A stretch of DNA of 62,799 bases from Oscillospiraceae bacterium. GTDB lineage: Bacteria > Bacillota > Clostridia > Oscillospirales > CAG-272. The stretch's first letter is position 1, and every line of letters begins with the position of its first letter. The position numbers and the translations under genes were made by a program. Positions 1 through 62,799 of the stretch are shown here, one piece after another. Location of the stretch: positions 1 through 62,799 of the forward strand of contig SVRP01000013.1 of assembly GCA_015064735.1 (NCBI GenBank). The letters run 5' to 3'. Below the pieces are notes generated by a model that saw only the letters and a list, made by a program, of their open reading frames with translations, did not search any database and had not been told where the DNA came from.

Positions 1-1
1 T

Positions 2-2512
2 ATTACGGGAGATAAGATAGAAGGACTCCTTTCCGGAGTTACGTACAAAATAGTTACGGTATTCAATCACAGTAACCGTGAAAATAGTGTTGTAACCGAA
101 TTTACAACCCAGGCAAAAACCGCGCCTACGTACAAGATAACCGATTCCTCGGCTACTAAAACGTCGGTAAGCTTCGGTATAACCGAGACCGATGCGGACA
201 GCATAGGTGAGATCACGGAAATCAAGCTCACCCACGCAAACGGCACGAGCGTTACAAAGGCGCTTGCCGATACGGTGTCGTTTGATGGCTTGTTGTCGAA
301 CAACAACTATACTATAACCGTAACCTATACCTATGACCTGAACGACGGTAAGGGGATGCAGACAAAGACTGTAACAAAGACAGTCAAGACCCTTGCAAAG
401 ACTGCTCCGACCTACGAAATAATAAATACTAACACAACTCAAACAGAGGTATCGTTTGGAATCAACGAGACTGACGTTGATAATATAGGCAGTATCACCG
501 AAATTAAATTAAGCCACGCAAACGGAACAACTCTTACAAAGGCTCTTGCCGATACGGTAGTATTTGACGGCTTGCTGTCAAATAATGATTACACGATAAC
601 CGTAACCTACACCTATGACCTCAACGACGGCAAGGGTGTACATACCAAGACTGTTACAAAAACGGTAAAAACCCTTACAAAGACTGCTCCGACCTACGAA
701 ATAATAAATACCAACACAACTAAAACAGAGGTATCGTTTGGAATCAACGAGACTGACGTTGATAATATAGGCAGTATCACCGAAATTAAATTAAGCCACG
801 CAAACGGAACGAGCTTTACAAAAACTCTTGCCGAAACGCTGGTATTCGACGGCTTGCTGTCAAATAACGACTATACGATAACCGTAACCTATGCCTATGA
901 CCTCAACGATGGCAAGGGTGTACATACAAAGACGGTTACAAAAACGGTCAAGACCAAGGCAAAGACTGCTCCGACCTACGAAATAATAAATACTAACACA
1001 ACTCAAACAGAGGTATCGTTTGGAATCAACGAGACTGACGTTGATAACGTGGGAAGTGTCAGCAAGGTAGAGCTTCTTCACGGCTCCGATACTCCGATCG
1101 TAGGTACTCTTGCCGATAAGGTGGTCTTTGAGAATCTTAACTCCAACAGTCAGTACACGGTTCGTATAACCTACACCTATGACCTGAACGACGGTACAGG
1201 CGTTCATACGAAGACGTATGAGAAAGCCGTCGTAACCTACGCCAAGGAAATAACCGTAACGAATATAGACGCTATCGAAAAGGATACGTTCCTTTCGGGA
1301 GAGGAGATAATATTCAGAATATACGTAAACAATCCCGACGGAGTGGAAATAAAGAGCTTTAACATCAACGGAACGATTTGCGCGGCATCTCCTTACAGAG
1401 AGAACACCTATATCGTGCGGTATACTCCAACCGAATATAATAAAAACATGGCTGTCAACTGTAAGGGCTTGACGTATAGCTCTTTTAAGGTACTTGATCA
1501 GACTGTTGATTATACCGACACAGATACGGTTACAATTGTCGGTGAGCTTAGTATTTCGGACGTCAGATTTGGCAGCGGCAAGAACAGATTTTTCGTTGGA
1601 GACAGCGATACCTTGATTATAACCTTTAAAAACGCGGAGGGACTTGATATAACTAATATCAAGTTTGGCGGTGCGGATTATACCCCTATTAAGGTGAATG
1701 AAAATACTTATTCAATAAGCATTATACATAATACGTTCAATAGATACCCTAATAACAGCTTTATCAAATACGCGACAAATATTTACGTTGAGGTTACCGC
1801 CGGCATAGGCTCGCATGAGGTAAATCAAAATCTTGAGAGCGAATATTTTAACTATATCGTTCGTAATAATTCGTCCTCGGATATAATAGAGGTAAGCACT
1901 GCGCAACAGCTCCAGAATATGACTCTTTCGGGTAAGTGCTACCGTCTTGTAAACGATATAGACCTCACGGGCTTTGATTGGACTCCTTACTATCTTAAGA
2001 GTACCTTTGACGGAAACGGATTTACCGTAAGAAATCTTTCGCTTACGGAAAAGGACGGCGGCGGTATGTTCCTTGGAGGCGAGAGATCGGCAAGCGCGAT
2101 CGTATGCGATCTAACCCTGGAGAACATCAATATAGATATATACGTACTTGACTCCGACACAGATTATTGCGTGGGACTTTTGTCCGAGGGCGAGATACAA
2201 GCGTATGGTTGCACTGTTAAGGGTAGTATATACTGTAATACGAAAGGCGGAATTAAAGTTGGCGGAATTATTGGAGATGACACTATAGGTGAGGCAATGA
2301 TTATTGACTGTACCTTTGTAGGAACTATAGAGGTGATTGCCGATCCCAAAAAATGTGAAGTCGGTCCTATTGTGGGCTGCGATCTCGCTCCGGAATCTTA
2401 CAGAAGGCTTACCGCTGTATATGCGGATATAACCGTAAACGGAATTAAGCTTACTCCCACAAACGGCGAATATTATACGTGGAAAGCATACGACCAATAC
2501 GTTGACAACTAA
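2..2512 (+). CDS. Large repetitive extracellular protein, C-terminal part
   Basis: The frame is open from the left edge of the window, so the true start and any signal peptide are missing; 836 residues are visible. The first ~415 residues are near-identical 94-residue modules, each opening with KTAPTYEIINTNTT-like sequence and ending in a TITVTYTYDLNDGKG strand, a pattern like fibronectin type III folds. Two degenerate beta-sandwich-like segments follow (about residues 415-620). The last ~200 residues hold 'STAQQLQNM...NDIDLTG' and 'FDGNGFTVRNLSL', typical of GLUG/right-handed beta-helix modules in gut bacterial surface proteins. No LPXTG or S-layer motif is seen at the C-terminus. It probably acts as a secreted or surface adhesin or stalk protein; the ligand cannot be told. 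It ends just before a bidirectional terminator shared with the opposing lipoprotein operon. Confidence 0.75.
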   Translation: MTGDKIEGLLSGVTYKIVTVFNHSNRENSVVTEFTTQAKTAPTYKITDSSATKTSVSFGITETDADSIGEITEIKLTHANGTSVTKALADTVSFDGLLSNNNYTITVTYTYDLNDGKGMQTKTVTKTVKTLAKTAPTYEIINTNTTQTEVSFGINETDVDNIGSITEIKLSHANGTTLTKALADTVVFDGLLSNNDYTITVTYTYDLNDGKGVHTKTVTKTVKTLTKTAPTYEIINTNTTKTEVSFGINETDVDNIGSITEIKLSHANGTSFTKTLAETLVFDGLLSNNDYTITVTYAYDLNDGKGVHTKTVTKTVKTKAKTAPTYEIINTNTTQTEVSFGINETDVDNVGSVSKVELLHGSDTPIVGTLADKVVFENLNSNSQYTVRITYTYDLNDGTGVHTKTYEKAVVTYAKEITVTNIDAIEKDTFLSGEEIIFRIYVNNPDGVEIKSFNINGTICAASPYRENTYIVRYTPTEYNKNMAVNCKGLTYSSFKVLDQTVDYTDTDTVTIVGELSISDVRFGSGKNRFFVGDSDTLIITFKNAEGLDITNIKFGGADYTPIKVNENTYSISIIHNTFNRYPNNSFIKYATNIYVEVTAGIGSHEVNQNLESEYFNYIVRNNSSSDIIEVSTAQQLQNMTLSGKCYRLVNDIDLTGFDWTPYYLKSTFDGNGFTVRNLSLTEKDGGGMFLGGERSASAIVCDLTLENINIDIYVLDSDTDYCVGLLSEGEIQAYGCTVKGSIYCNTKGGIKVGGIIGDDTIGEAMIIDCTFVGTIEVIADPKKCEVGPIVGCDLAPESYRRLTAVYADITVNGIKLTPTNGEYYTWKAYDQYVDN
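119..1246 (+). repeat. Four tandem 282-bp coding repeats
   Basis: The repeat starts recur at 119, 401, 683 and 965, exactly 282 bp (94 codons) apart. Units 2 and 3 are nearly identical in DNA, including synonymous positions, which implies recent duplication or gene conversion. Units 1 and 4 are more diverged. A further diverged partial unit lies before 119 at the window edge. Confidence 0.9.
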
Positions 2513-2513
2513 A

Positions 2514-2553
2514 AAAGTGGCTGTCTCAAATTTACATTTGAGACAGCCACTTT
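2514..2553. terminator. Bidirectional intrinsic terminator
   Basis: A perfect 18-bp stem (2514-2531 with 2536-2553) around a TTAC loop, with A-rich and T-rich flanks on both sides. It sits between the convergent surface-protein gene (stop 2512) and the lipoprotein gene (stop 2561), so it can serve both strands. The stem core GGCTGYCTCAAAT is also used in the terminator at 11246-11279. Confidence 0.9.
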
Positions 2554-2560
2554 ATTTTAT

Positions 2561-4684
2561 TTAGTACTCAAAGTTATAGAACGGTTCGTACTTGTTGACG
2601 TAATCCATATATCCCTTTACGTAAACAGCCTTTGCGTCGGTAATTCCTGCGAAGGTCTGCTTTCCGTCGGTGTCGGTAATAAGTGTATTTCCGGTGGCGG
2701 TGATGGTTACCTTGCCTTCGGAATCCTTGTAAAGCTTATTTCCGCTTGCGTCGGTATAGTAGTAATATCCCTCATCGTAGCCTGTAATACCCTGCATTGT
2801 ATGCTCGACTTCTCCATCTTTGAACAGAAGTCCGTGTGTGATTCTGTTTGCGTGGAAGATGTTTTCTTCGGGTGTACCCGTAGCCTTGAGCTGGTCAATA
2901 ACCATTTTAAAGCATCCGCCCCTATAGAGGTTATATTTTACGTCTGCCTGAGGAATAAATGCGTAATCGGGATCGATCGCGTTGTATATATTTTTCATCC
3001 AGTCGTTTATAGCATGGTGTGAAACCTGAACCGCGTCGCTCTTAAGGAAGGGATAGTTACCGTCCTTATCGCGGTACATGGAGAGGAAGTGTTCCTCGTT
3101 TTCATAATAACGACGGTTTACTGCGAGCTCGTCTATGGAGCTCCAGTCTCCACCCCAGTCTCCAAGGGAAATGAAGGTTCTTCCGTCGCTGAAGGTGAAC
3201 TTGAGGATGGTGCTCTGGTCGTTCTGCTCCATTATAAGAGAGCCCGAGGTCTCGGGATTGGTGAGGTCCTCGTGTGTGAGAAGAACGTCAATGGTAACGT
3301 CTCCGAGCTGAATACTCTGACCCGTATGGCACTTAATGAACTGTCTTGTGGGGAAGTTCTTGATAATGTTCTGTCCCATGGTTGTGAGTCTGCCGTATCC
3401 GCCGCCGTTGGGGATATTGTGAATAACTCTTTCAAGCTCGATTATATCCGAATGATTTGAGAAAAGCTTGTTTGCAAACTCGTAGTGGTCGCCGTGAAAG
3501 TGGGTAATATGCCATGCTGCAACGATTATCTTTTCACCTGCTTCCTTGTTCTTACCGGTTATCTCATAGAGGAAATCGATAAGAGCTTCGGTTGCCTTGT
3601 CGGTTGCCTGTGCAGGACCGCCGCCATCAATAAGAATAACCTTGTTATCCGAAAGCTTGATTATAATGAAGTTTCCGTTATTGGGGTATTTTCCGTCGGA
3701 GGTGTTTCCGCTTCCGCCAGCGCAAGGATCGTACATCATAGCGAATTGGTAAATAGCTGCGTACTCACCTTCCTTGGGGGTGTAGGTGTACTCGGTGAGA
3801 TTTTCGGGAACGCTGGAGTTGTCGCTGATGACTCTTACCTCACCCTTTGCCGCGTGAATATATGTATATAACGTCTGGTTGTTGGTGGGATAGGTGAACT
3901 GAACGTACTTGTTTCCGTTTATCTCGTTGGTTGTAACTTCCTTAAAGCCTGCATCCTTGAGCTTACCGATATATGCGTTAAATTCGTCTATATTGGTCTT
4001 GGATATAATGTGCATTGTACCGGTATTTCCGCTTACCGCAAGGCTGGGACCTATTGCGTAGGAGCCTGACGCAAGAACACCGCCGTCGTACTCGGGAACC
4101 TTGGAAAGCTTCCACTTAACATTTACCGTTTCGGAAATATCTACGTAAAGCTCAAATCCCTTTTCAAGAGCAAGCCTGTCGGGGTCGCCGTTATTTACGT
4201 AGGTGTTTACAAAATCATTTACTGCCTGAGAAAGGCTGGTTGCGTTAGACGCGACTATTGCGAGCTTTCCGTTATCGCAGAGCTTTATTGCATACTCGAA
4301 GCCCTTACCCTTGAGAAGCTTAGCTGCTTCTGTCGATTCGGGTCTTGCCGTATTGCCTATGATGATTTCATATTCCTGAACTATGTCAAAGTCTTCGGAA
4401 ATAGGCATTTCCTTTAAGAAAATGTCGAATTTATCCGCGATTTTTGATGCAAGATTTGTAATTGACGTTTTTGTTGTGCTGTTGATAGTGGGATCGTAAA
4501 TTATCTGATATACAGGCTCGACGCCTTTTTCATAGAAAACAACGTACTCCTTATCATCACCGACACTGTCGGTATTGTCGGATGAGGGATAGCCGGAGTC
4601 TTCTGTTGCATTTTTTTCCTTGCAGGCTACAAGCACCGAAAGAAGCATAATAGCCGCAAGAAGTATTGCTAATAGTTTCTTCAT
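2561..4684 (-). CDS. Metallo-beta-lactamase-fold lipoprotein, paralog 4 of 4
   Basis: A 707-residue lipoprotein. The start at 4684 (MKKLLAILL) is chosen because GAGG sits 8 nt upstream and it gives a clean signal peptide ending in the lipobox LVAC (Cys21); the longer upstream ATG lacks both. Residues ~50-190 resemble the N-terminal module of GH20/GH67-type glycosidases (EIIIGNTARPES, then a LAIVASN strand). A middle region leads into a C-terminal metallo-beta-lactamase domain with H395-F-H-G-D-H400, a GDWGG loop and a VSHHAINDW motif like those in the ComEC/Rec2 hydrolase domain. Family knowledge predicts a binuclear metal-dependent hydrolase, here anchored outside the membrane. The substrate is unknown. 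It is last in a four-gene paralogous operon; the gap to the gene before is 60 bp. Confidence 0.8.
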   Translation of the reverse strand: MKKLLAILLAAIMLLSVLVACKEKNATEDSGYPSSDNTDSVGDDKEYVVFYEKGVEPVYQIIYDPTINSTTKTSITNLASKIADKFDIFLKEMPISEDFDIVQEYEIIIGNTARPESTEAAKLLKGKGFEYAIKLCDNGKLAIVASNATSLSQAVNDFVNTYVNNGDPDRLALEKGFELYVDISETVNVKWKLSKVPEYDGGVLASGSYAIGPSLAVSGNTGTMHIISKTNIDEFNAYIGKLKDAGFKEVTTNEINGNKYVQFTYPTNNQTLYTYIHAAKGEVRVISDNSSVPENLTEYTYTPKEGEYAAIYQFAMMYDPCAGGSGNTSDGKYPNNGNFIIIKLSDNKVILIDGGGPAQATDKATEALIDFLYEITGKNKEAGEKIIVAAWHITHFHGDHYEFANKLFSNHSDIIELERVIHNIPNGGGYGRLTTMGQNIIKNFPTRQFIKCHTGQSIQLGDVTIDVLLTHEDLTNPETSGSLIMEQNDQSTILKFTFSDGRTFISLGDWGGDWSSIDELAVNRRYYENEEHFLSMYRDKDGNYPFLKSDAVQVSHHAINDWMKNIYNAIDPDYAFIPQADVKYNLYRGGCFKMVIDQLKATGTPEENIFHANRITHGLLFKDGEVEHTMQGITGYDEGYYYYTDASGNKLYKDSEGKVTITATGNTLITDTDGKQTFAGITDAKAVYVKGYMDYVNKYEPFYNFEY

Positions 4685-4744
4685 ATCCATATCCTCATAT
4701 TCATCAACAGGAGTGAGAACACCCACTCCTGTTGAAAATTCTGC

Positions 4745-6934
4745 TTATTTTTTAATATCTGCTATGCCGTCAAGCCATGTCTTTCCGCCGTCTACCTCTT
4801 CGCAAAGCTCAAGATAGGATACGGGAACCGCAATTATATCGGTAAATTCGTTCTTGGACGTAACGTCGCCCTTGAGGTCGGTGAACAGGCTGTTGTTACC
4901 CTTAGTTGTTGTTGCCTTTCCACTTGGGGTGAGGTAGAGCTTCTCGCCGTCCTTTGTGGTGTAATAGTAGTATGCGGCTTCATCTGTGCCCTCGATTGCT
5001 TTGGAGTCTTGGGTTATATTTCCGTCGGTGTCTATTACAATCCAGTTGGTCTTCTTACCTGCGAAGTACATATTTTCGTAGGGAGTACCTACTGTGTGGA
5101 GACAATCAATGATCGTTTTGTAGCAGGGGTGGAAGAGCAAGCTGTAAGGAACGTCAGCCTGAGTAAAGAATGCGTGCTGAGGAGCAATAGCGGTGTATAC
5201 GTTGACCATCCAGCTGTTGATCGCGTGGTGAGCCGTCTGAACTACGTCTGCCTTGAGCATGGGGTAGGTGTTCTTTTTTGTACCGTTGTCGTCTATAACC
5301 ACATTGTATATACCCATAAGTCGGCTTTCCATAAATACGTATTCGTCCTGCTTTGCCTTAGTGCTCTGGTCGTTTCCTCCCCAGTCTCCAAAATACATGA
5401 TGGACTTGCCGTTTGCGTTTATTTTAATTACGGGGCATACGTTGTTATTGTCAACTATTATAGACTTACCGGTTATGGGGTCTACCGCATCCTCATGTGT
5501 CATAAGAACGTCGATGCTTACGTTACCGAGAGTGATGTTCTGACCTGTATGGAGCTTTATGTATTTTACGTTGGGGTTGTACTGGGAGATCTTGGATGCC
5601 ATAGACACAAGATCCGAGCCGGTAGGCATTACCGAGGAGTGAGCTATATTATGCATAACTCTCTCGAAGGTGAAGAGCTGTGCGTATTCCGCGTTGTTCA
5701 TAATGCTTCTTATGAACTGATAGTGGTCGCCGTGAGCATGAGTGAAATACCATGCCGCAACAGTTATCTTTTCGCCTGCCTCTCTGTCAAGACCTGTTAT
5801 TTCGTAGAGGAAGTCTATGAGAGCTGCCGTAGATTCGGGAGTTACCTGAGGCTCACCGCCGCCGTCAATAAGAATGAGCTTGTTGTCGGCGAGCTTGATG
5901 ATATCAAACGCTCCGTTGTTACCGTACTTACCGAAGCTACAGTTTCCGTTGCCTGCTCCGCGAGGATCATGCATCATGCCGTACTGGTAGTAGGTTACGG
6001 GACCTGCTTCGCAGGTGTATTCGAAATCGGGCTCGGGTCTGCTTGCGCGGTCATCAATAACGCGAGCCTCGGAGAATGCTTTGTGGAAGTATACGTAAAT
6101 AGTTCTGTTGGATTTGGGCTTTTGGAACTGAACGTAGATGTTTCCGTTGTTTTCGGTTCTTACTATCTCGGTAAATCCCTCTGTCTTGAGAAGCTCAAGA
6201 TATTCGTTAAAGTCCTCCGCAGTGGTCTGAGATATTATCTGCATATTTCCTGCCGACTGGGAGCTGTCGAGAGACATGTTGGTTCCGGTTCTGTATACGT
6301 TCTTTGCAAGAACTCCCTTTTCATAGGCGGGGATATCCTCAAGAGACCACGGGGTCTTCTGGGTGGGAGCAAGCTCCTCGTAATATACAAAATCCTTTTC
6401 AAGCCTCAGCTCATCTGTGGTGGCATTCTGTATGAACGTAGCTGAGAAATAATCAATTGCCTTTATGAGAGAATCCTCATTGGACGCTACGATCACTATT
6501 TTACCGTTTTCAAAAAGCTTGATTGCAAACTCATTTTCGGCTTTTCCGAGAAGCTCATTCATTGCTGAGGTGGTTTCCTCGCGCTTTGCGTCTCCGATGA
6601 TTATTTCATAGTCCGAAACATCTGTGTTTTCGTTGCCGTCGAAGAGCCATGCAAGCTCAATGTCGGTCTTGAATTTCTGTTCTGCCTGATACTGAAGTCC
6701 CTTGCACTTGGATTTTGTCAGCTCGGAAAGGTTGTTATGGTATACCACTCTGTACTCAGTATCCTCACCGTATTTGAAGACCAGCACGGTGTTGCTGAGA
6801 TCCTCGGTGGAGGATGAGTCGTCAGCCGAGCTTTCTCCGTTGTTGCCGTCAGGCGTCGTATTTTTGTTCTTGCATGCTACAAGCATCGAAAGAAGCATAA
6901 GAGCTGCAAGAAGTATTGCTAAAAGTTTTTTCAT
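4745..6934 (-). CDS. Metallo-beta-lactamase-fold lipoprotein, paralog 3 of 4
   Basis: A 729-residue paralog with the same layout: lipobox LVAC at Cys21, an acidic Ser/Asp-rich linker, the EIIIGDAKREE module (~residues 110-180), a middle domain, and the hydrolase domain with H399-A-H-G-D-H404, GDWGG and TAHHAINSW. All metal-ligand positions expected of a ComEC-like metallo-beta-lactamase fold look intact. The ribosome binding site AGGAG lies just before the ATG at 6934. The 32-bp spacer to the previous gene is almost identical to the next spacer upstream, a mark of tandem duplication. Substrate unknown; exported and lipid-anchored by inference from the signal. Confidence 0.8.
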   Translation of the reverse strand: MKKLLAILLAALMLLSMLVACKNKNTTPDGNNGESSADDSSSTEDLSNTVLVFKYGEDTEYRVVYHNNLSELTKSKCKGLQYQAEQKFKTDIELAWLFDGNENTDVSDYEIIIGDAKREETTSAMNELLGKAENEFAIKLFENGKIVIVASNEDSLIKAIDYFSATFIQNATTDELRLEKDFVYYEELAPTQKTPWSLEDIPAYEKGVLAKNVYRTGTNMSLDSSQSAGNMQIISQTTAEDFNEYLELLKTEGFTEIVRTENNGNIYVQFQKPKSNRTIYVYFHKAFSEARVIDDRASRPEPDFEYTCEAGPVTYYQYGMMHDPRGAGNGNCSFGKYGNNGAFDIIKLADNKLILIDGGGEPQVTPESTAALIDFLYEITGLDREAGEKITVAAWYFTHAHGDHYQFIRSIMNNAEYAQLFTFERVMHNIAHSSVMPTGSDLVSMASKISQYNPNVKYIKLHTGQNITLGNVSIDVLMTHEDAVDPITGKSIIVDNNNVCPVIKINANGKSIMYFGDWGGNDQSTKAKQDEYVFMESRLMGIYNVVIDDNGTKKNTYPMLKADVVQTAHHAINSWMVNVYTAIAPQHAFFTQADVPYSLLFHPCYKTIIDCLHTVGTPYENMYFAGKKTNWIVIDTDGNITQDSKAIEGTDEAAYYYYTTKDGEKLYLTPSGKATTTKGNNSLFTDLKGDVTSKNEFTDIIAVPVSYLELCEEVDGGKTWLDGIADIKK

Positions 6935-6966
6935 GGTATCTCCTCTGATTATTCAATTAAACGTTA

Positions 6967-8946
6967 TCATTTAAACGGAACAACTCCGCTTTGGGGTTCG
7001 TGGAACGGCTCATATTTGTCTAAAACCAAGGTTTTATATGCGTCATCATATCCTGCGATACCTCTGTATGAAAGAGTCATAGTTCCGTCAAGAGCCACCG
7101 TTATACCGTAGGTGTATCTGCCTGAGAAGAAGATGTTTTCGTTGGTTACTCCGATACTGTTAAGGGCTTTCACATTATTCTTAAAGCAGTCGTGAGCGAG
7201 CTGATCAAATGAAGCGTCCTGCTGAGGAATGAAAGCTATATCGGGATCAACTGCCTTGATGAAGTTGTCTATCCAGTCGTTGATCGCGTGGTGAGGAATC
7301 TGAAGAACGTCGCACTTCAGATAGCTTGTGCCATCAGAGAGTTTCATGGCATTGAGGAGAGATGCCTCCATTCCCTTGTATTCATATTTGTCCCTATCCT
7401 CGTGTCCGCCGCTCCAGTCTCCGGTGAGAAGGAAGGTCCTTCCGTTCATGGTCATTTTTAACATTGTGGAGGAGTTGTTTTGGTCAAAGGTGTTGATGCT
7501 CTTTAAGGGGAGATCGGTACGGGTGTAAAGGTCCTCGTGAGTGAAGAGAACCTCAAAGGTTGCGTCCGCGAGCTGGATTTTCTGACCTGTATGAAGCTGA
7601 ATAAATTTCAGTGTCGGGAATTTTTCCATGAGGCTCTTGCCGAATCTGGCGAAAGCTCCGTTTGATGAGCCGGCGAGAAGATTGTGCATAAGACGCTCAA
7701 CCTCTATCTCTTCCGAGTGCTGCTCAACAAGCTTCTGAGTAAACGCCAGATGATCCTCGTGGAAATGGGTGAGATAAATAGCGGCAACTCTTACTTTCTC
7801 TCCTTCGGGAGTTCCAGTAATTTCACGGAGGAATTTCAAGCATTCCTCAACTGCCTTGTCGGTAGCCATAGGCTCCCAACCGCCGTCAAGGAGAATTACG
7901 CTGTTATCGGCAAGCTTGATAATGTCAAAGAGAGAAGCATTTTCCCAAAGACGAGTTGTACTGTCTTGTCCGCCTTGTCCGCCGGGATTGTACATCATTG
8001 CGTACTGATAGAAAGCGGATGTGTCGCCCTCTTTTGCGGTATAGGTGTAATTAAACTCCTTTAGGGGAATACTTGCCGAGTCCAGAATTATGCGAGCCTC
8101 GCTCTCGGTTGCGGTAAAATATGCGTAGACAAGATTTTTGCCGTTGTAATACTGAGCGTATACGTTATTTGCGATAGCATGGGAGGCGATTTTCTCATAG
8201 CCTGCGGCATCAAGCTCTGCCAGATACTGATTGAATTCGGTAATATTAGTTTCGCTTACTACCTGAACTCTTCCTCCCGAGGATATCATGGTTCGGTTGG
8301 TTCCCTTGTTGTAAACTCTTGTATTGAGCGTTCCGCCCTTGTATTCGGGAATTCCCGAAAGCGACCAGGAATACTTTGATACAGAGCCGAGATCCACGTA
8401 GTAAACGAAATCCTTTTCAAGTCTGAGCTCATCTGTGGTGTTGTTGCTTATGAATGACGAAAGGAAATAATCTATTGCTTTTTCAAGAGAGCTATCGTTA
8501 GATGCTACTACGGCGATTTTGCCGTTTTCGAAAAGCTTTATTGCATATTCGTTTTTGGCTTTTCCAAGAAGCTCTTCTTTAGCGGAGATTGATTCCTCAC
8601 GCTTGGTGTCGCCGAAAAGAATTTCGAATTCGGAAACGTCGGAATTCTCAAAATTCGGAAAAAGGATTGAAGTTTCAATATCGAGTTTGAATTTTTGCTC
8701 TGCCGTGTAGTCAACGCCCTGAACCTTGGATTTCAACAAGGAGGGAAGAGACTCGTGATATATTATTCTGTACTTGGAAGGCTCGCCCTTTTTGAATATA
8801 AGAACCGAGCTGTCTGTAGTAGAAGAAGATGAATCATCTGCTGAAGTTTCACCGCTGTTGCCATCGGTTGTGTTTTTATCCTTGCAGGCTACGAGTCCCG
8901 AAATGAGCATCATAGCCGCAAGAAGTATTGCTAAAAGTTTTTTCAT
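6967..8946 (-). CDS. Metallo-beta-lactamase-fold lipoprotein, paralog 2 of 4
   Basis: A 659-residue paralog: lipobox LVAC (Cys21), the EILFGDTKREES module, and the hydrolase domain with H394-F-H-E-D-H399, TGDWSGG and IPHHAINDW. It differs from paralogs 3 and 4 by Glu in place of Gly inside the HxHxDH motif and is closest to paralog 1, sharing a long stretch around MKMTMNGRTFLL and the same C-terminus GVVPFK. The 'GGQGGQDS' insert before the beta-lactamase core replaces the GAGNGN-type loop of paralog 3. Same operon, 32 bp after paralog 1. Role unknown. Confidence 0.8.
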   Translation of the reverse strand: MKKLLAILLAAMMLISGLVACKDKNTTDGNSGETSADDSSSSTTDSSVLIFKKGEPSKYRIIYHESLPSLLKSKVQGVDYTAEQKFKLDIETSILFPNFENSDVSEFEILFGDTKREESISAKEELLGKAKNEYAIKLFENGKIAVVASNDSSLEKAIDYFLSSFISNNTTDELRLEKDFVYYVDLGSVSKYSWSLSGIPEYKGGTLNTRVYNKGTNRTMISSGGRVQVVSETNITEFNQYLAELDAAGYEKIASHAIANNVYAQYYNGKNLVYAYFTATESEARIILDSASIPLKEFNYTYTAKEGDTSAFYQYAMMYNPGGQGGQDSTTRLWENASLFDIIKLADNSVILLDGGWEPMATDKAVEECLKFLREITGTPEGEKVRVAAIYLTHFHEDHLAFTQKLVEQHSEEIEVERLMHNLLAGSSNGAFARFGKSLMEKFPTLKFIQLHTGQKIQLADATFEVLFTHEDLYTRTDLPLKSINTFDQNNSSTMLKMTMNGRTFLLTGDWSGGHEDRDKYEYKGMEASLLNAMKLSDGTSYLKCDVLQIPHHAINDWIDNFIKAVDPDIAFIPQQDASFDQLAHDCFKNNVKALNSIGVTNENIFFSGRYTYGITVALDGTMTLSYRGIAGYDDAYKTLVLDKYEPFHEPQSGVVPFK

Positions 8947-8978
8947 AGTATCTCCTCTGATTATTCAATTAAACGTTA

Positions 8979-10985
8979 TCATTTAAACGGAACAACTCCG
9001 CTTGAGGGTGCGTGGAAGGGGGCAAACTTATCTAATACCATAGTCTTGTATTCGTCGTCGTAGCCCGCAATATCTCTGTAGGAGAGGGTCATGGTGCCGT
9101 CAAGTGCTACGGTGATTCCATACGTATATCTTCCTGCGAAGAATATGTTCTTATTATCGATGCCGAACTTGTTCAGGGAGTTGACTATGTTTGTGTAGCA
9201 AGGGTGAGCGAAATTCTTCTTTTCAACATCCTGCTGAGGAATGAACGCAACGTTTGCGTCAACAGCCTTGATGAAATTGTCTATCCAGTCATTGATTGCG
9301 TGGTGAGGGATCTGAAGAACGTCGCACTTAAGATAGCTTGTGCTGTTATCAAGCTCCATGGCCTTGAGAAGTGATGCTTCCATGCCCTTGTACTCGTATC
9401 TATCTCTGTTAACGTGTCCACCGCTCCAGTCTCCGGAGAGAAGGAAGGTTCTGCCGTTCATGGTCATCTTGAGCATGGTAGAGGAGTTGTTGTCATCGTA
9501 GACACCGTCTTTTGACGGAAGATCTGTACGGGAGTAGAGGTCCTCCTGTGTGAAAATAACCTCAAAGGTTACGTCTGCAAGCTGTATCTTCTGACCGGTA
9601 TGGAGCTGAATAAACTTCGCTTTGGGGAAGTTTTTCGCAAGTGTCTTGCCGAAGTTATCGAACGCGCCGTTTGTTGCGCTGGGGAGAAGGTTATGCATCA
9701 AGCGCTCAACCTCTATCTCATCCTTGTGCTGGTCAACGAGCTTTGCGGCAAATGCCATGTGGTCATCGTGGCGGTGGGTAAGATAAATAGCGGCAATTCT
9801 TACCTTCTTTCCTTCGGGAGTTCCGGTGATCTCACGGAGGAACTTCATGCATTCGTCAACAGCCTTGTCGGTAGCCTGAGGCTCCCAACCGCCGTCAAGA
9901 AGAACCACGCTGTTGTCTGCGAGCTTTATAATATCAAACAGACCGCAGTTTTCCCAAAGAAGAGTTGTGTCGTTATGACCGCCCTGTCCCTTGGGGTTAT
10001 GCATGAGAGCATACTGATAGAAGGTGGAGGTATCTCCCGCCTTGGGAGTGTACGAATATGAGAACTGATTTACGGGAGTGGTTCCTATTGTTTCGTGGAC
10101 CACCTTTGCCTCGTTTTCTGTGGGAACGAAATATGCATAGATAAGCTTAGCGTTTCTCACGTACTGAACGTATACGTTATTGGCTATAGTATGGCGGAAG
10201 ATCTCGGTATATCCTGCGGCCTTAAGGTCGTCAAGATAGTCGTTGAATTCGTCCAAATTGGTCTCGCGGATTGCCTGAAGCTTTCCGCCGGATGCCATCA
10301 TGGAAGCATCTGTTCCGCCTGAATAGGCATTTTCGGCAAGTACACCGCCCTGGTAAGAGGGGATGCTGGTAAGATGCCAACCGAGTCTTGCAATATTGTG
10401 ATTTACGTCGGTGTAATAGAGACCTTCCTCTAACATAAGCTTATTGGTCTCATATGCGGGCATAACGTAGGTAAAGCTGAAATAGTTTATAGCTTCAACG
10501 GTAAGACCTTCTTCCGCGCCTGCAATAACGAGCTTTCCGCTGTCTGCAAGCTTTACCGCGAACTCTTTTTCCTTAAGGGAAGAAATCACCTCTACGGATT
10601 CGGTTCTGCCGGTGTCTCCGATAAGTATCTCGTTTTTCTCCCAAAAGCTATCGCCCCAGTCTTTGTTTGCATTAGTTGCAAAGAAGGTCATTTCGGGGAA
10701 AATATTTTCCATTGTTGTTTTCAAAGCCTCTGCTTTGCTTCTCAATTCATCCGTGCATTCGTCGGGATAAACGATATAAAATACGGTTTCTTCCCCAAAG
10801 AATGATATCATGGGAACATCCGTATCGGTGTCATGCTGAGAATCGGAGGGATCCTGACCGCCGTTGGATCCGCTTGGATCGGTCTGTCTGTCGTCGCCGC
10901 TGCCTGAACCGCTGTCCTTTGCGCAGGATACAAACACCGAGATGCCCAGTATAAGGGCAAGAAGGAGAGATAAAAGTTTTTTCAT
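8979..10985 (-). CDS. Metallo-beta-lactamase-fold lipoprotein, paralog 1 of 4
   Basis: First gene of the paralogous operon, 668 residues. Signal peptide MKKLLSLLLALILGISVFVSC with the lipid-attachment Cys at 21, followed by a Gly/Ser/Asp-rich tether of about 40 residues. Then come the EILIGDTGRTES module and the hydrolase domain with H404-R-H-D-D-H409, SGDWSGG and IPHHAINDW. The strong promoter at 11070-11098 lies upstream and leaves a leader of about 78 nt. It is the likely ancestor or closest partner of paralog 2, as the two share 3' ends and 3' spacer. Function beyond a lipid-anchored metal-dependent hydrolase cannot be assigned. Confidence 0.8.
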   Translation of the reverse strand: MKKLLSLLLALILGISVFVSCAKDSGSGSGDDRQTDPSGSNGGQDPSDSQHDTDTDVPMISFFGEETVFYIVYPDECTDELRSKAEALKTTMENIFPEMTFFATNANKDWGDSFWEKNEILIGDTGRTESVEVISSLKEKEFAVKLADSGKLVIAGAEEGLTVEAINYFSFTYVMPAYETNKLMLEEGLYYTDVNHNIARLGWHLTSIPSYQGGVLAENAYSGGTDASMMASGGKLQAIRETNLDEFNDYLDDLKAAGYTEIFRHTIANNVYVQYVRNAKLIYAYFVPTENEAKVVHETIGTTPVNQFSYSYTPKAGDTSTFYQYALMHNPKGQGGHNDTTLLWENCGLFDIIKLADNSVVLLDGGWEPQATDKAVDECMKFLREITGTPEGKKVRIAAIYLTHRHDDHMAFAAKLVDQHKDEIEVERLMHNLLPSATNGAFDNFGKTLAKNFPKAKFIQLHTGQKIQLADVTFEVIFTQEDLYSRTDLPSKDGVYDDNNSSTMLKMTMNGRTFLLSGDWSGGHVNRDRYEYKGMEASLLKAMELDNSTSYLKCDVLQIPHHAINDWIDNFIKAVDANVAFIPQQDVEKKNFAHPCYTNIVNSLNKFGIDNKNIFFAGRYTYGITVALDGTMTLSYRDIAGYDDEYKTMVLDKFAPFHAPSSGVVPFK

Positions 10986-11069
10986 AGCATTATTCCTTTC
11001 TTACGATAAATTTGTCGGTTTGATATTTCCACTTAAATAATGATAAACAATGGATATTATGACAGGGTT

Positions 11070-11098
11070 ATTATAACAAAGAGGAAGGATTTTGTCAA
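11070..11098 (-). promoter_or_regulatory. Promoter of the four-lipoprotein operon
   Basis: On the minus strand TTGACA (11098-11093) is followed after exactly 17 nt by TATAAT (11075-11070), a perfect consensus for the housekeeping sigma factor. The predicted start is near 11063. Confidence 0.85.
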
Positions 11099-11236
11099 CT
11101 GCTTTTTATTAATTTGACGGGTTATTCATACTTTTTTTACTATATATTGTAAATATTGTACAAAAGAAATGATACTGTTATGAGCATAATGACCATGCAA
11201 AAAAGCGACAGAAAACAGACTGAAAAATAAGTAAAA

Positions 11237-11279
11237 AAAACAAACGGGGCTGCCTCAAATTTTCATTTGAGGCAGCCCC
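11237..11279 (-). terminator. Terminator of the murE operon
   Basis: A perfect 15-bp stem (11246-11260 with 11265-11279), followed on the minus strand by a run of T. Its core matches the hairpin at 2514-2553. Confidence 0.85.
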
Positions 11280-11337
11280 TTCTATGATACTGTCAATTAT
11301 AATGTTAAAGGTTAATAGAGCAATGTTGTAAAAAACA

Positions 11338-12834
11338 TCACATAATTGAAGGCTGATATTTTTCGCAGAACTCCTTGATGATGTCTACCTCCGAAAATTC
11401 CTCGCGGACTCCGTTTATCATCTGATATGACTCGTGTCCCTTGCCTGCTAAGAGAATTATGTCTCCCGCCTCGGAATTTTCAAGAGCATATTCGATTGCC
11501 TTGCGTCTGTCGGGAATGGCAACGTAGGGACATGTACCGTTTGTAAAATACGTCGCAATCTCGCTTATGATTACAGCCGGGGATTCGCGGTCGGGGTTGT
11601 CGGAGGTGAGTATACAGAAGTCTGCATCTCTCGAAGCTACGAGACCGAGCTCTGCGCGGCGGATTTTGGTCCTTCCTCCCACCGAGCCGAAAAGGCATAT
11701 GAGACGCTTGGGCTCGTAAGCGCGAAGCGCAACCAGCGCTGCCTTAAGGCTTACGCCGTTGTGCGCGTAATCTATTACTGTTGTTGCACCGTTGGGAAGC
11801 TCGTAGGTCTCAAAGCGTCCCTTTACGCGGATGTCCTTAAGAGACGAGGCTACATCGGATGCCAAAATGCCAAGGCCGTCGCAAACGGCTACGGCAGTAA
11901 GAGCGTTATATACGCTGAAATCTCCGGGGAAAGGAACCGAAACGGGAATAACAGTCTCGCCTTCGATACAGTTGAAGTTTACTCCCACACAGCCCGAGGA
12001 GCGGAAATATTTTATGTCCTCTGCCTTGAAGGAAGCGGCTTTGAAGAGTGAAATGCTTGCTTTTTTGCAGTTGTTGCCTGCAATCATCTCCTCTGCGTAT
12101 TCATCGTCGGCGTTATAGACTATATAATCTGCGCCGTAGTCGGTGAACAGTGAGTGCTTACATTCCTTATAGTCGTCAAAGTCGGGGTGTTCATGCTCTC
12201 CGATATGGTCGGGAGAGAGATTGGTATATACGCAGATGTCGAATTTAATACCGTGAACTCTCGCCATTTTAAGCGCCTGAGAGGAAACCTCCATTACGAG
12301 GATTCTGACTCCCTCGTTAAGCATTTCTCTCATGTAATAATGAAGCTCGAGACTTTCGGGAGTGGTATTTATGGTGGGATAAATATTGTCGGTAAAATAA
12401 ATTCCGTTAGAGCCGATATATCCGGTAGGAATACCTCTTGCGTTGAGGACGTTGTATATCATAAGAGAGGACGTGGTCTTACCCTTGGTTCCCGTAACGC
12501 CAATAACGGTCAGATCCTTTGAGGGATGATCGTAAAATGCGGATGAGAGCTGGGCAAGGGCAACACGCGTGTCCTTTGCCACGATGACAAATGCGTCATC
12601 CGGGAGAGTTATGGGATGCTCTATTACAAAAACTCTGCACATACGGCCGTACGCGCCCCAAGCGTAGTCGTGTCCGTCGTTCATAGAGCCCGAAATGCAA
12701 ACGAACATGGAGTTCTCCGAGACCTTTCTGGAATCGCAGCATATAGCTTTGATATCAGCGGTTCTCGGATCAATTCCGGAGCGGTTGATTATTTCGGTAT
12801 AATCGACTACCTTTAAAAGTTCACTGATTAACAT
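11338..12834 (-). CDS. murE: MurE-type UDP-MurNAc-tripeptide ligase
   Basis: A 498-residue cytoplasmic Mur ligase that adds the third residue to UDP-MurNAc-L-Ala-D-Glu using ATP. Seen: the P-loop GVTGTKGKTT (~residue 110), the central-domain Lys in YKECKHSLF, and AGKGHESYQ near the C-terminus. The substrate-specificity motif is DNPD (residues 412-415, D415 from 11592), where enzymes for meso-diaminopimelate have DNPR and lysine enzymes have DNPA or similar. The third amino acid therefore cannot be taken as meso-DAP. It overlaps the upstream racemase gene by 14 bp and is far from any division cell-wall cluster in this window, so it may be an accessory MurE paralog. Terminator at 11279-11237. 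Confidence 0.85.
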   Translation of the reverse strand: MLISELLKVVDYTEIINRSGIDPRTADIKAICCDSRKVSENSMFVCISGSMNDGHDYAWGAYGRMCRVFVIEHPITLPDDAFVIVAKDTRVALAQLSSAFYDHPSKDLTVIGVTGTKGKTTSSLMIYNVLNARGIPTGYIGSNGIYFTDNIYPTINTTPESLELHYYMREMLNEGVRILVMEVSSQALKMARVHGIKFDICVYTNLSPDHIGEHEHPDFDDYKECKHSLFTDYGADYIVYNADDEYAEEMIAGNNCKKASISLFKAASFKAEDIKYFRSSGCVGVNFNCIEGETVIPVSVPFPGDFSVYNALTAVAVCDGLGILASDVASSLKDIRVKGRFETYELPNGATTVIDYAHNGVSLKAALVALRAYEPKRLICLFGSVGGRTKIRRAELGLVASRDADFCILTSDNPDRESPAVIISEIATYFTNGTCPYVAIPDRRKAIEYALENSEAGDIILLAGKGHESYQMINGVREEFSEVDIIKEFCEKYQPSIM

Positions 12835-13579
12835 GTTTAACGTTCCTTTCGGGGAAGAAATTCATAAGGGCGCTGTCAAATCCGCAGAGCTCTTTTCCGC
12901 ACGCGCGGATAGCCGATGCGGCAAGGACCTCCAAGGAATCAATAAAGACTTCGCCAAGAGCAAAGCTCCTCTTTAGGAGGGACAGCTCGGTACATCCGAG
13001 AATCAAGGCTTCACATCCGCGATCCAGAAGTGATCTTGCGGCTATGTCAAAATCCTCTCGGTCGGGAGAGAGATTTTTCTTTATTTTATCGTATATTATG
13101 CTGTTCACCACAGATTGCTCTTTTGGGGCGCAGGTGATATATTCTATGCCTGCTGATTTGAAAGCGTTTTCATATGCGCCCGAAGCAACCGTACCTTCGG
13201 TTGCAAGAACTCCAACGCGCCCAAAGCCCTGCCCGACGCAAAAGCTTACCGTCTGGTCTATTATATTAATGATAGGAACCGACACACGGGCAGAAATTCT
13301 GTCGTAGAAATAATGCGCCGTGTTGCAGGGGATCGCTATTACACCGGCTCCCGCATCTACGAGTCTTTGCGCTTCCTCTATCATTACGGGAGTGGGGTCT
13401 TTCTGTGATTTTTTTAAAATAAAGCTTGTCCGATCGGGTGTATCCGACCTTGAGGAAAGAAGAAAATTCAAATGCTCCTGATCGCAGTCCGCTTTTGTAT
13501 GCGAAACAAGCATCTCACAGAAGTAAACTCCCGACATAGGTCCGAGCCCACCCAGAATACCGAGTGTAACGTTATTCAT
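12821..13579 (-). CDS. Aspartate/glutamate racemase family protein
   Basis: A 252-residue protein of the cofactor-independent Asp/Glu racemase fold. It opens with GILGGLGPMSG and carries both catalytic cysteines in IPCNTAHY (first half) and LGCTELSLL (second half), so it should be active. The family interconverts L- and D-aspartate or glutamate. It overlaps the MurE-like gene downstream and the small gene upstream (8 bp), so the three are co-transcribed. The combination suggests supply of a D-amino acid for peptidoglycan. Which amino acid it uses cannot be read from the sequence. Confidence 0.85.
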   Translation of the reverse strand: MNNVTLGILGGLGPMSGVYFCEMLVSHTKADCDQEHLNFLLSSRSDTPDRTSFILKKSQKDPTPVMIEEAQRLVDAGAGVIAIPCNTAHYFYDRISARVSVPIINIIDQTVSFCVGQGFGRVGVLATEGTVASGAYENAFKSAGIEYITCAPKEQSVVNSIIYDKIKKNLSPDREDFDIAARSLLDRGCEALILGCTELSLLKRSFALGEVFIDSLEVLAASAIRACGKELCGFDSALMNFFPERNVKHVNQ

Positions 13580-13979
13580 TTTCTAAATACCTTTCATTAA
13601 AAAGAGGGTGGGAAAATACAGAGTCCTTTCGGTCCAAAATAATATAACGGCTTTCAAGCTCCGATTTTGTGTCAGAAACCAGTTCTTTTGCCTTATTCGA
13701 CATTGGAACGATAACGAGGGTCAGCTCATCTCTTTCAAGGGCAAAATCAAGTAGCCGTTCTCCAAAAAGGCGAGGATTTTCCTTCTCTGCCCACGGCATG
13801 GCTCCGCATTTGGGATTAAATAACGATACAAAAAGACATCCCTTGCCGTAAAATACCGAGCAAACTCCGTATTTTGCATAAAGCTTTAGAGAAAAAAGTA
13901 ATGCAGAAAAGGGATTTCCACCAAGTATTACGGGTAAAACTCCCGAGCCCAAAAGGATTTTTCGTTCTCTGCTCGACAT
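13572..13979 (-). CDS. Short ATP-grasp N-domain-like protein, probably a remnant
   Basis: A 135-residue first gene of the murE operon. The opening 'VLPVILGGN...KLYAKYGV' and the later 'LTLVIVPMSNKAKELV...YIILDR' resemble the pre-ATP-grasp domain of clostridial carboxylate-amine (D-amino acid) ligases. Those proteins usually run to about 400 residues with the ATP-binding domains next; here the protein stops about 20 residues after the point where they would begin. It could be a truncated pseudogene, or a stand-alone domain kept for regulation. The frame itself is clean and the gene keeps tight overlap with the racemase. Similarity is judged by eye and is weak. Confidence 0.5.
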   Translation of the reverse strand: MSSRERKILLGSGVLPVILGGNPFSALLFSLKLYAKYGVCSVFYGKGCLFVSLFNPKCGAMPWAEKENPRLFGERLLDFALERDELTLVIVPMSNKAKELVSDTKSELESRYIILDRKDSVFSHPLFNERYLENE

Positions 13980-14019
13980 ACCTGTCCTCCGATGCTTTAA
14001 GCATACTTAATCAAAATAC

Positions 14020-14048
14020 ATTATATCACATATATGAAAAATTGTCAA
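14020..14048 (-). promoter_or_regulatory. Promoter of the murE operon
   Basis: Minus strand TTGACA (14048-14043), 17-nt spacer, TATAAT (14025-14020); the start is predicted near 14013, 34 nt before the first ATG at 13979. Confidence 0.85.
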
Positions 14049-14095
14049 ATGCTTTTGCACTCTTTTCAAAAATTACCCCAATTTCGAAAAAGCTC

Positions 14096-14124
14096 TTGAA
14101 AAAGCCGAGATTTTTTATTATAAT
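14096..14124 (+). promoter_or_regulatory. Promoter of the GNAT-ManA gene
   Basis: TTGAAA (14096-14101), 17-nt spacer, TATAAT (14119-14124); the start falls about 24 nt before the ATG. It is divergent from the murE promoter, with the two -35 elements 47 bp apart. Confidence 0.8.
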
Positions 14125-14154
14125 TACACTATATACAAACGGATCGGTGGTAAA

Positions 14155-15702
14155 ATGAAAAAAGAAAGTATCTGCAGTATTTTTATGAATATGCCTGACC
14201 TTGCAACGGAAAGGCTTATACTCCGTCCCATGCGTGAATCGGATGCAGACGATATGTATTCTTATGCCTCAAGAAATGACGTAACCGAGTATCTTTTATG
14301 GTCTCCCCATCCGTCGAGGGGGTATACGCGGGATTATCTCAGGTATATATCCTCAAGATATAAGCTGGGCGATTTCTACGATTGGGCAGTAATAGAAAAG
14401 ACAAGCGGGAAAATGATAGGGACCTGCGGATTTACACGCTTTGATCCTCCGCACAACGGAGCCGAGATAGGGTATGTGCTGGGACCCGATTATCACGGGA
14501 GAGGCTATGCCACCGAGGCGGCAGAACGTGTTGTCGAGTACGGCTTTTCGGAGCTTGGACTTCATAGGATCGAAGCAAGATTTATGATGGGAAACGAAGC
14601 GTCTTTAAAGGTAATGGAGAAGCTCGGAATGACCTTTGAGGGATATAAAAGAGACGGAATGCTTGTAAAGGGTAAGTACCGCACAATAGGAGTTTGCTCC
14701 ATAATTGAGAATGAATGGAAGGAAAGAAAAATGATTGAAACGTGTATGAAAAAATACCCCTTAAAGCTGGATTGCGTGTCCAAATCCGCAATCTGGGGAG
14801 GCAACAGATTAAGAAATAATTGGAACAAGCACGGAGAGGGCGAGAATATTGCCGAAACCTGGGAGCTGACCGTAAGGGAAAAGGAGAATTCGAAAATAAC
14901 CAACGGCTGCTATGCAGGGGCTACTCTTTCCGATTATATAGAGAAGTGCGTAGGAGCTGTATCTTCCGATTATAAGGCGGGCGAGAGATTTCCTCTGCTT
15001 GTGAAATTCATAGACGCTGCCGAAAGTCTTTCGGTACAGGTACACCCTGATGACGAATACGCAAAGACGGTAGAAAACGACAGCGGAAAGACCGAAATGT
15101 GGTACATAGTGGATGCAACCAAGGATGCGGAGATAATATTCGGACTTGCTGACGGGGTAGACAAGGCCGAATTTTCGAAAGCCGTAGACAATGGAGGACT
15201 TGACCGAGTTATGAAGCGCGTCAAGGTCAAAAAGGGAGACAGCTTTTTCATTCCCGCGGGAATGCTTCACGCAATAGGAAGGGGAATTCTCATTGCCGAG
15301 ATACAGCAGAATTCCGACCTTACGTACCGAGTCTACGATTACGATAGGGTAGGAGCCGACGGCAAAAAGCGAGAGCTTCATACAGACAAGGCGAAAGACG
15401 TTGTACGTCCGTTTACCGACTGTGAATCTGAGTCTATCAGATATTCAAGAGGTAAAACCGAGAATTGCCTTGCGGCAAGCAAATATTTTAAGGTTGACAA
15501 GCTTGACCTTTCCGCGGGTAAGTCCACGGAATTGACGGTTGACAAATGTTTTGTATCTCTCCTTTGTGTTGACGGAGAGGGAGCTATCGAATATAACGGC
15601 GAGGAATATCCGATAAAAGTGGGAGACAGCTATTTTCTCCCCGCGGGCATGGGTAAATGCGAGATTTGCGGAAACGTAACTATACTTTGCTCGACGATTT
15701 GA
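14155..15702 (+). CDS. GNAT acetyltransferase fused to mannose-6-phosphate isomerase
   Basis: One uninterrupted 515-residue frame with two enzymes. Residues ~14-185 are a RimJ/RimL-type N-acetyltransferase (ERLILRPMRESDADDM, GYVLGPDYHGRGYATEA for acetyl-CoA binding, NEASLKVMEKLG). Residues 193-515 are a full short type I mannose-6-phosphate isomerase (ManA; SAIWGG, VQVHPDDEY, KTEMWYIVDA, IPAGMLHAIGRG with the zinc ligands), which links fructose-6-P and mannose-6-P. The isomerase part begins at Met193 (14731), preceded by GGAAGGA about 8 nt upstream, so it could also be made alone by internal initiation. There is no stop between the halves. Such a fusion is unusual; a lost stop codon between two formerly separate, coupled genes is the simple explanation. 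Confidence 0.85.
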   Translation: MKKESICSIFMNMPDLATERLILRPMRESDADDMYSYASRNDVTEYLLWSPHPSRGYTRDYLRYISSRYKLGDFYDWAVIEKTSGKMIGTCGFTRFDPPHNGAEIGYVLGPDYHGRGYATEAAERVVEYGFSELGLHRIEARFMMGNEASLKVMEKLGMTFEGYKRDGMLVKGKYRTIGVCSIIENEWKERKMIETCMKKYPLKLDCVSKSAIWGGNRLRNNWNKHGEGENIAETWELTVREKENSKITNGCYAGATLSDYIEKCVGAVSSDYKAGERFPLLVKFIDAAESLSVQVHPDDEYAKTVENDSGKTEMWYIVDATKDAEIIFGLADGVDKAEFSKAVDNGGLDRVMKRVKVKKGDSFFIPAGMLHAIGRGILIAEIQQNSDLTYRVYDYDRVGADGKKRELHTDKAKDVVRPFTDCESESIRYSRGKTENCLAASKYFKVDKLDLSAGKSTELTVDKCFVSLLCVDGEGAIEYNGEEYPIKVGDSYFLPAGMGKCEICGNVTILCSTI

Positions 15703-15713
15703 GAATAAAAAAC

Positions 15714-15752
15714 CAAAGCGTGTGCTCGGGAAAGGAGCATGCGCTTTTTGTT
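15714..15752 (+). terminator. Terminator after GNAT-ManA
   Basis: The stem AGCGTGTGCTC/GAGCATGCGCT (two G-T pairs) around GGGAAAG, followed by TTTTTG. Confidence 0.7.
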
Positions 15753-15776
15753 GTATCCCGAACCCCTTCCATACTT

Positions 15777-15819
15777 GAACAGCCCCAAATTGTGCGGACA
15801 GCACAATTTGGGGCTGTTC
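15777..15819. repeat. Perfect 19-bp intergenic hairpin
   Basis: Arms 15777-15795 and 15801-15819 pair perfectly around GGACA. It has no T-tract, so it is more likely a palindromic repeat or backup terminator than a classical terminator. Confidence 0.7.
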
Positions 15820-15969
15820 ATTCACGGGTGGGATATTTATTAGGATACGGTGCGTAATGTCAACATACGGTACGGCAACAAATAAAAATCTTTCTCTCGC
15901 CTTGATAAGACAAATTCCGCAATGGGTAGGTGATATAATTATTTCATATTAAACCTTACGGGAGGAAAA

Positions 15970-16848
15970 ATGGAAACTACCGTATATGCCGATCTTTTTT
16001 TCATGATAAACTTCAGCATGGATTTTCTTTGTCTGTTTCTGACCGCCAAAATACTGAATCTGCGTTTTTCTCCCGTGAGAGGAATTTTTGCCTCGGCTTT
16101 TGGGGGGGGTTATGCGATTTTCGCTCTGTTTTTCTCCTTTGGAAGCCTATTCGCTCTTTTGCTTGACCTTGCTTCGGGTATTTTACTCTGCCTCATTGCC
16201 TTTTACAGAAAAGGAGAACTCAAACGCGCACCTGTCTACTCTCTTGTGTACGGAGCCATATCCATGGCGCTTGGGGGAGTTATGACCGCACTCTTTACTC
16301 TTTTTAATAAAACGGGCATTTTCGAGGGAATAAAAAAGACCGACGGAGACGGGCTTTCTGTCTGGCTTTTTGCCCTTCTTGCAGCCATAAGCGGAATAAT
16401 GACCCTTGCGGGAGGAAGATTTTTTTCGGGACGAATGTCAAGACGTCGTATTGAGATGGAAATTACGTACAATGGAAAAAAAATAAGTATTTCGGCGATG
16501 ACCGACAGCGGAAATCTCCTTCGCGAGCCCGTAAGAGGAAAGCCCTGTATAGTTTCGGATATAGAGGCGGTGAGAGCGATAATTCCTAAGGAAGTCTTAA
16601 AAATTGCCGCATCGGGAGATATACTCGGTATTGACAGATTACCGTCCGACTGCGCGAGACGTATTTCGGTAATTCCTTCAACCGGTGTATCGGGAGACAA
16701 GATGCTTCTTGGCTTTCGCGCAGATAAAATAGCGCTTGCAGACGGCAAAAGAAATTACGAGGTCGATGCGGTTCTGGCATTGGCAAGGCTAGGTAAGGAA
16801 GCCGACGGCTGTATGGCATTGGTGCCGTCAACCTTGCTTATGGGATAA
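15970..16848 (+). CDS. spoIIGA: Sigma-E processing peptidase SpoIIGA
   Basis: A 292-residue membrane protease that activates the mother-cell sigma factor sigma-E after septation. The N-terminal ~150 residues form about five hydrophobic segments. The C-terminal half is a retropepsin-like aspartic protease domain with the active site MTDSGN (Asp179). The next gene encodes the substrate pro-sigma-E, 42 bp downstream, the standard sporulation operon. A TATAAT box (15934-15939) precedes it without a recognisable -35, which fits a promoter needing an activator such as Spo0A, though no clear 0A box was proved. Confidence 0.9.
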   Translation: METTVYADLFFMINFSMDFLCLFLTAKILNLRFSPVRGIFASAFGGGYAIFALFFSFGSLFALLLDLASGILLCLIAFYRKGELKRAPVYSLVYGAISMALGGVMTALFTLFNKTGIFEGIKKTDGDGLSVWLFALLAAISGIMTLAGGRFFSGRMSRRRIEMEITYNGKKISISAMTDSGNLLREPVRGKPCIVSDIEAVRAIIPKEVLKIAASGDILGIDRLPSDCARRISVIPSTGVSGDKMLLGFRADKIALADGKRNYEVDAVLALARLGKEADGCMALVPSTLLMG

Positions 16849-16890
16849 GAAAACAAAATCGGTACATAATACATATATACGGAGGGACGC

Positions 16891-17634
16891 ATGGATAGAG
16901 ATAAAAATTTGTTTATAAGGATAGTTTATAAGGTAAGAGATAAAGTAAGGGATATTTTCTTAAGGCTTACGGGGCAAAAAAGGCGCAAGGGTGTATACTA
17001 CGTAGGTGCGTCGGGTGTTTTACCGCCGCCGCTGACCCGTGAGGAAGAAGCCGAAATTATAGCAAGACTCCCCTACGACGAGGCGGCAAGACAGCTTCTT
17101 ATCGAGCATAACCTGAGACTTGTGGTATATATCGCCAAAAGATTCGAAAATACGGGTGCGGGAATAGAAGATCTCGTGTCTATCGGCTCTATCGGACTGA
17201 TAAAAGCGATAAATACCTTCCGAACCGATAAAAACATCAAGCTTGCGACCTATGCGTCAAGATGTATAGAAAACGAAATACTTATGTATTTGCGAAAGCA
17301 TTCCGGAGTCCGTACGGAGGTATCTATCGACGAACCTCTTAACACCGACTGGGACGGTAACGAGCTTCTGCTTTCGGATATTCTCGGAAACGACGAGGAC
17401 AGCGTAGCCTTTGAGCTTGAACAGCTGGAGGAGCGGGAACGGATACGCAGAGCCGTAGCATCTCTTGACCCGCGCGAGCGAGAAATCATAGAGCTTCGGT
17501 ATGGAATGGGTGGCAGAAAGGAGCTGACGCAAAAGGAGGTTGCCGACAAGCTCGGCATATCTCAATCCTACATATCGAGGCTTGAAAAAAAGATAATTGC
17601 GAGGCTGAAAGAGGACATCAAAGCAGAGCTTTGA
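16891..17634 (+). CDS. sigE: Sporulation RNA polymerase sigma-E factor
   Basis: 247 residues. The N-terminal ~25-residue basic pro-region ([13 protein letters not shown]) is the segment removed by SpoIIGA. Region 2 follows with [28 protein letters not shown] and [17 protein letters not shown], and region 4 with [11 protein letters not shown] and a helix-turn-helix ending [11 protein letters not shown]. It drives early mother-cell sporulation genes. Start ATG at 16891 with GGAGGG 4 nt before it. Confidence 0.93.
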
Positions 17635-17721
17635 GAAAATGCAAAATGATAAATGCTAAATGCTAAGTGCTAAATGCTAAATTAAGACGCATCATACCTA
17701 ACTGTGCGTCAACACAAAAAA

Positions 17722-17905
17722 GAAGTTTTTGCGGAGCTTTTTTGCACGAACTTGTTCGTGCCACGGAGCGTAGCGGAGTATAAAGGCAGACACGCATCCC
17801 CGCGCTCTGCAGAGCGCGGAACCCCAATCGTTTAAAGCGCCCGAAGGGGTGAATGTCTTTTGCCTTGCAAAAGACAGAGGGGAAACCACAAGTGGGGTTT
17901 CCCTT
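17722..17905 (+). repeat. Structured intergenic repeat, copy A
   Basis: It contains four perfect or near-perfect stems in a row: GCACGAAC/GTTCGTGC, CCGCGCTCT/AGAGCGCGG with almost no loop, GTCTTTTG/CAAAAGAC and a GGGAAACC-type stem with ACAAGTG. Between them lie the conserved single-stranded words CCCAATCG and AAAGCGCCCGAA. Two other copies lie at 32908-33060 (same strand) and 33141-33280 (inverted). No ORF is conserved. Confidence 0.75.
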
Positions 17906-17943
17906 GTGTTGTACCTTTAACTAAAATTAAATTCTTTAATCTC

Positions 17944-18240
17944 GCACATATAACCGTTACCGAGTGATATCCGGCAGTTACAGCTTAATTAAGCTACGAG
18001 TTTAAAGTTTTTTGCCAAGCTTTTTTCAAAATTCAAAAAATTCAAATCAGCACATATAACCGTTACCGAGTGATATCCGGCAGTTACCGCTTAATTAAGC
18101 TACGAGTTTAAAGTTTCTTGCCAAGCTTTTTTCAAAATTCAAAAAATTCAAATCAGCACATATAACCGTTACCGAGTGATATCCGGCAGTTACCGCTTAA
18201 TTAAGCTACGAGTTTAAAGTTTTTTGCCAAGCTTTTTTTC
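17944..18240 (+). repeat. Three tandem 106-bp repeats
   Basis: Units start at 17944, 18050 and 18156, almost identical, the third ending in a variant at about 18236. Each has the word GTTACC twice about 21 bp apart, a palindrome GCTTAATTAAGC, and a TTTTTTGCCAAGC tail. It lies 40-335 bp upstream of the rpmE promoter. Confidence 0.9.
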
Positions 18241-18279
18241 AAAAAAGCGGGAAAAAATAAAAAATTTTTAAAAAAACTA

Positions 18280-18308
18280 TTGCAATTGGCAAATTAATGT
18301 GCTATAAT
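18280..18308 (+). promoter_or_regulatory. rpmE promoter
   Basis: TTGCAA (18280-18285), 17-nt spacer, TATAAT (18303-18308); predicted start near 18315, giving a leader of about 54 nt. Confidence 0.8.
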
Positions 18309-18368
18309 CTACTTTGTTTGCAAACGATGTCAAAGAACATCGGAATATTAGAAACGAGGTATAAAACT

Positions 18369-18578
18369 ATGAAATCCGGAATTCATCCTAATTACGAAGA
18401 GTGCGTAATCCGTTGCGCATGCGGCGAGACTGTAACCACCAAGTCCACTAAGGGCTCTGAGATCAGAGTTGAAATTTGTTCTAAGTGCCACCCCTTCTTC
18501 ACCGGCAAGCAGAAGTTCGTTGACGTTGGCGGCCGTGTTGACAAGTTCAAGAAGAGACTTGAGAGCTCCAATCGCTAA
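18369..18578 (+). CDS. rpmE: Ribosomal protein L31 (zinc form)
   Basis: A 69-residue large-subunit protein. It opens [11 protein letters not shown] and carries CAC and CSKC, the metal-binding cysteines of the zinc-containing L31 type, so no zinc-free paralog is implied here. The ATG at 18369 is chosen for GAGGT about 10 nt upstream; the longer frame to 18297 runs into the promoter. A weak hairpin terminator follows. Confidence 0.93.
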
Positions 18579-18598
18579 TTTAAAGCAGTCAGATTTGC

Positions 18599-18627
18599 AA
18601 GGGCAGGCCTTTTAAAAGCTTGCCCTT
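18599..18627 (+). terminator. Terminator after rpmE
   Basis: The near-perfect stem AAGGGCAGGCCTTTT/AAAAGCTTGCCCTT is followed by CTTGTTTT. It may allow some read-through into hflX, which starts 34 nt later. Confidence 0.65.
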
Positions 18628-18660
18628 CTTGTTTTATTAATGAGAAAATGAGGTGCCGAT

Positions 18661-19956
18661 ATGGAAAATAAAAATATACTTCCCGACAGAAGCATACTCG
18701 TAGGTATCGTTTGGGGTAAAGAAACTCAGGAAAGCGTTGAGCGAAGCCTTGACGAGCTTGAGGGGCTTCTTAAGACAGCGGGGGGAGAGGCTGTTGCCAG
18801 ACTTACGCAAAACAAAGAGGCTCCCGATATCCGTACTGTCATCGGAAGCGGAAAGGCGGCAGAGCTTGCATATCTTTGCGCCATAAACGACGTAAGTCTC
18901 GTGGTCTTTGACTGTGAGCTTTCACCGTCGCAAATACGCAATCTTGAGGATATTCTCGGAGATGCGGTAAGAGTAATCGACCGCTCTATGCTGATACTCG
19001 ATATATTCGCTCTCCATGCAGTAACGGGTGAGGGAAAGCTTCAGGTCGAGCTTGCGCAGCTCAAATATACGGCGCCGAGACTTTCGGGGCACGGAACCGA
19101 GATGTCAAGGCTTGGAGGCGGAATCGGAACGCGAGGCCCCGGAGAATCCAAGCTTGAGACCGATCGCAGACACATGAACAGGCGCATCCACGCTCTTGAG
19201 GAGCAGATCGCCGAAATGGATAAAAACCGAAGGACCATGAGAGCGGCGCGGCAGAGAAGCGGGATCCCCGAAATAGCCATAGTAGGATATACCAACGCGG
19301 GAAAATCTACACTGCTTAATCGCCTGACCGATGCGGGAATACTTGCCGAGGACAAGCTTTTCGCGACCCTCGATCCAACGACAAGAAAATATATACTTCC
19401 GTCGGGAGAGCCCGTGCTCTTTACCGATACGGTAGGATTTATAAACAAGCTCCCCCACCACTTGATAAAAGCCTTTCGCTCCACCCTTGACGCGGCGTGT
19501 GAGGCTGACATTCTGCTTATACTCACCGATGCGTCGGACGGGGATTTCAGAGAAAAGCTTGAGGTTACCGAAAATCTTCTTTGCGAGCTGGGAGCATCGG
19601 GCAAGCCCACCCTTTACGTATTTAACAAATGCGACCGGGGAATATCTGAAATAGGCAGAGTAGGCAGCCAAGCTCCTACCGAAAATATAGTTTATATATC
19701 AGCGCTTACAGGTCAGGGGACAGAGCTTCTTATCGACCGCATAGAGGCGCTTGTATCGGCGGGAAAAAGAAGAATTACCTACTTTATTCCCAATTCCGAT
19801 GGAGGAGCGCTTAATACTCTTTATAAGCTTGCGACCGTTGAATCGGTAGATTACGGAGCTGAGGGAATGACCGTCGTCGCCCTTGCCGACGCAAGAGCAA
19901 GAGGAATGATGAAAAAATACGCTCTTGACGAAATAGTGGAGTCCGAGGAAGAATGA
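18661..19956 (+). CDS. hflX: GTPase HflX
   Basis: A 431-residue ribosome-associated GTPase that splits stalled or stressed 70S ribosomes. N-terminal HflX domain with IRTVIGSGKA and the Gly-rich linker (MSRLGGGIGTRGPGE), a coiled coil (~residues 160-195), then the G domain with G1 GYTNAGKST, G3 DTVGF and G4 NKCD. Length is typical. GAGG lies upstream of the ATG. It may be read with rpmE or from its own weak promoter; no clear one was found. Confidence 0.93.
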   Translation: MENKNILPDRSILVGIVWGKETQESVERSLDELEGLLKTAGGEAVARLTQNKEAPDIRTVIGSGKAAELAYLCAINDVSLVVFDCELSPSQIRNLEDILGDAVRVIDRSMLILDIFALHAVTGEGKLQVELAQLKYTAPRLSGHGTEMSRLGGGIGTRGPGESKLETDRRHMNRRIHALEEQIAEMDKNRRTMRAARQRSGIPEIAIVGYTNAGKSTLLNRLTDAGILAEDKLFATLDPTTRKYILPSGEPVLFTDTVGFINKLPHHLIKAFRSTLDAACEADILLILTDASDGDFREKLEVTENLLCELGASGKPTLYVFNKCDRGISEIGRVGSQAPTENIVYISALTGQGTELLIDRIEALVSAGKRRITYFIPNSDGGALNTLYKLATVESVDYGAEGMTVVALADARARGMMKKYALDEIVESEEE

Positions 19957-19958
19957 TA

Positions 19959-19999
19959 TTGACAAAAACGGGTATTTTTGTTATAATCAAGATACCCGT
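19959..19999 (+). promoter_or_regulatory. yigZ-type gene promoter with overlapping palindrome
   Basis: TTGACA (19959-19964), 17 nt, TATAAT (19982-19987). The inverted repeat ACGGGTAT...ATACCCGT (19968-19975 and 19992-19999) encloses the -10 box, so it may be an operator, or a terminator stem for hflX. Confidence 0.7.
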
Positions 20000-20025
20000 T
20001 AATTTTATTGAGAGGAGGCATGTCC

Positions 20026-20658
20026 ATGAGTGAAAAAAACGAGCTTTTTACCACCGTAAGCCAAGAGGCTCACGTGGATTTTGAGGAGAAAAAGTCAATA
20101 TTTATAGGCCATGCCGTCCGAACAGACAGTGAGGAAGAAGCGCTTGCCTTTGTAAAGCAGCTTAAAAAGCAGTATCAGGACGCAACTCACAACGTATACG
20201 CATATATGATGAGAGGCGACCTTATAGCGAGATATTCCGACGACGGAGAGCCACAGGGAACGGCGGGAATGCCCGTTCTTGACGTCATAAGAAAGAGCGG
20301 AGTGCGAAACGTCTGCGTTGTTGTAACGAGATATTTCGGAGGAACGCTTCTCGGAGCGGGGGGACTTGTAAGAGCTTATTCCCATGCGGCATCACTTGCT
20401 CTGGATGCGGCAAAAATAATAACCTACGAGCCCTATACAGAATATGAGCTGAAATGCGGGTATTCGGAGTATCAGAAATATAACGTTATCCTTATGAATT
20501 CGGGAGCTCTTGTGGACGACACCGATTTTTCTGATGCGGTTACCATTCGTTTTGCCGTAAGAAAGGCTAAGAGAGAGTCGCTTATTTCCAAGATAATCGA
20601 GACGGGGTACGGTAGGGACATTCCAAATGAGAGGGGCGAGAGATTTGACTACAGATAA
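20026..20658 (+). CDS. IMPACT/YigZ family protein
   Basis: A 210-residue UPF0029/IMPACT family protein of unclear biochemical role, linked in other species to translation control. Seen: FIGHAVRTDSEEEALAFV, the signature YSDDGEPQGTAGMPVL, and VVVTRYFGGTLLGAGGLVRAYSHA. The C-terminal ferredoxin-like domain follows. Of the clustered ATGs, the one at 20026 has the best spacing (8 nt) from GGAGG; 20020 is too close. Its 3' end overlaps the start of the next gene. Confidence 0.88.
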   Translation: MSEKNELFTTVSQEAHVDFEEKKSIFIGHAVRTDSEEEALAFVKQLKKQYQDATHNVYAYMMRGDLIARYSDDGEPQGTAGMPVLDVIRKSGVRNVCVVVTRYFGGTLLGAGGLVRAYSHAASLALDAAKIITYEPYTEYELKCGYSEYQKYNVILMNSGALVDDTDFSDAVTIRFAVRKAKRESLISKIIETGYGRDIPNERGERFDYR

Positions 20659-22141
20659 GCTGCCAATTAAGAAAATATTAATAAAAATTACAAGTATTCT
20701 ATTGCCTGTAATTTTTATTTTTGTCTCTTGTGGGTCGAAAAATGACGAAAATCTGCCCTTTGTGCCTATCAAAGGAGACCCGGAGATAACCGAAATTCGA
20801 GTAATCGTGGATAGGGATGCGTCTCTTGAGCTTATAGGAGCTGCCGAGAGACTTTGCAAGACTCTTTCCGACACGCTTCACAAGAGCGCTTACGTTTCGT
20901 ATGAAGGAGACGTAACCTCCGGAGGCGGAGCTAAAGAAATATGGCTGGGCTACGGCTCAACAGTGGCGGCGCGGGGAATAATGAGAGATCTCAGAGCAGA
21001 TGATTTTCTGTGCAGGGAGATTGGCAACGTCATAGTTATGGGTGGTAAAAGCCATAAGGCAACCCTTAATGCAATAGAGAGGTATTGCAATGAAATATTG
21101 CCCTCGGCTACAAAATACAAGCTTATTCCCGAAAACGGGGGCTTTGAATACGTAGGTGATTATCCCATCGAAAGTGCAGTTATAAACGGAGTCTCGGTTA
21201 ACGGATTCGAAATCGTAATAAAGGATAAGGATAATTCCGAGCTTTTGTGGTCCGCTTTGCAGTTGCAAGGTAAGATAGCCGAGAAAGTAGGATACTGGTT
21301 AGATATCGTTGAAGAAAACGAGCGTATTTTTGAATCAAAGGGAATTTTTCTGAATTCCAAGAAGCAGGAAGCCGAGGGTATTGCCCGTATTATTCCTACG
21401 CATACGGGATTTGAATTGACGGCAGAGGGATACGTGGGTCTTATCAAATGCGTAGATAAATTTATCGGACTTTTTGACAGCGAATCAGGTACTTCCTCGC
21501 TGAATATTGAAGTGAATAATGAACTCAGAATCGAGTATTCCCCCGTTAATTTCAGAGTTGCATCTATGAGGCTTGACGCATATGCGCCTCTTGATACTCC
21601 GTCGGCATTTGAAGCGGTTATGGCAGAGGCAATGAAAAGCTGCCCCGAGCTACTGCTTACGGGAAAGACTTCTGCCAAGGACGGGGAGCTGATACTTAAA
21701 AATCTCAGTGGGTACTCGGCAGTAAGAGATAAAAGCGGAGAAATATACGGATACTCTAAAAATATTTTCTGCAGACTTGATGAGGTAACCGAGACCGACG
21801 GAGTCAGAATAGAATATTATACGGTGGAAAAGGAAGGAATAGACTTCACGTTTGTAAAAATAAGCGGAAGCCCCGCGGATTGTTCGGGACACTTAGACAT
21901 TTCCGACAGAGTGCCTGATAGCGGATTGCCCGTAACCGTTCTCGCGCAAACCGTCGGCATGTCCGTATCCGAAATTCTTCCAAGCTACTTTGTAAATAGG
22001 TGTTCCGACAGCTATTATTTGAGGGACGAAGAAAACTTCTTCGATTGCTTTACGGTCGGAAACAGATTTTCTGCAGAGCTTTCTTCCAAGAAGGACAGCG
22101 AAACCACCTACCGAGAGATCACTGTGAGCATAAATAAATAA
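20627..22141 (+). CDS. Lipoprotein with glycosidase-like N-module, function unknown
   Basis: 504 residues from the ATG at 20627. A TTG at 20645 (MTTDKLPIKK) is also plausible, preceded by GAGGGG. The basic n-region, hydrophobic stretch and lipobox IFVSC predict an exported lipoprotein. Residues ~55-175 (EITEIRVIVD...EIWLGYG...NVIVMGGKSHKATLNAIERY) match the layout of the module in the four metallo-beta-lactamase lipoproteins and of GH20/GH67 N-terminal domains. A second similar segment follows (~residues 180-310). The rest shows no catalytic motif I recognise. It overlaps the yigZ-type gene by up to 32 bp, so translation is likely coupled. Confidence 0.65.
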   Translation: MRGARDLTTDKLPIKKILIKITSILLPVIFIFVSCGSKNDENLPFVPIKGDPEITEIRVIVDRDASLELIGAAERLCKTLSDTLHKSAYVSYEGDVTSGGGAKEIWLGYGSTVAARGIMRDLRADDFLCREIGNVIVMGGKSHKATLNAIERYCNEILPSATKYKLIPENGGFEYVGDYPIESAVINGVSVNGFEIVIKDKDNSELLWSALQLQGKIAEKVGYWLDIVEENERIFESKGIFLNSKKQEAEGIARIIPTHTGFELTAEGYVGLIKCVDKFIGLFDSESGTSSLNIEVNNELRIEYSPVNFRVASMRLDAYAPLDTPSAFEAVMAEAMKSCPELLLTGKTSAKDGELILKNLSGYSAVRDKSGEIYGYSKNIFCRLDEVTETDGVRIEYYTVEKEGIDFTFVKISGSPADCSGHLDISDRVPDSGLPVTVLAQTVGMSVSEILPSYFVNRCSDSYYLRDEENFFDCFTVGNRFSAELSSKKDSETTYREITVSINK

Positions 22142-22219
22142 ATATCCCCCGTGGAACGGGGGTCAGACTACTGACAAACCTCACTCTGGGAAACCAAGGT
22201 AGCAATTTGCACAACTCAA

Positions 22220-22350
22220 AGGCTCCATTGTGTAAAGGAGCTGACGCCGAAGGCGGCTGAGGGATTGTTTTGAGGTATAATTTTAATTTTTATAATCCCT
22301 CCGCCTCGTTCCTCGGTATCTCCCTTGGCACTATGGCGGGGGTATTTCAG
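22220..22350 (+). repeat. Degenerate palindromic element of the GGCTCC...GGGATTGTT type
   Basis: It has AAAGGCTCCATTGTGTAAAGG, the words CTGAGGGATTGTT and, after an AT-rich middle, ATAATCCCTCCG, which can fold back on the left part. It resembles short non-coding palindromes seen in many gut Firmicutes (from memory). The right end is degraded. Confidence 0.5.
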
Positions 22351-22398
22351 TTTCGGGCATAGCCCTGATACACTGCCGTATTTCGCAACTCTAACTTT

Positions 22399-22602
22399 AG
22401 CCTTCCCCAGCGGGGAAGGTGGCGCGAGCTTGCGAGCGACGGATGAGGAGAGCCCTGCGAGAAACTATGTTCGCATTTACTTGGTTCGGGAAGTTAGCTA
22501 TGCCACCATCGACATCGGTACATACTGCGCCCACAACTCTCCTCATCCGTCTGCCTACTCCGCTACGCTACGTGGCATCCACCTTCCCCGCTGGGGAAGG
22601 CT
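22399..22602. mobile_element. MITE-like element, copy 1
   Basis: Ends AGCCTTCCCCAGCGGGGAAGG and CCTTCCCCGCTGGGGAAGGCT are inverted repeats, each itself a hairpin. Pairing extends outward into CGCAAC...TTAG. The inner part is ~90% identical to copy 2 at 22721 and has no transposase. Confidence 0.65.
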
Positions 22603-22720
22603 AAGATTAGTTTGCGTTGCGGAATGTACAATCAAAGAAATAACGCATTTTCTTTAAAATCCCCACAAACCCGTAGGGACAGACGTCCTCGGCTGTCCGT
22701 TCGATGTGTAACTAACAAAA

Positions 22721-22919
22721 AGCCTTCCCCAGCGGGGAAGGGGGACCACGAAGTGGGGGATGAGGAGAGCCCTGCGAGAAAATATGTTCGCATTTACTTG
22801 GTTCGGGAAGTTAGCTGTGCCACCATCGACATAGATACATACTGCGCCCACAACTCTCCTCATCCGTCTGCCTACTCCGCTACGCTACGTGGCATCCACC
22901 TTCCCGGCCGGGGAAGGCT
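22721..22919. mobile_element. MITE-like element, copy 2
   Basis: Same inverted ends and same interior as copy 1, including GAGGAGAGCCCTGCGAGAAA and the CTCCTCATCCGTCTGCC tract; the right end has CGGCCGG in place of CGCTGGG. Non-coding. Confidence 0.65.
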
Positions 22920-23015
22920 GAGGTTAGTTTGCGTTGCAAACATCGAGGAGCTGTCGCAAAAACATTTTGAGCTTACCTTTCATTTGTTTTCTGCGTATCG
23001 GCAAAGACTTTATTG

Positions 23016-23035
23016 AACCCCGCCACGGCGGGGTT
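23016..23035. terminator. Hairpin terminator
   Basis: AACCCCGCC/GGCGGGGTT around ACG, then TTTTCATT. Works on the plus strand, possibly for the lipoprotein gene. Confidence 0.6.
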
Positions 23036-23051
23036 TTCATTATACAAAAAG

Positions 23052-23083
23052 GACAGAGAGCATGCAACTCTCTGTCTTTTTGT
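23052..23083. terminator. Bidirectional terminator near holA
   Basis: Stem GACAGAGAG/CTCTCTGTC (23052-23060 with 23069-23077) with AAAAAG before and TTTTTG after, so it can also end minus-strand transcripts from holA. Confidence 0.75.
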
Positions 23084-23176
23084 TAGCTGACCGTCGAGGG
23101 GAATGCCACGCAGGGCGTTCTCTACGGCAGTAGGTGAATTCATTCGTTTATTGGCGCCCTTTTGCTAAGGCAAAAG

Positions 23177-24235
23177 TCATATGCTGCATACCAATCGCTC
23201 TATGGGAAGATAGGGCTCGCGAGTTACACCCTTAAGCTCCAGATCGGCAGCCGAGCAAAGTTCGGCAATTCTGTATAGCCGCTTGAGGGTCATAGCTGAC
23301 GAGGCATAATATTTTTTTACCACAAAATCGGGGATCTTGGCGATCCTCAGAACCGAGATAATCTCAGCCATAGACGCCCCCTTTTCCTTCATGGATTTTA
23401 CAAGTATCATGTCGTGGAGTGTTCTTGATATTTCCCCCATAACGAGCAGAGGATCCATGCGCATAAATTTCATAGCCGCAAGTGCCTTCAGCGCATCCTC
23501 TCCGCGTCCCTCTGCGATAGCATTGGAAAACTCGTAAGCACCTAATGAAACGTCGGCAATGGCAATATTTTTTACATCCTCTGCGGTAACCGAATTTCTT
23601 CCGTTCCAAAGAACGTAAAAGGCAAGCTTTTCTATTTCACGTGAGAGAACGTACATGGATCTGCCGCAGTGCTCGATAAGCGCTGAGCAAACGGCGGGAG
23701 AGGCAGAGACTCCCTCGTGCTCAAAGTGCTTGCCAACCCACGAAACAAGGCGAGCTCCCGAAATTGGGTCGAACACCACAGGGGTGAGGTACTTTGAAAG
23801 AAGGGCAAATTCGTCGGAAGGTCTTCCTCTGTCGGGATTTCCCGGATCCATCTGATCTGCGGGAATAGATATTATGAGAACGTTATACTCATACTGTGAA
23901 AGCTCCGAAAGAGCTTCTTCAAGAGCGGGAAGCTCCCGTTGCCTGCGCAGAATATCCATAGACAGACCGTTGATTGTAACTATTTTTTGCTCGGTCATCA
24001 TAGGCGGAGGAATGAGGGCATCAAGCAGAGCCGACGCGGAATAATCCATAAAGTCAATTCGGAGGTCGTTGAATACGGCAAACGTAGGGTCGGGGCAAAT
24101 AGCCTCTCTTGCGGCTTTGAGGGTGAAATTTTTCATATAGTCCTCATCTCCGTAGAAGAAAAAGCCGCCGGAAATACCTTTTTTAAGCAATTTTCTGAAC
24201 TCGTCGTCCTTAATTACCGTTATTGGTGTTGCCAT
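23177..24235 (-). CDS. holA: DNA polymerase III delta subunit
   Basis: A 352-residue clamp-loader subunit that opens the sliding clamp. Seen: FFFYGDEDYMKNFTL near the N-terminus, 'IPPPMMTEQKIVTIN', the AAA+-like middle, and the C-terminal collar helices (AMKFMRMDPLLVMGEI, 'DLELKGVTREPYLPIERLV'). The ATG at 24235 is preceded by GGGGG; the longer frame to 24304 overlaps the promoter. Single gene with its own promoter, divergent from the radical-enzyme operon. Confidence 0.88.
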   Translation of the reverse strand: MATPITVIKDDEFRKLLKKGISGGFFFYGDEDYMKNFTLKAAREAICPDPTFAVFNDLRIDFMDYSASALLDALIPPPMMTEQKIVTINGLSMDILRRQRELPALEEALSELSQYEYNVLIISIPADQMDPGNPDRGRPSDEFALLSKYLTPVVFDPISGARLVSWVGKHFEHEGVSASPAVCSALIEHCGRSMYVLSREIEKLAFYVLWNGRNSVTAEDVKNIAIADVSLGAYEFSNAIAEGRGEDALKALAAMKFMRMDPLLVMGEISRTLHDMILVKSMKEKGASMAEIISVLRIAKIPDFVVKKYYASSAMTLKRLYRIAELCSAADLELKGVTREPYLPIERLVCSI

Positions 24236-24275
24236 ATATAATCCCCCTTTCGTACGAAATCCGTTTACATGAAAA

Positions 24276-24304
24276 ATTATATCACATAAGAAAGAAAAAA
24301 TCAA
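24276..24304 (-). promoter_or_regulatory. holA promoter
   Basis: Minus strand TTGATT (24304-24299), 17 nt, TATAAT (24281-24276). Confidence 0.75.
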
Positions 24305-24331
24305 CGAATAATTACAATTTGAAAAAATCTA

Positions 24332-24360
24332 TTGCAAATATGGGAAAAATATGCTAAAAT
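24332..24360 (+). promoter_or_regulatory. Promoter of the glycyl radical enzyme operon
   Basis: TTGCAA (24332-24337), 17 nt, TAAAAT (24355-24360); the start is predicted about 35 nt before the GTG at 24402. Confidence 0.7.
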
Positions 24361-24401
24361 CGGAGTGTAAGAAAACAAGGTCATGTTGTGGAGGAAAGCG
24401 C

Positions 24402-26633
24402 GTGAAAAACATGAGTGTAAACGTTATGGAAGCCGAGCGCGCGTTGGTTGAAAAGCCGATGCTTGCGACAACGGTTGAAAGCATTATGATACTTAACGAA
24501 ATAAAATCTTGCTACCGTGAGCTCCCTAAGACATTGCGATTTTCAAAATTCATGACGGAGCTGCTTTCAAGAGTCTCGTTGCCTCTTGAGGAATACGATA
24601 TAATAGCGGGACGGACGGTGGACAGGATTCTTACCGAGGACGAGGAGAAGATATTCAAGGAATTTGTGAGCCACCCCGATTACCCTTACGGAAAGGTTCT
24701 GTTTCCCTCGGGACATTGCACTTATTCCTGGGATAAGGTTGTTGAGTACGGCATATGCGGTCTGCGTAAAATTGCGAAAGAGACTCTTTCAAATACAGCG
24801 GATACGGAAAAAAGAGATTTCCTTACCGCGGTTATAGAAATCTACGGTGCAATTTCGGATTATATGCTCCGCTATGCTGACGTAGCTGAAAGCAAGGGTA
24901 AGAACGAGCTTGCCGAAAATCTTCGCAAGGGAGCGCTGGGTGTCCCCGACAGCTTTGCCAGCGCGCTTCAGCTTTTGTGGATAATAACCCTTATAAACTG
25001 CGCTTACGTAAGCCAGAATCCCACTCTTACCGTGGGCAGGCTCGACCAAATACTCTATCCATTGTATCTTTCCGACCTTAAAAAGGGAAGCATAACACCC
25101 AAAAGAGCTAAAGAATATATTACCGATTATTATTGCAAGCACAACCTCATAATGGGCAGAGGCGAGCATCAGGTGGGAGACGAAACCAACAGCACTACAT
25201 TTTTGCGTATATGTAATTTTGATGCCCCCCAATATCTGCTTCTCGGCGGTACGGATGAAAACGGAGAGCTTGCGGTTAATGAGCTTACACAGCTTTTTGC
25301 CGAATGTATAGTTCCGTCCTTCAAAAATCCCGTAATAGTCGTTCGGTACGTTGAGGGAATGGACAGAAGCTGTCCGTCTCTTTGGAAAACCCTTACGGGT
25401 AAGGCGCTGAAAAGCTCGTCTATGATGTTCTATAACGATAAAAACGTTACGGATACCTTTTTACGAATCGGGTTGCCCGTAGAGGACGCAAGAAAATACG
25501 CTCACTTCGGATGTAACTGGTGTTCCCCCGGCGATAACGGCGCATGGATGCACAGCGCGCCGAAGGCTAAGCATTTGGATGCTTTTCTGTCCGAGGAAGA
25601 GAAGAGGGAAGTAAGTATACCTTATATGCGGGACAACGCAGACCACGGTTGGCCGGAGGACCTTATGATAGTCATGAGGGAGCTATACGCGGAAAAGGGC
25701 GAGGATATTGATATAGACCAAATATACGACAGATTTTTTGAAAGAATGTCGGATTTTATAGACAGAAAGCTAAATAACATTTCCCGTGAGGTTACCGCAA
25801 GAAAGAGACGTCCGTCGGCGGCAATGTCATTTACCGATTGCTTTACGGTGGACTCCATAAAGCACGGAGAAACCTTTACTGCGGGAGCGAAATATCATTT
25901 TCAGATACAGTCGTTTCAGATGTTCGCCACAGTGGCTGACAGTATTACGGCTATCGATTCGGTGGTTATCAAGGATAAAAAGGCTACTTTCGGAGAGCTC
26001 ATTTCGGCGGTTGAAGCCGATTTTGAGGGTTATGACCATATTTTCACTCTTTGCAGAAAGGCTGAGAAATACGGAATGGATACCCCCTTGTCAAATTATC
26101 ACGTAAAGAGGCTGTCGCATAGGGCGAGTGCCCTTGTGATCGAAAAGAGCAGACCTTATCTTGAGAGAGAAGGAATCTTCCTTATTCCCTGTATGCAGAG
26201 TGATACGTGGCATCTGAAGATAGGGGAGCTTTACGGAGCTACTCCCGACGGCAGACCTAAAAATACACCATTTTCCCAGAATACACGACCGTCAAACGGC
26301 TCTTGCGTCAACGGTCTTACGGCAATGCTCAATTCAATGCTCAATCTTCCTGCTGACGGTCTTGTGTCGGGTGCGCTTAACCTTGACGTTGAGAAAAAGC
26401 AGTTTGAGGGAGAAGAGGGTGAGGCAAGATTCGGAGCGTTGCTTGCCACTTATTTCAACAGAGGCGGACTTCACGCGCAGGTGTCGGCAGTGTCGGCTAA
26501 GGAGCTTGAGGAAGCGAAAAAATCTCCTCTCGCTCACAAGGATATCCGCGTGCGGGTTACGGGATATAGCGGAGTTTTCGTGGATATTTGCGAAAAGCTT
26601 CAGGATGACATAATAGAACGTTTCAGACAATAA
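24402..26633 (+). CDS. Atypical glycyl radical enzyme (PFL-like fold)
   Basis: A 743-residue protein of the pyruvate formate-lyase/dehydratase superfamily. A GTG start at 24402 is chosen because GGAGG lies 7 nt upstream; the ATG at 24351 lies within the promoter. N-terminal PFL domain (EYDIIAGRTVDR, 'GHCTYSWDKVVEYG'), then the loop FGCNWCSPGD with Cys371 and Cys374, and the C-terminal radical site RVTGYSG with Gly721, 22 residues from the end, as expected. Family dehydratases have GCxE at the thiyl site and PFL has CC; this one has C-N-W-C, so the general-base Glu is missing and the reaction is open. No radical-SAM activase is in the window. An aldo/keto reductase follows 17 bp later. Confidence 0.8.
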   Translation: MKNMSVNVMEAERALVEKPMLATTVESIMILNEIKSCYRELPKTLRFSKFMTELLSRVSLPLEEYDIIAGRTVDRILTEDEEKIFKEFVSHPDYPYGKVLFPSGHCTYSWDKVVEYGICGLRKIAKETLSNTADTEKRDFLTAVIEIYGAISDYMLRYADVAESKGKNELAENLRKGALGVPDSFASALQLLWIITLINCAYVSQNPTLTVGRLDQILYPLYLSDLKKGSITPKRAKEYITDYYCKHNLIMGRGEHQVGDETNSTTFLRICNFDAPQYLLLGGTDENGELAVNELTQLFAECIVPSFKNPVIVVRYVEGMDRSCPSLWKTLTGKALKSSSMMFYNDKNVTDTFLRIGLPVEDARKYAHFGCNWCSPGDNGAWMHSAPKAKHLDAFLSEEEKREVSIPYMRDNADHGWPEDLMIVMRELYAEKGEDIDIDQIYDRFFERMSDFIDRKLNNISREVTARKRRPSAAMSFTDCFTVDSIKHGETFTAGAKYHFQIQSFQMFATVADSITAIDSVVIKDKKATFGELISAVEADFEGYDHIFTLCRKAEKYGMDTPLSNYHVKRLSHRASALVIEKSRPYLEREGIFLIPCMQSDTWHLKIGELYGATPDGRPKNTPFSQNTRPSNGSCVNGLTAMLNSMLNLPADGLVSGALNLDVEKKQFEGEEGEARFGALLATYFNRGGLHAQVSAVSAKELEEAKKSPLAHKDIRVRVTGYSGVFVDICEKLQDDIIERFRQ

Positions 26634-26650
26634 CAAAGAAAGGTAACTCT

Positions 26651-27586
26651 ATGAAGAAGATATTGCTTGCCAACGGCTTGGAGGTGTCCGAGGTCGCGCT
26701 TGGCGCTATGAATTTCGGAACTACTACCTCAAAGGAGGAGTCATACCGTGTTCTCGATGCGTATATGGACAGAGGGGGTAATTTTATAGATACCTCCAAT
26801 AATTACGCTCACTGGGCCGGCACGGGAGACGAAAGTGAAACTCTGCTTGGAGAATGGCTCCGCGCGCGTGGCTGTCGCGACAGCGTAATCCTTGCTACAA
26901 AGGTAGGATTTGACCGCCACGGAGAGGGGGCGGGTCTTAAGGCTTCACAGATAGAATATTGGATAGACGAAAGCCTCCGTAAGCTTGGAACAGACTACGT
27001 TGACCTTTACTACGCTCATACCGACGATATAAACACTCCTCTTGAGGAGACTATGGAAGCATTTGACCGTCTCGTGAAGAAAGGAAAGGTACGTGCTCTT
27101 GGTTCAAGCAATTTCGATACGTGGAGACTGTCCGAGGCTAATATGATAGCTGAAATAAAGGGTATGACTCCATATACCGTAATGCAACAGAGACTGAGTT
27201 ATCTTAATCCCAAATTCGGAGCTGCTCCCAAGTACGTATTTAACGAGGTCGCGAACAGAGAAAGACTTCGATTTCTCTGCGCAAAGAATATTCCTCTCGT
27301 TTCCTACGCATGTCTTTGTAAGGGCGCATACGAGGACCCCTCACGTATGCCCGATGAATACGAGGGCGGCGAGAGATTGAGGCTTGTCCGTGAAATGGCG
27401 GCACAAAAGGGAGTAAACCCCAGCGCGGTAGTTGTTGCGTGGCTTACAAATCTCTATCGATGCGAGGGATTCCCAAGAGTGATTCCCCTTTTTTCGGCAA
27501 ACGCAGAGCACCTTGCGGATAACCTGCGAGGTCTTGACGTTGTACTTTCCGACGGGGAACTGTCGGCTATGAATGCGGTTCTTTGA
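26651..27586 (+). CDS. Aldo/keto reductase
   Basis: A 311-residue NAD(P)H-dependent reductase. The (beta/alpha)8 catalytic set is visible: FIDTSNNYAHW (Asp, Tyr), ILATKVGF (Lys), LYYAHTDD (His), then VRALGSSNF and the coenzyme-binding tail (ALCKGAYE region and IPLFSANAEHL). Closest in form to AKR families reducing sugar- or diol-derived aldehydes. 17 bp after the radical enzyme with AAAGG before the ATG, so co-expressed. It may reduce the aldehyde made by that enzyme (inference). Confidence 0.85.
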   Translation: MKKILLANGLEVSEVALGAMNFGTTTSKEESYRVLDAYMDRGGNFIDTSNNYAHWAGTGDESETLLGEWLRARGCRDSVILATKVGFDRHGEGAGLKASQIEYWIDESLRKLGTDYVDLYYAHTDDINTPLEETMEAFDRLVKKGKVRALGSSNFDTWRLSEANMIAEIKGMTPYTVMQQRLSYLNPKFGAAPKYVFNEVANRERLRFLCAKNIPLVSYACLCKGAYEDPSRMPDEYEGGERLRLVREMAAQKGVNPSAVVVAWLTNLYRCEGFPRVIPLFSANAEHLADNLRGLDVVLSDGELSAMNAVL

Positions 27587-27668
27587 CAGTAAAAGTACGT
27601 ATTGCAATATGCAAAAATATATACCAATATATTAAATCAAAATAAAGAAAAAACGAAGGAGAAAAACA

Positions 27669-29702
27669 ATGAAAAAATACATTAACGAAAAATTCCCTCA
27701 CTTTTTACACGGTGGAGATTATAATCCCGAGCAGTGGATAAATACCAAGGAGATATGGGACGAGGATATGCGTCTTATGAACCTTGCAAACTGTAACGAA
27801 ATGACCGTAGGTATCTTCTCATGGGCAACTATTGAGCCTGAGGAGGGCGTTTTTGATTTTTCCTTCCTTGATGAAATAATCGATAAGGTATATGCGGCAG
27901 GCGGCAGAGTAATTCTCGCTACACCCTCAGGTGCGCGTCCCCGTTGGCTTGCCGAGAAATATCCCGAGGTACTTCGCGTTACCGAAATGGGTGAAAAGAA
28001 AAAATACGGGGGCAGACACAATCACTGCTATACCTCTCCCGTCTACCGTGAAAAGGTCAGAATAATAAACACCAAGCTTGCGGAGCGCTACGGAAAGCAC
28101 CCCGCCGTGATTGCGTGGCATCTTTCCAATGAGTACGGCGGAGTTTGCTACTGTCCTCTTTGTGAGGCTGCCTTTAAGAAATTTGTGGCAAAACGCTACC
28201 ATAACGATATAAACGAGCTTAATACCCAGTGGTGGAGCACCTTCTGGAGCCATAATTACAGAAGCTTTGACGACGTGGAATTTCCCTCCCCCTTGGGAGA
28301 GAAGAGTATTCACGGACTGACCTTGGATTTCAAGCGTTTTACATCCTATCAGACCACGGATTTCATGAAGAGCGAAATAGCGGCAATCAAAGCGGTATGC
28401 CCCGATCTTCCCGTAACCACAAATATGATGGGCTTTTACGATACGATAAACTACTGGGAGATGGGCGAGGAGCTTGATATAGCGTCATGGGACAGCTATC
28501 CTCAGTGGCATTCGCCGAACCATGAGACACAGATAATCAGCACCGCGCTCTGCCACGATTTTTACCGTTCTCTTAAGGGACGCTCCTATCTTCTGATGGA
28601 AAGCGCGCCCGGACTTGTTAATTGGCACGAATACAACAAGCTCAAGCGTCCGGGAGTTGACCGAGTCAACGGGCTCATGGCTATTGCTCACGGAAGCGAC
28701 AGCGTTCAGTACTTCCAGTGGAGAAAGAGCAGAGGAAGCTCTGAAAAATTCCACGGTGCGGTCGTAGACCACGAGGGAACGGAGAATACGAGAGTATTCA
28801 ACGAGGTAAAGAAAACCGGAGCGACTCTTAAGGCTATTGACGAAATATGCGGAACGGGAGTTGTTTCAAGGGTGGCTATCGTTTACGATTGGGAAAACCG
28901 TTGGGCGTTGCAGGACGCGCAGGGCTTCCAGCGCCGTGAGAAAAAATACACAGATACCCTCAGAACGTATTACAAGAAGCTTTGGAGCAGAGGCATCTCG
29001 GTCGATATTACCAATCTTCACAGAGACCTGTCAAAGTATGACCTCGTTATTGCCCCCATGCAGTATATGGTCGATGAGGAAAGCATAAGCAATATTGAAG
29101 CTTACGTACGGAACGGAGGCATCTTCTATACCACGTATATGCTCGGTATGGTAAACGAAAACGACCTTTGCTATCTTGGCGGATTCCCCGCAAAGAATCT
29201 TAAGGACGTGTTCGGGATCTGGAATGAAGAAATAGACACGCTCTATCCCGGAGAGACTGTAAAGATTGTCGGTGCGGACGGAAAGGAATATTCAGCGGTA
29301 GACAATTGCGAGCTTATTCACGCAAGAGGCGCTAAGGTCCTTGCGGAGTATGCGTCGGAGTTCTATGCCGGCAGACCCGCGCTTACCGTCAACGAGTACG
29401 GAAAGGGTAAGGCATATTATCAGGCATTCAGAGACGACGGCAGCGTTTGGGCTGATATTCTTGATACACTTGTTTCCACCCTCGGTCTTGAGGAGGCTAT
29501 TCCTACGCCTCTGCCCAATATGGTAACGGCTCATATCCGTGAGGACGGTGAGAACAGGTATCTCTTCGTTGAGAACTATTCCGGAACCGAAATATCGGGT
29601 CTTTCTCTCGGAAAAGAGTGGAAGGATATGGAGTCGGGAGAGATATCCAATAAGGTGGACCTTAAGGATTTTGACATAAAAATATTTAAAAATCTCCTGT
29701 AA
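27669..29702 (+). CDS. Beta-galactosidase, glycoside hydrolase family 42
   Basis: 677 residues without a signal peptide, so cytoplasmic. (beta/alpha)8 domain with DYNPEQW, acid/base Glu155 in HLSNEYGG and nucleophile Glu311 in LLMESAPG. Cys120, Cys160, Cys162 and Cys165 match the structural zinc site of GH42 enzymes. The trimerisation domain and short beta-sandwich follow. It hydrolyses terminal beta-galactosides from imported oligosaccharides. 82 bp after the reductase and in the same direction, with AAGGAG before the ATG. Confidence 0.92.
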   Translation: MKKYINEKFPHFLHGGDYNPEQWINTKEIWDEDMRLMNLANCNEMTVGIFSWATIEPEEGVFDFSFLDEIIDKVYAAGGRVILATPSGARPRWLAEKYPEVLRVTEMGEKKKYGGRHNHCYTSPVYREKVRIINTKLAERYGKHPAVIAWHLSNEYGGVCYCPLCEAAFKKFVAKRYHNDINELNTQWWSTFWSHNYRSFDDVEFPSPLGEKSIHGLTLDFKRFTSYQTTDFMKSEIAAIKAVCPDLPVTTNMMGFYDTINYWEMGEELDIASWDSYPQWHSPNHETQIISTALCHDFYRSLKGRSYLLMESAPGLVNWHEYNKLKRPGVDRVNGLMAIAHGSDSVQYFQWRKSRGSSEKFHGAVVDHEGTENTRVFNEVKKTGATLKAIDEICGTGVVSRVAIVYDWENRWALQDAQGFQRREKKYTDTLRTYYKKLWSRGISVDITNLHRDLSKYDLVIAPMQYMVDEESISNIEAYVRNGGIFYTTYMLGMVNENDLCYLGGFPAKNLKDVFGIWNEEIDTLYPGETVKIVGADGKEYSAVDNCELIHARGAKVLAEYASEFYAGRPALTVNEYGKGKAYYQAFRDDGSVWADILDTLVSTLGLEEAIPTPLPNMVTAHIREDGENRYLFVENYSGTEISGLSLGKEWKDMESGEISNKVDLKDFDIKIFKNLL

Positions 29703-29726
29703 ATGAAGAAAAAATAAAAAAATATC

Positions 29727-29839
29727 TTGACAAACCGAAAAAAGTATGGTTTAATATAAGATGTCATTGTATGAAAAGCGTATTTTTTGGCTGAAAAGCG
29801 ACACGCTTCCGAAACCGTTCCGAACGTTTCGGTTCGGAA
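29727..29839 (+). promoter_or_regulatory. rpmH promoter and structured leader
   Basis: TTGACA (29727-29732), 17 nt, TTTAAT (29750-29755). The leader holds overlapping stems at 29807-29839: CCGAAAC/GTTTCGG and TTCCGAA/TTCGGAA share bases, so only one can form. No DnaA boxes were seen near rpmH. Confidence 0.65.
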
Positions 29840-29868
29840 TGAACAACAAATTAAGGAGGTGCAAGTAA

Positions 29869-30003
29869 ATGCTCAGAACCTATCAACCCAAAAAGCGTCA
29901 GAGAAAAAAGGAACACGGCTTCAGAAAGAGAATGGCTACTGCTGACGGAAGAAACGTACTGAAGAGAAGACGCGCAAAAGGCAGAAAAAGACTTACCTAT
30001 TGA
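29869..30003 (+). CDS. rpmH: Ribosomal protein L34
   Basis: A 44-residue, strongly basic large-subunit protein: [18 protein letters not shown] at the N-terminus and KGRKRLTY at the end, a full match to L34. AAGGAGGT lies 7 nt before the ATG. First gene of the rpmH-rnpA-yidD-yidC-jag group. Confidence 0.95.
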
Positions 30004-30135
30004 TTAAGTCTCCTGGCTTAGCTTGATGCTAACATAAAAACCGCCGGTGAACATAAAGACAGCATGCTGTTTTTCGTGAGCATCGGGGTTTTTAATATGT
30101 ATGAGATTGCCGAAAAAAACGATCGGTGGAAGAAA

Positions 30136-30546
30136 ATGAAGAATATTGCAATTAAAGAGAATCATCTTTATACGAAGGCTTACAGAAACGGAGAGCGCTT
30201 TGTAGGTAAATACGTGGCGGTCTACGTTTTGCGGGATTATTCTGCGAAGAGGCTCTGTCGGGAAAATCCCCGAAAGGAGAAGGTCAACCGTCTCGGCATC
30301 GCCGTATCAAAGAAGATAGGCGGAGCCGTAGAGAGAAACCGCGCAAAGAGAATAATCCGTGCGGGATATAACGCCCTTGAGAGCAATCTCAAAAAAGGGT
30401 ATCTCGTGGTCATAAGCGCAAGAGAAGCAATAAACGGAATGAAGAGCACCGATATGGCAATGGAACTCGAAAGAGCCTTTGCCGTAACACATTTGCTTTT
30501 GGGAGAACAATCCTCCCAAAGAGCAGAGGAAGCTGAAAAAATATGA
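30136..30546 (+). CDS. rnpA: Ribonuclease P protein component
   Basis: A 136-residue basic protein that helps RNase P RNA cut tRNA leaders. Seen: the N-terminal [12 protein letters not shown] region, [24 protein letters not shown] (family signature), and VISAREAI. The ATG at 30136 with GGTGG upstream is preferred over the ATG at 30064, which would add a non-homologous 24 residues. Its stop overlaps the yidD start (ATGA). Confidence 0.93.
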
Positions 30547-30842
30547 AGCATGTATGCATTTGGCTCGTACGCTTATATCAGAAATATCTGTCTCCGAGAA
30601 AAAGGACCCCTTGCTGTAGGTTTTATCCTACATGCTCTGCCTACGCCATTGAGGCGTTTACAAAACGTGGCTTTTTTGTGGGATTTGCACTGACGGTGTG
30701 GAGGATACTTCGCTGTAATCCCTTCTGCAAGGGAGGAAACGATCCCGTACCGCCTAAGAGGATTCCAAAATATAAAAGGGAAAAGGAAACGGAAAAGCAC
30801 GCAGATGATGTGTGTAACAATGACGAAAATGCCCGAAAATAA
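30543..30842 (+). CDS. yidD: Membrane insertion factor YidD
   Basis: 99 residues. The hallmark cysteine-rich core [16 protein letters not shown], the amphipathic N-terminal helix and '[14 protein letters not shown]' identify YidD, which aids YidC-mediated insertion. The C-terminal ~20 residues are charged and variable. It overlaps rnpA by 4 bp. Confidence 0.93.
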
Positions 30843-30894
30843 ACGGGTAAATGAATAAGAGAGGAATTCTGCATTCGCAGAAGTAACTGTTCTA

Positions 30895-32145
30895 ATGTTT
30901 GATTTTATTCTAAAGCCCATAGGCTTGCTTTTGAGATTCTTCAATAAGATAGTCGGAAATCAGTATATAGTATCTCTTCTTATCTTTGCGATAATCATAG
31001 AAGTACTCATGTTGCCCTTTGCGATAAAGCAACAGAAGAATTCCATAAGGCAGGCAAAGCTCCGTCCCAAGGAAATGGCAATACGTAAGAAGTATGCGGG
31101 ACGCGACGACCAACCAACCAAGCAAAAAATGCAGACAGAGATACAGGAGCTTTATCAGAAGGAAGGCTTTAACCCAATGGGAGGATGTCTCCCCCTTCTT
31201 ATACAGTTCCCTATACTCATAATGCTTTACAACATTGTAATCAATCCTCTTAAGTATGTATGCGGACTTTCCGCAGGCGCTATCTCTCAGATCGAGGGTA
31301 TAGTTTCTGCAATTGAGGGTGCTCCCGTAGCTCCTTCCGGAAGCAACACCATAGGTCTTATGGCTAAGGTGAAGAATATCATGCAGACTAACCCCGATGC
31401 GTTTGACGGCGTTTCGGGATTCTCGGATAGGATATCTTCCGTAAAGGACCTTCCTAACCTTTCTTACGGCGGAGTTAACCTTGGACTCAATCCCGGATTT
31501 TCTCCCGAGGAAAAGATCCAGTACCTTCTTTTACTTATCCCCGTATTGACCTTTGTTGTATACTTCTTCAGCGCAAAGATTACCCGTAAGCTTTCTTATC
31601 AGCCCGTAGGTGCAGACTCTCAGATGGGTTGCTCCAACAAGGTAATGGATATCATGATGCCCGCATTCAGCGTGTATATTACATTCATTACTCCCGCAGC
31701 AGTTGGTATCTACTGGATATTCAAGAGTATTCTCGGTGTAATCAAGCAGTACATTATGAAGAAGGCAATGCCTATCCCCGAGTTTACCGAAGAGGACTAT
31801 AAGGCTGCCGAAAAGGAAATGGGCACCAAGTCCGAAAAGCCTAAGCACGCAGCAAAATCGGGAAAGGTTGTACGTTCTCTCCACCATATAGACGACGAGG
31901 ACTACGATGATACCCGCGAGGAAGCTCTCAGACGTAAGGCTATACTTGAAGAGCAGGCAGAAAAGGAAAAGGCTGATGCGCAGGAGGCTGCATCCAAGTC
32001 CACAATTCTCGGCGGCGCGACGGTCAAGGATGACGACAGACCCCAAAGAAGCAAGAAAAAGAAGGGCGATGCAGCTGAGGAAAAGGTCGACATCGTGCTT
32101 GATGAAAAGTCCGACGAGACCAAAGACAAAAAAGACGACGAATAA
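30895..32145 (+). CDS. yidC: Membrane protein insertase YidC/SpoIIIJ
   Basis: 416 residues, five membrane segments expected; FFNKIVGNQYIVSLLIF (first), the charged coiled hairpin (RPKEMAIRKKY), GGCLPLLIQFPILIMLYN, then the C-terminal membrane pair. It inserts proteins alone or with SecYEG and is needed for sporulation in Bacillus. A ~100-residue Lys/Glu/Asp-rich cytoplasmic tail follows. The ATG at 30895 has no close Shine-Dalgarno; AGAGAGGA lies 28-35 nt upstream, separated from the start by a small hairpin (30867-30882). Confidence 0.93.
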   Translation: MFDFILKPIGLLLRFFNKIVGNQYIVSLLIFAIIIEVLMLPFAIKQQKNSIRQAKLRPKEMAIRKKYAGRDDQPTKQKMQTEIQELYQKEGFNPMGGCLPLLIQFPILIMLYNIVINPLKYVCGLSAGAISQIEGIVSAIEGAPVAPSGSNTIGLMAKVKNIMQTNPDAFDGVSGFSDRISSVKDLPNLSYGGVNLGLNPGFSPEEKIQYLLLLIPVLTFVVYFFSAKITRKLSYQPVGADSQMGCSNKVMDIMMPAFSVYITFITPAAVGIYWIFKSILGVIKQYIMKKAMPIPEFTEEDYKAAEKEMGTKSEKPKHAAKSGKVVRSLHHIDDEDYDDTREEALRRKAILEEQAEKEKADAQEAASKSTILGGATVKDDDRPQRSKKKKGDAAEEKVDIVLDEKSDETKDKKDDE

Positions 32146-32157
32146 TGGAGAAAAACA

Positions 32158-32802
32158 GTGAGAAAAGAAGTAGTTACAACTGCTAAAACCATTGAAGAGG
32201 CAGTTGCAAAGGCAGTAGAGGAGCTTGGCGCACCCTCTGCCGATAAGATAGAATATACCGTTATTGAGGAGCCCAAGAAGGGATTTCTCGGACTCGGCGC
32301 CACCGATGCGAAGATCTCCGCATCCTACGTAAGCGGTGGAGAGGCTCGCGCGGTTGCGTTCGTAAAGCAGCTTCTTGCTGATATGAGCATTGAGGCAGAG
32401 CTTGAGGTTACCGACGGTGAAAACGGTGAAAAGAAAATATCCATCAACGGAGAGGGAGCGGCTATCCTTATAGGACACCACGGCGAGACCCTTGATTCTC
32501 TCCAGTATCTTGCAAGCCTTGCGGCAAACAAGAGAGTAAACGGAAAGAAAGAGGAGTACACCAGAATTTCCGTAGACGTTGAGGGATACAGAGCAAAGAG
32601 AGAGGAAACTCTCCGCACACTTGCAAGAAAAATGGCTGCAAGAGTCGTAAAGTATAAGAAGAGTGTAATGCTCGAGCCTATGAATCCTTACGAGAGAAGA
32701 ATTATCCACTCTGAAATTCAGAATATAGAGGGTGTATCCACCAACTCTATCGGTTCTGAAAACAACAGAAAGATAGTAATATTCCTGGATTCGGAAAACT
32801 AA
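32158..32802 (+). CDS. jag: SpoIIIJ-associated RNA-binding protein Jag/KhpB
   Basis: 214 residues with GTG start (GGAG 7 nt upstream). Three domains in order: Jag-N (residues 1-50, with KKGFLGLGATDAKI), KH (IGHHGETLDSLQYL, the GxxG-type loop), and R3H (PYERRIIHSEI). It binds RNA with KhpA and is linked to cell elongation and sporulation. Placed 12 bp after yidC as usual. Confidence 0.93.
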   Translation: MRKEVVTTAKTIEEAVAKAVEELGAPSADKIEYTVIEEPKKGFLGLGATDAKISASYVSGGEARAVAFVKQLLADMSIEAELEVTDGENGEKKISINGEGAAILIGHHGETLDSLQYLASLAANKRVNGKKEEYTRISVDVEGYRAKREETLRTLARKMAARVVKYKKSVMLEPMNPYERRIIHSEIQNIEGVSTNSIGSENNRKIVIFLDSEN

Positions 32803-32806
32803 AAGA

Positions 32807-32838
32807 AAAAGGAGTACGCAATACGGCGTACTCCTTTT
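32807..32838 (+). terminator. Terminator after jag
   Basis: Perfect 13-bp stem (32807-32819 with 32826-32838) closed by a short AATACG loop and ending in TTTTTG. Confidence 0.9.
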
Positions 32839-32907
32839 TGTGTGAAAAAGCATAAACAAACCGGCAACACATGCAAAAGTTTTCGCACTGTACGAAGCGG
32901 CAACACC

Positions 32908-33060
32908 GGCAAAAAGTTTTGCGGAGCTTTTTCAAAAGCGACACGCGTCCCCGCTCTCCGCAGAGAGCGGAATCCCAATCGTCAAAAGCGCCCGAAAGGG
33001 TGAATTGATTTTTTGAAGAAAAATCAAGAGGGAAAACCACAAGTGGGGGTTTCCCTTTTT
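32908..33060 (+). repeat. Structured intergenic repeat, copy B
   Basis: Same order of parts as copy A: GTTTTGCGGAGCTTTTT, a stem CCGCTCTC/GAGAGCGG, CCCAATCGTCAAAAGCGCCC, a stem TTGATTTTT/AAAAATCAA, and the GGAAAACCACAAGTGG end. Stem sequences differ from A but still pair. Confidence 0.75.
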
Positions 33061-33140
33061 AACTGCAACTAACGTTATTGATCTTATTTGATCTTGATTA
33101 ATTATAATTGGTTTTAGTTAATGTTAGTTAATGTTAATTA

Positions 33141-33280
33141 AGGGGAAACCCCACTTGTGGTTTCCCCTCTGTCTTTTGCAAGGCAAAAGACATTCACCCT
33201 TTCGGGCGCTTCGAAACGATTTTTTATTGTTCTTTTTTGAAAAAAAGAACCAAAAAACTTTTTTGCCGGTGTAGCCGCTT
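33141..33280 (-). repeat. Structured intergenic repeat, copy C (inverted)
   Basis: Read on the minus strand it has CGAAAGGGTGAATGTCTTTTG, the GTCTTTTG/CAAAAGAC stem and the GGGGAAACCACAAGTGGGG end of copy A; the CCGC-type stem is missing. It faces copy B. Confidence 0.7.
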
Positions 33281-33295
33281 TGTTTGGTATGAGGT

Positions 33296-34699
33296 TTAAT
33301 CTCTTTTCTTCCTTCTTATTATAAGGCTTAGCAGAGCTTTGCCGTGAAAGGGAATGAGGGGGTAAAGATAGTTGCGCTTTCCGTTTGCCGTAGCATTGGT
33401 TGCAACAAGAATAATGGCAAGCAAAAATCCGCCTACAAATCCCCAAAATCTGAAAATAGCTGTGAGGACGAGGATCATTATCCGCAAAAATTTTATTGCG
33501 TATCCCAATTCATAGCTTCTCTGCGTGAAATTGGCGATAGCCACGAACGCCATATACAGAATTACCTCGGGAATGAGCCAGCCTATATCGACGGCAAAAT
33601 CTCCGAGAATAAGCCCGCCTACGATCGAAAGGGAATTGTTCAGCATGTTCGGGGTGTTCAGGGATGCAAGTCGAAGAGCGTCGATTATAAATTCCACCAA
33701 AAGGAGCTGCGCTATTATGGGGAGCTGCCCTGCGTCTTTTGGAAAAGCAAAGGTCAGCCACTGTGGGACAAGGTCGGGATATAGAAGCATCAGATACCAG
33801 ACGGGGGTGATGATGAGGGTCATGAAAAATACAACGTATCTTACTATTCTTATATAAGTTCCCGTGAGAGGCGGAAAATAGAAGTCGTTGGACTCCTGCA
33901 TAAAATCAAAGATAGATGATGGCAGAACCATTACCTGCGGAGAATTGTCTATAATTATAAGAACGCTCCCCTCAAGAAGCTGAGCGGCGGCAGAGTCGGG
34001 ACGCTCGGTTGTCCGTATTTTCGGAAAGGGGTTATACCATCTCGTTTTGATAAGACATTCCGCAAGGGACTGATGCCCCACAGTCAATGCGCTTGTCTTT
34101 ACCGAGGAGAGCTTTTTCTTCAGCTCCGCAACGTATTTGGCATCGGCTCGGTCTGCCATGTAGCAAACCACCACGTCGGTTTTGGAATCTCCGCCGATAG
34201 ACATATAGGACATGGTAAGCTGAGGGTTACGCACTCTGCGGCGGATAAGGGCGGTATTGAAAATGAGGGTTTCCACGAATCCGTCTCTTGCTCCGAGCAT
34301 TACACGGTCGCCCTCGGGCTCGGAGGTCTCACGGGCAGGATAGGTCCTTGAGTCGATTATGACAGCCTCTGCGCCAAAGGTCGAGCCTATCATGAGCGTA
34401 GCGCCCGACAGGACTGCTTGAAGCATCAGATCAACGTCCGAGCAAACGTCGGTCTCCACATATGGGACGCTCTGCTCCATGAAGGCTCTTGCGCTTTTTG
34501 GCATTTTTTTAATAGAGAGGAAGTGCATCATGAGCTTTTGCATGACGGTATCCTTTACAAAGCCGTCTATATAATATAATGTAAGCTCTCCGCTGTCGAG
34601 CTTAAGGGTTTTGCAAAGAACGTCGAAGCTTTCCGTTACCCGCAAGGTACGGCCGAGAAATTCCACGTTTCTTTCGTAGTTGTCTGTAAGTGTACGCAT
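33296..34699 (-). CDS. spoVAF: Spore germination protein SpoVAF (GerA family)
   Basis: A 467-residue GerA-type inner-spore-membrane protein. Soluble N-terminal half, then TERPDSAAAQLLEGSVLIIIDNSP and PSSIFDFMQESNDFYFPP (both GerA-family signatures) and about five membrane segments; basic C-terminus (LSLIIRRKKRD). The opening 'LTDNYERNVEFLGRTL' matches SpoVAF rather than receptor A subunits. It works with the SpoVA channel in germination; no other spoVA gene is near. It is divergent from sigK. Confidence 0.88.
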   Translation of the reverse strand: MRTLTDNYERNVEFLGRTLRVTESFDVLCKTLKLDSGELTLYYIDGFVKDTVMQKLMMHFLSIKKMPKSARAFMEQSVPYVETDVCSDVDLMLQAVLSGATLMIGSTFGAEAVIIDSRTYPARETSEPEGDRVMLGARDGFVETLIFNTALIRRRVRNPQLTMSYMSIGGDSKTDVVVCYMADRADAKYVAELKKKLSSVKTSALTVGHQSLAECLIKTRWYNPFPKIRTTERPDSAAAQLLEGSVLIIIDNSPQVMVLPSSIFDFMQESNDFYFPPLTGTYIRIVRYVVFFMTLIITPVWYLMLLYPDLVPQWLTFAFPKDAGQLPIIAQLLLVEFIIDALRLASLNTPNMLNNSLSIVGGLILGDFAVDIGWLIPEVILYMAFVAIANFTQRSYELGYAIKFLRIMILVLTAIFRFWGFVGGFLLAIILVATNATANGKRNYLYPLIPFHGKALLSLIIRRKKRD

Positions 34700-34766
34700 T
34701 TAAATCCACCTCTTGTAAAATATGTATTTATTATGTACAAGGTATCAGGGATTTATTATCAAATAG

Positions 34767-34786
34767 GCGCATAAACTTTTATGCGC
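34767..34786. promoter_or_regulatory. 20-bp palindrome upstream of sigK
   Basis: GCGCATAAA-CT-TTTATGCGC lies 25 nt before the sigK ribosome binding site in the spoVAF/sigK divergent gap. It may be an operator or a leader stem; the regulator is unknown. Confidence 0.5.
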
Positions 34787-34821
34787 GGAGTTGCGTAAAT
34801 AAGTCATATAAGGAGATGCTT

Positions 34822-35505
34822 ATGCTTACGGAGATTTTTTCGGCTATATCGAATCTGTTTCACGTTATTCTCGGAATTTCCACGGCACAGAATTTTCCGC
34901 CGCCTCTTTCGGCGGAGACAGAAAGAAAATATTTTATAAGAATGGAAAAGGGAGACACGTCTGTACGCAAGGAGCTTATCGTTCACAATTTGCGTCTCGT
35001 GTCTCATATTGTCAGAAAATACTATTCGGGAGCTAAAAATCAGGAGGACCTTGTGTCTATCGGAACTATCGGACTTATAAAGGCTGTTGATACCTTTAAA
35101 ATATCGGGAGGAGCAAAGTTTGCCACCTACGCGGCAAGATGTATTCAGAATGAGATACTTATGTACTTTCGCTCTCAGAAAAAGCTGGCATCCGAAATAT
35201 CACTTAACGAGACCATAGACGTGGACAGAGACGGAAATCCTCTTACTTACATAGACGTAATAAGCTGCGACGATACCTTGACCTCACAGGTGGAGAGAAA
35301 GATAACCTCGGATAAAGCGATAAGACTTGTAAATACCATTCTTACAGAAAGGGAAAGAAAGATAATCGTCATGAGATACGGGATAGGCAGAAGGGAGCCC
35401 ATGACCCAAAGAGAAATTGCCGAGAAGCTGAAAATCTCCCGTTCTTATGTGAGCCGAATAGAGAAGAATGCCTTATCAAAGCTTTCGGCAGCGTTAAAAC
35501 AGTGA
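34822..35505 (+). CDS. sigK: Sporulation RNA polymerase sigma-K factor
   Basis: 227 residues from the ATG at 34822 (AGGAG 6 nt upstream; the upstream ATG at 34690 lies in the promoter region). Seen: a short hydrophobic pro-like N-terminus (MLTEIFSAISNLFHVI), FPPPLSAETERKY, HNLRLVSHIVRKYY, EDLVSIGTIGLIKAV, ATYAARCIQNEILMYFR and a final helix-turn-helix SRSYVSRIEKNA. It directs late mother-cell genes (coat, cortex). The gene is whole: there is no skin-type element in it. Confidence 0.9.
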   Translation: MLTEIFSAISNLFHVILGISTAQNFPPPLSAETERKYFIRMEKGDTSVRKELIVHNLRLVSHIVRKYYSGAKNQEDLVSIGTIGLIKAVDTFKISGGAKFATYAARCIQNEILMYFRSQKKLASEISLNETIDVDRDGNPLTYIDVISCDDTLTSQVERKITSDKAIRLVNTILTERERKIIVMRYGIGRREPMTQREIAEKLKISRSYVSRIEKNALSKLSAALKQ

Positions 35506-36024
35506 AATAAAGAAGCTTTTTGTAAAAATAATGAGAAAAAATCAAAAAAGAATGAAAAGCTTTACACAAAAATTGCCAAAAGCCGCCCAAAAGGGCGGTT
35601 TTTTGGATATGTTGCACATAATATGGCTGGTATAATTTGATAAATTCTCCGTTATGACTATGAAAAATGTCTTGATTTCTTGTCCCGAATGTAGTATAAT
35701 TATTGAGCTTGATATGCGTTGAAGCGAGAGGTTGCTGTTAGGAGTGACGTCCAAACAGGTAATTTTCGTGGAGTATGTCCGTTTTAACCGGGCGAGAACA
35801 TTGTCTTAACCGTATGCCGTACTGCGGCTTGCGTGCGAAATGCTTTGAATCCCCGGATGTGTTCGTGCAAATGCTGGTGCACCTTCAAATCCGGCTTTTT
35901 AATTGGACGAAAAGTAAACGCACGGTACAGTGTTGAGAAAATGTGCCCCTGAAATGCGGTTCGCATCAGGTGCGACCCAAACGCTGATGCAACAGGCAAA
36001 TCTAATAATAAGGAGGAAAAGCAG
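35506..36024 (+). promoter_or_regulatory. sigK terminator, rpsJ promoter and long S10 leader
   Basis: The 519-bp gap holds the sigK terminator (35578-35604: AAAAGCCGCCC/GGGCGGTTTTTT), the S10-operon promoter TTGATT-17-TATAAT (35672-35677 and 35695-35700), and a ~315-nt leader. The leader has GCGAGAGGTTGCTG, GGAGTATGTCCG, a CCGGATGTG...CATCCGG-like fold and TGCGGTTCGCATC stems. It probably contains the autoregulatory r-protein leader, by analogy with other Firmicutes S10 leaders; the binding protein was not determined. Confidence 0.65.
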
Positions 36025-36336
36025 GTGGCAGTCAAGGAAAAGATCAGAGTAAGACTTAAGAGCTACGACCACACCCTTATCGATGCAGCGGCAGAGAAGA
36101 TCGTTGAAGTTGCAAAGAGAAACGGCGCGGCTGTATCCGGTCCTATTCCGCTTCCCACAGAGAAAGAGGTCGTAACGATCCTTCGCGCAGTTCACAAGTA
36201 CAAGGACAGCCGTGAGCAGTTCGAAATGCGCACTCACAAGCGTCTTATAGATATTGTGAAGCCTTCGCAGAAGGTTGTTGACGCACTCATGAGCGTAGAG
36301 CTCCCCGCCGGTGTTGAGATTGAGGTAAAAATCTAA
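36025..36336 (+). CDS. rpsJ: Ribosomal protein S10
   Basis: 103 residues, GTG start 8 nt after [21 protein letters not shown], then [15 protein letters not shown] and HKRLIDI identify S10, also the NusE antitermination factor. First gene of the S10-spc-alpha operon; the next gene is 128 bp away, a gap that may hold a processing or internal regulatory site. Confidence 0.96.
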
Positions 36337-36464
36337 ATCAAGCACCCCAAAAATCCCCGGCAAAACAAAGATAACAGCCGATGCAAGTTATCCTTACAGT
36401 TCGGCAACTTTGTAAGTCATGTTGGCAGAAAAGTCAACCAATAATTTACAGGAGGAAAAACAAA

Positions 36465-37094
36465 ATGAAAAAAGGCATTATCGGAAAGAAAATCGGTATG
36501 ACGCAGATTTTCGACGAAATCGGAAACGTGATTCCGGTTACGGTAATCCAGGCAGGTCCGTGCGCAGTCGCACAGAAGAAGACCGTTGAGACCGACGGTT
36601 ACAACGCTATCCAGCTCGGCTTCACCGATGCAAAGGAAAAGCACATCACAAAGGCTCAGAAGGGTCATTTCGAGAAGGCAGGCGTTTCTTTCAAGAGACA
36701 CCTTAAGGAGTTCCGCCTTGACGATATTTCCGCAATCAACGTTGGCGACGTTATTACCGCCGATACCTTCGCCGCAGGCGACAAGGTCGACGTAACAGGT
36801 ATAACCAAGGGACGTGGATACACCGGATGCGTTAAGAGATGGAATCATCACATTCTCCGTATGACACACGGTACGGGCCCCATTCACCGTCAGCCCGGTT
36901 CTATGGGTGTTATTGACCCCGCAAGAATCTTCAAGAACAAGAAGATGCCCGGTCAGTACGGTAACGAGCAGGTAACTGTTCTTAATCTCAAAGTTGTTAA
37001 GATCGACGCAGAAAAGAATCTTATGGCAGTTAAGGGCGCTATTCCCGGCGCTAAGGACGGCATAGTATTCATCCGCGACTCGGTTAAGGCATAA
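36465..37094 (+). CDS. rplC: Ribosomal protein L3
   Basis: 209 residues; ATG at 36465 with AGGAGG upstream, the earlier ATG (36381) having no homologous sequence after it. [44 protein letters not shown] and KKMPGQYG are the peptidyl-transferase-side motifs of L3. 20 bp before rplD. Confidence 0.95.
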
Positions 37095-37114
37095 GCGGAA
37101 GGAGGAAACAAACA

Positions 37115-37825
37115 ATGGCAGATATTAAAGTATTCGATATGGCCGGTAAGGAAGTTGGTTCTATGACCCTTTCGGACGCTATATTCGCAGTAGAAGTAAA
37201 TGAAGCAGTCCTCCACGCAGCAGTCAGAGCATATCTGATGAATCAGAGACAGGGCACACAGTCCACACTTACCCGTACCGAGGTATCGGGCGGCGGTAAG
37301 AAGCCTTGGAGACAGAAGGGAACCGGCAGAGCCCGTCAGGGATCTACCAGAGCTCCTCAGTGGACACACGGTGGCGTAGCTCTTGGCCCGAAGCCCAGAG
37401 ATTACCGTACCGGAATGAACAAGAAGCAGAAGAGACTTGCACTCTTCAGCGCACTCTCCGCTAAGGTAGCGGCAGGCGAGCTCATCATCGTTGACGAGAT
37501 CAAGATGGAAGCTTACAAGACCGCAGAGATGGTTAAGATGTTCAAGGCTCTCGGCTGTGAAAAGACCGTAACCAAGAATTACAAGACCATTTCCGTAGTA
37601 GACGGTGAGGTCGTTAAGGAAAGAAAGACCAGAGAGGCAGTCGTTGCGCAGAGCGCTCTCGTAGTTCTTCCCGCAGTTGACAATTTCGTAATCGGAAGCT
37701 GCAGAAACATTCCCGGTGTGGCTACCACACTTTACAGCACCATCAACGTATATGAGGTGCTTAAGGCTGAAAAGGTTGTAATGACCCGCGCAGCTGTTGA
37801 AAAGCTTGAGGAGGTGTACGCATAA
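37115..37825 (+). CDS. rplD: Ribosomal protein L4
   Basis: 236 residues. The extended loop GGGKKPWRQKGTGRARQG lines the peptide exit tunnel and WTHGGVALGPKPRDY follows. Longer than the usual ~207 by an internal stretch after 'CEKTVTKNYKTISVV'. L4 is the usual autoregulator of this operon. Its stop overlaps the rplW start by 1 bp. Confidence 0.95.
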   Translation: MADIKVFDMAGKEVGSMTLSDAIFAVEVNEAVLHAAVRAYLMNQRQGTQSTLTRTEVSGGGKKPWRQKGTGRARQGSTRAPQWTHGGVALGPKPRDYRTGMNKKQKRLALFSALSAKVAAGELIIVDEIKMEAYKTAEMVKMFKALGCEKTVTKNYKTISVVDGEVVKERKTREAVVAQSALVVLPAVDNFVIGSCRNIPGVATTLYSTINVYEVLKAEKVVMTRAAVEKLEEVYA

Positions 37826-38118
37826 TGAAAATGGTACAGGATATCATCATTAAGCCTATCATCACAGAGGCAAGCATGGACGCTCTCTCCGCAAAGAAGT
37901 ATACCTTTAAGGTTGCTGCAGACGCAACAAAGCCCGAGATTGCAAAGGCAGTTGAGACTATGTTCGGCGTAAAGGTAGAGACCGTTAACACTATTACAAT
38001 GAAGAAGAAGCCCAAGAGACTCGGCGTACACTTCGGATACACCTCCGAGTGGAAGAAGGCTGTTGTAACCCTTACAGCAGACTCCAAGACCATCGAGTTC
38101 TTCGACGGCCTTAACTGA
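37825..38118 (+). CDS. rplW: Ribosomal protein L23
   Basis: 97 residues. DIIIKPIITEASM, KYTFKVAADATKPEI and KKKPKRLG identify L23, which sits at the tunnel exit and docks SRP and trigger factor. Coupled to rplD (TAATG). Confidence 0.95.
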   Translation: MKMVQDIIIKPIITEASMDALSAKKYTFKVAADATKPEIAKAVETMFGVKVETVNTITMKKKPKRLGVHFGYTSEWKKAVVTLTADSKTIEFFDGLN

Positions 38119-38137
38119 TGGTAGGAGGTAAAGAAGA

Positions 38138-38968
38138 ATGCCTACAAAGAAGTTTAAGCCTACTACACCGTCCAGAAGACACATGACGGTTCCCACCTTT
38201 GACGAAGTAACAAAGTTTACTCCCGAAAAGAGCTTGACCGTTATAAAGAAGAAATTCGCAGGACGTAACAGCTACGGTAGAATCACCGTTCGCCACAGAG
38301 GCGGCGGAAACAAGCTTAAGTACAGAATTATCGATTTCAAGCGTCAGAGCCTCGCTCCCGCAACCGTAATCGGTATCGAGTACGACCCCAACAGAAGCGC
38401 ATACATCGCGCTCCTTCAGAATGACGCAGGCGAGAAGAGCTACATCATCGCTCCCGTCGGCCTCAAGGACGGAGATAAGGTTTACACCGGCGCAGATGCA
38501 GACATCAAGCCCGGTAACACTCTCCCCATTGAGAACATTCCTGTTGGTACTTTCATTCACAACATTGAGCTTTACCCCGGTAAGGGCGCACAGCTCGTTC
38601 GTTCGGCAGGTGTTGCTGCACAGCTTATCTCTAAGGAGAACGGCGTAGCGCAGGTAAGACTCCCCTCCGGCGAAGTAAGAATCGTACGTCTCGACTGCAA
38701 GGCTACTATCGGTCAGGTCGGTAACATCGAGCATGATACCGTTAAGATCGGTAAGGCAGGTAAGAAGAGACACATGGGCATCCGTCCCACAGTCCGCGGT
38801 TCCGTAATGAACCCCTGCGATCACCCTCACGGTGGTGGTGAAGGTAAGTCTCCTATCGGACGTCCTTCTCCCGTAACTCCTTGGGGTAAGCCTGCTCTCG
38901 GTTATAAGACCAGAAGCAAGAAGGCAAGAACGGATAAGTTCATCGTAAAACGCAGAAACGCTAAATAA
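38138..38968 (+). CDS. rplB: Ribosomal protein L2
   Basis: 276 residues, usual length. [20 protein letters not shown] near the N-terminus and the C-terminal [16 protein letters not shown]-type signature (here [18 protein letters not shown], with the conserved His) identify L2, needed for subunit joining. 14 bp before rpsS. Confidence 0.95.
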
Positions 38969-38982
38969 GGAGGGAATATAAG

Positions 38983-39264
38983 ATGAGCAGAAGCCTTAAG
39001 AAAGCACCTTACGTTGAAGCAAAGCTTTACGCACGTATTTGTGCTATGAATGAGAAGAATGAGAAAAAGGTTCTCAAGACCTGGTCTCGTGCATCCACAA
39101 TATTCCCTGAGTTCGTAGGTCATACCATCGCGGTTCACGACGGAAGAAAGCACATTCCGGTATACGTAACCGAGGATATGGTAGGACACAAGCTCGGCGA
39201 GTTTGCGCTTACGAGAACATTTAAGGGCCACGCAGGCTCCAAGACTTCCAACAACGGTAAATAA
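38983..39264 (+). CDS. rpsS: Ribosomal protein S19
   Basis: 93 residues. [11 protein letters not shown], '[19 protein letters not shown]' and [14 protein letters not shown] are diagnostic. Binds 16S rRNA in the head with S13. GGAGG precedes the ATG. Confidence 0.95.
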
Positions 39265-39282
39265 TTGAGGAGGAAATAAGCA

Positions 39283-39618
39283 ATGGAAGCAAAAGCAACA
39301 CTTAAATATGCAAGAATTTCCCCTCGCAAGGTAAAGATCGTTCTTGACCTCATCAGAGGTAAGGATGCGGGAACCGCTATGGCTATTCTCAAGAATACCA
39401 ACAAGAGCGCTTCCGAGTACCTTGTAAAGCTGTTGGGAAGTGCAATTGCAAACGCAGTAAACAATTTCGAGATGGACGAGACAAAGCTCTATGTATCCGA
39501 GTGCTTCGTATGCCCCGGCCCCACGCTCAAGAGAATCATGCCCAGAGCAAAGGGAAGCGCAGACAGAATCCTCAAGAGAACGTCTCACATGACCATCGTA
39601 GTTAAGGAAAGAAACTGA
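39283..39618 (+). CDS. rplV: Ribosomal protein L22
   Basis: 111 residues. [18 protein letters not shown], the tunnel-lining hairpin ([19 protein letters not shown]) and TIVVKE identify L22. Normal length, no hairpin insertion. Confidence 0.95.
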
Positions 39619-39637
39619 GAGAAGGAGGTTAAAGCTA

Positions 39638-40417
39638 ATGGGTCAGAAGGTAAATCCCCACGGACTCCGTGTGGGCGTAATTAAGAACTGGGATTCAAGA
39701 TGGTTCGTAGCTGACGAAAAGTTCGGCGATACCCTTGTATCCGACTACAACATCAGAAAGTACCTTAAGAAAGAGCTCCAGGCAGCAGGCGTTCCCAAGA
39801 TCGAGATCGAGCGCGACAGCCAGAGAGTACGCGTATTCATTCACTGCGCAAAGCCCGGTATGGTTATCGGACGCGGCGGCGTAGAGATCGAGAAGTACAA
39901 GAACGAGCTCCAGAAGATGGTTGGAATGCCCGTAGCCCTCAACGTTGTTGAGGTAAGACAGCCCGACCTCGATGCTCAGCTCGTAGCAGAGAACATCTCC
40001 GCACAGCTTGAGAGAAGAGTTGCTTTCCGCCGTGCAATGAAGATGGCGATCAGAAACACCATGAGACTTGGCGCAAAGGGAATCAAGATTTCCTGCAGCG
40101 GAAGACTTGCAGGTGCTGAAATCGCAAGAACAGAGCACTATCACGAGGGAACAATCCCGCTTCAGACACTCAGAGCCGACATTGATTACGGTTTCTGGGA
40201 AGCTAATACAACCTACGGTAAGATCGGCGTTAAGGTATGGATATACAAGGGCGAGGTTCTTAACGAGGTAAACAGAACTACCGCAAATGCTCCTAAGGAC
40301 AACAGACGCGGTGACCGCCGTGATAACAGAAACGGCGAGAGACGTGGCCGTCGCCCCGAGGGTAACAGAGGCGAGAGAGCTCCCAGAGAAGGAGGTCGTA
40401 AAAATGTTAATGCCTAA
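39638..40417 (+). CDS. rpsC: Ribosomal protein S3
   Basis: 259 residues. [12 protein letters not shown], the KH domain ([17 protein letters not shown]) and [21 protein letters not shown]. The C-terminal ~40 residues form an Arg/Asn/Gly-rich tail ([19 protein letters not shown]) longer than in Bacillus. It overlaps rplP by 14 bp. Confidence 0.95.
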
Positions 40418-40817
40418 AAGAGTTAAGTACCGTCGCGTTCACCGTGGCAGACTTAAAGGAAAAGCAATGAGCGGCAACAAGGTTACAAACGGTTCTTACG
40501 GACTTGTAGCGCTTGAGCCCGCATGGATCACAAGCAACCAAATCGAGGCAGCCCGTATCGCGATGACAAGATACATCAAGCGTGGCGGTAAGGTTTGGAT
40601 AAAGATTTTCCCCGACAAGCCCATCACCGAGAAGCCTGCTGAGACCCGAATGGGTTCCGGTAAGGGATCTCCCGAGTACTGGGTAGCCGTAGTAAAGCCG
40701 GGCAGAGTAATGTTCGAGATGGACGGCGTTGCTGAGGATGTAGCAAAGGAAGCTATGAGACTTGCATCTCACAAGCTCCCCATCAAGTGTAAGTTTGTAG
40801 TGAAGGAGGAAGCATAA
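40404..40817 (+). CDS. rplP: Ribosomal protein L16
   Basis: 137 residues; the ATG at 40404 follows AGGAGGT and gives the family start [37 protein letters not shown] and '[19 protein letters not shown]' are diagnostic. L16 shapes the A site. Its last base overlaps the rpmC start. Confidence 0.95.
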
Positions 40818-41017
40818 TGAAGGCAACAAAATTCAACGAAGAATTGAAGAATATGAGTGCTGACGAGCTTAACGCTAAGCTCAAGGAACTCAAGGAAGAG
40901 CTTTTCACGCTTCGCTTCCAGCACGCAATCAACCAGCTTGACAATCCCCAGAAGATCGCAGAAGTCAAGAAGAACATTGCGCGTGTAATGACCGTTCTTT
41001 CAGAGAAAAACGCGTAA
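40817..41017 (+). CDS. rpmC: Ribosomal protein L29
   Basis: 66 residues, helical. KLKELKEELFTLRFQHA and NPQKIAEVKKNIARV identify L29 at the tunnel exit. Coupled to rplP (TAATG). Confidence 0.94.
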   Translation: MKATKFNEELKNMSADELNAKLKELKEELFTLRFQHAINQLDNPQKIAEVKKNIARVMTVLSEKNA

Positions 41018-41029
41018 GGAGGAAAAGTC

Positions 41030-41290
41030 ATGACTGAAGAAAGAAATCTTAGAAAAACCCGTGTGGGTTACGTTGTAAGCGACAAGATGGATAAGACCGT
41101 TGTAATTGCAATCGAGGACAACGTAAAGCACCCCGTATACGGAAAGATCATCAAGCGTACCTTGAAGGTACACGCACACGACGAAGCTAACGAGTGCGGT
41201 GTAGGCGACAAGGTAGAAATCATGGAAACAAGACCTCTCTCCAAGACGAAGAGATGGCGCGTTGTTACCGTAATCGAGAAAGCTAAATAA
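41030..41290 (+). CDS. rpsQ: Ribosomal protein S17
   Basis: 86 residues. [32 protein letters not shown] and '[18 protein letters not shown]' identify S17, a primary 16S rRNA binder. 67 bp separate it from rplN. Confidence 0.95.
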
Positions 41291-41357
41291 TTTAGCTCCA
41301 AAAAACCATATACAGTAAATACGGCAAAAATCGTATTGAAATCAGGAGGATAAAAAA

Positions 41358-41726
41358 GTGATACAGCAACAAACACTCATGAAGGTTGCCGATAACACCG
41401 GAGCTAAAGAGCTGATGTGTATTCGCGTTCTGGGCGGAACAGGCCGCAGATACGCAAACATCGGCGACGTGGTAGTAGCCTGCGTAAAGAAGGCTGCACC
41501 CGGCGGTGTCGTAAAGAAGGGCGACGTAGTTAAGGCTGTTGTAGTAAGAAGCGTTAAGGGCATGAAGCGCGCTGACGGTTCCTACATCAAGTTTGACGAA
41601 AACGCAGCGGTAATCATTAGAGAAGATAAAACACCCAGAGGTACCCGTATATTTGGACCTGTGGCAAGAGAACTCCGCGAGAAGGATTATCTTAAGATCC
41701 TCTCCCTCGCACCCGAAGTACTTTAA
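41358..41726 (+). CDS. rplN: Ribosomal protein L14
   Basis: 122 residues with a GTG start after [43 protein letters not shown] and [17 protein letters not shown] identify L14, which contacts 16S rRNA at a bridge. Confidence 0.95.
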
Positions 41727-41742
41727 TGGAGGTATCGATAGT

Positions 41743-42048
41743 ATGAATATCAGAAGAGACGATACCGTCATCGTTCTTTCCGGTGACGACAAGGGCGTAA
41801 AGGGAAAGGTAATCGCCGTTTCCCCCAAGGAAGACAAGGTAATCGTGGAGAAGGTAAACATGATCCACAAGCACGTAAAGCCCCGTAAGCAGGGTGAAGC
41901 GGGTGGCATCGTTGATGCAGAAGGCGCAATATACGCGTCTAAGGTAGCTCTTTATTGCTCCAAGTGCGATAAGGGCGTAAGAGTCAAGATGAAGAATGTT
42001 GACGGCAAAAAGGTACGTGTCTGCGCTAACTGCGGACAAGAGCTTTAA
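41743..42048 (+). CDS. rplX: Ribosomal protein L24
   Basis: 101 residues; ATG 41743 after GGAGG. The KOW motif DDTVIVLSGDDKGVKGKVIA, then KVNMIHKHVKPRKQGEAGG and a final zinc-like CSKC...CANC pair. Starts large-subunit assembly. Confidence 0.94.
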   Translation: MNIRRDDTVIVLSGDDKGVKGKVIAVSPKEDKVIVEKVNMIHKHVKPRKQGEAGGIVDAEGAIYASKVALYCSKCDKGVRVKMKNVDGKKVRVCANCGQEL

Positions 42049-42064
42049 TGGGAGGTAAACGACG

Positions 42065-42607
42065 ATGGCAAGAATGAAAGATTTGTACAAGTCCGAGGTT
42101 GCTCCCGCTCTTATGAAGAAGTTCGAGTACAAGAGCCCCATGCAGATACCCAAGCTTGACAAGATAGTAATCAACTGCGGAGTAGGAGAGGCAAAGGAAA
42201 ACTCCAAGGCTCTCGACGCGGTTATCGGAGACCTTACCTTGATCTCCGGACAGAAGGCAGTTCCCACCTACGCAAAGAAGTCCGTTGCAAACTTCAAGCT
42301 CCGTGAGGGCACGAAGATCGGTGCAAAGGTTACTCTTCGCGGCGAAAAGATGTATGAGTTTGTAGACAGACTCTTCAACTTCGCCCTTCCCCGAGTAAGA
42401 GACTTCAAGGGAATCAACCCCAACGCATTCGACGGCAGAGGAAACTATGCGCTCGGTCTTAAGGAGCAGCTCATATTCCCCGAAATCGAGTACGACAAGG
42501 TTGACAAGATCCGCGGAATGGATATCTGTTTCGTAACAACTGCGAATACAGATGAAGAAGCAAGAGAGCTCCTCAAGCTTATGGGCGCTCCCTTCGCAAA
42601 TAACTAA
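42065..42607 (+). CDS. rplE: Ribosomal protein L5
   Basis: 180 residues. [58 protein letters not shown] and '[16 protein letters not shown]' identify L5, which binds 5S rRNA and the P-site tRNA. Confidence 0.95.
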
Positions 42608-42622
42608 TGGAGGTAAACGACG

Positions 42623-42808
42623 ATGGCAAAGAAGGCTATGGTATTAAAGCAGCAGAAAAAGCAGAAGTTCTCTACCAGAGAGTACAACAGATGCAAGATC
42701 TGCGGCCGTCCTCACGCTTATCTCCGCAAGTACGGCATCTGCCGTATCTGCTTCCGTGAGCTCGCATACAAGGGCGAGATCCCCGGCGTAAAGAAGGCAA
42801 GCTGGTAA
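42623..42808 (+). CDS. rpsN: Ribosomal protein S14, zinc form
   Basis: 61 residues, the short type Z S14 with CKIC and CRIC zinc ligands and [19 protein letters not shown]. An unusual 226-bp gap with several hairpins follows before rpsH. Confidence 0.95.
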
Positions 42809-43034
42809 TATTTCAATTTCGCTGAGCGAAAATTGAAAGGCACGGGCGAAAGCTCGTGCAGCTCCCCTTGCGGGGAGAAAACAAAAAGAAGTTTATAGTT
42901 TTCGGCGAAGAGCCGAAAGCCCCCTAAACGATCGGTAGGAAGCGAGTCTACGGATGCGCTTAACCCCCGATACGCTTGCCACTGAAGAGGTGGCGGCAAG
43001 ATAATATATAACTTGCATACAGGAGGAAAAAATT
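42809..43034 (+). other. Multi-hairpin spacer between rpsN and rpsH
   Basis: Five stem-loops in series: 42811-42838, 42840-42859 (GCACGGGC-GAAA-GCTCGTGC), 42862-42877 (CTCCCC/GGGGAG), 42900-42918 (TTCGGC/GCCGAA) and 42975-43000 (CTTGCCAC/GTGGCGGCAAG). None is followed by a T-tract, so they should not end transcription of the operon. Neighbouring gaps are 12-20 bp. Confidence 0.8.
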
Positions 43035-43433
43035 ATGCAAATGTCAGACGTAATAGCAGATATGCTCACAAGAATCAGAAATGCAAACGACGCAAAGCAT
43101 GCAACTGTGGACATTCCTGCTTCCAACATGAAGAAAGCAATTGCGGACATTCTCGTTGAGGAAGGCTACGTAAAGAGCTACCAGGTAATAGAGGATGGCA
43201 AGCAGGGCGTTATCCGTGTAACCCTTAAGTACGCTGCCGGAAAGCAGAAGGTTATCAGAGGAATTCGCCGCGTATCTAAGCCCGGTCTTAGAATCTACGC
43301 AGGCTACGAGGATATGCCCCAGGTAATGAACGGACTCGGAATCGCAATCGTTTCCACGTCCAAGGGAATAATGACCGACAAGAAGGCACGCGCTACCAAG
43401 ATCGGCGGCGAAGTCCTTGCGTTTGTTTGGTAA
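43035..43433 (+). CDS. rpsH: Ribosomal protein S8
   Basis: 132 residues. [18 protein letters not shown], '[21 protein letters not shown]' and [18 protein letters not shown] identify S8, the central-domain 16S rRNA binder that also represses this operon in E. coli. Confidence 0.95.
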
Positions 43434-43452
43434 TTGAGCGGGAGGTAGAAAG

Positions 43453-44025
43453 ATGTCTAGAATAGGAAGAATGCCTATAGTAGTTCCCGCAGGTGTAACC
43501 GTTACCGTTGCAGACGGAAATGTTGTAACCGTTAAGGGCCCCCTCGGAACTCTTACAGAAAAATTTAACAGCCGTATGATGATAAAGCTCGAAGGCGCAG
43601 AGCTTACCGTAACCCGTCCTACCGACGAGAAGGAAGACAGAAGCCTTCACGGACTTACCCGTGCTTTGCTCAACAACATGGTAGTAGGTGTAACCAAGGG
43701 TTACTCCAAGACACTTGAGATAATCGGTGTCGGCTACAAGGCAGCAAAGGTTGGCAAGACCGTAGAGCTTTACCTTGGACACTCCCTTATGTCTAACGGC
43801 AAGCCCCAGCAGAAGTTCATCATCGAAGAAACTGATGACGTTAAGCTCGAGGTTGCTGATAAGGCAGTACCGATCACAATCACGGTAAAGGGAATCAACA
43901 AGCAGGCAGTAGGCCAGATGGCAGCAGTCATCAGAGGCAAGAGACCGCCTGAACCTTATCATGGTAAGGGTGTTAAATATTCCGACGAATACGTTCGTCG
44001 TAAGGCCGGAAAGACCGGTAAATAA
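43453..44025 (+). CDS. rplF: Ribosomal protein L6
   Basis: 190 residues. SRIGRMPIVVPAGVTV, 'VTKGYSKTLEIIGVGYKA' and the signature 'KRPPEPYHGKGVKYSDEYV' identify L6 at the factor-binding site. 18 bp before rplR. Confidence 0.95.
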   Translation: MSRIGRMPIVVPAGVTVTVADGNVVTVKGPLGTLTEKFNSRMMIKLEGAELTVTRPTDEKEDRSLHGLTRALLNNMVVGVTKGYSKTLEIIGVGYKAAKVGKTVELYLGHSLMSNGKPQQKFIIEETDDVKLEVADKAVPITITVKGINKQAVGQMAAVIRGKRPPEPYHGKGVKYSDEYVRRKAGKTGK

Positions 44026-44043
44026 TGAAAGGAGTGGACAGAA

Positions 44044-44403
44044 ATGGTATCAAGAAAAGACGCTAATAAGGCTCGTCTTAAGAGACATAAGAGAGTCAGA
44101 GCAAAGATCTCGGGCACAGCTGCTCGTCCTCGCCTTGCAGTATATCGTTCCAATGCGCATATCAGCGCACAGATCATAGACGACGTTGCAGGCGTAACAT
44201 TGGTTTCTGCTTCTTCTCATGAAAAGGATTTCGAAGGCAATGGCGGAAATAAGGCTGCGGCAAAGCTCGTTGGTAAGATGATCGGCGAGAGAGCGGTAGC
44301 AAAGGGTATCACCGATGTCGTATTCGACAGAGGCGGCTATCTTTATCACGGACGTGTATCGGAATTGGCTGACGGTGCTCGCGAGAGCGGCTTGAAGTTC
44401 TAA
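44044..44403 (+). CDS. rplR: Ribosomal protein L18
   Basis: 119 residues. [36 protein letters not shown] and [14 protein letters not shown] identify the 5S rRNA-binding L18. A 73-bp gap to rpsE carries a short palindrome (AATTGCAGCTGCAATT). Confidence 0.95.
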
Positions 44404-44476
44404 TTGCAGCTGCAATTAGTCCGGTTTGTACACTGTTCAAACAAAATGTATTGAACACTAATTAAGGAGAAAAAAC

Positions 44477-44980
44477 ATGGCAACAAAATTTAATCCGGCA
44501 GAGCATGACCTTAAGGAACAGCTCGTCGCACTTAACCGTGTTTCCAAGACCGTAAAGGGTGGCCGTATATCTCGTTTTGCAGCACTTATGGTAGTAGGTG
44601 ATGGCAACGGACACGTAGGTGTAGGACTTGGAAAGGCAGCCGAGGTTCCCGAAGCAATCCGTAAGGGAATTGAGGATGCAAAGAAGAATATGATAACCGT
44701 TTCCCTTAAGGGAACAACCATTCCCCACGAGGTAGTCGGTGTATACGGCGCAGGAAAGGTTCTTTTGAAGCCCGCTGCACCCGGTACCGGTATCATCGCA
44801 GGTGGAAAGGTAAGAGCTGTACTTGAGCTCGTTGGTATATCCAACATCCGCGCAAAGTGCTTGCGCTCCAACAACCCCACTAACGTAGTTAAGGCAACTA
44901 TCGCAGGACTTGCAGAGCTCCGTTCCGCAGAGGACGTAGCAAAGATCCGTGATATCAGCGTTGACCAGGTTAAGGGCTAA
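44477..44980 (+). CDS. rpsE: Ribosomal protein S5
   Basis: 167 residues. [39 protein letters not shown] and the C-terminal '[20 protein letters not shown]' identify S5, involved in decoding accuracy. Confidence 0.95.
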
Positions 44981-44994
44981 GGAGGAGAACGACA

Positions 44995-45168
44995 ATGAAA
45001 AAAGTAATTCTCGTAAAGAGCTTGATTTGCGCAAAGCCCAATCAGAAGGCAACGGCAAAGTCTCTCGGACTCGTAAAAATCGGAGACAGCATCGTCCACG
45101 AGGACAATGCGGTACTTGCAGGTAAGATCAAAGTGATCTCTCACCTTGTCAAGGTTGAAAACGTATAA
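44995..45168 (+). CDS. rpmD: Ribosomal protein L30
   Basis: 57 residues, too short to appear in many gene calls. MKKVILVKSLICAKPNQKA and ATAKSLGLVKIGDSIVHED match bacterial L30. GGAGG lies 9 nt before the ATG; placed between rpsE and rplO as in other Firmicutes. Confidence 0.92.
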   Translation: MKKVILVKSLICAKPNQKATAKSLGLVKIGDSIVHEDNAVLAGKIKVISHLVKVENV

Positions 45169-45180
45169 GGAGGAAGAGAC

Positions 45181-45621
45181 ATGAAACTTAATGAACTTTC
45201 ACCCGCAGTAGGCTCCGCAAAGGACGCATACCGCAGAGGCAGAGGCCCCGGATCCGGTAACGGAAAGACCGCAGGTAAGGGCCACAAGGGTCAGAACGCA
45301 CGTTCCGGCGGCGGAGTAAGACCCGGATTTGAGGGAGGACAGCTTCCTCTTTACAGAAAGCTTCCCAAGAGAGGCTTTAAGAACAGATTTGCAGTTAACT
45401 ATGCAATCGTTAACGTAGCTGCACTCAACAAGTTTGAGGATGGAGCAGTAGTTGACATGGAAGCATTGCTTGCAGCAAAGATCGTTCGCAAGGAGCTTGA
45501 CGGACTTAAGGTTCTCGGCAATGGCGAATTGACAAAGAAATTAACTGTTAAAGCAACAGTCTTTTCCGCAACAGCTAAAGAAAAGATAGAAGCAGCAGGT
45601 GGAAAGACAGAGGAGGTATAA
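45181..45621 (+). CDS. rplO: Ribosomal protein L15
   Basis: 146 residues. [32 protein letters not shown] and '[17 protein letters not shown]' identify L15. 2 bp before secY, so translation is coupled. Confidence 0.95.
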
Positions 45622-45623
45622 GG

Positions 45624-47030
45624 ATGTTCAAGACGTTGAAAAACGCGTGGGGAATAATCGATCTCAGAAAGAAGCTTCTCTTTACCGCGCTCATAATCGT
45701 CCTTTACCGCTTGGGATCAAGCATCCCCGTTCCTTTTATTAACCAGGCATATCTGGAACAAGCTAACTTCTACAGAGGAAATATTCTTGAGTTTCTCAAT
45801 ATTATTTCCGGTGGTGCATTGGCTCAGGCAACGCTCTTCGCACTGGGCGTTTCCCCCTACATTACTGCGTCAATCGTAGTACAGCTTCTTACAGTTGCTA
45901 TTCCCGCCCTTGAGAGATGGTCCAAGGAGGGAGATGAGGGTAAAAAGAAGATCAACGTTCTTACCCGTATTATTACAATAGCTCTTGCTTTTGTAACAAG
46001 TATCGGATACGTTGCGCTTCTTAACTCTCAGAATCTTATTAATTACGCGCTTGATGAGGCGGGTAACCCCACTCACAAGTTCATTCAGAACGCAATAATA
46101 GTTATCTGTTACTGCGCAGGTGCGGCTATCGTTATGTGGCTTGCTGAAAAGATCAATGAGTCGGGTATCGGAAACGGTATCTCCATTATCCTTTTCGCAA
46201 ATATTATCGCAGGCTTCTATACAACCGTTACTTTGATGTGGAAGCTTACCTTCTCCGGTGCAGGCTTTGACTGGATCGGATTGGTAACCGTTCTCGCGTT
46301 TGTCGTATTGCTTTTGGGTCTCATCCTCGTTATCGTTTGGATGTCCGACGGTGAAAGAAGGATCCCGATACAGTACGCAAAGAGAGTGGTTGGCAGAAAG
46401 ATGTACGGCGGACAGAATACTAACCTTCCCCTGAAGGTTAACATGACCGGTGTTATGCCTATCATCTTTGCAAACTCCATTGTAACTATTCCCGCAACTA
46501 TAGCAACCTTTACGAACAGCGAAGGCGGATTCGCAAAGTGGATCGAAAAATGGTTTGGTCCTACAAGCTGGATCTATCTCGTAATCTTCATGCTTCTTTT
46601 GGTTGCATTCGCTTACTTCTACGTATTGATTTCCTTCAATCCCGTAGAGGTTGCAAACAACATCAAGAACAACGGCGGAGCAATTCCCGGAATCCGTTCG
46701 GGACGTCCTACCATAGAGTTCGTTAAGAAGGTGCTCAACAGAGTAACCCTCGTAGGCGCACTTCTCGTGGTATTCGTAGCTTGCTTGCCTATGGTAGTTA
46801 ATAATGTGTGCAGCATGGGCTTCGTTCAGAACGCAATTACAGCGCACGGAACGGCTCTCGGTTTGGTTGGCGACAATCTTACTTACTACGCACAGAATTA
46901 TACCGGACTCTTCAGCACTCTCGCATTTGGCGGATCTTCGCTGATGATCGTTGTTGGTGTTGCGCTTGAGACGACTCGTGAGCTTGAGGCTCAGATGTCT
47001 CTCAGAAATTACAAAGGCTTCTTGGATTAA
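45624..47030 (+). CDS. secY: Preprotein translocase channel SecY
   Basis: 468 residues, ten membrane segments expected. KLLFTALIIVLYRLGSSIPVP, GVSPYITASIVVQLL (plug/TM2), GERRIPIQYAKR and the C-terminal 'GFVQNAITAHGTALGLVG' loop. Somewhat longer than the usual ~430 owing to longer periplasmic-side loops. It forms the general export pore. Confidence 0.95.
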   Translation: MFKTLKNAWGIIDLRKKLLFTALIIVLYRLGSSIPVPFINQAYLEQANFYRGNILEFLNIISGGALAQATLFALGVSPYITASIVVQLLTVAIPALERWSKEGDEGKKKINVLTRIITIALAFVTSIGYVALLNSQNLINYALDEAGNPTHKFIQNAIIVICYCAGAAIVMWLAEKINESGIGNGISIILFANIIAGFYTTVTLMWKLTFSGAGFDWIGLVTVLAFVVLLLGLILVIVWMSDGERRIPIQYAKRVVGRKMYGGQNTNLPLKVNMTGVMPIIFANSIVTIPATIATFTNSEGGFAKWIEKWFGPTSWIYLVIFMLLLVAFAYFYVLISFNPVEVANNIKNNGGAIPGIRSGRPTIEFVKKVLNRVTLVGALLVVFVACLPMVVNNVCSMGFVQNAITAHGTALGLVGDNLTYYAQNYTGLFSTLAFGGSSLMIVVGVALETTRELEAQMSLRNYKGFLD

Positions 47031-47055
47031 TTCCTAATTCCGTTTGGAGGGTAAT

Positions 47056-47694
47056 ATGAATTTAATTATCATGGGCGCACCCGGCGCAGGCAAGGGAACC
47101 CAATCCGAAAAGATTTCGGCAAAGTGGAATATTCCTGCTGTGTCTACCGGCGATATGCTTCGCGCAGCCGTTAAGGAGGGTACAGAACTCGGAAAGGCTG
47201 CAAAGACCTGCATGGATGCGGGACAGCTTGTTCCCGACGAGATTGTAATAGGAATTATCAAGGACTATCTTTCGTCAGACAAATGCAAGGACGGCTTTAT
47301 TCTGGACGGTTTCCCCCGCTCGATACCTCAGGCAGAGGCACTCGACGCAATGGGCGTGAAGATCGACGCTGTACTCAGCATCGAGGTTCCCGATGAAAAG
47401 ATCGTTGAGCGTATGAGCGGACGTAGAGTATGCACCTGCGGTGCATCCTACCACGTAGCTTATAAGGCTCCTAAGGTTGCAGGTATCTGTGATAACTGCG
47501 GATCGGCGCTCTACGTAAGAGACGACGATAAGGCAGAAACAGTGCTGAAGCGTCTTGAGACCTACCACAACACAACAGAGCCCCTTAAGGACTATTATGC
47601 CGCAAAGGGATTGCTCATCTGCGTTGCGGGCAGAGAAGAAGTCAAGGACACGACGGCAGACGTCATGAACGCGCTTTCAAGATTTGAGGCGTAA
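47056..47694 (+). CDS. adk: Adenylate kinase
   Basis: 212 residues; ATG at 47056 with GGAGG upstream. P-loop GAPGAGKGTQ, DGFPRSIPQAEAL and a long-form LID with four cysteines (VCTCGASYH and CDNCGSAL) for zinc. The first pair is C-x-C, one residue shorter than the usual C-x2-C. Converts ATP + AMP to 2 ADP. Confidence 0.95.
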   Translation: MNLIIMGAPGAGKGTQSEKISAKWNIPAVSTGDMLRAAVKEGTELGKAAKTCMDAGQLVPDEIVIGIIKDYLSSDKCKDGFILDGFPRSIPQAEALDAMGVKIDAVLSIEVPDEKIVERMSGRRVCTCGASYHVAYKAPKVAGICDNCGSALYVRDDDKAETVLKRLETYHNTTEPLKDYYAAKGLLICVAGREEVKDTTADVMNALSRFEA

Positions 47695-47696
47695 GA

Positions 47697-48458
47697 ATGA
47701 TTCAACTGAAAAATTCAGCCCAGATATCCACTATGATGGATGCAGGACGCATCACGGGTGAGGCATTACTCCTCGCCCGTGAGAGAGTCCGCGAGGGTGT
47801 TACCACAAAAGAGCTGGATACGGTAATACGTAACTATATAGAGAAATGCGGAGCTAAACCCTCGTTTCTCGGTTACGGAGGATTTCCCGCATCGGCGTGT
47901 ATCAGCATAAACGACGAGGTCATACACGGAATACCTACTGTAAACAGGGTGCTTCGTGAGGGCGACGTAGTAAAGATAGACGTCGGAGCCTTCTACAAGG
48001 GCTTTCACGGAGACAGCGCAAGAACCATTCCCGTAGGAAAGGTAAGCGAGGAAGCGCTAAAACTCATAGAAGTTACGAGACAAAGCTTCTTCGACGGCGT
48101 TGAGCAAATGAAGGTCGGAAACAGAATGGGAGATATAGGAAATGCCATTCAGACCAGAGTGGAAAACAATGGCTTCTCGGTAGTAAAAAGATATATCGGC
48201 CACGGAATTGGTCATGAGCTTCACGAATCTCCCGACGTACCGAATTTCGGAACAGCGGGCAGAGGAACGAGACTTTGTGCCGGCATGGTTCTTGCAATAG
48301 AGCCTATGGTAAACGTGGGAACCGAGGAGGTATATGAGATGGCGGACAAATGGACGGTGAAAACCCGCGACCATAAGCTGTCGGCTCACTACGAAAATAC
48401 CTGCGCATTGACCTCCGAGGGTGTTATAATAACGACTCTCGTAGACAAGAGCTGGTAA
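47697..48458 (+). CDS. map: Methionine aminopeptidase, type I
   Basis: 253 residues. Metal ligands are visible in KIDVGAFYKGFHGDSART (two Asp), YIGHGIGHELHESPDVPNFG (His) and AIEPMVN plus 'YENTCALTSEGV' (two Glu). Removes initiator Met. Two bp after adk. Confidence 0.95.
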   Translation: MIQLKNSAQISTMMDAGRITGEALLLARERVREGVTTKELDTVIRNYIEKCGAKPSFLGYGGFPASACISINDEVIHGIPTVNRVLREGDVVKIDVGAFYKGFHGDSARTIPVGKVSEEALKLIEVTRQSFFDGVEQMKVGNRMGDIGNAIQTRVENNGFSVVKRYIGHGIGHELHESPDVPNFGTAGRGTRLCAGMVLAIEPMVNVGTEEVYEMADKWTVKTRDHKLSAHYENTCALTSEGVIITTLVDKSW

Positions 48459-48500
48459 GTTGAAGATTATCACAGATACGGATGCATAGGAGGTATTACA

Positions 48501-48719
48501 GTGCCGAAGGATGATGTAATTGAATTTGAAGGTACGGTAGTTGAGGCGCTGCCCAACGCGACCTTCAAGGTAAAGCTTCCCAACGAGCATATAGTAACTG
48601 CTCATATATCGGGAAAGCTTAGAATGAACTATATTAGAATACTGCCAGGGGATAAGGTAACGGTTGAGATATCGGTATACGACCTCAACAAGGGACGCAT
48701 AACCTGGCGTGCAAAGTAA
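48501..48719 (+). CDS. infA: Translation initiation factor IF-1
   Basis: 72 residues, GTG start after [25 protein letters not shown] and '[20 protein letters not shown]' form the OB fold of IF-1. No KOW-domain L14e-like gene lies between map and infA. Confidence 0.95.
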
Positions 48720-48743
48720 TAAAGAAAGGGTTGGTATAATAAA

Positions 48744-48857
48744 ATGAAGGTTAAACCATCCGTAAAAAAGATTTGCGAAAAGTGCAAAATCATTAAAAGA
48801 AAAGGCAAAGTAATGGTTATCTGCGAAAATCCCAAGCATAAGCAGAGACAGGGCTAA
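48744..48857 (+). CDS. rpmJ: Ribosomal protein L36
   Basis: 37 residues, too short for many gene calls. [20 protein letters not shown] and [11 protein letters not shown] with zinc ligands Cys-Cys-Cys-His, the zinc form. AAGGGTTGG precedes the ATG. Confidence 0.94.
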
Positions 48858-48889
48858 GCCACAAAATCTAACAGAGAGGTATAAACAGT

Positions 48890-49258
48890 ATGGCTCGTAT
48901 AGCTGGTGTTGATATTCCGAACAACAAGCGCGTAGAGATCGCCCTTACCTACATTTACGGTATCGGTCGCAAGAGCTCCAACGACATTCTCGCAAAGACT
49001 GGCGTTGATCCAGATAAGCGCGCAAAGGATCTTACCGAAGATGAAATCGCAAAGCTCCGTGACGAGATTGAAAACTCCTACACCGTAGAAGGAGATCTCC
49101 GTCGTGATGTTGCTCTCAACATTAAGAGAATGGTTGAAATCAACTGCTACCGCGGTATCAGACACAGAAAGGGTCTGCCGGTAAGAGGACAGAGAACCAA
49201 GACAAATGCAAGAACCAGAAAAGGTCCTGCAAAGACAATTGCAAATAAGAAGAAGTAA
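48890..49258 (+). CDS. rpsM: Ribosomal protein S13
   Basis: 122 residues. [34 protein letters not shown] and [17 protein letters not shown] identify S13 in the small-subunit head, contacting the P-site tRNA. Confidence 0.95.
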
Positions 49259-49273
49259 GGAGGATGCAATAAG

Positions 49274-49669
49274 ATGGCTAAGGTTGCAAAGAAGGTTGTC
49301 AAGAGACGCCGCGAGAAAAAGAACATTGAAAAAGGCGCGGTTCATATCAGTGCAACATTCAACAACACAATAATCACGGTTACCGACGTTGCGGGTAATG
49401 CTATTTCTTGGGCATCCGCAGGAGAGCTCGGATTTAAGGGCTCCAGAAAGTCTACCCCCTTCGCAGCACAGATGGCTTCCGAAACGGCAGCAAAGGCAGC
49501 GATGGAGCACGGACTTAAGACCGTAGACGTATACGTAAAGGGCCCCGGATCGGGACGTGAGTCTGCAATTCGCGCACTCGAGACCGTAGGACTTCAGATC
49601 ACCATGATCAAGGACGTAACACCCGTTCCTCACAACGGATGCCGCCCCCCCAAGCGTAGACGCGTTTAA
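49274..49669 (+). CDS. rpsK: Ribosomal protein S11
   Basis: 131 residues. [39 protein letters not shown]-type region and [17 protein letters not shown] at the end identify S11 of the platform. Confidence 0.95.
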
Positions 49670-49691
49670 TTAAAAACAGGAGGTAATAAAA

Positions 49692-50318
49692 ATGGCAAGA
49701 TATACCGGTCCTGTATGTAAGCTTTGCCGCAGAGAGGGAACCAAGCTTTTCCTCAAGGGCGACAGATGCACATCAGGTAAGTGCGCACTTGACCGCAGAA
49801 GCACCGCTCCCGGTCAGCACGGCGCAGCAACAAAGAAGCAGAGAGAATATGGTATGCAGCTTCGTGAGAAGCAGAAGACCAAGAGATACTACGGAGTACT
49901 CGAGAAGCAGTTCAAGAACTACTTCGAAGAGGCAGACCGCAGAGAGGGCATGACCGGTGAGAACCTGCTCAAGCTCATCGAGCGCCGTCTTGATAACGTA
50001 GTATACAGAATGGGTATGGCAGAGAGCCGCAAGGAAGCTCGTCAGCTCGTTCTTCATGAGCACTTCGAGCTCAACGGCAAGAAGGTAAACATTCCTTCTA
50101 TTATCGTAAGCGCAGGCGACGTAATTGCAGTAAGAGAGAACTTCCGTTCTTCCGCAAAGTGCAAGGAGCTCGCTGAGGGACTCGAAAGCAAGATCGCTCC
50201 TAAGTGGCTTGCAGTTGATAAGAAGGAGCTCACCGCAAAGGTTGTAGCACTTCCCGCAAGAGACGATATTGACTTTGAATTCAACGAGCAGCTTATCGTC
50301 GAGCTCTACTCCAAGTAA
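49692..50318 (+). CDS. rpsD: Ribosomal protein S4
   Basis: 208 residues with an N-terminal zinc-type CKLCRREG and Cys further on, then the S4 domain '[20 protein letters not shown]'. It nucleates small-subunit assembly. A 131-bp gap with two hairpins follows before rpoA. Confidence 0.95.
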
Positions 50319-50449
50319 TAAAACGCCCCTTTATTTATGTGGCATGAAAAAAGCTGCATAAATAGACCGGCGTCGGAGATAACGATACCGGTCATCAAAA
50401 TAACCATTGTTTAATAACAAAAATATTTTTTAGGAGGTTTTATTCAGGA

Positions 50450-51424
50450 ATGATAGAGATAGAGAAGCCCAATATAACAGCGGTTAGTCTTAACGACAAC
50501 GGAACCGTCGGTAAATTTATCGTAGAGCCTCTCGAGCGTGGCTTTGGCATCACTCTCGGAAATTCACTTCGCAGAATAATGCTCAGCTCATTGCCCGGAT
50601 ATGCAGTAACAAGCATAAAGATAGACGGTGTACTTCACGAATTTTCCACCATTCCCGGTGTAACCGAGGACGTAACGGAGATAGTTCTTAACGTAAAGGG
50701 AATTATAGCAAAGCTTCACGGCAATGCTCCCAAGACAGTAGTTATCGACGTTATAGGCGGAAAGGACGTAACGGCAGGGGATATAAAGGTTGACTCTGAT
50801 ATAGAGATTCTGAACCCCGATCATCATATCTGCACCGTAGCCGAGAACGACAGATTCTATATGGAACTGACCTTCGACCACGGCAGAGGATACGTTTCCC
50901 AGGAGAGAAATAAGCAGCTTGACGCACAGATGCGCGGCTCCAATATTTCCGCGCCTATCGGAACTATATTCACCGATTCTATCTACACCCCCGTTTACAA
51001 CGTAAGCTTTAATGTTGAAAACACCCGTGTCGGAAACATTACCGACTTTGATAAGCTTGTAATCGAGGTAGAGACCAACGGAACAATTACCGCAAAAGAG
51101 GCGGTTTCATACGGAGCCAAGATACTCAACGAGCATCTCAACTTGTTTGTTGATCTGTCTGATGACGCAAAGAACGTAGAAATCCTTGTTGAAAGAGAAG
51201 AAACCAAGAAGGAAAAGGTTCTTGAGATGACCATTGAGGAGCTTGACATGTCTGTACGTAGCTTCAACTGCTTGAAGCGCGCGGGCATTGACACAGTCGA
51301 GGATCTGACGAACCGTACCGAGGAGGACATGATAAAGGTCCGTAACCTCGGAAAGAAATCACTTGAAGAAGTTATCCAGAAGCTGCATTCGCTTGGACTT
51401 GAGCTCAGAAAGGAAGAGGAATAA
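50450..51424 (+). CDS. rpoA: RNA polymerase alpha subunit
   Basis: 324 residues. Alpha-NTD with [20 protein letters not shown] and [16 protein letters not shown]; alpha-CTD with [19 protein letters not shown] and [14 protein letters not shown], which binds activators such as Crp-type proteins. AGGAGG lies 13 nt before the ATG. Confidence 0.96.
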
Positions 51425-51491
51425 TCCTCAGGCTCTCAAGACCGCTTGAATGCAAAGTATAGTTTGAAATACAGCAAAGGAGGGAATTAAG

Positions 51492-51899
51492 ATGCCCGGA
51501 ACAAGAAAACTCGGCAGACCTACCGCACACAGAAACGCAATGCTTCGCGGTATGGTAACTTTGTTGCTCGAGAACGGACAGGTTGAGACAACTCTCACCA
51601 GAGCAAAAGAAGTTCGTTCTATGGCTGAAAAAATGATTACGCTTGGCAAGAAGAATACTCTTGCAAGCCGTCGCCAGGCGCTGGCATATATTACTAAGGA
51701 AGACGTGGTTACTAAGGTATTTAGTGAGCTCGCTCCCCTTTACGCAGAGCGCAACGGCGGATATACACAGATCTTTAAGCTTGGCCCCCGTCGCGGAGAC
51801 GGAGCTGAAATGGCTATCGTTAAGCTTATCGACTACGTAAAGCCCGAAGCAAAGGACGCAAAGAAGGAAAAGAAGGCGGCTAAGAAGGACGCTGAATAA
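51492..51899 (+). CDS. rplQ: Ribosomal protein L17
   Basis: 135 residues. [19 protein letters not shown] and [16 protein letters not shown]-like segment, then '[20 protein letters not shown]' identify L17. A Lys/Ala-rich tail ends it. Last gene of the operon; a strong terminator follows. Confidence 0.95.
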
Positions 51900-51910
51900 T
51901 TCCTTTGAAT

Positions 51911-51948
51911 TAAAACAGAGCAGATGCGAAAGCATCTGCTCTGTTTTT
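51911..51948 (+). terminator. Terminator of the S10-spc-alpha operon
   Basis: Perfect stem AAACAGAGCAGATGC/GCATCTGCTCTGTTT with a GAAA tetraloop and TTTTTG. Confidence 0.92.
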
Positions 51949-52013
51949 GTTTGTCAAGATGATACCCCAAAATCCTTCCGTGGCATATAATGAAAACGAA
52001 GGAGGTGTAAAAA

Positions 52014-52249
52014 TGATTTATTATAAAGGAAATTGCTCGGCAGAGCTGGTATCCGAAACGGTCGCTATAAAAGCGCAAAAGGTGTTGTCATCCTATGCAA
52101 TACCGAGTAGTATAATAAAGGTCGAGCATCCCTCCTCTCGGCGAGGCTGCGCATACGGAATATCCTTTGATTGCAACCAAAGAATCAATGTGGAAAGAGC
52201 ATTAAAAAATGCGGGAATAGGTGTCAGAAAATGGAATACGGAGGATTGA
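52014..52249 (+). CDS. DUF3343 protein (putative Se/S carrier-like)
   Basis: 78 residues; ATG 52014 with GGAGG 7 nt upstream. It shows the DUF3343 pattern: YKGNCSAELV near the start (in place of a short strand), then 'VEHPSSRRGCAYGISF' with the single conserved Cys. This family is thought to relay sulfur or selenium. It overlaps the cysteine desulfurase gene by 19 bp, so the desulfurase may load this Cys. Role inferred. Confidence 0.75.
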
Positions 52250-53394
52250 TTTATCTTGATAATGCCGCAACGACCTACCCCAAGCCCCCGGAGGTATACG
52301 GAGAGACGGTCAAGGCTATGCTCAATTACGGAGGAAATCCCGGGCGGGGAGCTCATAGTCTTTCGTTGGCTGCGGCAAAGAAAATATATGAGTGCCGTGA
52401 ATCAGCGGCAGCGCTTTTCGGTATATCCGACCCCGAAAGAGTGATATTCACACTTAATACAACCTACGGGCTTAATACAGTAATAAAGGGAATGCTTAAA
52501 AGCGGAGACCACGTCCTTATTTCCGATATGGAGCATAACGCGGTATACAGACCCATATATAAAATGGCAGATCAAGGACAGATAACCTATGACATTTTTC
52601 ATTCGTATCCCCATGAGACAAAGGACAGAACAAAGCGTATATGCTCGGATATCGTCCAAAAGCTGCGCAGAAACACGAGACTGGTGATCTGTAACCATAC
52701 GTCAAATATCTGTTCCCTTAAAATGCCTATAAAGGAAATAGCCGAGCTTTGTAAAAGAAGCGGGGTGAGATTACTCGTGGATGGAGCGCAGTCTGCAGGT
52801 CATGAAAAAATTCGAGTAGACGAAATGGGAATAGATGCGCTTTGCGTACCGGGTCATAAGGGACTATACGGAATACAGGGAAGCGGCATGGTAATTCTCG
52901 GACGGGGAATAAAGCTTTCGACTTTGGTTGAGGGAGGAAACGGCGTTAATTCTCTTGAGGGGAAAATGCCTGACTTTACCCCCGAGAGGTATGAGGCGGG
53001 AACTCTGCCGACCCCTGCTGTCTCCGGTCTGTGCGAGGGAATAAAATTTGTAAAGGCAGTAGGAGAGGAACGAATAGCCGAAAGAGAAAAGGAGCTGTTC
53101 AGACAAACGAGAGAAAGGCTCGGAAATATAGAGGGAGTCAAAATATATCTGCCGCAACATGAGGGAAGCGTGTTGCTTTTTAATGTGGAGGGATTTTCGG
53201 CAGAAGAGATAGGCGAGAGACTGAACAGAGAGGGAATATGCGTAAGAAGCGGACATCATTGCTCGGCTTTGGGGCATAGAACCTTAGGGACGGCAGACAG
53301 TGGAGGAGTTAGAGTGAGTTTCGGTGTGTTTAATAATAATGAGGATATAGAGGAACTGGCGGCAGCGGTTAATAAAACAGTGAAAGAGAGATAA
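52231..53394 (+). CDS. Cysteine desulfurase (SufS/Csd-type)
   Basis: 387 residues from the ATG at 52231, inside the DUF3343 gene. PLP lysine Lys210 in VPGHKGLYG, substrate loop Cys344 in RSGHHCSALGHRTLG, and IYLDNAATTYPKPPEV at the start. The motif around Cys344 matches group II desulfurases, which pass persulfide to a small partner. No suf genes are near, so the partner is likely the DUF3343 protein. Sulfur release from cysteine. Confidence 0.88.
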   Translation: MEYGGLIYLDNAATTYPKPPEVYGETVKAMLNYGGNPGRGAHSLSLAAAKKIYECRESAAALFGISDPERVIFTLNTTYGLNTVIKGMLKSGDHVLISDMEHNAVYRPIYKMADQGQITYDIFHSYPHETKDRTKRICSDIVQKLRRNTRLVICNHTSNICSLKMPIKEIAELCKRSGVRLLVDGAQSAGHEKIRVDEMGIDALCVPGHKGLYGIQGSGMVILGRGIKLSTLVEGGNGVNSLEGKMPDFTPERYEAGTLPTPAVSGLCEGIKFVKAVGEERIAEREKELFRQTRERLGNIEGVKIYLPQHEGSVLLFNVEGFSAEEIGERLNREGICVRSGHHCSALGHRTLGTADSGGVRVSFGVFNNNEDIEELAAAVNKTVKER

Positions 53395-53492
53395 AGATAA
53401 GGCGGTATTCGACAGAAAAGGGAGAATGCCGCCAAGGAAATAAAAAAGGAGAATAAAAGTGTAAAAAATGGGGAATAATTTTCATAAACGGG

Positions 53493-53521
53493 TTGACAAG
53501 GGCATAATAATATGGTATAAT
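53493..53521 (+). promoter_or_regulatory. Promoter of the tRNA-Leu/tRNA-Met pair
   Basis: TTGACA (53493-53498), 17 nt, TATAAT (53516-53521), start near 53528. Confidence 0.88.
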
Positions 53522-53568
53522 ACAACATGCTGACCGATAGGGAGCATAAAAGTCTTAGGAAGAAGCTT

Positions 53569-53657
53569 GCCGGTGTGGCGGAATAGGCAGACGCCCGGGA
53601 CTTAAAATCCCGTGATACGAAAGTATCGTACCGGTTCGACCCCGGTCACCGGCACCA
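53569..53657 (+). tRNA. tRNA-Leu (anticodon UAA)
   Basis: 89 nt with encoded CCA. Acceptor GCCGGTG/CACCGGC, anticodon stem CGGGA/TCCCG with loop CTTAAAA (TAA at positions 34-36), a long variable arm GATAC/GTATC and T-arm ACCGG/CCGGT. All stems pair. Confidence 0.95.
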
Positions 53658-53681
53658 AAACGGTTCAGCGAAAGTTCATAT

Positions 53682-53757
<76 letters not shown>

Positions 53758-53759
<2 letters not shown>

Positions 53760-53861
53760 ACGAAAAAAGGACACCAAAAGGTGTCCTTTTTTCGTTGGTT
53801 GTCGCCTTCGGCGAGTGGGATTTGAACCTCACAGCCTTCGGTACGAAGGCTTGACCTCATT
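53758..53861. repeat. 104-bp direct repeat, left copy
   Basis: It begins at the tRNA-Met CCA end: a GGACACC/GGTGTCC terminator stem with T-tract, CGTTGGTTG, a TCGCC/GGCGA hairpin, an antisense T-arm GTGGGATTTGAACCTCAC, an AGCCTTCG/CGAAGGCT hairpin and TTGACCTCATT. The right copy is 62574-62677 (4 mismatches, no gaps). Confidence 0.9.
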
Positions 53862-54190
53862 TCGCCGTAGGCGAAGGAATGTCGGGCGAATAACTTGCAA
53901 CCTAAGCGAAAACAATTAAGTATTGTTTTCGCAACGGTTGATGGCACAAAGCAAGGAGTGTGCCGAGCCGAGCAAGCGCAGGCGACGGCAGACGACAATG
54001 CGACTGCCGCGGAAGGTCGTGAGGCTGAACGGACCGTCGAGGGCGCCTGTCCCTACAATTTCGGGCCTTTCAAATCCCACCCCTATTCGGGACGAGAAGA
54101 CAATAGGTGCGTAGAAGGTTGTTGCTTTTATAATATGTAAAAATGCTATAAATACTTAAAAAATAAGTAATTAATTTTATCAATTACTTA
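53862..54190. other. Spacer with tRNA-like fragment
   Basis: No ORF is supported. It has a hairpin GCGAAAACAAT/ATTGTTTTCGC (about 53907-53933) and a segment 54044-54085 ending in CCTTTCAAATCCCACCCC, like a T-arm. This 42-nt segment recurs at 55037-55080. Confidence 0.6.
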
Positions 54191-54219
54191 TTGACAAAAG
54201 AAATTGAATATGTTATAAT
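54191..54219 (+). promoter_or_regulatory. Promoter of the DUF2089 gene
   Basis: TTGACA (54191-54196), 17 nt, TATAAT (54214-54219); GTAGGAGG then follows before the ATG at 54241. Confidence 0.85.
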
Positions 54220-54240
54220 ATATTCGTAGGAGGAACTAAT

Positions 54241-54969
54241 ATGAAAAATTTTGATTCTATGACTTGCCCCGTATGCGACGCCAAATTGCAAATTAGCCAT
54301 TTATCGTGCCCACAATGCAAAGCAGAATATCCTATTGACAAGGAAATCTTTCCGTTTGAGTATCTAAGCACGGAACAAAAATCGTTTTTGATTACTTTTC
54401 TAAAATGCAGTGGAAATATCAAGGCGATCGAGACAGAATTGGATATTTCTTATCCAACAGTAAAGAAGCGATACGAAGAATTGTTGATTGCGCTAGGATT
54501 AAAACAAAAAGAAAACATTGAAAAGGAAAATATTGATATGAGTATTTTCGGAAAAATTGATCGAAATAGCAAAAAAGCTTCTGATATTATTAAAAATAAA
54601 CTGTATGATAACAATGGACGCGTTGTTATCGACCTGCCCAAAGGTGGAAACTGTTGTATTTCTATTGCTGAAAACGGAAATGCGTTTGAGAGCAACAAAC
54701 TCGGAAATCAAATTATAAACTTCTCTGTATTTGACATTATAGTTGATTTCTTGAAGAGCAGTGGCGGAAAAGCACCTAAGGGAATGGGTCGTAACGATAG
54801 AGTTGGTTATGGAAAATGCGGCTCAGAAACTGTAATGTATCAAATTGCAACTCAGTACTATGGAAAGAAACTTGGGGAGTCAACATTTGATCCGCTGTTT
54901 GTTCTTGCAGCTATGCTTGAATGGGCAGGTATAGCTGAAAATGGTTGGGGCTATTTGCAACTTAAGTAA
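54241..54969 (+). CDS. DUF2089-type zinc-ribbon/HTH protein with unknown C-domain
   Basis: 242 residues. Residues 9-30 are a zinc ribbon (CPVC, CPQC). Residues ~35-90 match the DUF2089 helix-turn-helix (LSTEQKSFLITFLKCSGNIK, DISYPTVKKRYEELL). The C-terminal ~120 residues (GRVVIDLPKGGNCCISI, 'SETVMYQIATQYYGKKLGE', DPLFVLAAMLEWAGIAENGW) I do not recognise. The gene is clearly more AT-rich than its surroundings and lies between two ~44-bp repeats resembling tRNA 3' ends, which points to acquisition. Possibly a self-contained regulator of a mobile unit; unproved. Confidence 0.65.
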   Translation: MKNFDSMTCPVCDAKLQISHLSCPQCKAEYPIDKEIFPFEYLSTEQKSFLITFLKCSGNIKAIETELDISYPTVKKRYEELLIALGLKQKENIEKENIDMSIFGKIDRNSKKASDIIKNKLYDNNGRVVIDLPKGGNCCISIAENGNAFESNKLGNQIINFSVFDIIVDFLKSSGGKAPKGMGRNDRVGYGKCGSETVMYQIATQYYGKKLGESTFDPLFVLAAMLEWAGIAENGWGYLQLK

Positions 54970-55324
54970 TTTGAAAGGGCGAGAATTTTGGGGATAGCAG
55001 CTTTTCCTCACAAAAGCGTGTCGTCAATTTGTGATGCGCCCTGTTCCTACATTCTAGTGGGCCTTTCAAAGCCCACCTCGCAACCAAATAAGGAACAGTA
55101 GATTGATACAATCGTATCGACCTACTGTTTTTTGTCGTTAAAAATCAGCCGAAAGTCCTTGGTATACAAGGGCTTTTTTACTTTTGTGGTGCATTTCGGT
55201 ATTTGCGGTGCCTATATCTTGTGCCTCGGATGCCCCAAAACGCAGAAAAGCACTACTCCCCGTCAAGGTGTAGTGCCTTTCTATCGTTAAAAGATTGGTA
55301 TTCGTTAGATTACAAGAGCTACGG
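54970..55324. other. Spacer with second tRNA-3'-like fragment and terminators
   Basis: It holds the right copy of the T-arm-like repeat (55037-55086, ending CCTCGCAACCA), a terminator (55094-55129 then TTTTTG), a hairpin GTCCTTG/CAAGGGC with T-tract (~55154-55177) and a GCACTAC/GTAGTGC stem (55249-55275). No ORF is supported. Confidence 0.6.
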
Positions 55325-55645
55325 TTATACCACAATTTTGCCTCTGTATGACCCAATACCTCCGATATCGTGAACCTCCCGATATCCCTTGCCTTTCAGA
55401 TAAGCCGCCGCGCGTGCGCTTCGTCCTCCGCTGAGGCAATGGACGTACAGAGGGACATTTTTATCTTTTATAATAGAATCCACTTTGTCGATCTCGTCAA
55501 GCGGAAGATTTCGGCTTCCCTCAATATGTCCGCTTGCGTATTCCTCTCTCGTTCTGACGTCGAGAAGAATTGCGTTTTTGCTTTCACGGAAGTTTCTGAC
55601 CCCCTCGTTAATATCCTTACGTGCGAATATATTAAAAATACTCAT
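55325..55645 (-). CDS. Rhodanese-like sulfurtransferase
   Basis: 106 residues; ATG 55645 with AAGGAGG upstream, the longer frame being non-homologous and crossing the operators. A single rhodanese domain with LLDVRTREEYASGHIEG and the active loop HCLSGGRSAR (Cys70). Family role: transfer of sulfane sulfur. Divergent from the CoA-disulfide reductase gene, each with a GTGAC-N4-GTCAC site. Confidence 0.88.
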   Translation of the reverse strand: MSIFNIFARKDINEGVRNFRESKNAILLDVRTREEYASGHIEGSRNLPLDEIDKVDSIIKDKNVPLYVHCLSGGRSARAAAYLKGKGYREVHDIGGIGSYRGKIVV

Positions 55646-55678
55646 TTTGTATCCTCCTTGTATTTTGATTACGGCTTT

Positions 55679-55720
55679 ATTATAACACGAAAGCAGAGTC
55701 CCGTCCGTGACTTTTGTCAC
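55679..55720 (-). promoter_or_regulatory. Rhodanese promoter and operator
   Basis: Minus-strand TATAAT (55684-55679) predicts a start near 55672. The perfect palindrome GTGACTTTTGTCAC (55707-55720) is centred 41.5 bp upstream of it, with no good -35 box, as in class II Crp/Fnr-activated promoters. Confidence 0.65.
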
Positions 55721-55781
55721 AAGATGATTTGAGTTGATTTTTGGCACAAAATATGATAAAATAAGCTTGGAATATGCTTGA

Positions 55782-55823
55782 GTGACAAAAGTCACAGCGG
55801 ACACGGAAAAGGTATGGTAAAAT
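55782..55823 (+). promoter_or_regulatory. CoADR promoter and operator
   Basis: The palindrome GTGACAAAAGTCAC (55782-55795) is centred 41.5 bp before the start (near 55830) predicted from TAAAAT at 55818-55823. It is the same sequence as the rhodanese operator read on the other strand. Confidence 0.6.
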
Positions 55824-55855
55824 ATACTCACAGAAAGAAAAACGGAGGTAAGCTT

Positions 55856-57538
55856 ATGAAGACCTTGATCATAGGAGGCGTGGCAGGCGGTGCGTCCTGC
55901 GCGGCAAGACTCAGAAGGCTTGACGAAAAAGCCGAGATTATTATATTGGAGCGCGGAGAGTTTATTTCCTTCGCAAACTGCGGACTTCCTTATTATATCG
56001 GCGGTGAGATCACAGAAAAATCAAATCTTACTCTGCAAACACCCGAGAGCTTCAAGGCTCGTTTCAATATCGAAGTTCGCACATTCAGCGAGGCGGTTGC
56101 CATTGATACCGAAAACAAGATCGTTACGGTCAAAGATCTGAAAACAGGTGAGGAATACGCCGAGCGATACGACAGCTTGGTTCTTTCTCCGGGGGCTTCT
56201 CCCATTCGTCCGAGGATCGATGGAATCGACAGCGACAGGGTGTTCACCCTGCGAAACATTCCCGACACCATGAAGATCAAGCGGTATATAGATGAAAACC
56301 ATCCGAAATCGGCAGTTGTGGTCGGCGGCGGATATATCGGCGTGGAGATGGCTGAAAATCTTGCCAACGCAGGACTTGACGTAACTATCGTGGAGCTGTC
56401 CGACCATCTTATCGCTCCCCTTGATTTCGATATGGCGGCAGACGTTCACAGATATATCAAGTCGAAAGGTGTCAAGCTCGCCCTTGGTAACGGTGTGGTT
56501 GCTATCAAGGAGCGTAACGATGCTCTGACTGTCATATTGAACAACGGCGCTATCGACACGGATATGGTTCTTCTGTCCGTAGGCGTGCGCCCTGATACCG
56601 CTTTTATCAAGTCAGCCGGAATAGAAACAAACGAACGCGGCAGTATCATTGTGAATGAGAAAATGCAGACGAGTGCTCACGACGTGTACGCTGTGGGCGA
56701 TGCTGTGGCGGTCAAGAATTTCGTAACGGGTGAGCCGTCCTTTATTCCGCTTGCGGGGCCTGCCAACAAGCAAGGACGCATCGCGGCGGATAATATCGGC
56801 GGTATCCCCTCGGAATATAAGGGCACGCAAGGCTCGTCGGTGCTGAAGCTCTTTGATATGACGGTCGCCACCACGGGTCTGAACGAAAAAAGCGCGGCTG
56901 CCGCAGGCTACGACTATGACAAGACCTACACCTATTCCGCATCTCACGCATCCTATTATCCGGGAGCATCCATGATGTCGGTCAAGGTGCTGTGGGATAA
57001 GGCAACGCATAAGATCCTCGGCGCGCAGATCGTAGGCTTTGACGGTGTGGATAAGCGTATGGACGTGATCGCCACCGCCATGCGGCTCGGCGCGAAAGTG
57101 ACCGACCTTGCGGAGCTTGAGCTTTGCTATGCGCCCCCCTTCGGCGCTGCCAAAGACCCCGTGAATATGGTAGGATTTGTTGCCGAAAACGTCATCACGG
57201 GCAAGATAGGTCAGTTCTTCTGGCACGACGTGGAAAAGCTCCCACGCGACGGAAGCATTACGCTTCTTGACACGCGAACAGCCACCGAGGTCGCACGCGG
57301 AAAGATCGACGGATTTATGCACATTCCGCTTGACTCGTTGCGCGAGCGCATCCACGAGATCCCCGTAGGCAAGCCCGTGTACGTGCATTGTCACAGCGGT
57401 TTGCGCTCTTATATCGCTTGCCGCATTCTTGCCGGCAACGGCTTTGAGTGTTACAATCTCGCAGGCGGATGGCGGCTCTATGAGTCGGTCATAAACGAAA
57501 GAACGGTGCCCGAATATGTCTGCACCGAATGCAAATAG
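55856..57538 (+). CDS. CoA-disulfide reductase with C-terminal rhodanese domain
   Basis: 560 residues; ATG 55856 with GGAGG 7 nt upstream. FAD/NAD(P)H pyridine-nucleotide-disulfide fold: LIIGGVAGGASCAARLRRL, redox Cys42 in FANCGLPYYIGG, VVVGGGYIGVEMAENL and VYAVGDAV. Residues ~470-560 are a rhodanese domain with Cys512 in HCHSGLRS. Known CoADR-RHD enzymes reduce CoA persulfides, polysulfides or CoA disulfide. Likely partner of the divergent rhodanese and the thioredoxin downstream. Confidence 0.88.
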   Translation: MKTLIIGGVAGGASCAARLRRLDEKAEIIILERGEFISFANCGLPYYIGGEITEKSNLTLQTPESFKARFNIEVRTFSEAVAIDTENKIVTVKDLKTGEEYAERYDSLVLSPGASPIRPRIDGIDSDRVFTLRNIPDTMKIKRYIDENHPKSAVVVGGGYIGVEMAENLANAGLDVTIVELSDHLIAPLDFDMAADVHRYIKSKGVKLALGNGVVAIKERNDALTVILNNGAIDTDMVLLSVGVRPDTAFIKSAGIETNERGSIIVNEKMQTSAHDVYAVGDAVAVKNFVTGEPSFIPLAGPANKQGRIAADNIGGIPSEYKGTQGSSVLKLFDMTVATTGLNEKSAAAAGYDYDKTYTYSASHASYYPGASMMSVKVLWDKATHKILGAQIVGFDGVDKRMDVIATAMRLGAKVTDLAELELCYAPPFGAAKDPVNMVGFVAENVITGKIGQFFWHDVEKLPRDGSITLLDTRTATEVARGKIDGFMHIPLDSLRERIHEIPVGKPVYVHCHSGLRSYIACRILAGNGFECYNLAGGWRLYESVINERTVPEYVCTECK

Positions 57539-57656
57539 CGGGCAGTGCCCGCCGCCAATCACTCGCCTATTCAAGCATTTTTGGTATATGAAGCAACGGC
57601 AACGGCGAGGGTGCTTATTTCAATTTATTATGAAAAAGAACAAGGAGGTATATCTT

Positions 57657-57959
57657 ATGTCAGTACAAAAACTGAATCAAAATAATTTTAATAACGCAAT
57701 CGCAAACGGCACGGCTCTCGTGGATTTTTATGCCGATTGGTGCGGACCTTGCCGTATGGTTTCTCCCATCGTGGACGAGATCGCCGAGGAAAGAAGGGAC
57801 ATTACCGTTGGCAAGGTGAACGTAGATGATGAGAACGCCCTTGCTATGAAATACGGCGTGATGAGTATTCCCACGCTGATCGTCTTTCAGGACGGAAAAG
57901 AAAAAACAAGAATCGTCGGAGCAAGACCCAAAGCCGCCATTCTTGCGGAATTGGCATAA
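57657..57959 (+). CDS. Thioredoxin
   Basis: 100 residues; ATG 57657 after AAGGAGG. DFYADWCGPCRMVSPIVDEI with the CGPC active site (Cys29, Cys32) and the cis-Pro in MSIPTLIVF. 118 bp after the CoADR gene, after a small hairpin (CGGGCA/TGCCCG). Reduces disulfides or persulfides, here probably those of the sulfur module. A terminator follows. Confidence 0.92.
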   Translation: MSVQKLNQNNFNNAIANGTALVDFYADWCGPCRMVSPIVDEIAEERRDITVGKVNVDDENALAMKYGVMSIPTLIVFQDGKEKTRIVGARPKAAILAELA

Positions 57960-57968
57960 ACGCGATAT

Positions 57969-58016
57969 ACAGGCAGACCGCCACGGCTCGTTTTGATCCG
58001 CGGCGGTCTGCTTTTC
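57969..58016. terminator. Bidirectional terminator
   Basis: Stem GCAGACCGCC(A)CGG/CCG(C)GGCGGTCTGC then TTTTC; between the convergent thioredoxin and chrA genes. Confidence 0.8.
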
Positions 58017-58029
58017 ATCTGATTCATTT

Positions 58030-58605
58030 TTACAGGGAATACAGGATCATCCCGAGTCCTGCCGATATCAGTATCAACAAAATCGGCGAAAGCGGTTTTT
58101 TTCCGATTCTTTTGGAGATCACAGCCGTCGCGGCAATGATCGCGAAAATAATCAATCCCTTTCCGTCGGGGATCACCGCGCTGTCAATGCTCTTAAAGGA
58201 AAAAAGCGTACTCATAAACATGGTAATCGCCGTTGCCAATATCAGTCCGACCACGCAAGGGCGGATGCCGCCCAGAAGAAATGCCTGAACACCATTGTAT
58301 TTCAAAATATTGCCTATCAGCGCGGCGATGATCAGTATGATGATAAAGGACGGCAGCACAACGCCGAGGGTTGCGAGAAAAGAGCCGAGAATGCCGCCCT
58401 GTGCAGAACCGACGAAGGTTGCCATATTCACGGCGATAGGACCGGGCGTGGATTCCGAAACAGCAATCATATTCAGCAGTTCTTCCTCTGTGAGCCATCC
58501 GTGAATCAGTACTTTTTCTCGAATGAGCGAGATCATTCCGTATCCACCGCCAAAGGATACGGCACCGATCTGCAAGAAAGTCAAGAACAATTCAAGGTAG
58601 ATCAT
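58030..58605 (-). CDS. Chromate transporter-type protein, short form, second of pair
   Basis: 191 residues with about six membrane segments. FGGGYGMISLIREKV and SESTPGPIAVNMATFVG are CHR-family signatures. It begins inside the stop of the first gene (ATGA), so the pair is made together and probably forms a heterodimer equal to a full ChrA. Family transporters move chromate against protons; the natural ion may be another oxyanion such as sulfate, since the pair sits in a sulfur module. Confidence 0.85.
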   Translation of the reverse strand: MIYLELFLTFLQIGAVSFGGGYGMISLIREKVLIHGWLTEEELLNMIAVSESTPGPIAVNMATFVGSAQGGILGSFLATLGVVLPSFIIILIIAALIGNILKYNGVQAFLLGGIRPCVVGLILATAITMFMSTLFSFKSIDSAVIPDGKGLIIFAIIAATAVISKRIGKKPLSPILLILISAGLGMILYSL

Positions 58606-59177
58606 TTGCCGGCCCACTTCTTTTCTCGGAGCAGACCGAGCGCATAGATAAACAAGCCGATACTGCCCGATAGGAGAATGTAGAATATCGTTGAGAAGCT
58701 GACCGAAAGCACCGAAAACGCCACCATGCACAGAATAACGGCAGATAGAATCAGGATATTGAATGCCGTTTTCTTCATCTGCTTCAGCATTTTCAGCCCT
58801 GCCGAAAGGATCAGCCATATCACACAGACCTGTATTCCTCTGAAGGCATACGACACAAGGGTGATGGACAGAAAGGCATCAAAGAACAGAGATATGGCGT
58901 ATATGATGACAAAGGATGGGATACAAACCGCCACGGTTGCCGTAAGCGAGCCGAGAAAGCCGAGCATTTTGTAACCGATATAGGTGGCGGCATTGATAGC
59001 AATCGGTCCGGGCGTGGACTCGGCTATGGCAACCATATCGAGAAACTCGTCTTTTTCGATCCATTCCTTTTTGGATACGAATTCATTTTCCAGAAGGGCG
59101 ATCATGGCGTAACCGCCGCCGAAGGTAAACAGCCCGATTTTGAACATGGTCAGAAACAGATTCAGATATTTCCTCAT
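58602..59177 (-). CDS. Chromate transporter-type protein, short form, first of pair
   Basis: 191 residues. FTFGGGYAMIALLENEFV and AESTPGPIAINAATYIGY are CHR signatures. It is 61 bp after the Crp/Fnr gene in the same direction and overlaps the second chrA-like gene by 4 bp. An export role for an oxyanion is the family expectation, not proven here. Confidence 0.85.
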   Translation of the reverse strand: MRKYLNLFLTMFKIGLFTFGGGYAMIALLENEFVSKKEWIEKDEFLDMVAIAESTPGPIAINAATYIGYKMLGFLGSLTATVAVCIPSFVIIYAISLFFDAFLSITLVSYAFRGIQVCVIWLILSAGLKMLKQMKKTAFNILILSAVILCMVAFSVLSVSFSTIFYILLSGSIGLFIYALGLLREKKWAGK

Positions 59178-59238
59178 TTGCGTTTCCTTTCAATCCGACA
59201 AAACTTCTTGCGCTCTTTCTCCTTCTCTTGAATGGGGA

Positions 59239-59904
59239 TCAATAGGCAATACTCCGCAGCTTCTTTTTGTCCGTGATCAGGATGCCCTTTCTTGTAACCT
59301 CGATCACGCCGTCGGCGGCAAGATGCTTCAGCATCCTCGTAATTACCTCCCGAGCTGTTCCGAGGTGTCGGGCGATGGTTTCGTGGGTCATATTCACGCT
59401 GTCGGTGCGGCTTACCTGGATTTCTTCGAGAAGGAAGATGGCAAGACGTTTGTCCATGCTCATAAAAACGATCTGCTGCATGACCCACATGACATCGGAA
59501 AAACGGCTGACGGCTGTTTCCAAAGCGTAATTCTTTACCTCAAGATAGCGATTGCTGACGTCGCCAAAGGCAGACGCGCTGATGTGGTAGCAGTCGCTCT
59601 CCTCCTCCGCGTCTACGTATACGTCGAAGGTTACGCTCTGCAAAACGCAGGAAGCCGAAAGCATACAAATGTCACCCGGCGAGAGGCGATAAAGGGTGAT
59701 CTCCTTGCCGTCCTCGGAAAGCATATAAAGACGAAGCCTGCCCGAACGCACGATAAAAAGTCCAGTGCAGCCCATATTGTCGTGAACGGGTTGGGAGCGG
59801 TCGAAGTGCTTTTCTGCCGTGTTTTCGCACAGTAGCTGCTTGTCCGCATCGGCAAGCACACTCCAGAATGGGAAATAGGTTTCATAGAATTTTTCAAGCG
59901 GCAT
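59239..59904 (-). CDS. Crp/Fnr family transcriptional regulator
   Basis: 221 residues; ATG 59904 is 8 nt after AGGAG. N-terminal cyclic-nucleotide-type beta barrel (LFIVRSGRLRLYMLSEDGKE), a long dimer helix, and a winged helix with MTHETIARHLGTAREVITR and GVIEVTRKGILI. The recognition helix keeps R-E-x3-R, the residues that read GTGA in Crp. No N-terminal FNR iron-sulfur cysteines; the pair in ICMLSASC could be redox sensing. Likely binds the GTGAC-N4-GTCAC sites in the rhodanese/CoADR gap (inference). Confidence 0.85.
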   Translation of the reverse strand: MPLEKFYETYFPFWSVLADADKQLLCENTAEKHFDRSQPVHDNMGCTGLFIVRSGRLRLYMLSEDGKEITLYRLSPGDICMLSASCVLQSVTFDVYVDAEEESDCYHISASAFGDVSNRYLEVKNYALETAVSRFSDVMWVMQQIVFMSMDKRLAIFLLEEIQVSRTDSVNMTHETIARHLGTAREVITRMLKHLAADGVIEVTRKGILITDKKKLRSIAY

Positions 59905-59935
59905 GGCTTCGACTCCTTTCAAATGACTTTTTTGT

Positions 59936-59964
59936 ATTATACCATATTTTTATGAATTTTTCAA
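59936..59964 (-). promoter_or_regulatory. Promoter of the Crp/Fnr gene
   Basis: Minus strand TTGAAA (59964-59959), 17 nt, TATAAT (59941-59936). No GTGAC-N4-GTCAC palindrome lies here, so autoregulation through that site is not seen. Confidence 0.75.
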
Positions 59965-59975
59965 TTGTTTAACAG

Positions 59976-60010
59976 CAAAAAAAGAGCCGACCATAACAGC
60001 CGCTCTTCTA
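59976..60010 (-). terminator. Terminator after the recombinase remnant
   Basis: Minus-strand stem AAGAGCGGC...GTCGGCTCTT with a following T-tract separates the recombinase unit from the Crp/Fnr promoter. Confidence 0.65.
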
Positions 60011-60031
60011 AAAAAGCTATTCGTTACACCA

Positions 60032-60460
60032 TCACCGTCTCCTCGCTGCCGTTTGTAAAGGTGAACACAAGCCGTCCGCAAACTGCTTGCGCTTGCCCCA
60101 GGTGATGTTCTCGGAAATGGAACGGCTTTCCTCTTGCGCCAAGGATGACATTATCGTGAGGAGCAATTCTCCCTTGGAGTCGAATGTCCATATGTTCTCC
60201 TTTTCAAAGAAGCCCTCACGATTATGATAGGAAAGACCGGAGATGCCGTCATCCACATAAAGTCCTACGAACTCCCACCGAGGGTTCTCCTTGATATAAT
60301 TTTCAAAATAATCGGTTTGCGCTTCCGGGCTGTGCTCCTGTTCCTCCTTTTCGGTGGACACACGGGCGTAGGCGGCGACTCGCAGCTTTGCCGTAGGAGC
60401 TCGACCGAAGTCCCCAAGTCGGGGAGCGAATTCAACCTGTGTAACTTTTCTCTTCGGCAA
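60032..60460 (-). pseudogene. Large serine recombinase, internally deleted and truncated
   Basis: 142 codons, TTG start after GGAGG. The resolvase N-terminus is present with the catalytic Ser in AAYARVSTE and VDDGISGLSYHNREGF. The text then jumps straight to FEKENIWTFDSKGELLL and LAQEESRSISEN, skipping about 45-50 residues that normally lie between them (with the second catalytic Arg region). It ends a few residues into the linker, so the DNA-binding half is lost. In-frame deletion plus truncation makes it inactive. It marks the region as formerly mobile. Confidence 0.85.
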
Positions 60461-60611
60461 TGCTGTTCACCTCCAATTCTCCCACCATCGGCTTGAGTCT
60501 CTCGACTGCCGAAAGCTCTGCATCCGTGATGATACATTTATCGCGCAACGTCATAAAAACGGCTTTTGCCAAGCGGTAATCACGCTCCGCCTGTCCTTGT
60601 TCTTTGTTCAT
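60432..60611 (-). CDS. Small protein preceding the recombinase
   Basis: 59 residues, ATG with GGAGGT upstream. MNKEQGQAERDYRLAKAVF and DKCIITDAELSAVERL resemble the short helical (SHOCT-like) proteins often encoded just before serine recombinases in clostridial elements. It overlaps the recombinase by 29 bp. Function unknown. Confidence 0.6.
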   Translation of the reverse strand: MNKEQGQAERDYRLAKAVFMTLRDKCIITDAELSAVERLKPMVGELEVNSIAEEKSYTG

Positions 60612-61048
60612 ACGCTCACCTCCGAGTGCTTGTATATATCACTCTACACGGCGAAAAAGTCAAGAGGTTTTGAAAAAATATATTTTCTTTTCCCTAAATT
60701 AGCGAACTTTCCCTTAAAAACGCCCTTGTTTTAAGGGAATAAATGCACAATTTTGAGGTTCGCTTCGCTATTGTATTACTGTGTGAGGTTAATTTCATAT
60801 TGTGCATCCTAAATAGATGCCACAGCAGAAATCCCAGAAGCCATATGGCTTCTGGGATTTTTTGTGCCTATTTTCAAAGTGCAATTTTAATAGATGTCAA
60901 ATGCCAAAATCGCCGCGCAGATGGGATTTGAACTTGAATAATTGATAATTTTTGGTGCGCAAGTGCCGCTTGACACGGTCAAGTACAATATTCTTTACAA
61001 AATTCGCTATTTGTGATATAATTACAGTGCATGAAAGGAGGGCTTTTT
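60612..61048. other. Spacer between recombinase unit and XRE gene
   Basis: Holds the hairpin TTCCCTTAAAA/TTTTAAGGGAA (60709-60739), the left 20-bp inverted repeat (60802-60821), a perfect terminator-like stem AAATCCCAGAAGCC/GGCTTCTGGGATTT (60829-60860), and a fragment GGGATTTGAACTTG (60923-60936) like an antisense T-arm. No gene is supported. Confidence 0.65.
60802..60821. repeat. Inverted repeat, left end of XRE unit
   Basis: GTGCATCCTAAATAGATGCC pairs with 62475-62494 (18 of 20 bases). Confidence 0.75.
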
Positions 61049-62470
61049 ATGACTGTCGGTGAGAAAATACAATATTACAGAAAAAAGATCGGGCTATCTC
61101 AAGAAGAACTCGGTCAAAAAATGCTCGTTAGCCGTCAGACTGTCAGCCTTTGGGAAATGGATAAGACATTGCCTACCGTTGACAATTTGATTCGACTCAA
61201 GAAAATTTTCTCGGTTCCCATAGATGATATTTTGAGCGAAACTGAGCCGATAGAGGAAAATAAGAACGAACCGAAAGAGGCGTACGTTTTCAAATACGAA
61301 AAATCAGATTTGAAAGAGGTCTTCAAAAAAGCTCGTTTTCCACTTATAAAACGCGCGATAATTTTCACGCTTACTTGCATCGTCCTTTTTGTTTTCCTTG
61401 TCGCTGCAGGAGCAAACGATACGATTATAGGTTTACTTTTAGGCTATTTTCTAATCGGTGTGATTTCCCACATCAAAGGTTATTTTGCTTATGGCAAAGC
61501 GTGGAAAGTCAGCGAGAACAGAATTTTAAAAAGCAACTATTCTTATGAAATATTTGACGGCTATTTTATACTGAATATTTCCAAAAATGAGGAAATCACA
61601 AGGACTCTGAAAATATACTTTGATGACATTGAAAAAATCCAATCTTTTGGAAATTATCTTGTCTTGCAGATCGCGGGGCAAAGCTATATTATTAAAAAAG
61701 ATACTTTGATTCCTGAATCAGCTTTCATTACCTTTTGCAATAATACACCAAATAAGGTTGAAGCGAAAAAGCCCAAGGATAAATTAAAAATGATCTCCAT
61801 TCTTCTTTTTGTTCTTTCCATTTGCACGATATGGGGTGCATTGATTGGTGTTGCCATATTATCAGGAATCAATCAAGCAATGACGGAGAATATGTGGGTG
61901 TTCTTTTTGTTTCTTCCTGTTCCAATTGCCTCTATCGTATTCGGTTTCTACTTAAAGAAAAAAGGATACAAGTATAAAAAGAACGTGATCGTAGGTGTTA
62001 TCATGGCGGCGCTGCTTTGCATTTACGGATCGTTTACCTTTATTTTTTCTAACATCTATTCTCACAGTGATGAGCCGATTTTGAATGCAGAGCAAATATT
62101 GAATATTGATATTCCAGAGCATTATCGTATCAACACGCAGGATTGGACAAAAGGAACACAGTCTGTTCCTCGCGGATATATTTATTCAACGAGCGATATT
62201 TACTTTAACGATACCGCTGTGGAACAATTTGAAAAAAATATTTCAAATGATGCAAAGTGGATATCCGATATTCCCAATGATATGGTTGGTATTACCTCGT
62301 ATTTCTGCGATATTCAAACAAGTGATTACTACATCATATACAACAAGGACACGAATGAGTTCAACAAATTGCCGAGCGAAAGCGGAACGTATGTGTTTAT
62401 CAATGTTCTTTACAATGCCAAAAGCAATACTATGAAATTGGTTGAATACAAAATAGAGTACACAAAATAA
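61049..62470 (+). CDS. XRE-family regulator with membrane domain
   Basis: 473 residues; ATG 61049 is 7 nt after AGGAGG. Residues 1-60 are a Cro/C1-type helix-turn-helix (IQYYRKKIGLSQEELGQKML, VSRQTVSLWEMDKTLPTVDN). Two membrane segments (~95-145), a YcxB-like cytoplasmic part, two or three more membrane segments (~250-330) and a ~140-residue extracytoplasmic end follow. It may sense an outside signal and bind DNA while in the membrane. AT-rich against its neighbours and bracketed by inverted repeats, so probably acquired. Target unknown. Confidence 0.75.
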   Translation: MTVGEKIQYYRKKIGLSQEELGQKMLVSRQTVSLWEMDKTLPTVDNLIRLKKIFSVPIDDILSETEPIEENKNEPKEAYVFKYEKSDLKEVFKKARFPLIKRAIIFTLTCIVLFVFLVAAGANDTIIGLLLGYFLIGVISHIKGYFAYGKAWKVSENRILKSNYSYEIFDGYFILNISKNEEITRTLKIYFDDIEKIQSFGNYLVLQIAGQSYIIKKDTLIPESAFITFCNNTPNKVEAKKPKDKLKMISILLFVLSICTIWGALIGVAILSGINQAMTENMWVFFLFLPVPIASIVFGFYLKKKGYKYKKNVIVGVIMAALLCIYGSFTFIFSNIYSHSDEPILNAEQILNIDIPEHYRINTQDWTKGTQSVPRGYIYSTSDIYFNDTAVEQFEKNISNDAKWISDIPNDMVGITSYFCDIQTSDYYIIYNKDTNEFNKLPSESGTYVFINVLYNAKSNTMKLVEYKIEYTK

Positions 62471-62474
62471 TAAC

Positions 62475-62494
62475 GGCATCTATATTGGATGCAC
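62475..62494. repeat. Inverted repeat, right end of XRE unit
   Basis: GGCATCTATATTGGATGCAC, the partner of 60802-60821; 5 bp after the XRE stop codon. Confidence 0.75.
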
Positions 62495-62573
62495 ATGAAA
62501 CCACCTCAAAAACTTCAAAACCCTTGATTTTATTGACTTTTTGGGGGATGGCATCTAAATTGGCTGTACAACA

Positions 62574-62677
62574 CAACGAAAAAAGGACACTAAAAGGTGT
62601 CCTTTTTTCGTTGGTTGCCGCCTTCGGCGAGTGGGGTTTGAACTTCACAGCCTTCGGTACGAAGGCTTGACCTCATT
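62574..62677. repeat. 104-bp direct repeat, right copy
   Basis: Same length as 53758-53861 with four substitutions and no gaps. It has the terminator stem, the TCGCC-type hairpin (GCCGCCTTCGGCG), the antisense T-arm and the AGCCTTCG hairpin but no adjoining tRNA gene. Confidence 0.9.
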
Positions 62678-62799
62678 GGTTTCCGAAAACCACCCGCTAA
62701 GCGGGTGGTTCAGTAGAGGCTTTTGCCGTTGAACAAAAAACACCTTCTATGGTATAATACAAGCGGGTCTAGCCAACCGCAAGTAAAATAAACATAGAA
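62678..62799 (+). mobile_element. Probable IS200/IS605-type left end, partial
   Basis: A perfect hairpin AACCACCCGC-TAA-GCGGGTGGTT (62688-62710), the kind of subterminal stem such elements use, is followed by a TATAAT box (62753-62758, TTGAAC 18 nt before) and a CTAGCCAACCGCAAG leader. The transposase would start just outside the window, so this is tentative. Confidence 0.5.

Follow-up and report, generated by a model that had tools for sequence, protein, structure and literature searches.

In the 62,799-nucleotide contig of an Oscillospiraceae bacterium analysed here (SVRP01000013.1; hereafter the window), a Crp/Fnr protein is probably a thiol-redox class II activator of two divergent transcription units, rhd and coadr(-trx), which it would control through N4 operators, GTGAC-N4-GTCAC. 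It belongs to a Clostridia-wide group with a common N3 operator, and what is new is that, in sequence comparisons, this difference in spacer length tracks the type of regulator. From the operators, their geometry and conservation, the target genes and the association with regulator type, we infer binding, activation, a thiol signal and the insulation of paralogous regulons. In the mechanism we propose, the crp product would be made constitutively; its dimer would bind both operators, O1 and O2, and activate, from position -41.5, two extended -10 promoters devoid of a -35, and sulfur or disulfide stress would thereby lead to the production of enzymes that dismantle persulfides and polysulfides, together with thioredoxin. 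The operator common to the group, GTGAC-N3-GTCAC, keeps the same distance to the -10, and the N4 sites of the window's clade have their distal half-site one bp farther away.

Operators and promoters between rhd and coadr

O1 and O2 represent one site in opposite orientations with exact 5-bp inverted arms (Table 1). An earlier, sequence-only reading of this DNA had described them as perfect palindromes; positions and arms are as it had them, but the TTTT/AAAA centre is not self-complementary, so that they are not strictly perfect. The promoter-proximal arm of each site ends exactly 22 bp before a -10 hexamer, which by the usual numbering places both centres at -41.5 from the predicted starts, in agreement with that reading. 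Its statement that neither promoter has a good -35 is matched by a promoter scan (9 promoters found, versus 6.1 in shuffles), in which neither the rhd -10 nor the coadr P1 -10 forms the end of a two-hexamer promoter. A site near -41.5 combined with a weak or absent -35 is the geometry of class II Crp/Fnr-dependent promoters and, because the arms end 22 bp before the -10 and good -35 elements are lacking, class II activation at both promoters is well supported as far as sequence can tell.

Table 1. Positions of genes, promoters and operators in the window
Feature	Position	Strand	Description
rhd	55325–55645	-	single-domain rhodanese, 106 aa, Cys70 in VHCLSGGRS; PF00581 9e-16
rhd -10 box	55679–55684	-	TATAAT, TG one base upstream; 22 bp from O1
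operator O1	55707–55720		GTGACTTTTGTCAC; GTGAC-N4-GTCAC; -41.5 of rhd promoter (predicted start)
candidate second coadr promoter P2	55734–55762	+	TTGATT-17-TAAAAT, 9/12 matches; inferred
operator O2	55782–55795		GTGACAAAAGTCAC; GTGAC-N4-GTCAC; -41.5 of coadr promoter P1 (predicted start)
coadr P1 extended -10	55815–55823	+	TG-G-TAAAAT; hexamer TAAAAT 55818–55823, 22 bp from O2
coadr	55856–57538	+	CoA-disulfide reductase-rhodanese fusion, 560 aa; Cys42 and rhodanese Cys512
trx	57657–57959	+	thioredoxin, WCGPC; TIGR01068 118.5 bits, over cut-off
CHR-type transporter, second half	58030–58605	-	PF02417 6.4e-45
CHR-type transporter, first half	58602–59177	-	behind crp; PF02417 8.2e-51
crp	59239–59922	-	Crp/Fnr regulator; PF13545, PF00027, PF00325
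crp promoter	59936–59964	-	TTGAAA-17-TATAAT, 11/12, TG before -10, no exact operator

O1 and O2 are not chance occurrences. The 2.1-Mb genome contains three exact copies of GTGAC-N4-GTCAC, two in the rhd–coadr gap and one (C22:13749) inside a frame of 472 codons, the last of which we rejected as an operator and take to be fortuitous. When the pattern included the -10, O1 and O2 were the sole matches without mismatch genome-wide. With up to two mismatches to the site, the window contains 18 matches against 13.8 expected, a number reached by 17 of 100 shuffles, so only exact sites are meaningful. At the same tolerance, the pattern of site and -10 revealed no further targets in this genome (14 matches, versus 19 in a reversed-pattern control). 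An order-wide scan of 295 genomes for the bare 14-mer was uninformative, with 10 matches, spread over 8 genomes, versus 6 for the reversed pattern, and was replaced by the pattern including the -10.

Conservation of the palindrome in orthologous gaps, on which the sequence-only reading had staked its claim, is complete: both exact sites, centre included, stand beside coadr in all eight loci with a recognisable gap. The -10 on the rhd side lies at 22 bp in each of them, and that on the coadr side at 22 bp in six and at 23 bp in two (L009, L012). In a close relative (L006) the gap was not recognisable: its coadr frame is shortened, and the 6 kb of the locus beyond that frame contain neither rhd nor the sites.

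The coadr product scores 525.2 bits with TIGR03385, below the cut-off of 578.8, and 395.2 with NF010037, over its 394, and also matches PF00581; having the core, a C-terminal rhodanese and both cysteines, it is predicted to act as a CoADR-rhodanese, or CoA persulfide reductase. The thioredoxin and the split CHR-type transporter reported from the same region are both present, the latter as two genes spanning 58030–59177. Lying 3' of coadr without an operator of its own, trx is presumably co-transcribed with it. For crp, the ATG at 59904, behind AAAGGAG, is a more likely start than the TTG at 59922, and its promoter, judged by its sequence, is likely constitutive.

The regulator and its cysteines

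By sequence comparison, the regulator belongs to a Crp/Fnr group that is spread across Clostridia and in which three cysteines, C52, C86 and C92, are near-invariant. It matches PF00027, PF13545 and PF00325 over their cut-offs, as expected of the superfamily with its cNMP-binding-type sensor domain and Crp-type HTH, and its structure model (pLDDT 83.6) contains the long dimer helix (127–171) and the HTH helices of the superfamily, as well as a helix at 88–94 and strands at 45–47 and 55–60 round C52. Neither the CRP equivalog (NF008732, 43.6 bits versus a cut-off of 266) nor the Fe-S oxygen sensor FNR (NF008365, 35.8 versus 228) describes it; FNR carries an N-terminal cysteine cluster, and the first cysteine of the present protein is C32. 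The best fold match of the model is 3dv8 (E 3.3e-24, TM 0.57, rmsd 13.4), the Crp/Fnr protein EUBREC_1222 of Eubacterium rectale, which is of the same family along nearly its whole length (E 6.5e-63 by sequence, 2.2e-77 by profile), shares the CTG and CxLSASC segments, and was deposited as a putative regulator, as a structure only. The literature consulted gives no operator, signal or regulon for it, and to our knowledge the group is known only from this uncharacterised structure. For this regulator, common in gut Clostridia, the window suggests an operator and a regulon.

Among homologues (150 rows from 181 loci with the regulator, after removal of sequences shorter than 200 aa and of those whose cores were identical), C86 is present in 150, C92 and C52 in 149 each, and H47 in 143. 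This comparison favours the earlier suggestion that the two-cysteine ICMLSASC segment (C86-MLSAS-C92) is a candidate sensor, with C52 as conserved as C92. The recognition helix likewise has the R-E-x3-R motif ascribed to it, as R191-E192-x3-R196 (227-aa numbering); R191 and E192 occur in all 150 homologues, which fits CRP-like half-sites by the rule in the accessible text of PMC1274295.

The same regulator and operators could instead receive their signal through heme or another cofactor held by H47, C52, C86 and C92, with CO, NO or redox state being sensed by the metal, a reading that we consider unlikely. PgRsp, modelled on 3DV8, binds heme according to the accessible part of PMC6955866. Among solved structures, CooA gives the second-best match by sequence (5.5e-7), its GDMFCMHSGC aligning with GDICMLSASC, and the prevalence of H47 points the same way. 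However, the columns of the CooA heme ligands, Cys75 and His77, are occupied here by M87 and S89 rather than by C86, and the named targets of this family consist of thiol and oxygen-defence genes.

Spacer length and regulator type

Most relatives carry an odd-centred site one bp shorter, GTGAC-N3-GTCAC, and N4 sites are found mostly in the clade of the window, a shift that the earlier reading had missed. A -10 lies at exactly 22 bp from 65 of 72 exact N3 sites and 26 of 38 exact N4 sites, against a background of 0.4%, some loci in these counts having been fetched twice. None of the 115 distinct promoters (91 N3 and 24 N4) has a -35 better than 4/6. A set of 120 loci (1.31 Mb, with possible overlaps) contains GTGAC repeats with a -10 at 22 bp 53 times at spacer 3, 17 times at spacer 4 and never at spacers 2, 5 or 6, while the 59 other orders of the GTGAC arm yielded two occurrences in all.

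In a comparison of 295 genomes from the family, spacer length follows the type of regulator, with genome classes set by identity and entered by hand, those of G392 and G458 on partial matches. N3 promoters are found in 32 of 44 genomes with only the N3-type regulator and in 5 of 207 in which no regulator was found; N4 promoters in 9 of 13 with only the window type, in 2 of the 207 and in 1 of the 44. Compared with genomes in which no regulator was found, this gives Fisher values of 2e-25 (N3) and 1e-11 (N4), related genomes not being independent. Genomes holding both regulator types have both operators (2/2), and G305 (8% contamination) and G458 may each represent one organism with both regulators or a mixed bin. 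By such comparison, the idea of a regulon with its own regulator gains support.

The association has exceptions. Four of the 13 window-type genomes have no exact N4 promoter and two have an N3 promoter, 12 of the 44 N3-type genomes have no exact N3 promoter, and one N3-type genome (G481) has an exact N4 promoter before a gene without evident redox role. Since two members of the window's clade, L015 and L018, have N3 sites, and since a tree test rejects all N4 rows as one clade (p-AU 0.0003; one-mismatch N4 sites counted only for L014 and L020, and L133, outside the clade with a -10 of AAAAAT, dropped), N4 is not a clean once-only marker. A second Crp paralogue reading the N3 sites of L015 and L018 was considered and rejected, each genome having one match at 1e-30. 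Eleven regulator positions separate the clade from the rest; L015 and L018 share its L187, T189 and H200, and the few residues that they have in common with N3 regulators differ between the two. The distance from R140 to R191 is identical in all rows except 1 of 123 outside the clade, and the regulator alignment revealed no length change or single residue set that explains N3 versus N4.

N4 may have come about by a one-bp move of the distal half-site, with the half-site sequence and the distance to the -10 retained, which would separate it from the operators of N3-type regulators. In the accessible text of PMC8465061, the TGTGA-N6-TCACA geometry of E. coli CRP and Thermus TTHA1359 equals that of the window's N4 sites, and binding of TTHA1359 is no longer observable when the spacer is 5 or 7 bp, the former being the spacer of the relatives' N3 sites. 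The arguments are evenly balanced on whether this family broke the superfamily's fixed spacing (most members using GTGA-N5-TCAC, the window's clade having moved to the canonical GTGA-N6-TCAC), with the spacer alone as a one-bp address by which two paralogous regulons in the same cell would stay separate and two sister switches would not interfere. In the parts of the literature consulted, what sets Crp/Fnr proteins apart is which bases the recognition helix touches; here, neither the recognition residues nor the half-sites differ, and the spacer changes by one bp with regulator type, making the way a Crp dimer measures its operator testable with natural pairs.

The uniform spacing also bears on the direction of control. 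The regulator could be a repressor that blocks P2 from O2 until a signal releases it, since an element resembling a two-hexamer promoter (P2, with an overlapping alternative at 55729–55757) lies between O1 and O2 and points at coadr in 7 of 7 gaps aligned (of eight, L011 being left out) and O2 lies downstream of it. Yet P2 lies at varying distances from O2 in the different gaps, the P1 -10 stays 22–23 bp from O2, and the 91 N3 promoters obey the 22-bp rule without a good -35, which makes repression improbable, although activation at P1 and repression of P2 could coexist. It is very improbable that another regulator reads the sites and that the Crp protein encoded nearby plays no part: the link is drawn from sequence, and a few genomes without detected regulator do have such promoters, but promoter type co-occurs with regulator type, the sites lie near crp, the recognition helix fits the half-site, and no other protein of this genome matches the Crp at E 0.001.

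Regulon, signal and related systems

With the Crp protein taken as a thiol-redox activator, its regulon in the window would be smaller than the five effector genes first proposed, as operators stand only before rhd and coadr(-trx); the CHR genes, lying 3' of crp and behind its operator-free promoter, were rejected as members. In L005, the sole relative in which the chr pair closely follows an operator-driven rhd, it possibly belongs to the regulon. No evidence was found for the suggested response to oxyanions. A response to persulfide, suggested alongside, fits the effectors, but promoters of relatives precede genes for thioredoxin, thioredoxin reductase, desulfoferrodoxin, ferredoxin and ferritin, and these targets of the wider group suggest thiol and oxidative stress in general, rather than persulfide.

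Our search of the open-access literature found no paper with the operator strings, or with a Crp protein together with these sulfur genes. Comparable effectors are those of the cst-like operon of Enterococcus faecalis, which in the accessible text of PMC9405070 comprises rhodaneses and a CoA persulfide reductase with a C-terminal rhodanese (C42 and C508 there, C42 and C512 here) under the dithiol repressor CstR. The window, in contrast, has a putative Crp-type activator, and a search for CsoR/CstR-family proteins (PF02583), positive in 6 of 14 control genomes, gave no match in its genome, which is 95% complete. It may offer a Crp-type alternative to CstR for the control of persulfide enzymes.

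HcpR1 and HcpR2, of the Crp/Fnr type, control redox genes of Clostridia and other anaerobes, with hcp/frdX as core targets; their operators likewise have 5-bp arms and an N4 spacer (GTAACnnnnGTTAC, TTGACnnnnGTCAA), as given in the accessible text of PMC1274295, where no N3 spacer appears among them. HcpR2, which uses GTAACnnnnGTTAC, has Pro in place of the recognition-helix Glu (same source), whereas the present group has E192 throughout and GTGAC arms, and thus is not HcpR2. The accessible text of PMC2610375 describes CprK as a Crp/Fnr activator that senses chlorophenols and is inactivated in vitro by a Cys11–Cys200 disulfide, the physiological role of which its authors call unclear; its operators share the 5-bp arms and N4 spacer of those in the window and differ in the half-site, TTAAT versus GTGAC.

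The operator pair and its conservation

The gap between the divergent rhodanese (rhd) and CoA-disulfide reductase-rhodanese (coadr) genes holds two copies of GTGAC-N4-GTCAC (N4) in opposite orientations, O1 and O2, both ending 22 bp upstream of a -10 hexamer (TATAAT for rhd, TAAAAT for coadr) that is itself preceded by a TG. A promoter-like element between them, oriented towards coadr and recurring in the seven gaps aligned, could provide a basal supply of coadr or be blocked by bound regulator. The exact motif occurs three times in the organism's 2.11-Mb genome, the third copy within a coding frame, and only the window pair is left when a -10 is required. As a search for site and -10 with up to two mismatches yielded 14 matches, compared to 19 for the reversed control, the regulon detectable in this way comprises two promoters, those of rhd and of coadr with the thioredoxin gene trx behind it. 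The pair of CHR-type transporter genes (chr) behind the regulator gene crp has no operator in the window.

Features of the module and its flanks in the window
Feature	Coordinates	Strand	Remark
O1	55707-55720		candidate operator, rhd side
O2	55782-55795		candidate operator, coadr side
rhd		-	rhodanese, flanks operator gap
coadr		+	CoA-disulfide reductase-rhodanese, flanks operator gap
crp	59239-59922	-	Crp/Fnr regulator
Resolvase-like frame	60032-60460	-	only first 52 of 145 domain positions match
tRNA-Leu, tRNA-Met	53569-53759	+	other flank of module

Genome contigs were scanned for the regulator, and the best 80 of 366 relatives were taken. Among these loci and the window, eight (the window, L005 and L008-L013) have a recognisable rhd-coadr gap, and the conservation that the sequence-only reading had expected of the palindromes is borne out there: both 14-mers, centre included, are exact in all eight, with variable flanks in the seven gaps aligned. 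For rhd the -10 lies at 22 bp in every gap; for coadr the distance is 22 bp in six gaps and 23 bp in two. The pair was not seen in six close relatives (L001-L004, L006, L007); in five the fetched contig stops short of the gap, and in L006, with neither rhd nor sites in the 6 kb beyond a shortened coadr frame, the gap is lost or misassembled. Locus L011 carries the operator-bearing rhd promoter in two similar copies (11250-11330 and 12037-12117, 787 bp apart), behind which no rhd frame was recognised; genome G330 also has this promoter doubled (sites C44:38553 and C44:39340). A second rhodanese-like frame stands behind trx, convergent with crp, in L002, L006 and L008-L013 (8701-9360 in L008); in the window this frame is missing, and crp is followed by the two chr genes.

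Spacer length and regulator type

More distant relatives carry the same arms at a spacer of three, GTGAC-N3-GTCAC (N3). Among the best 80 of 366 relatives, L001-L022 have 20 N4 and one N3, L023-L080 37 N3 and one N4. Of the exact sites, 65 of 72 N3 and 26 of 38 N4 have a -10-like hexamer at precisely 22 bp (background 0.4%), counts in which some loci are entered twice, from different collections. Since this distance holds for both, the proximal half-site is fixed and the distal one shifts by 1 bp, and the predicted site centre is -41.5 for N4 and -41 for N3. In 120 loci, GTGAC gave 53 hits at spacer 3 and 17 at spacer 4, compared to two hits in all when the arm's bases were put in any of the other 59 arrangements at spacers 2-6. 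Once identical stretches were removed, 115 promoters remained (91 N3, 24 N4), none with a -35 better than 4/6 (exactly 4/6 in five N3 and three N4); TG one base upstream of the -10 is found in 17/24 N4 and 23/91 N3 promoters.

In a tree of 150 distinct regulators, labelled without the weak N4 site of L133, all 15 N4 rows fall within one clade of 27 (support 100), together with two N3 and ten unassigned rows; outside it are 81 N3, 42 unassigned and no N4 rows. The two N3 rows inside break the rule: L015 (one site, one mismatch) and L018 (one exact site, one with two mismatches). Given these exceptions, and since a tree constrained to hold all N4 rows as a single clade was rejected (p-AU 0.0003), N4 either arose in or near the clade stem and then reverted, or arose more than once. 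The association between spacer and clade involves few independent changes (three on the tree).

A scan of 295 family genomes for site plus -10, independent of neighbourhood, found N3 in 61 (four matches in the reversed control) and N4 in 24 (eight matches). With a -10 of at least 5/6 demanded of retained sites, and regulator classes tabulated by hand from identity to the window protein, N3 promoters occur in 32/44 genomes with the N3-type regulator only, 2/13 with the window type only, 10/29 with 35-43% relatives and 5/207 without a detected regulator; the corresponding N4 figures are 1/44, 9/13, 1/29 and 2/207. Both genomes that have both regulators, G305 and G458, carry both promoter kinds, G305 possibly as a mixed bin, since it is listed as 8% contaminated. 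Some exceptions fit incomplete bins, namely G330 (80% complete, window type), whose N3 promoters precede thioredoxin and a thioredoxin-reductase-like gene, and G344, with an N4 site upstream of CoADR; incompleteness does not account for G481, whose N4 site precedes an unrelated gene. The evidence is comparative throughout, many genomes are incomplete metagenome bins, and related genomes are non-independent. A nearly identical N4-bearing stretch without a good -10, shared by four genomes (G366:C28, G418:C31, G535:C38, G549:C13), is perhaps a conserved coding stretch.

Genes behind the promoters

Assigned by a simple rule, the downstream genes of the 115 promoters encode thioredoxin (52), a single cluster that combines thioredoxin reductase, CoADR and rhodanese (20: 5 N3, thioredoxin-reductase-like in those inspected, and 15 N4), desulfoferrodoxin (7), 4Fe-4S ferredoxin (6), a small Cys-rich protein without Pfam match that presumably resembles a ferredoxin:thioredoxin reductase subunit (5), ferritin (4) and what we take to be a CcdA-like protein (2); 11 are singles, rubredoxin and rubrerythrin among them and several without evident redox link, and 8 have no called gene. 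As a whole, these targets look like a thiol and oxygen-defence regulon; the window's close relatives are specialised on CoADR-rhodanese and rhodanese. Genome G426 has five exact N3 promoters, some before genes without evident redox role (L207, L261, L262), hinting at a wider regulon in that genome.

The regulator and a candidate mechanism

Sequence and fold comparisons both give 3DV8 as the solved structure nearest to the regulator. Cys86 is present in 150/150 homologues, Cys52 and Cys92 in 149/150 each and H47 in 143/150. In the predicted model (mean pLDDT 83.6, pTM 0.60), a short helix (88-94) lies between C86 and C92, and C52 sits in the loop joining strands 45-47 and 55-60, strands that border the cyclic-nucleotide pocket in this fold. 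R191 and E192 (150/150) and R196 (149/150) are conserved, in agreement with the published link of such positions to half-site bases (PMC1274295). As crp has its own promoter with 11/12 consensus matches and without operator, its product is likely a constitutive sensor.

At the sequence level, the case is made by the operators, their fixed distance, the absent -35, the association with regulator type and the targets. The regulator would bind these operators and, once bound, activate as a class II factor; Cys86 and Cys92, with Cys52, may sense persulfide or disulfide stress, and CoADR-rhodanese, rhodanese and thioredoxin would convert sulfane sulfur back to sulfide and thiols. The effector set is similar to that of the Enterococcus faecalis cst-like operon, which is controlled by the repressor CstR (PMC9405070); for the window module a Crp-type protein is the candidate regulator, and no CstR-family protein was found in the window genome. 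The N4 operator has canonical CRP geometry, with the relatives' N3 operator as its unusual partner; a Thermus CRP-type protein lost observable binding when its 6-bp spacer was changed to 5 or 7 (PMC8465061). Neither the N3 operator nor this regulon was found reported in searches of an open-access library.

The regulator has a patchy distribution in the genus (79% in G550, 56% in G407, which is N3 type, and 41% in G366; no match at 1e-40 in five genomes), which suggests that it spread horizontally. CHR transporter pairs occur near such regulators at varying positions (L005 13935-15093, L008 13014-14173, L066 9107-10296), the L066 pair adjoining an N3-type regulator.
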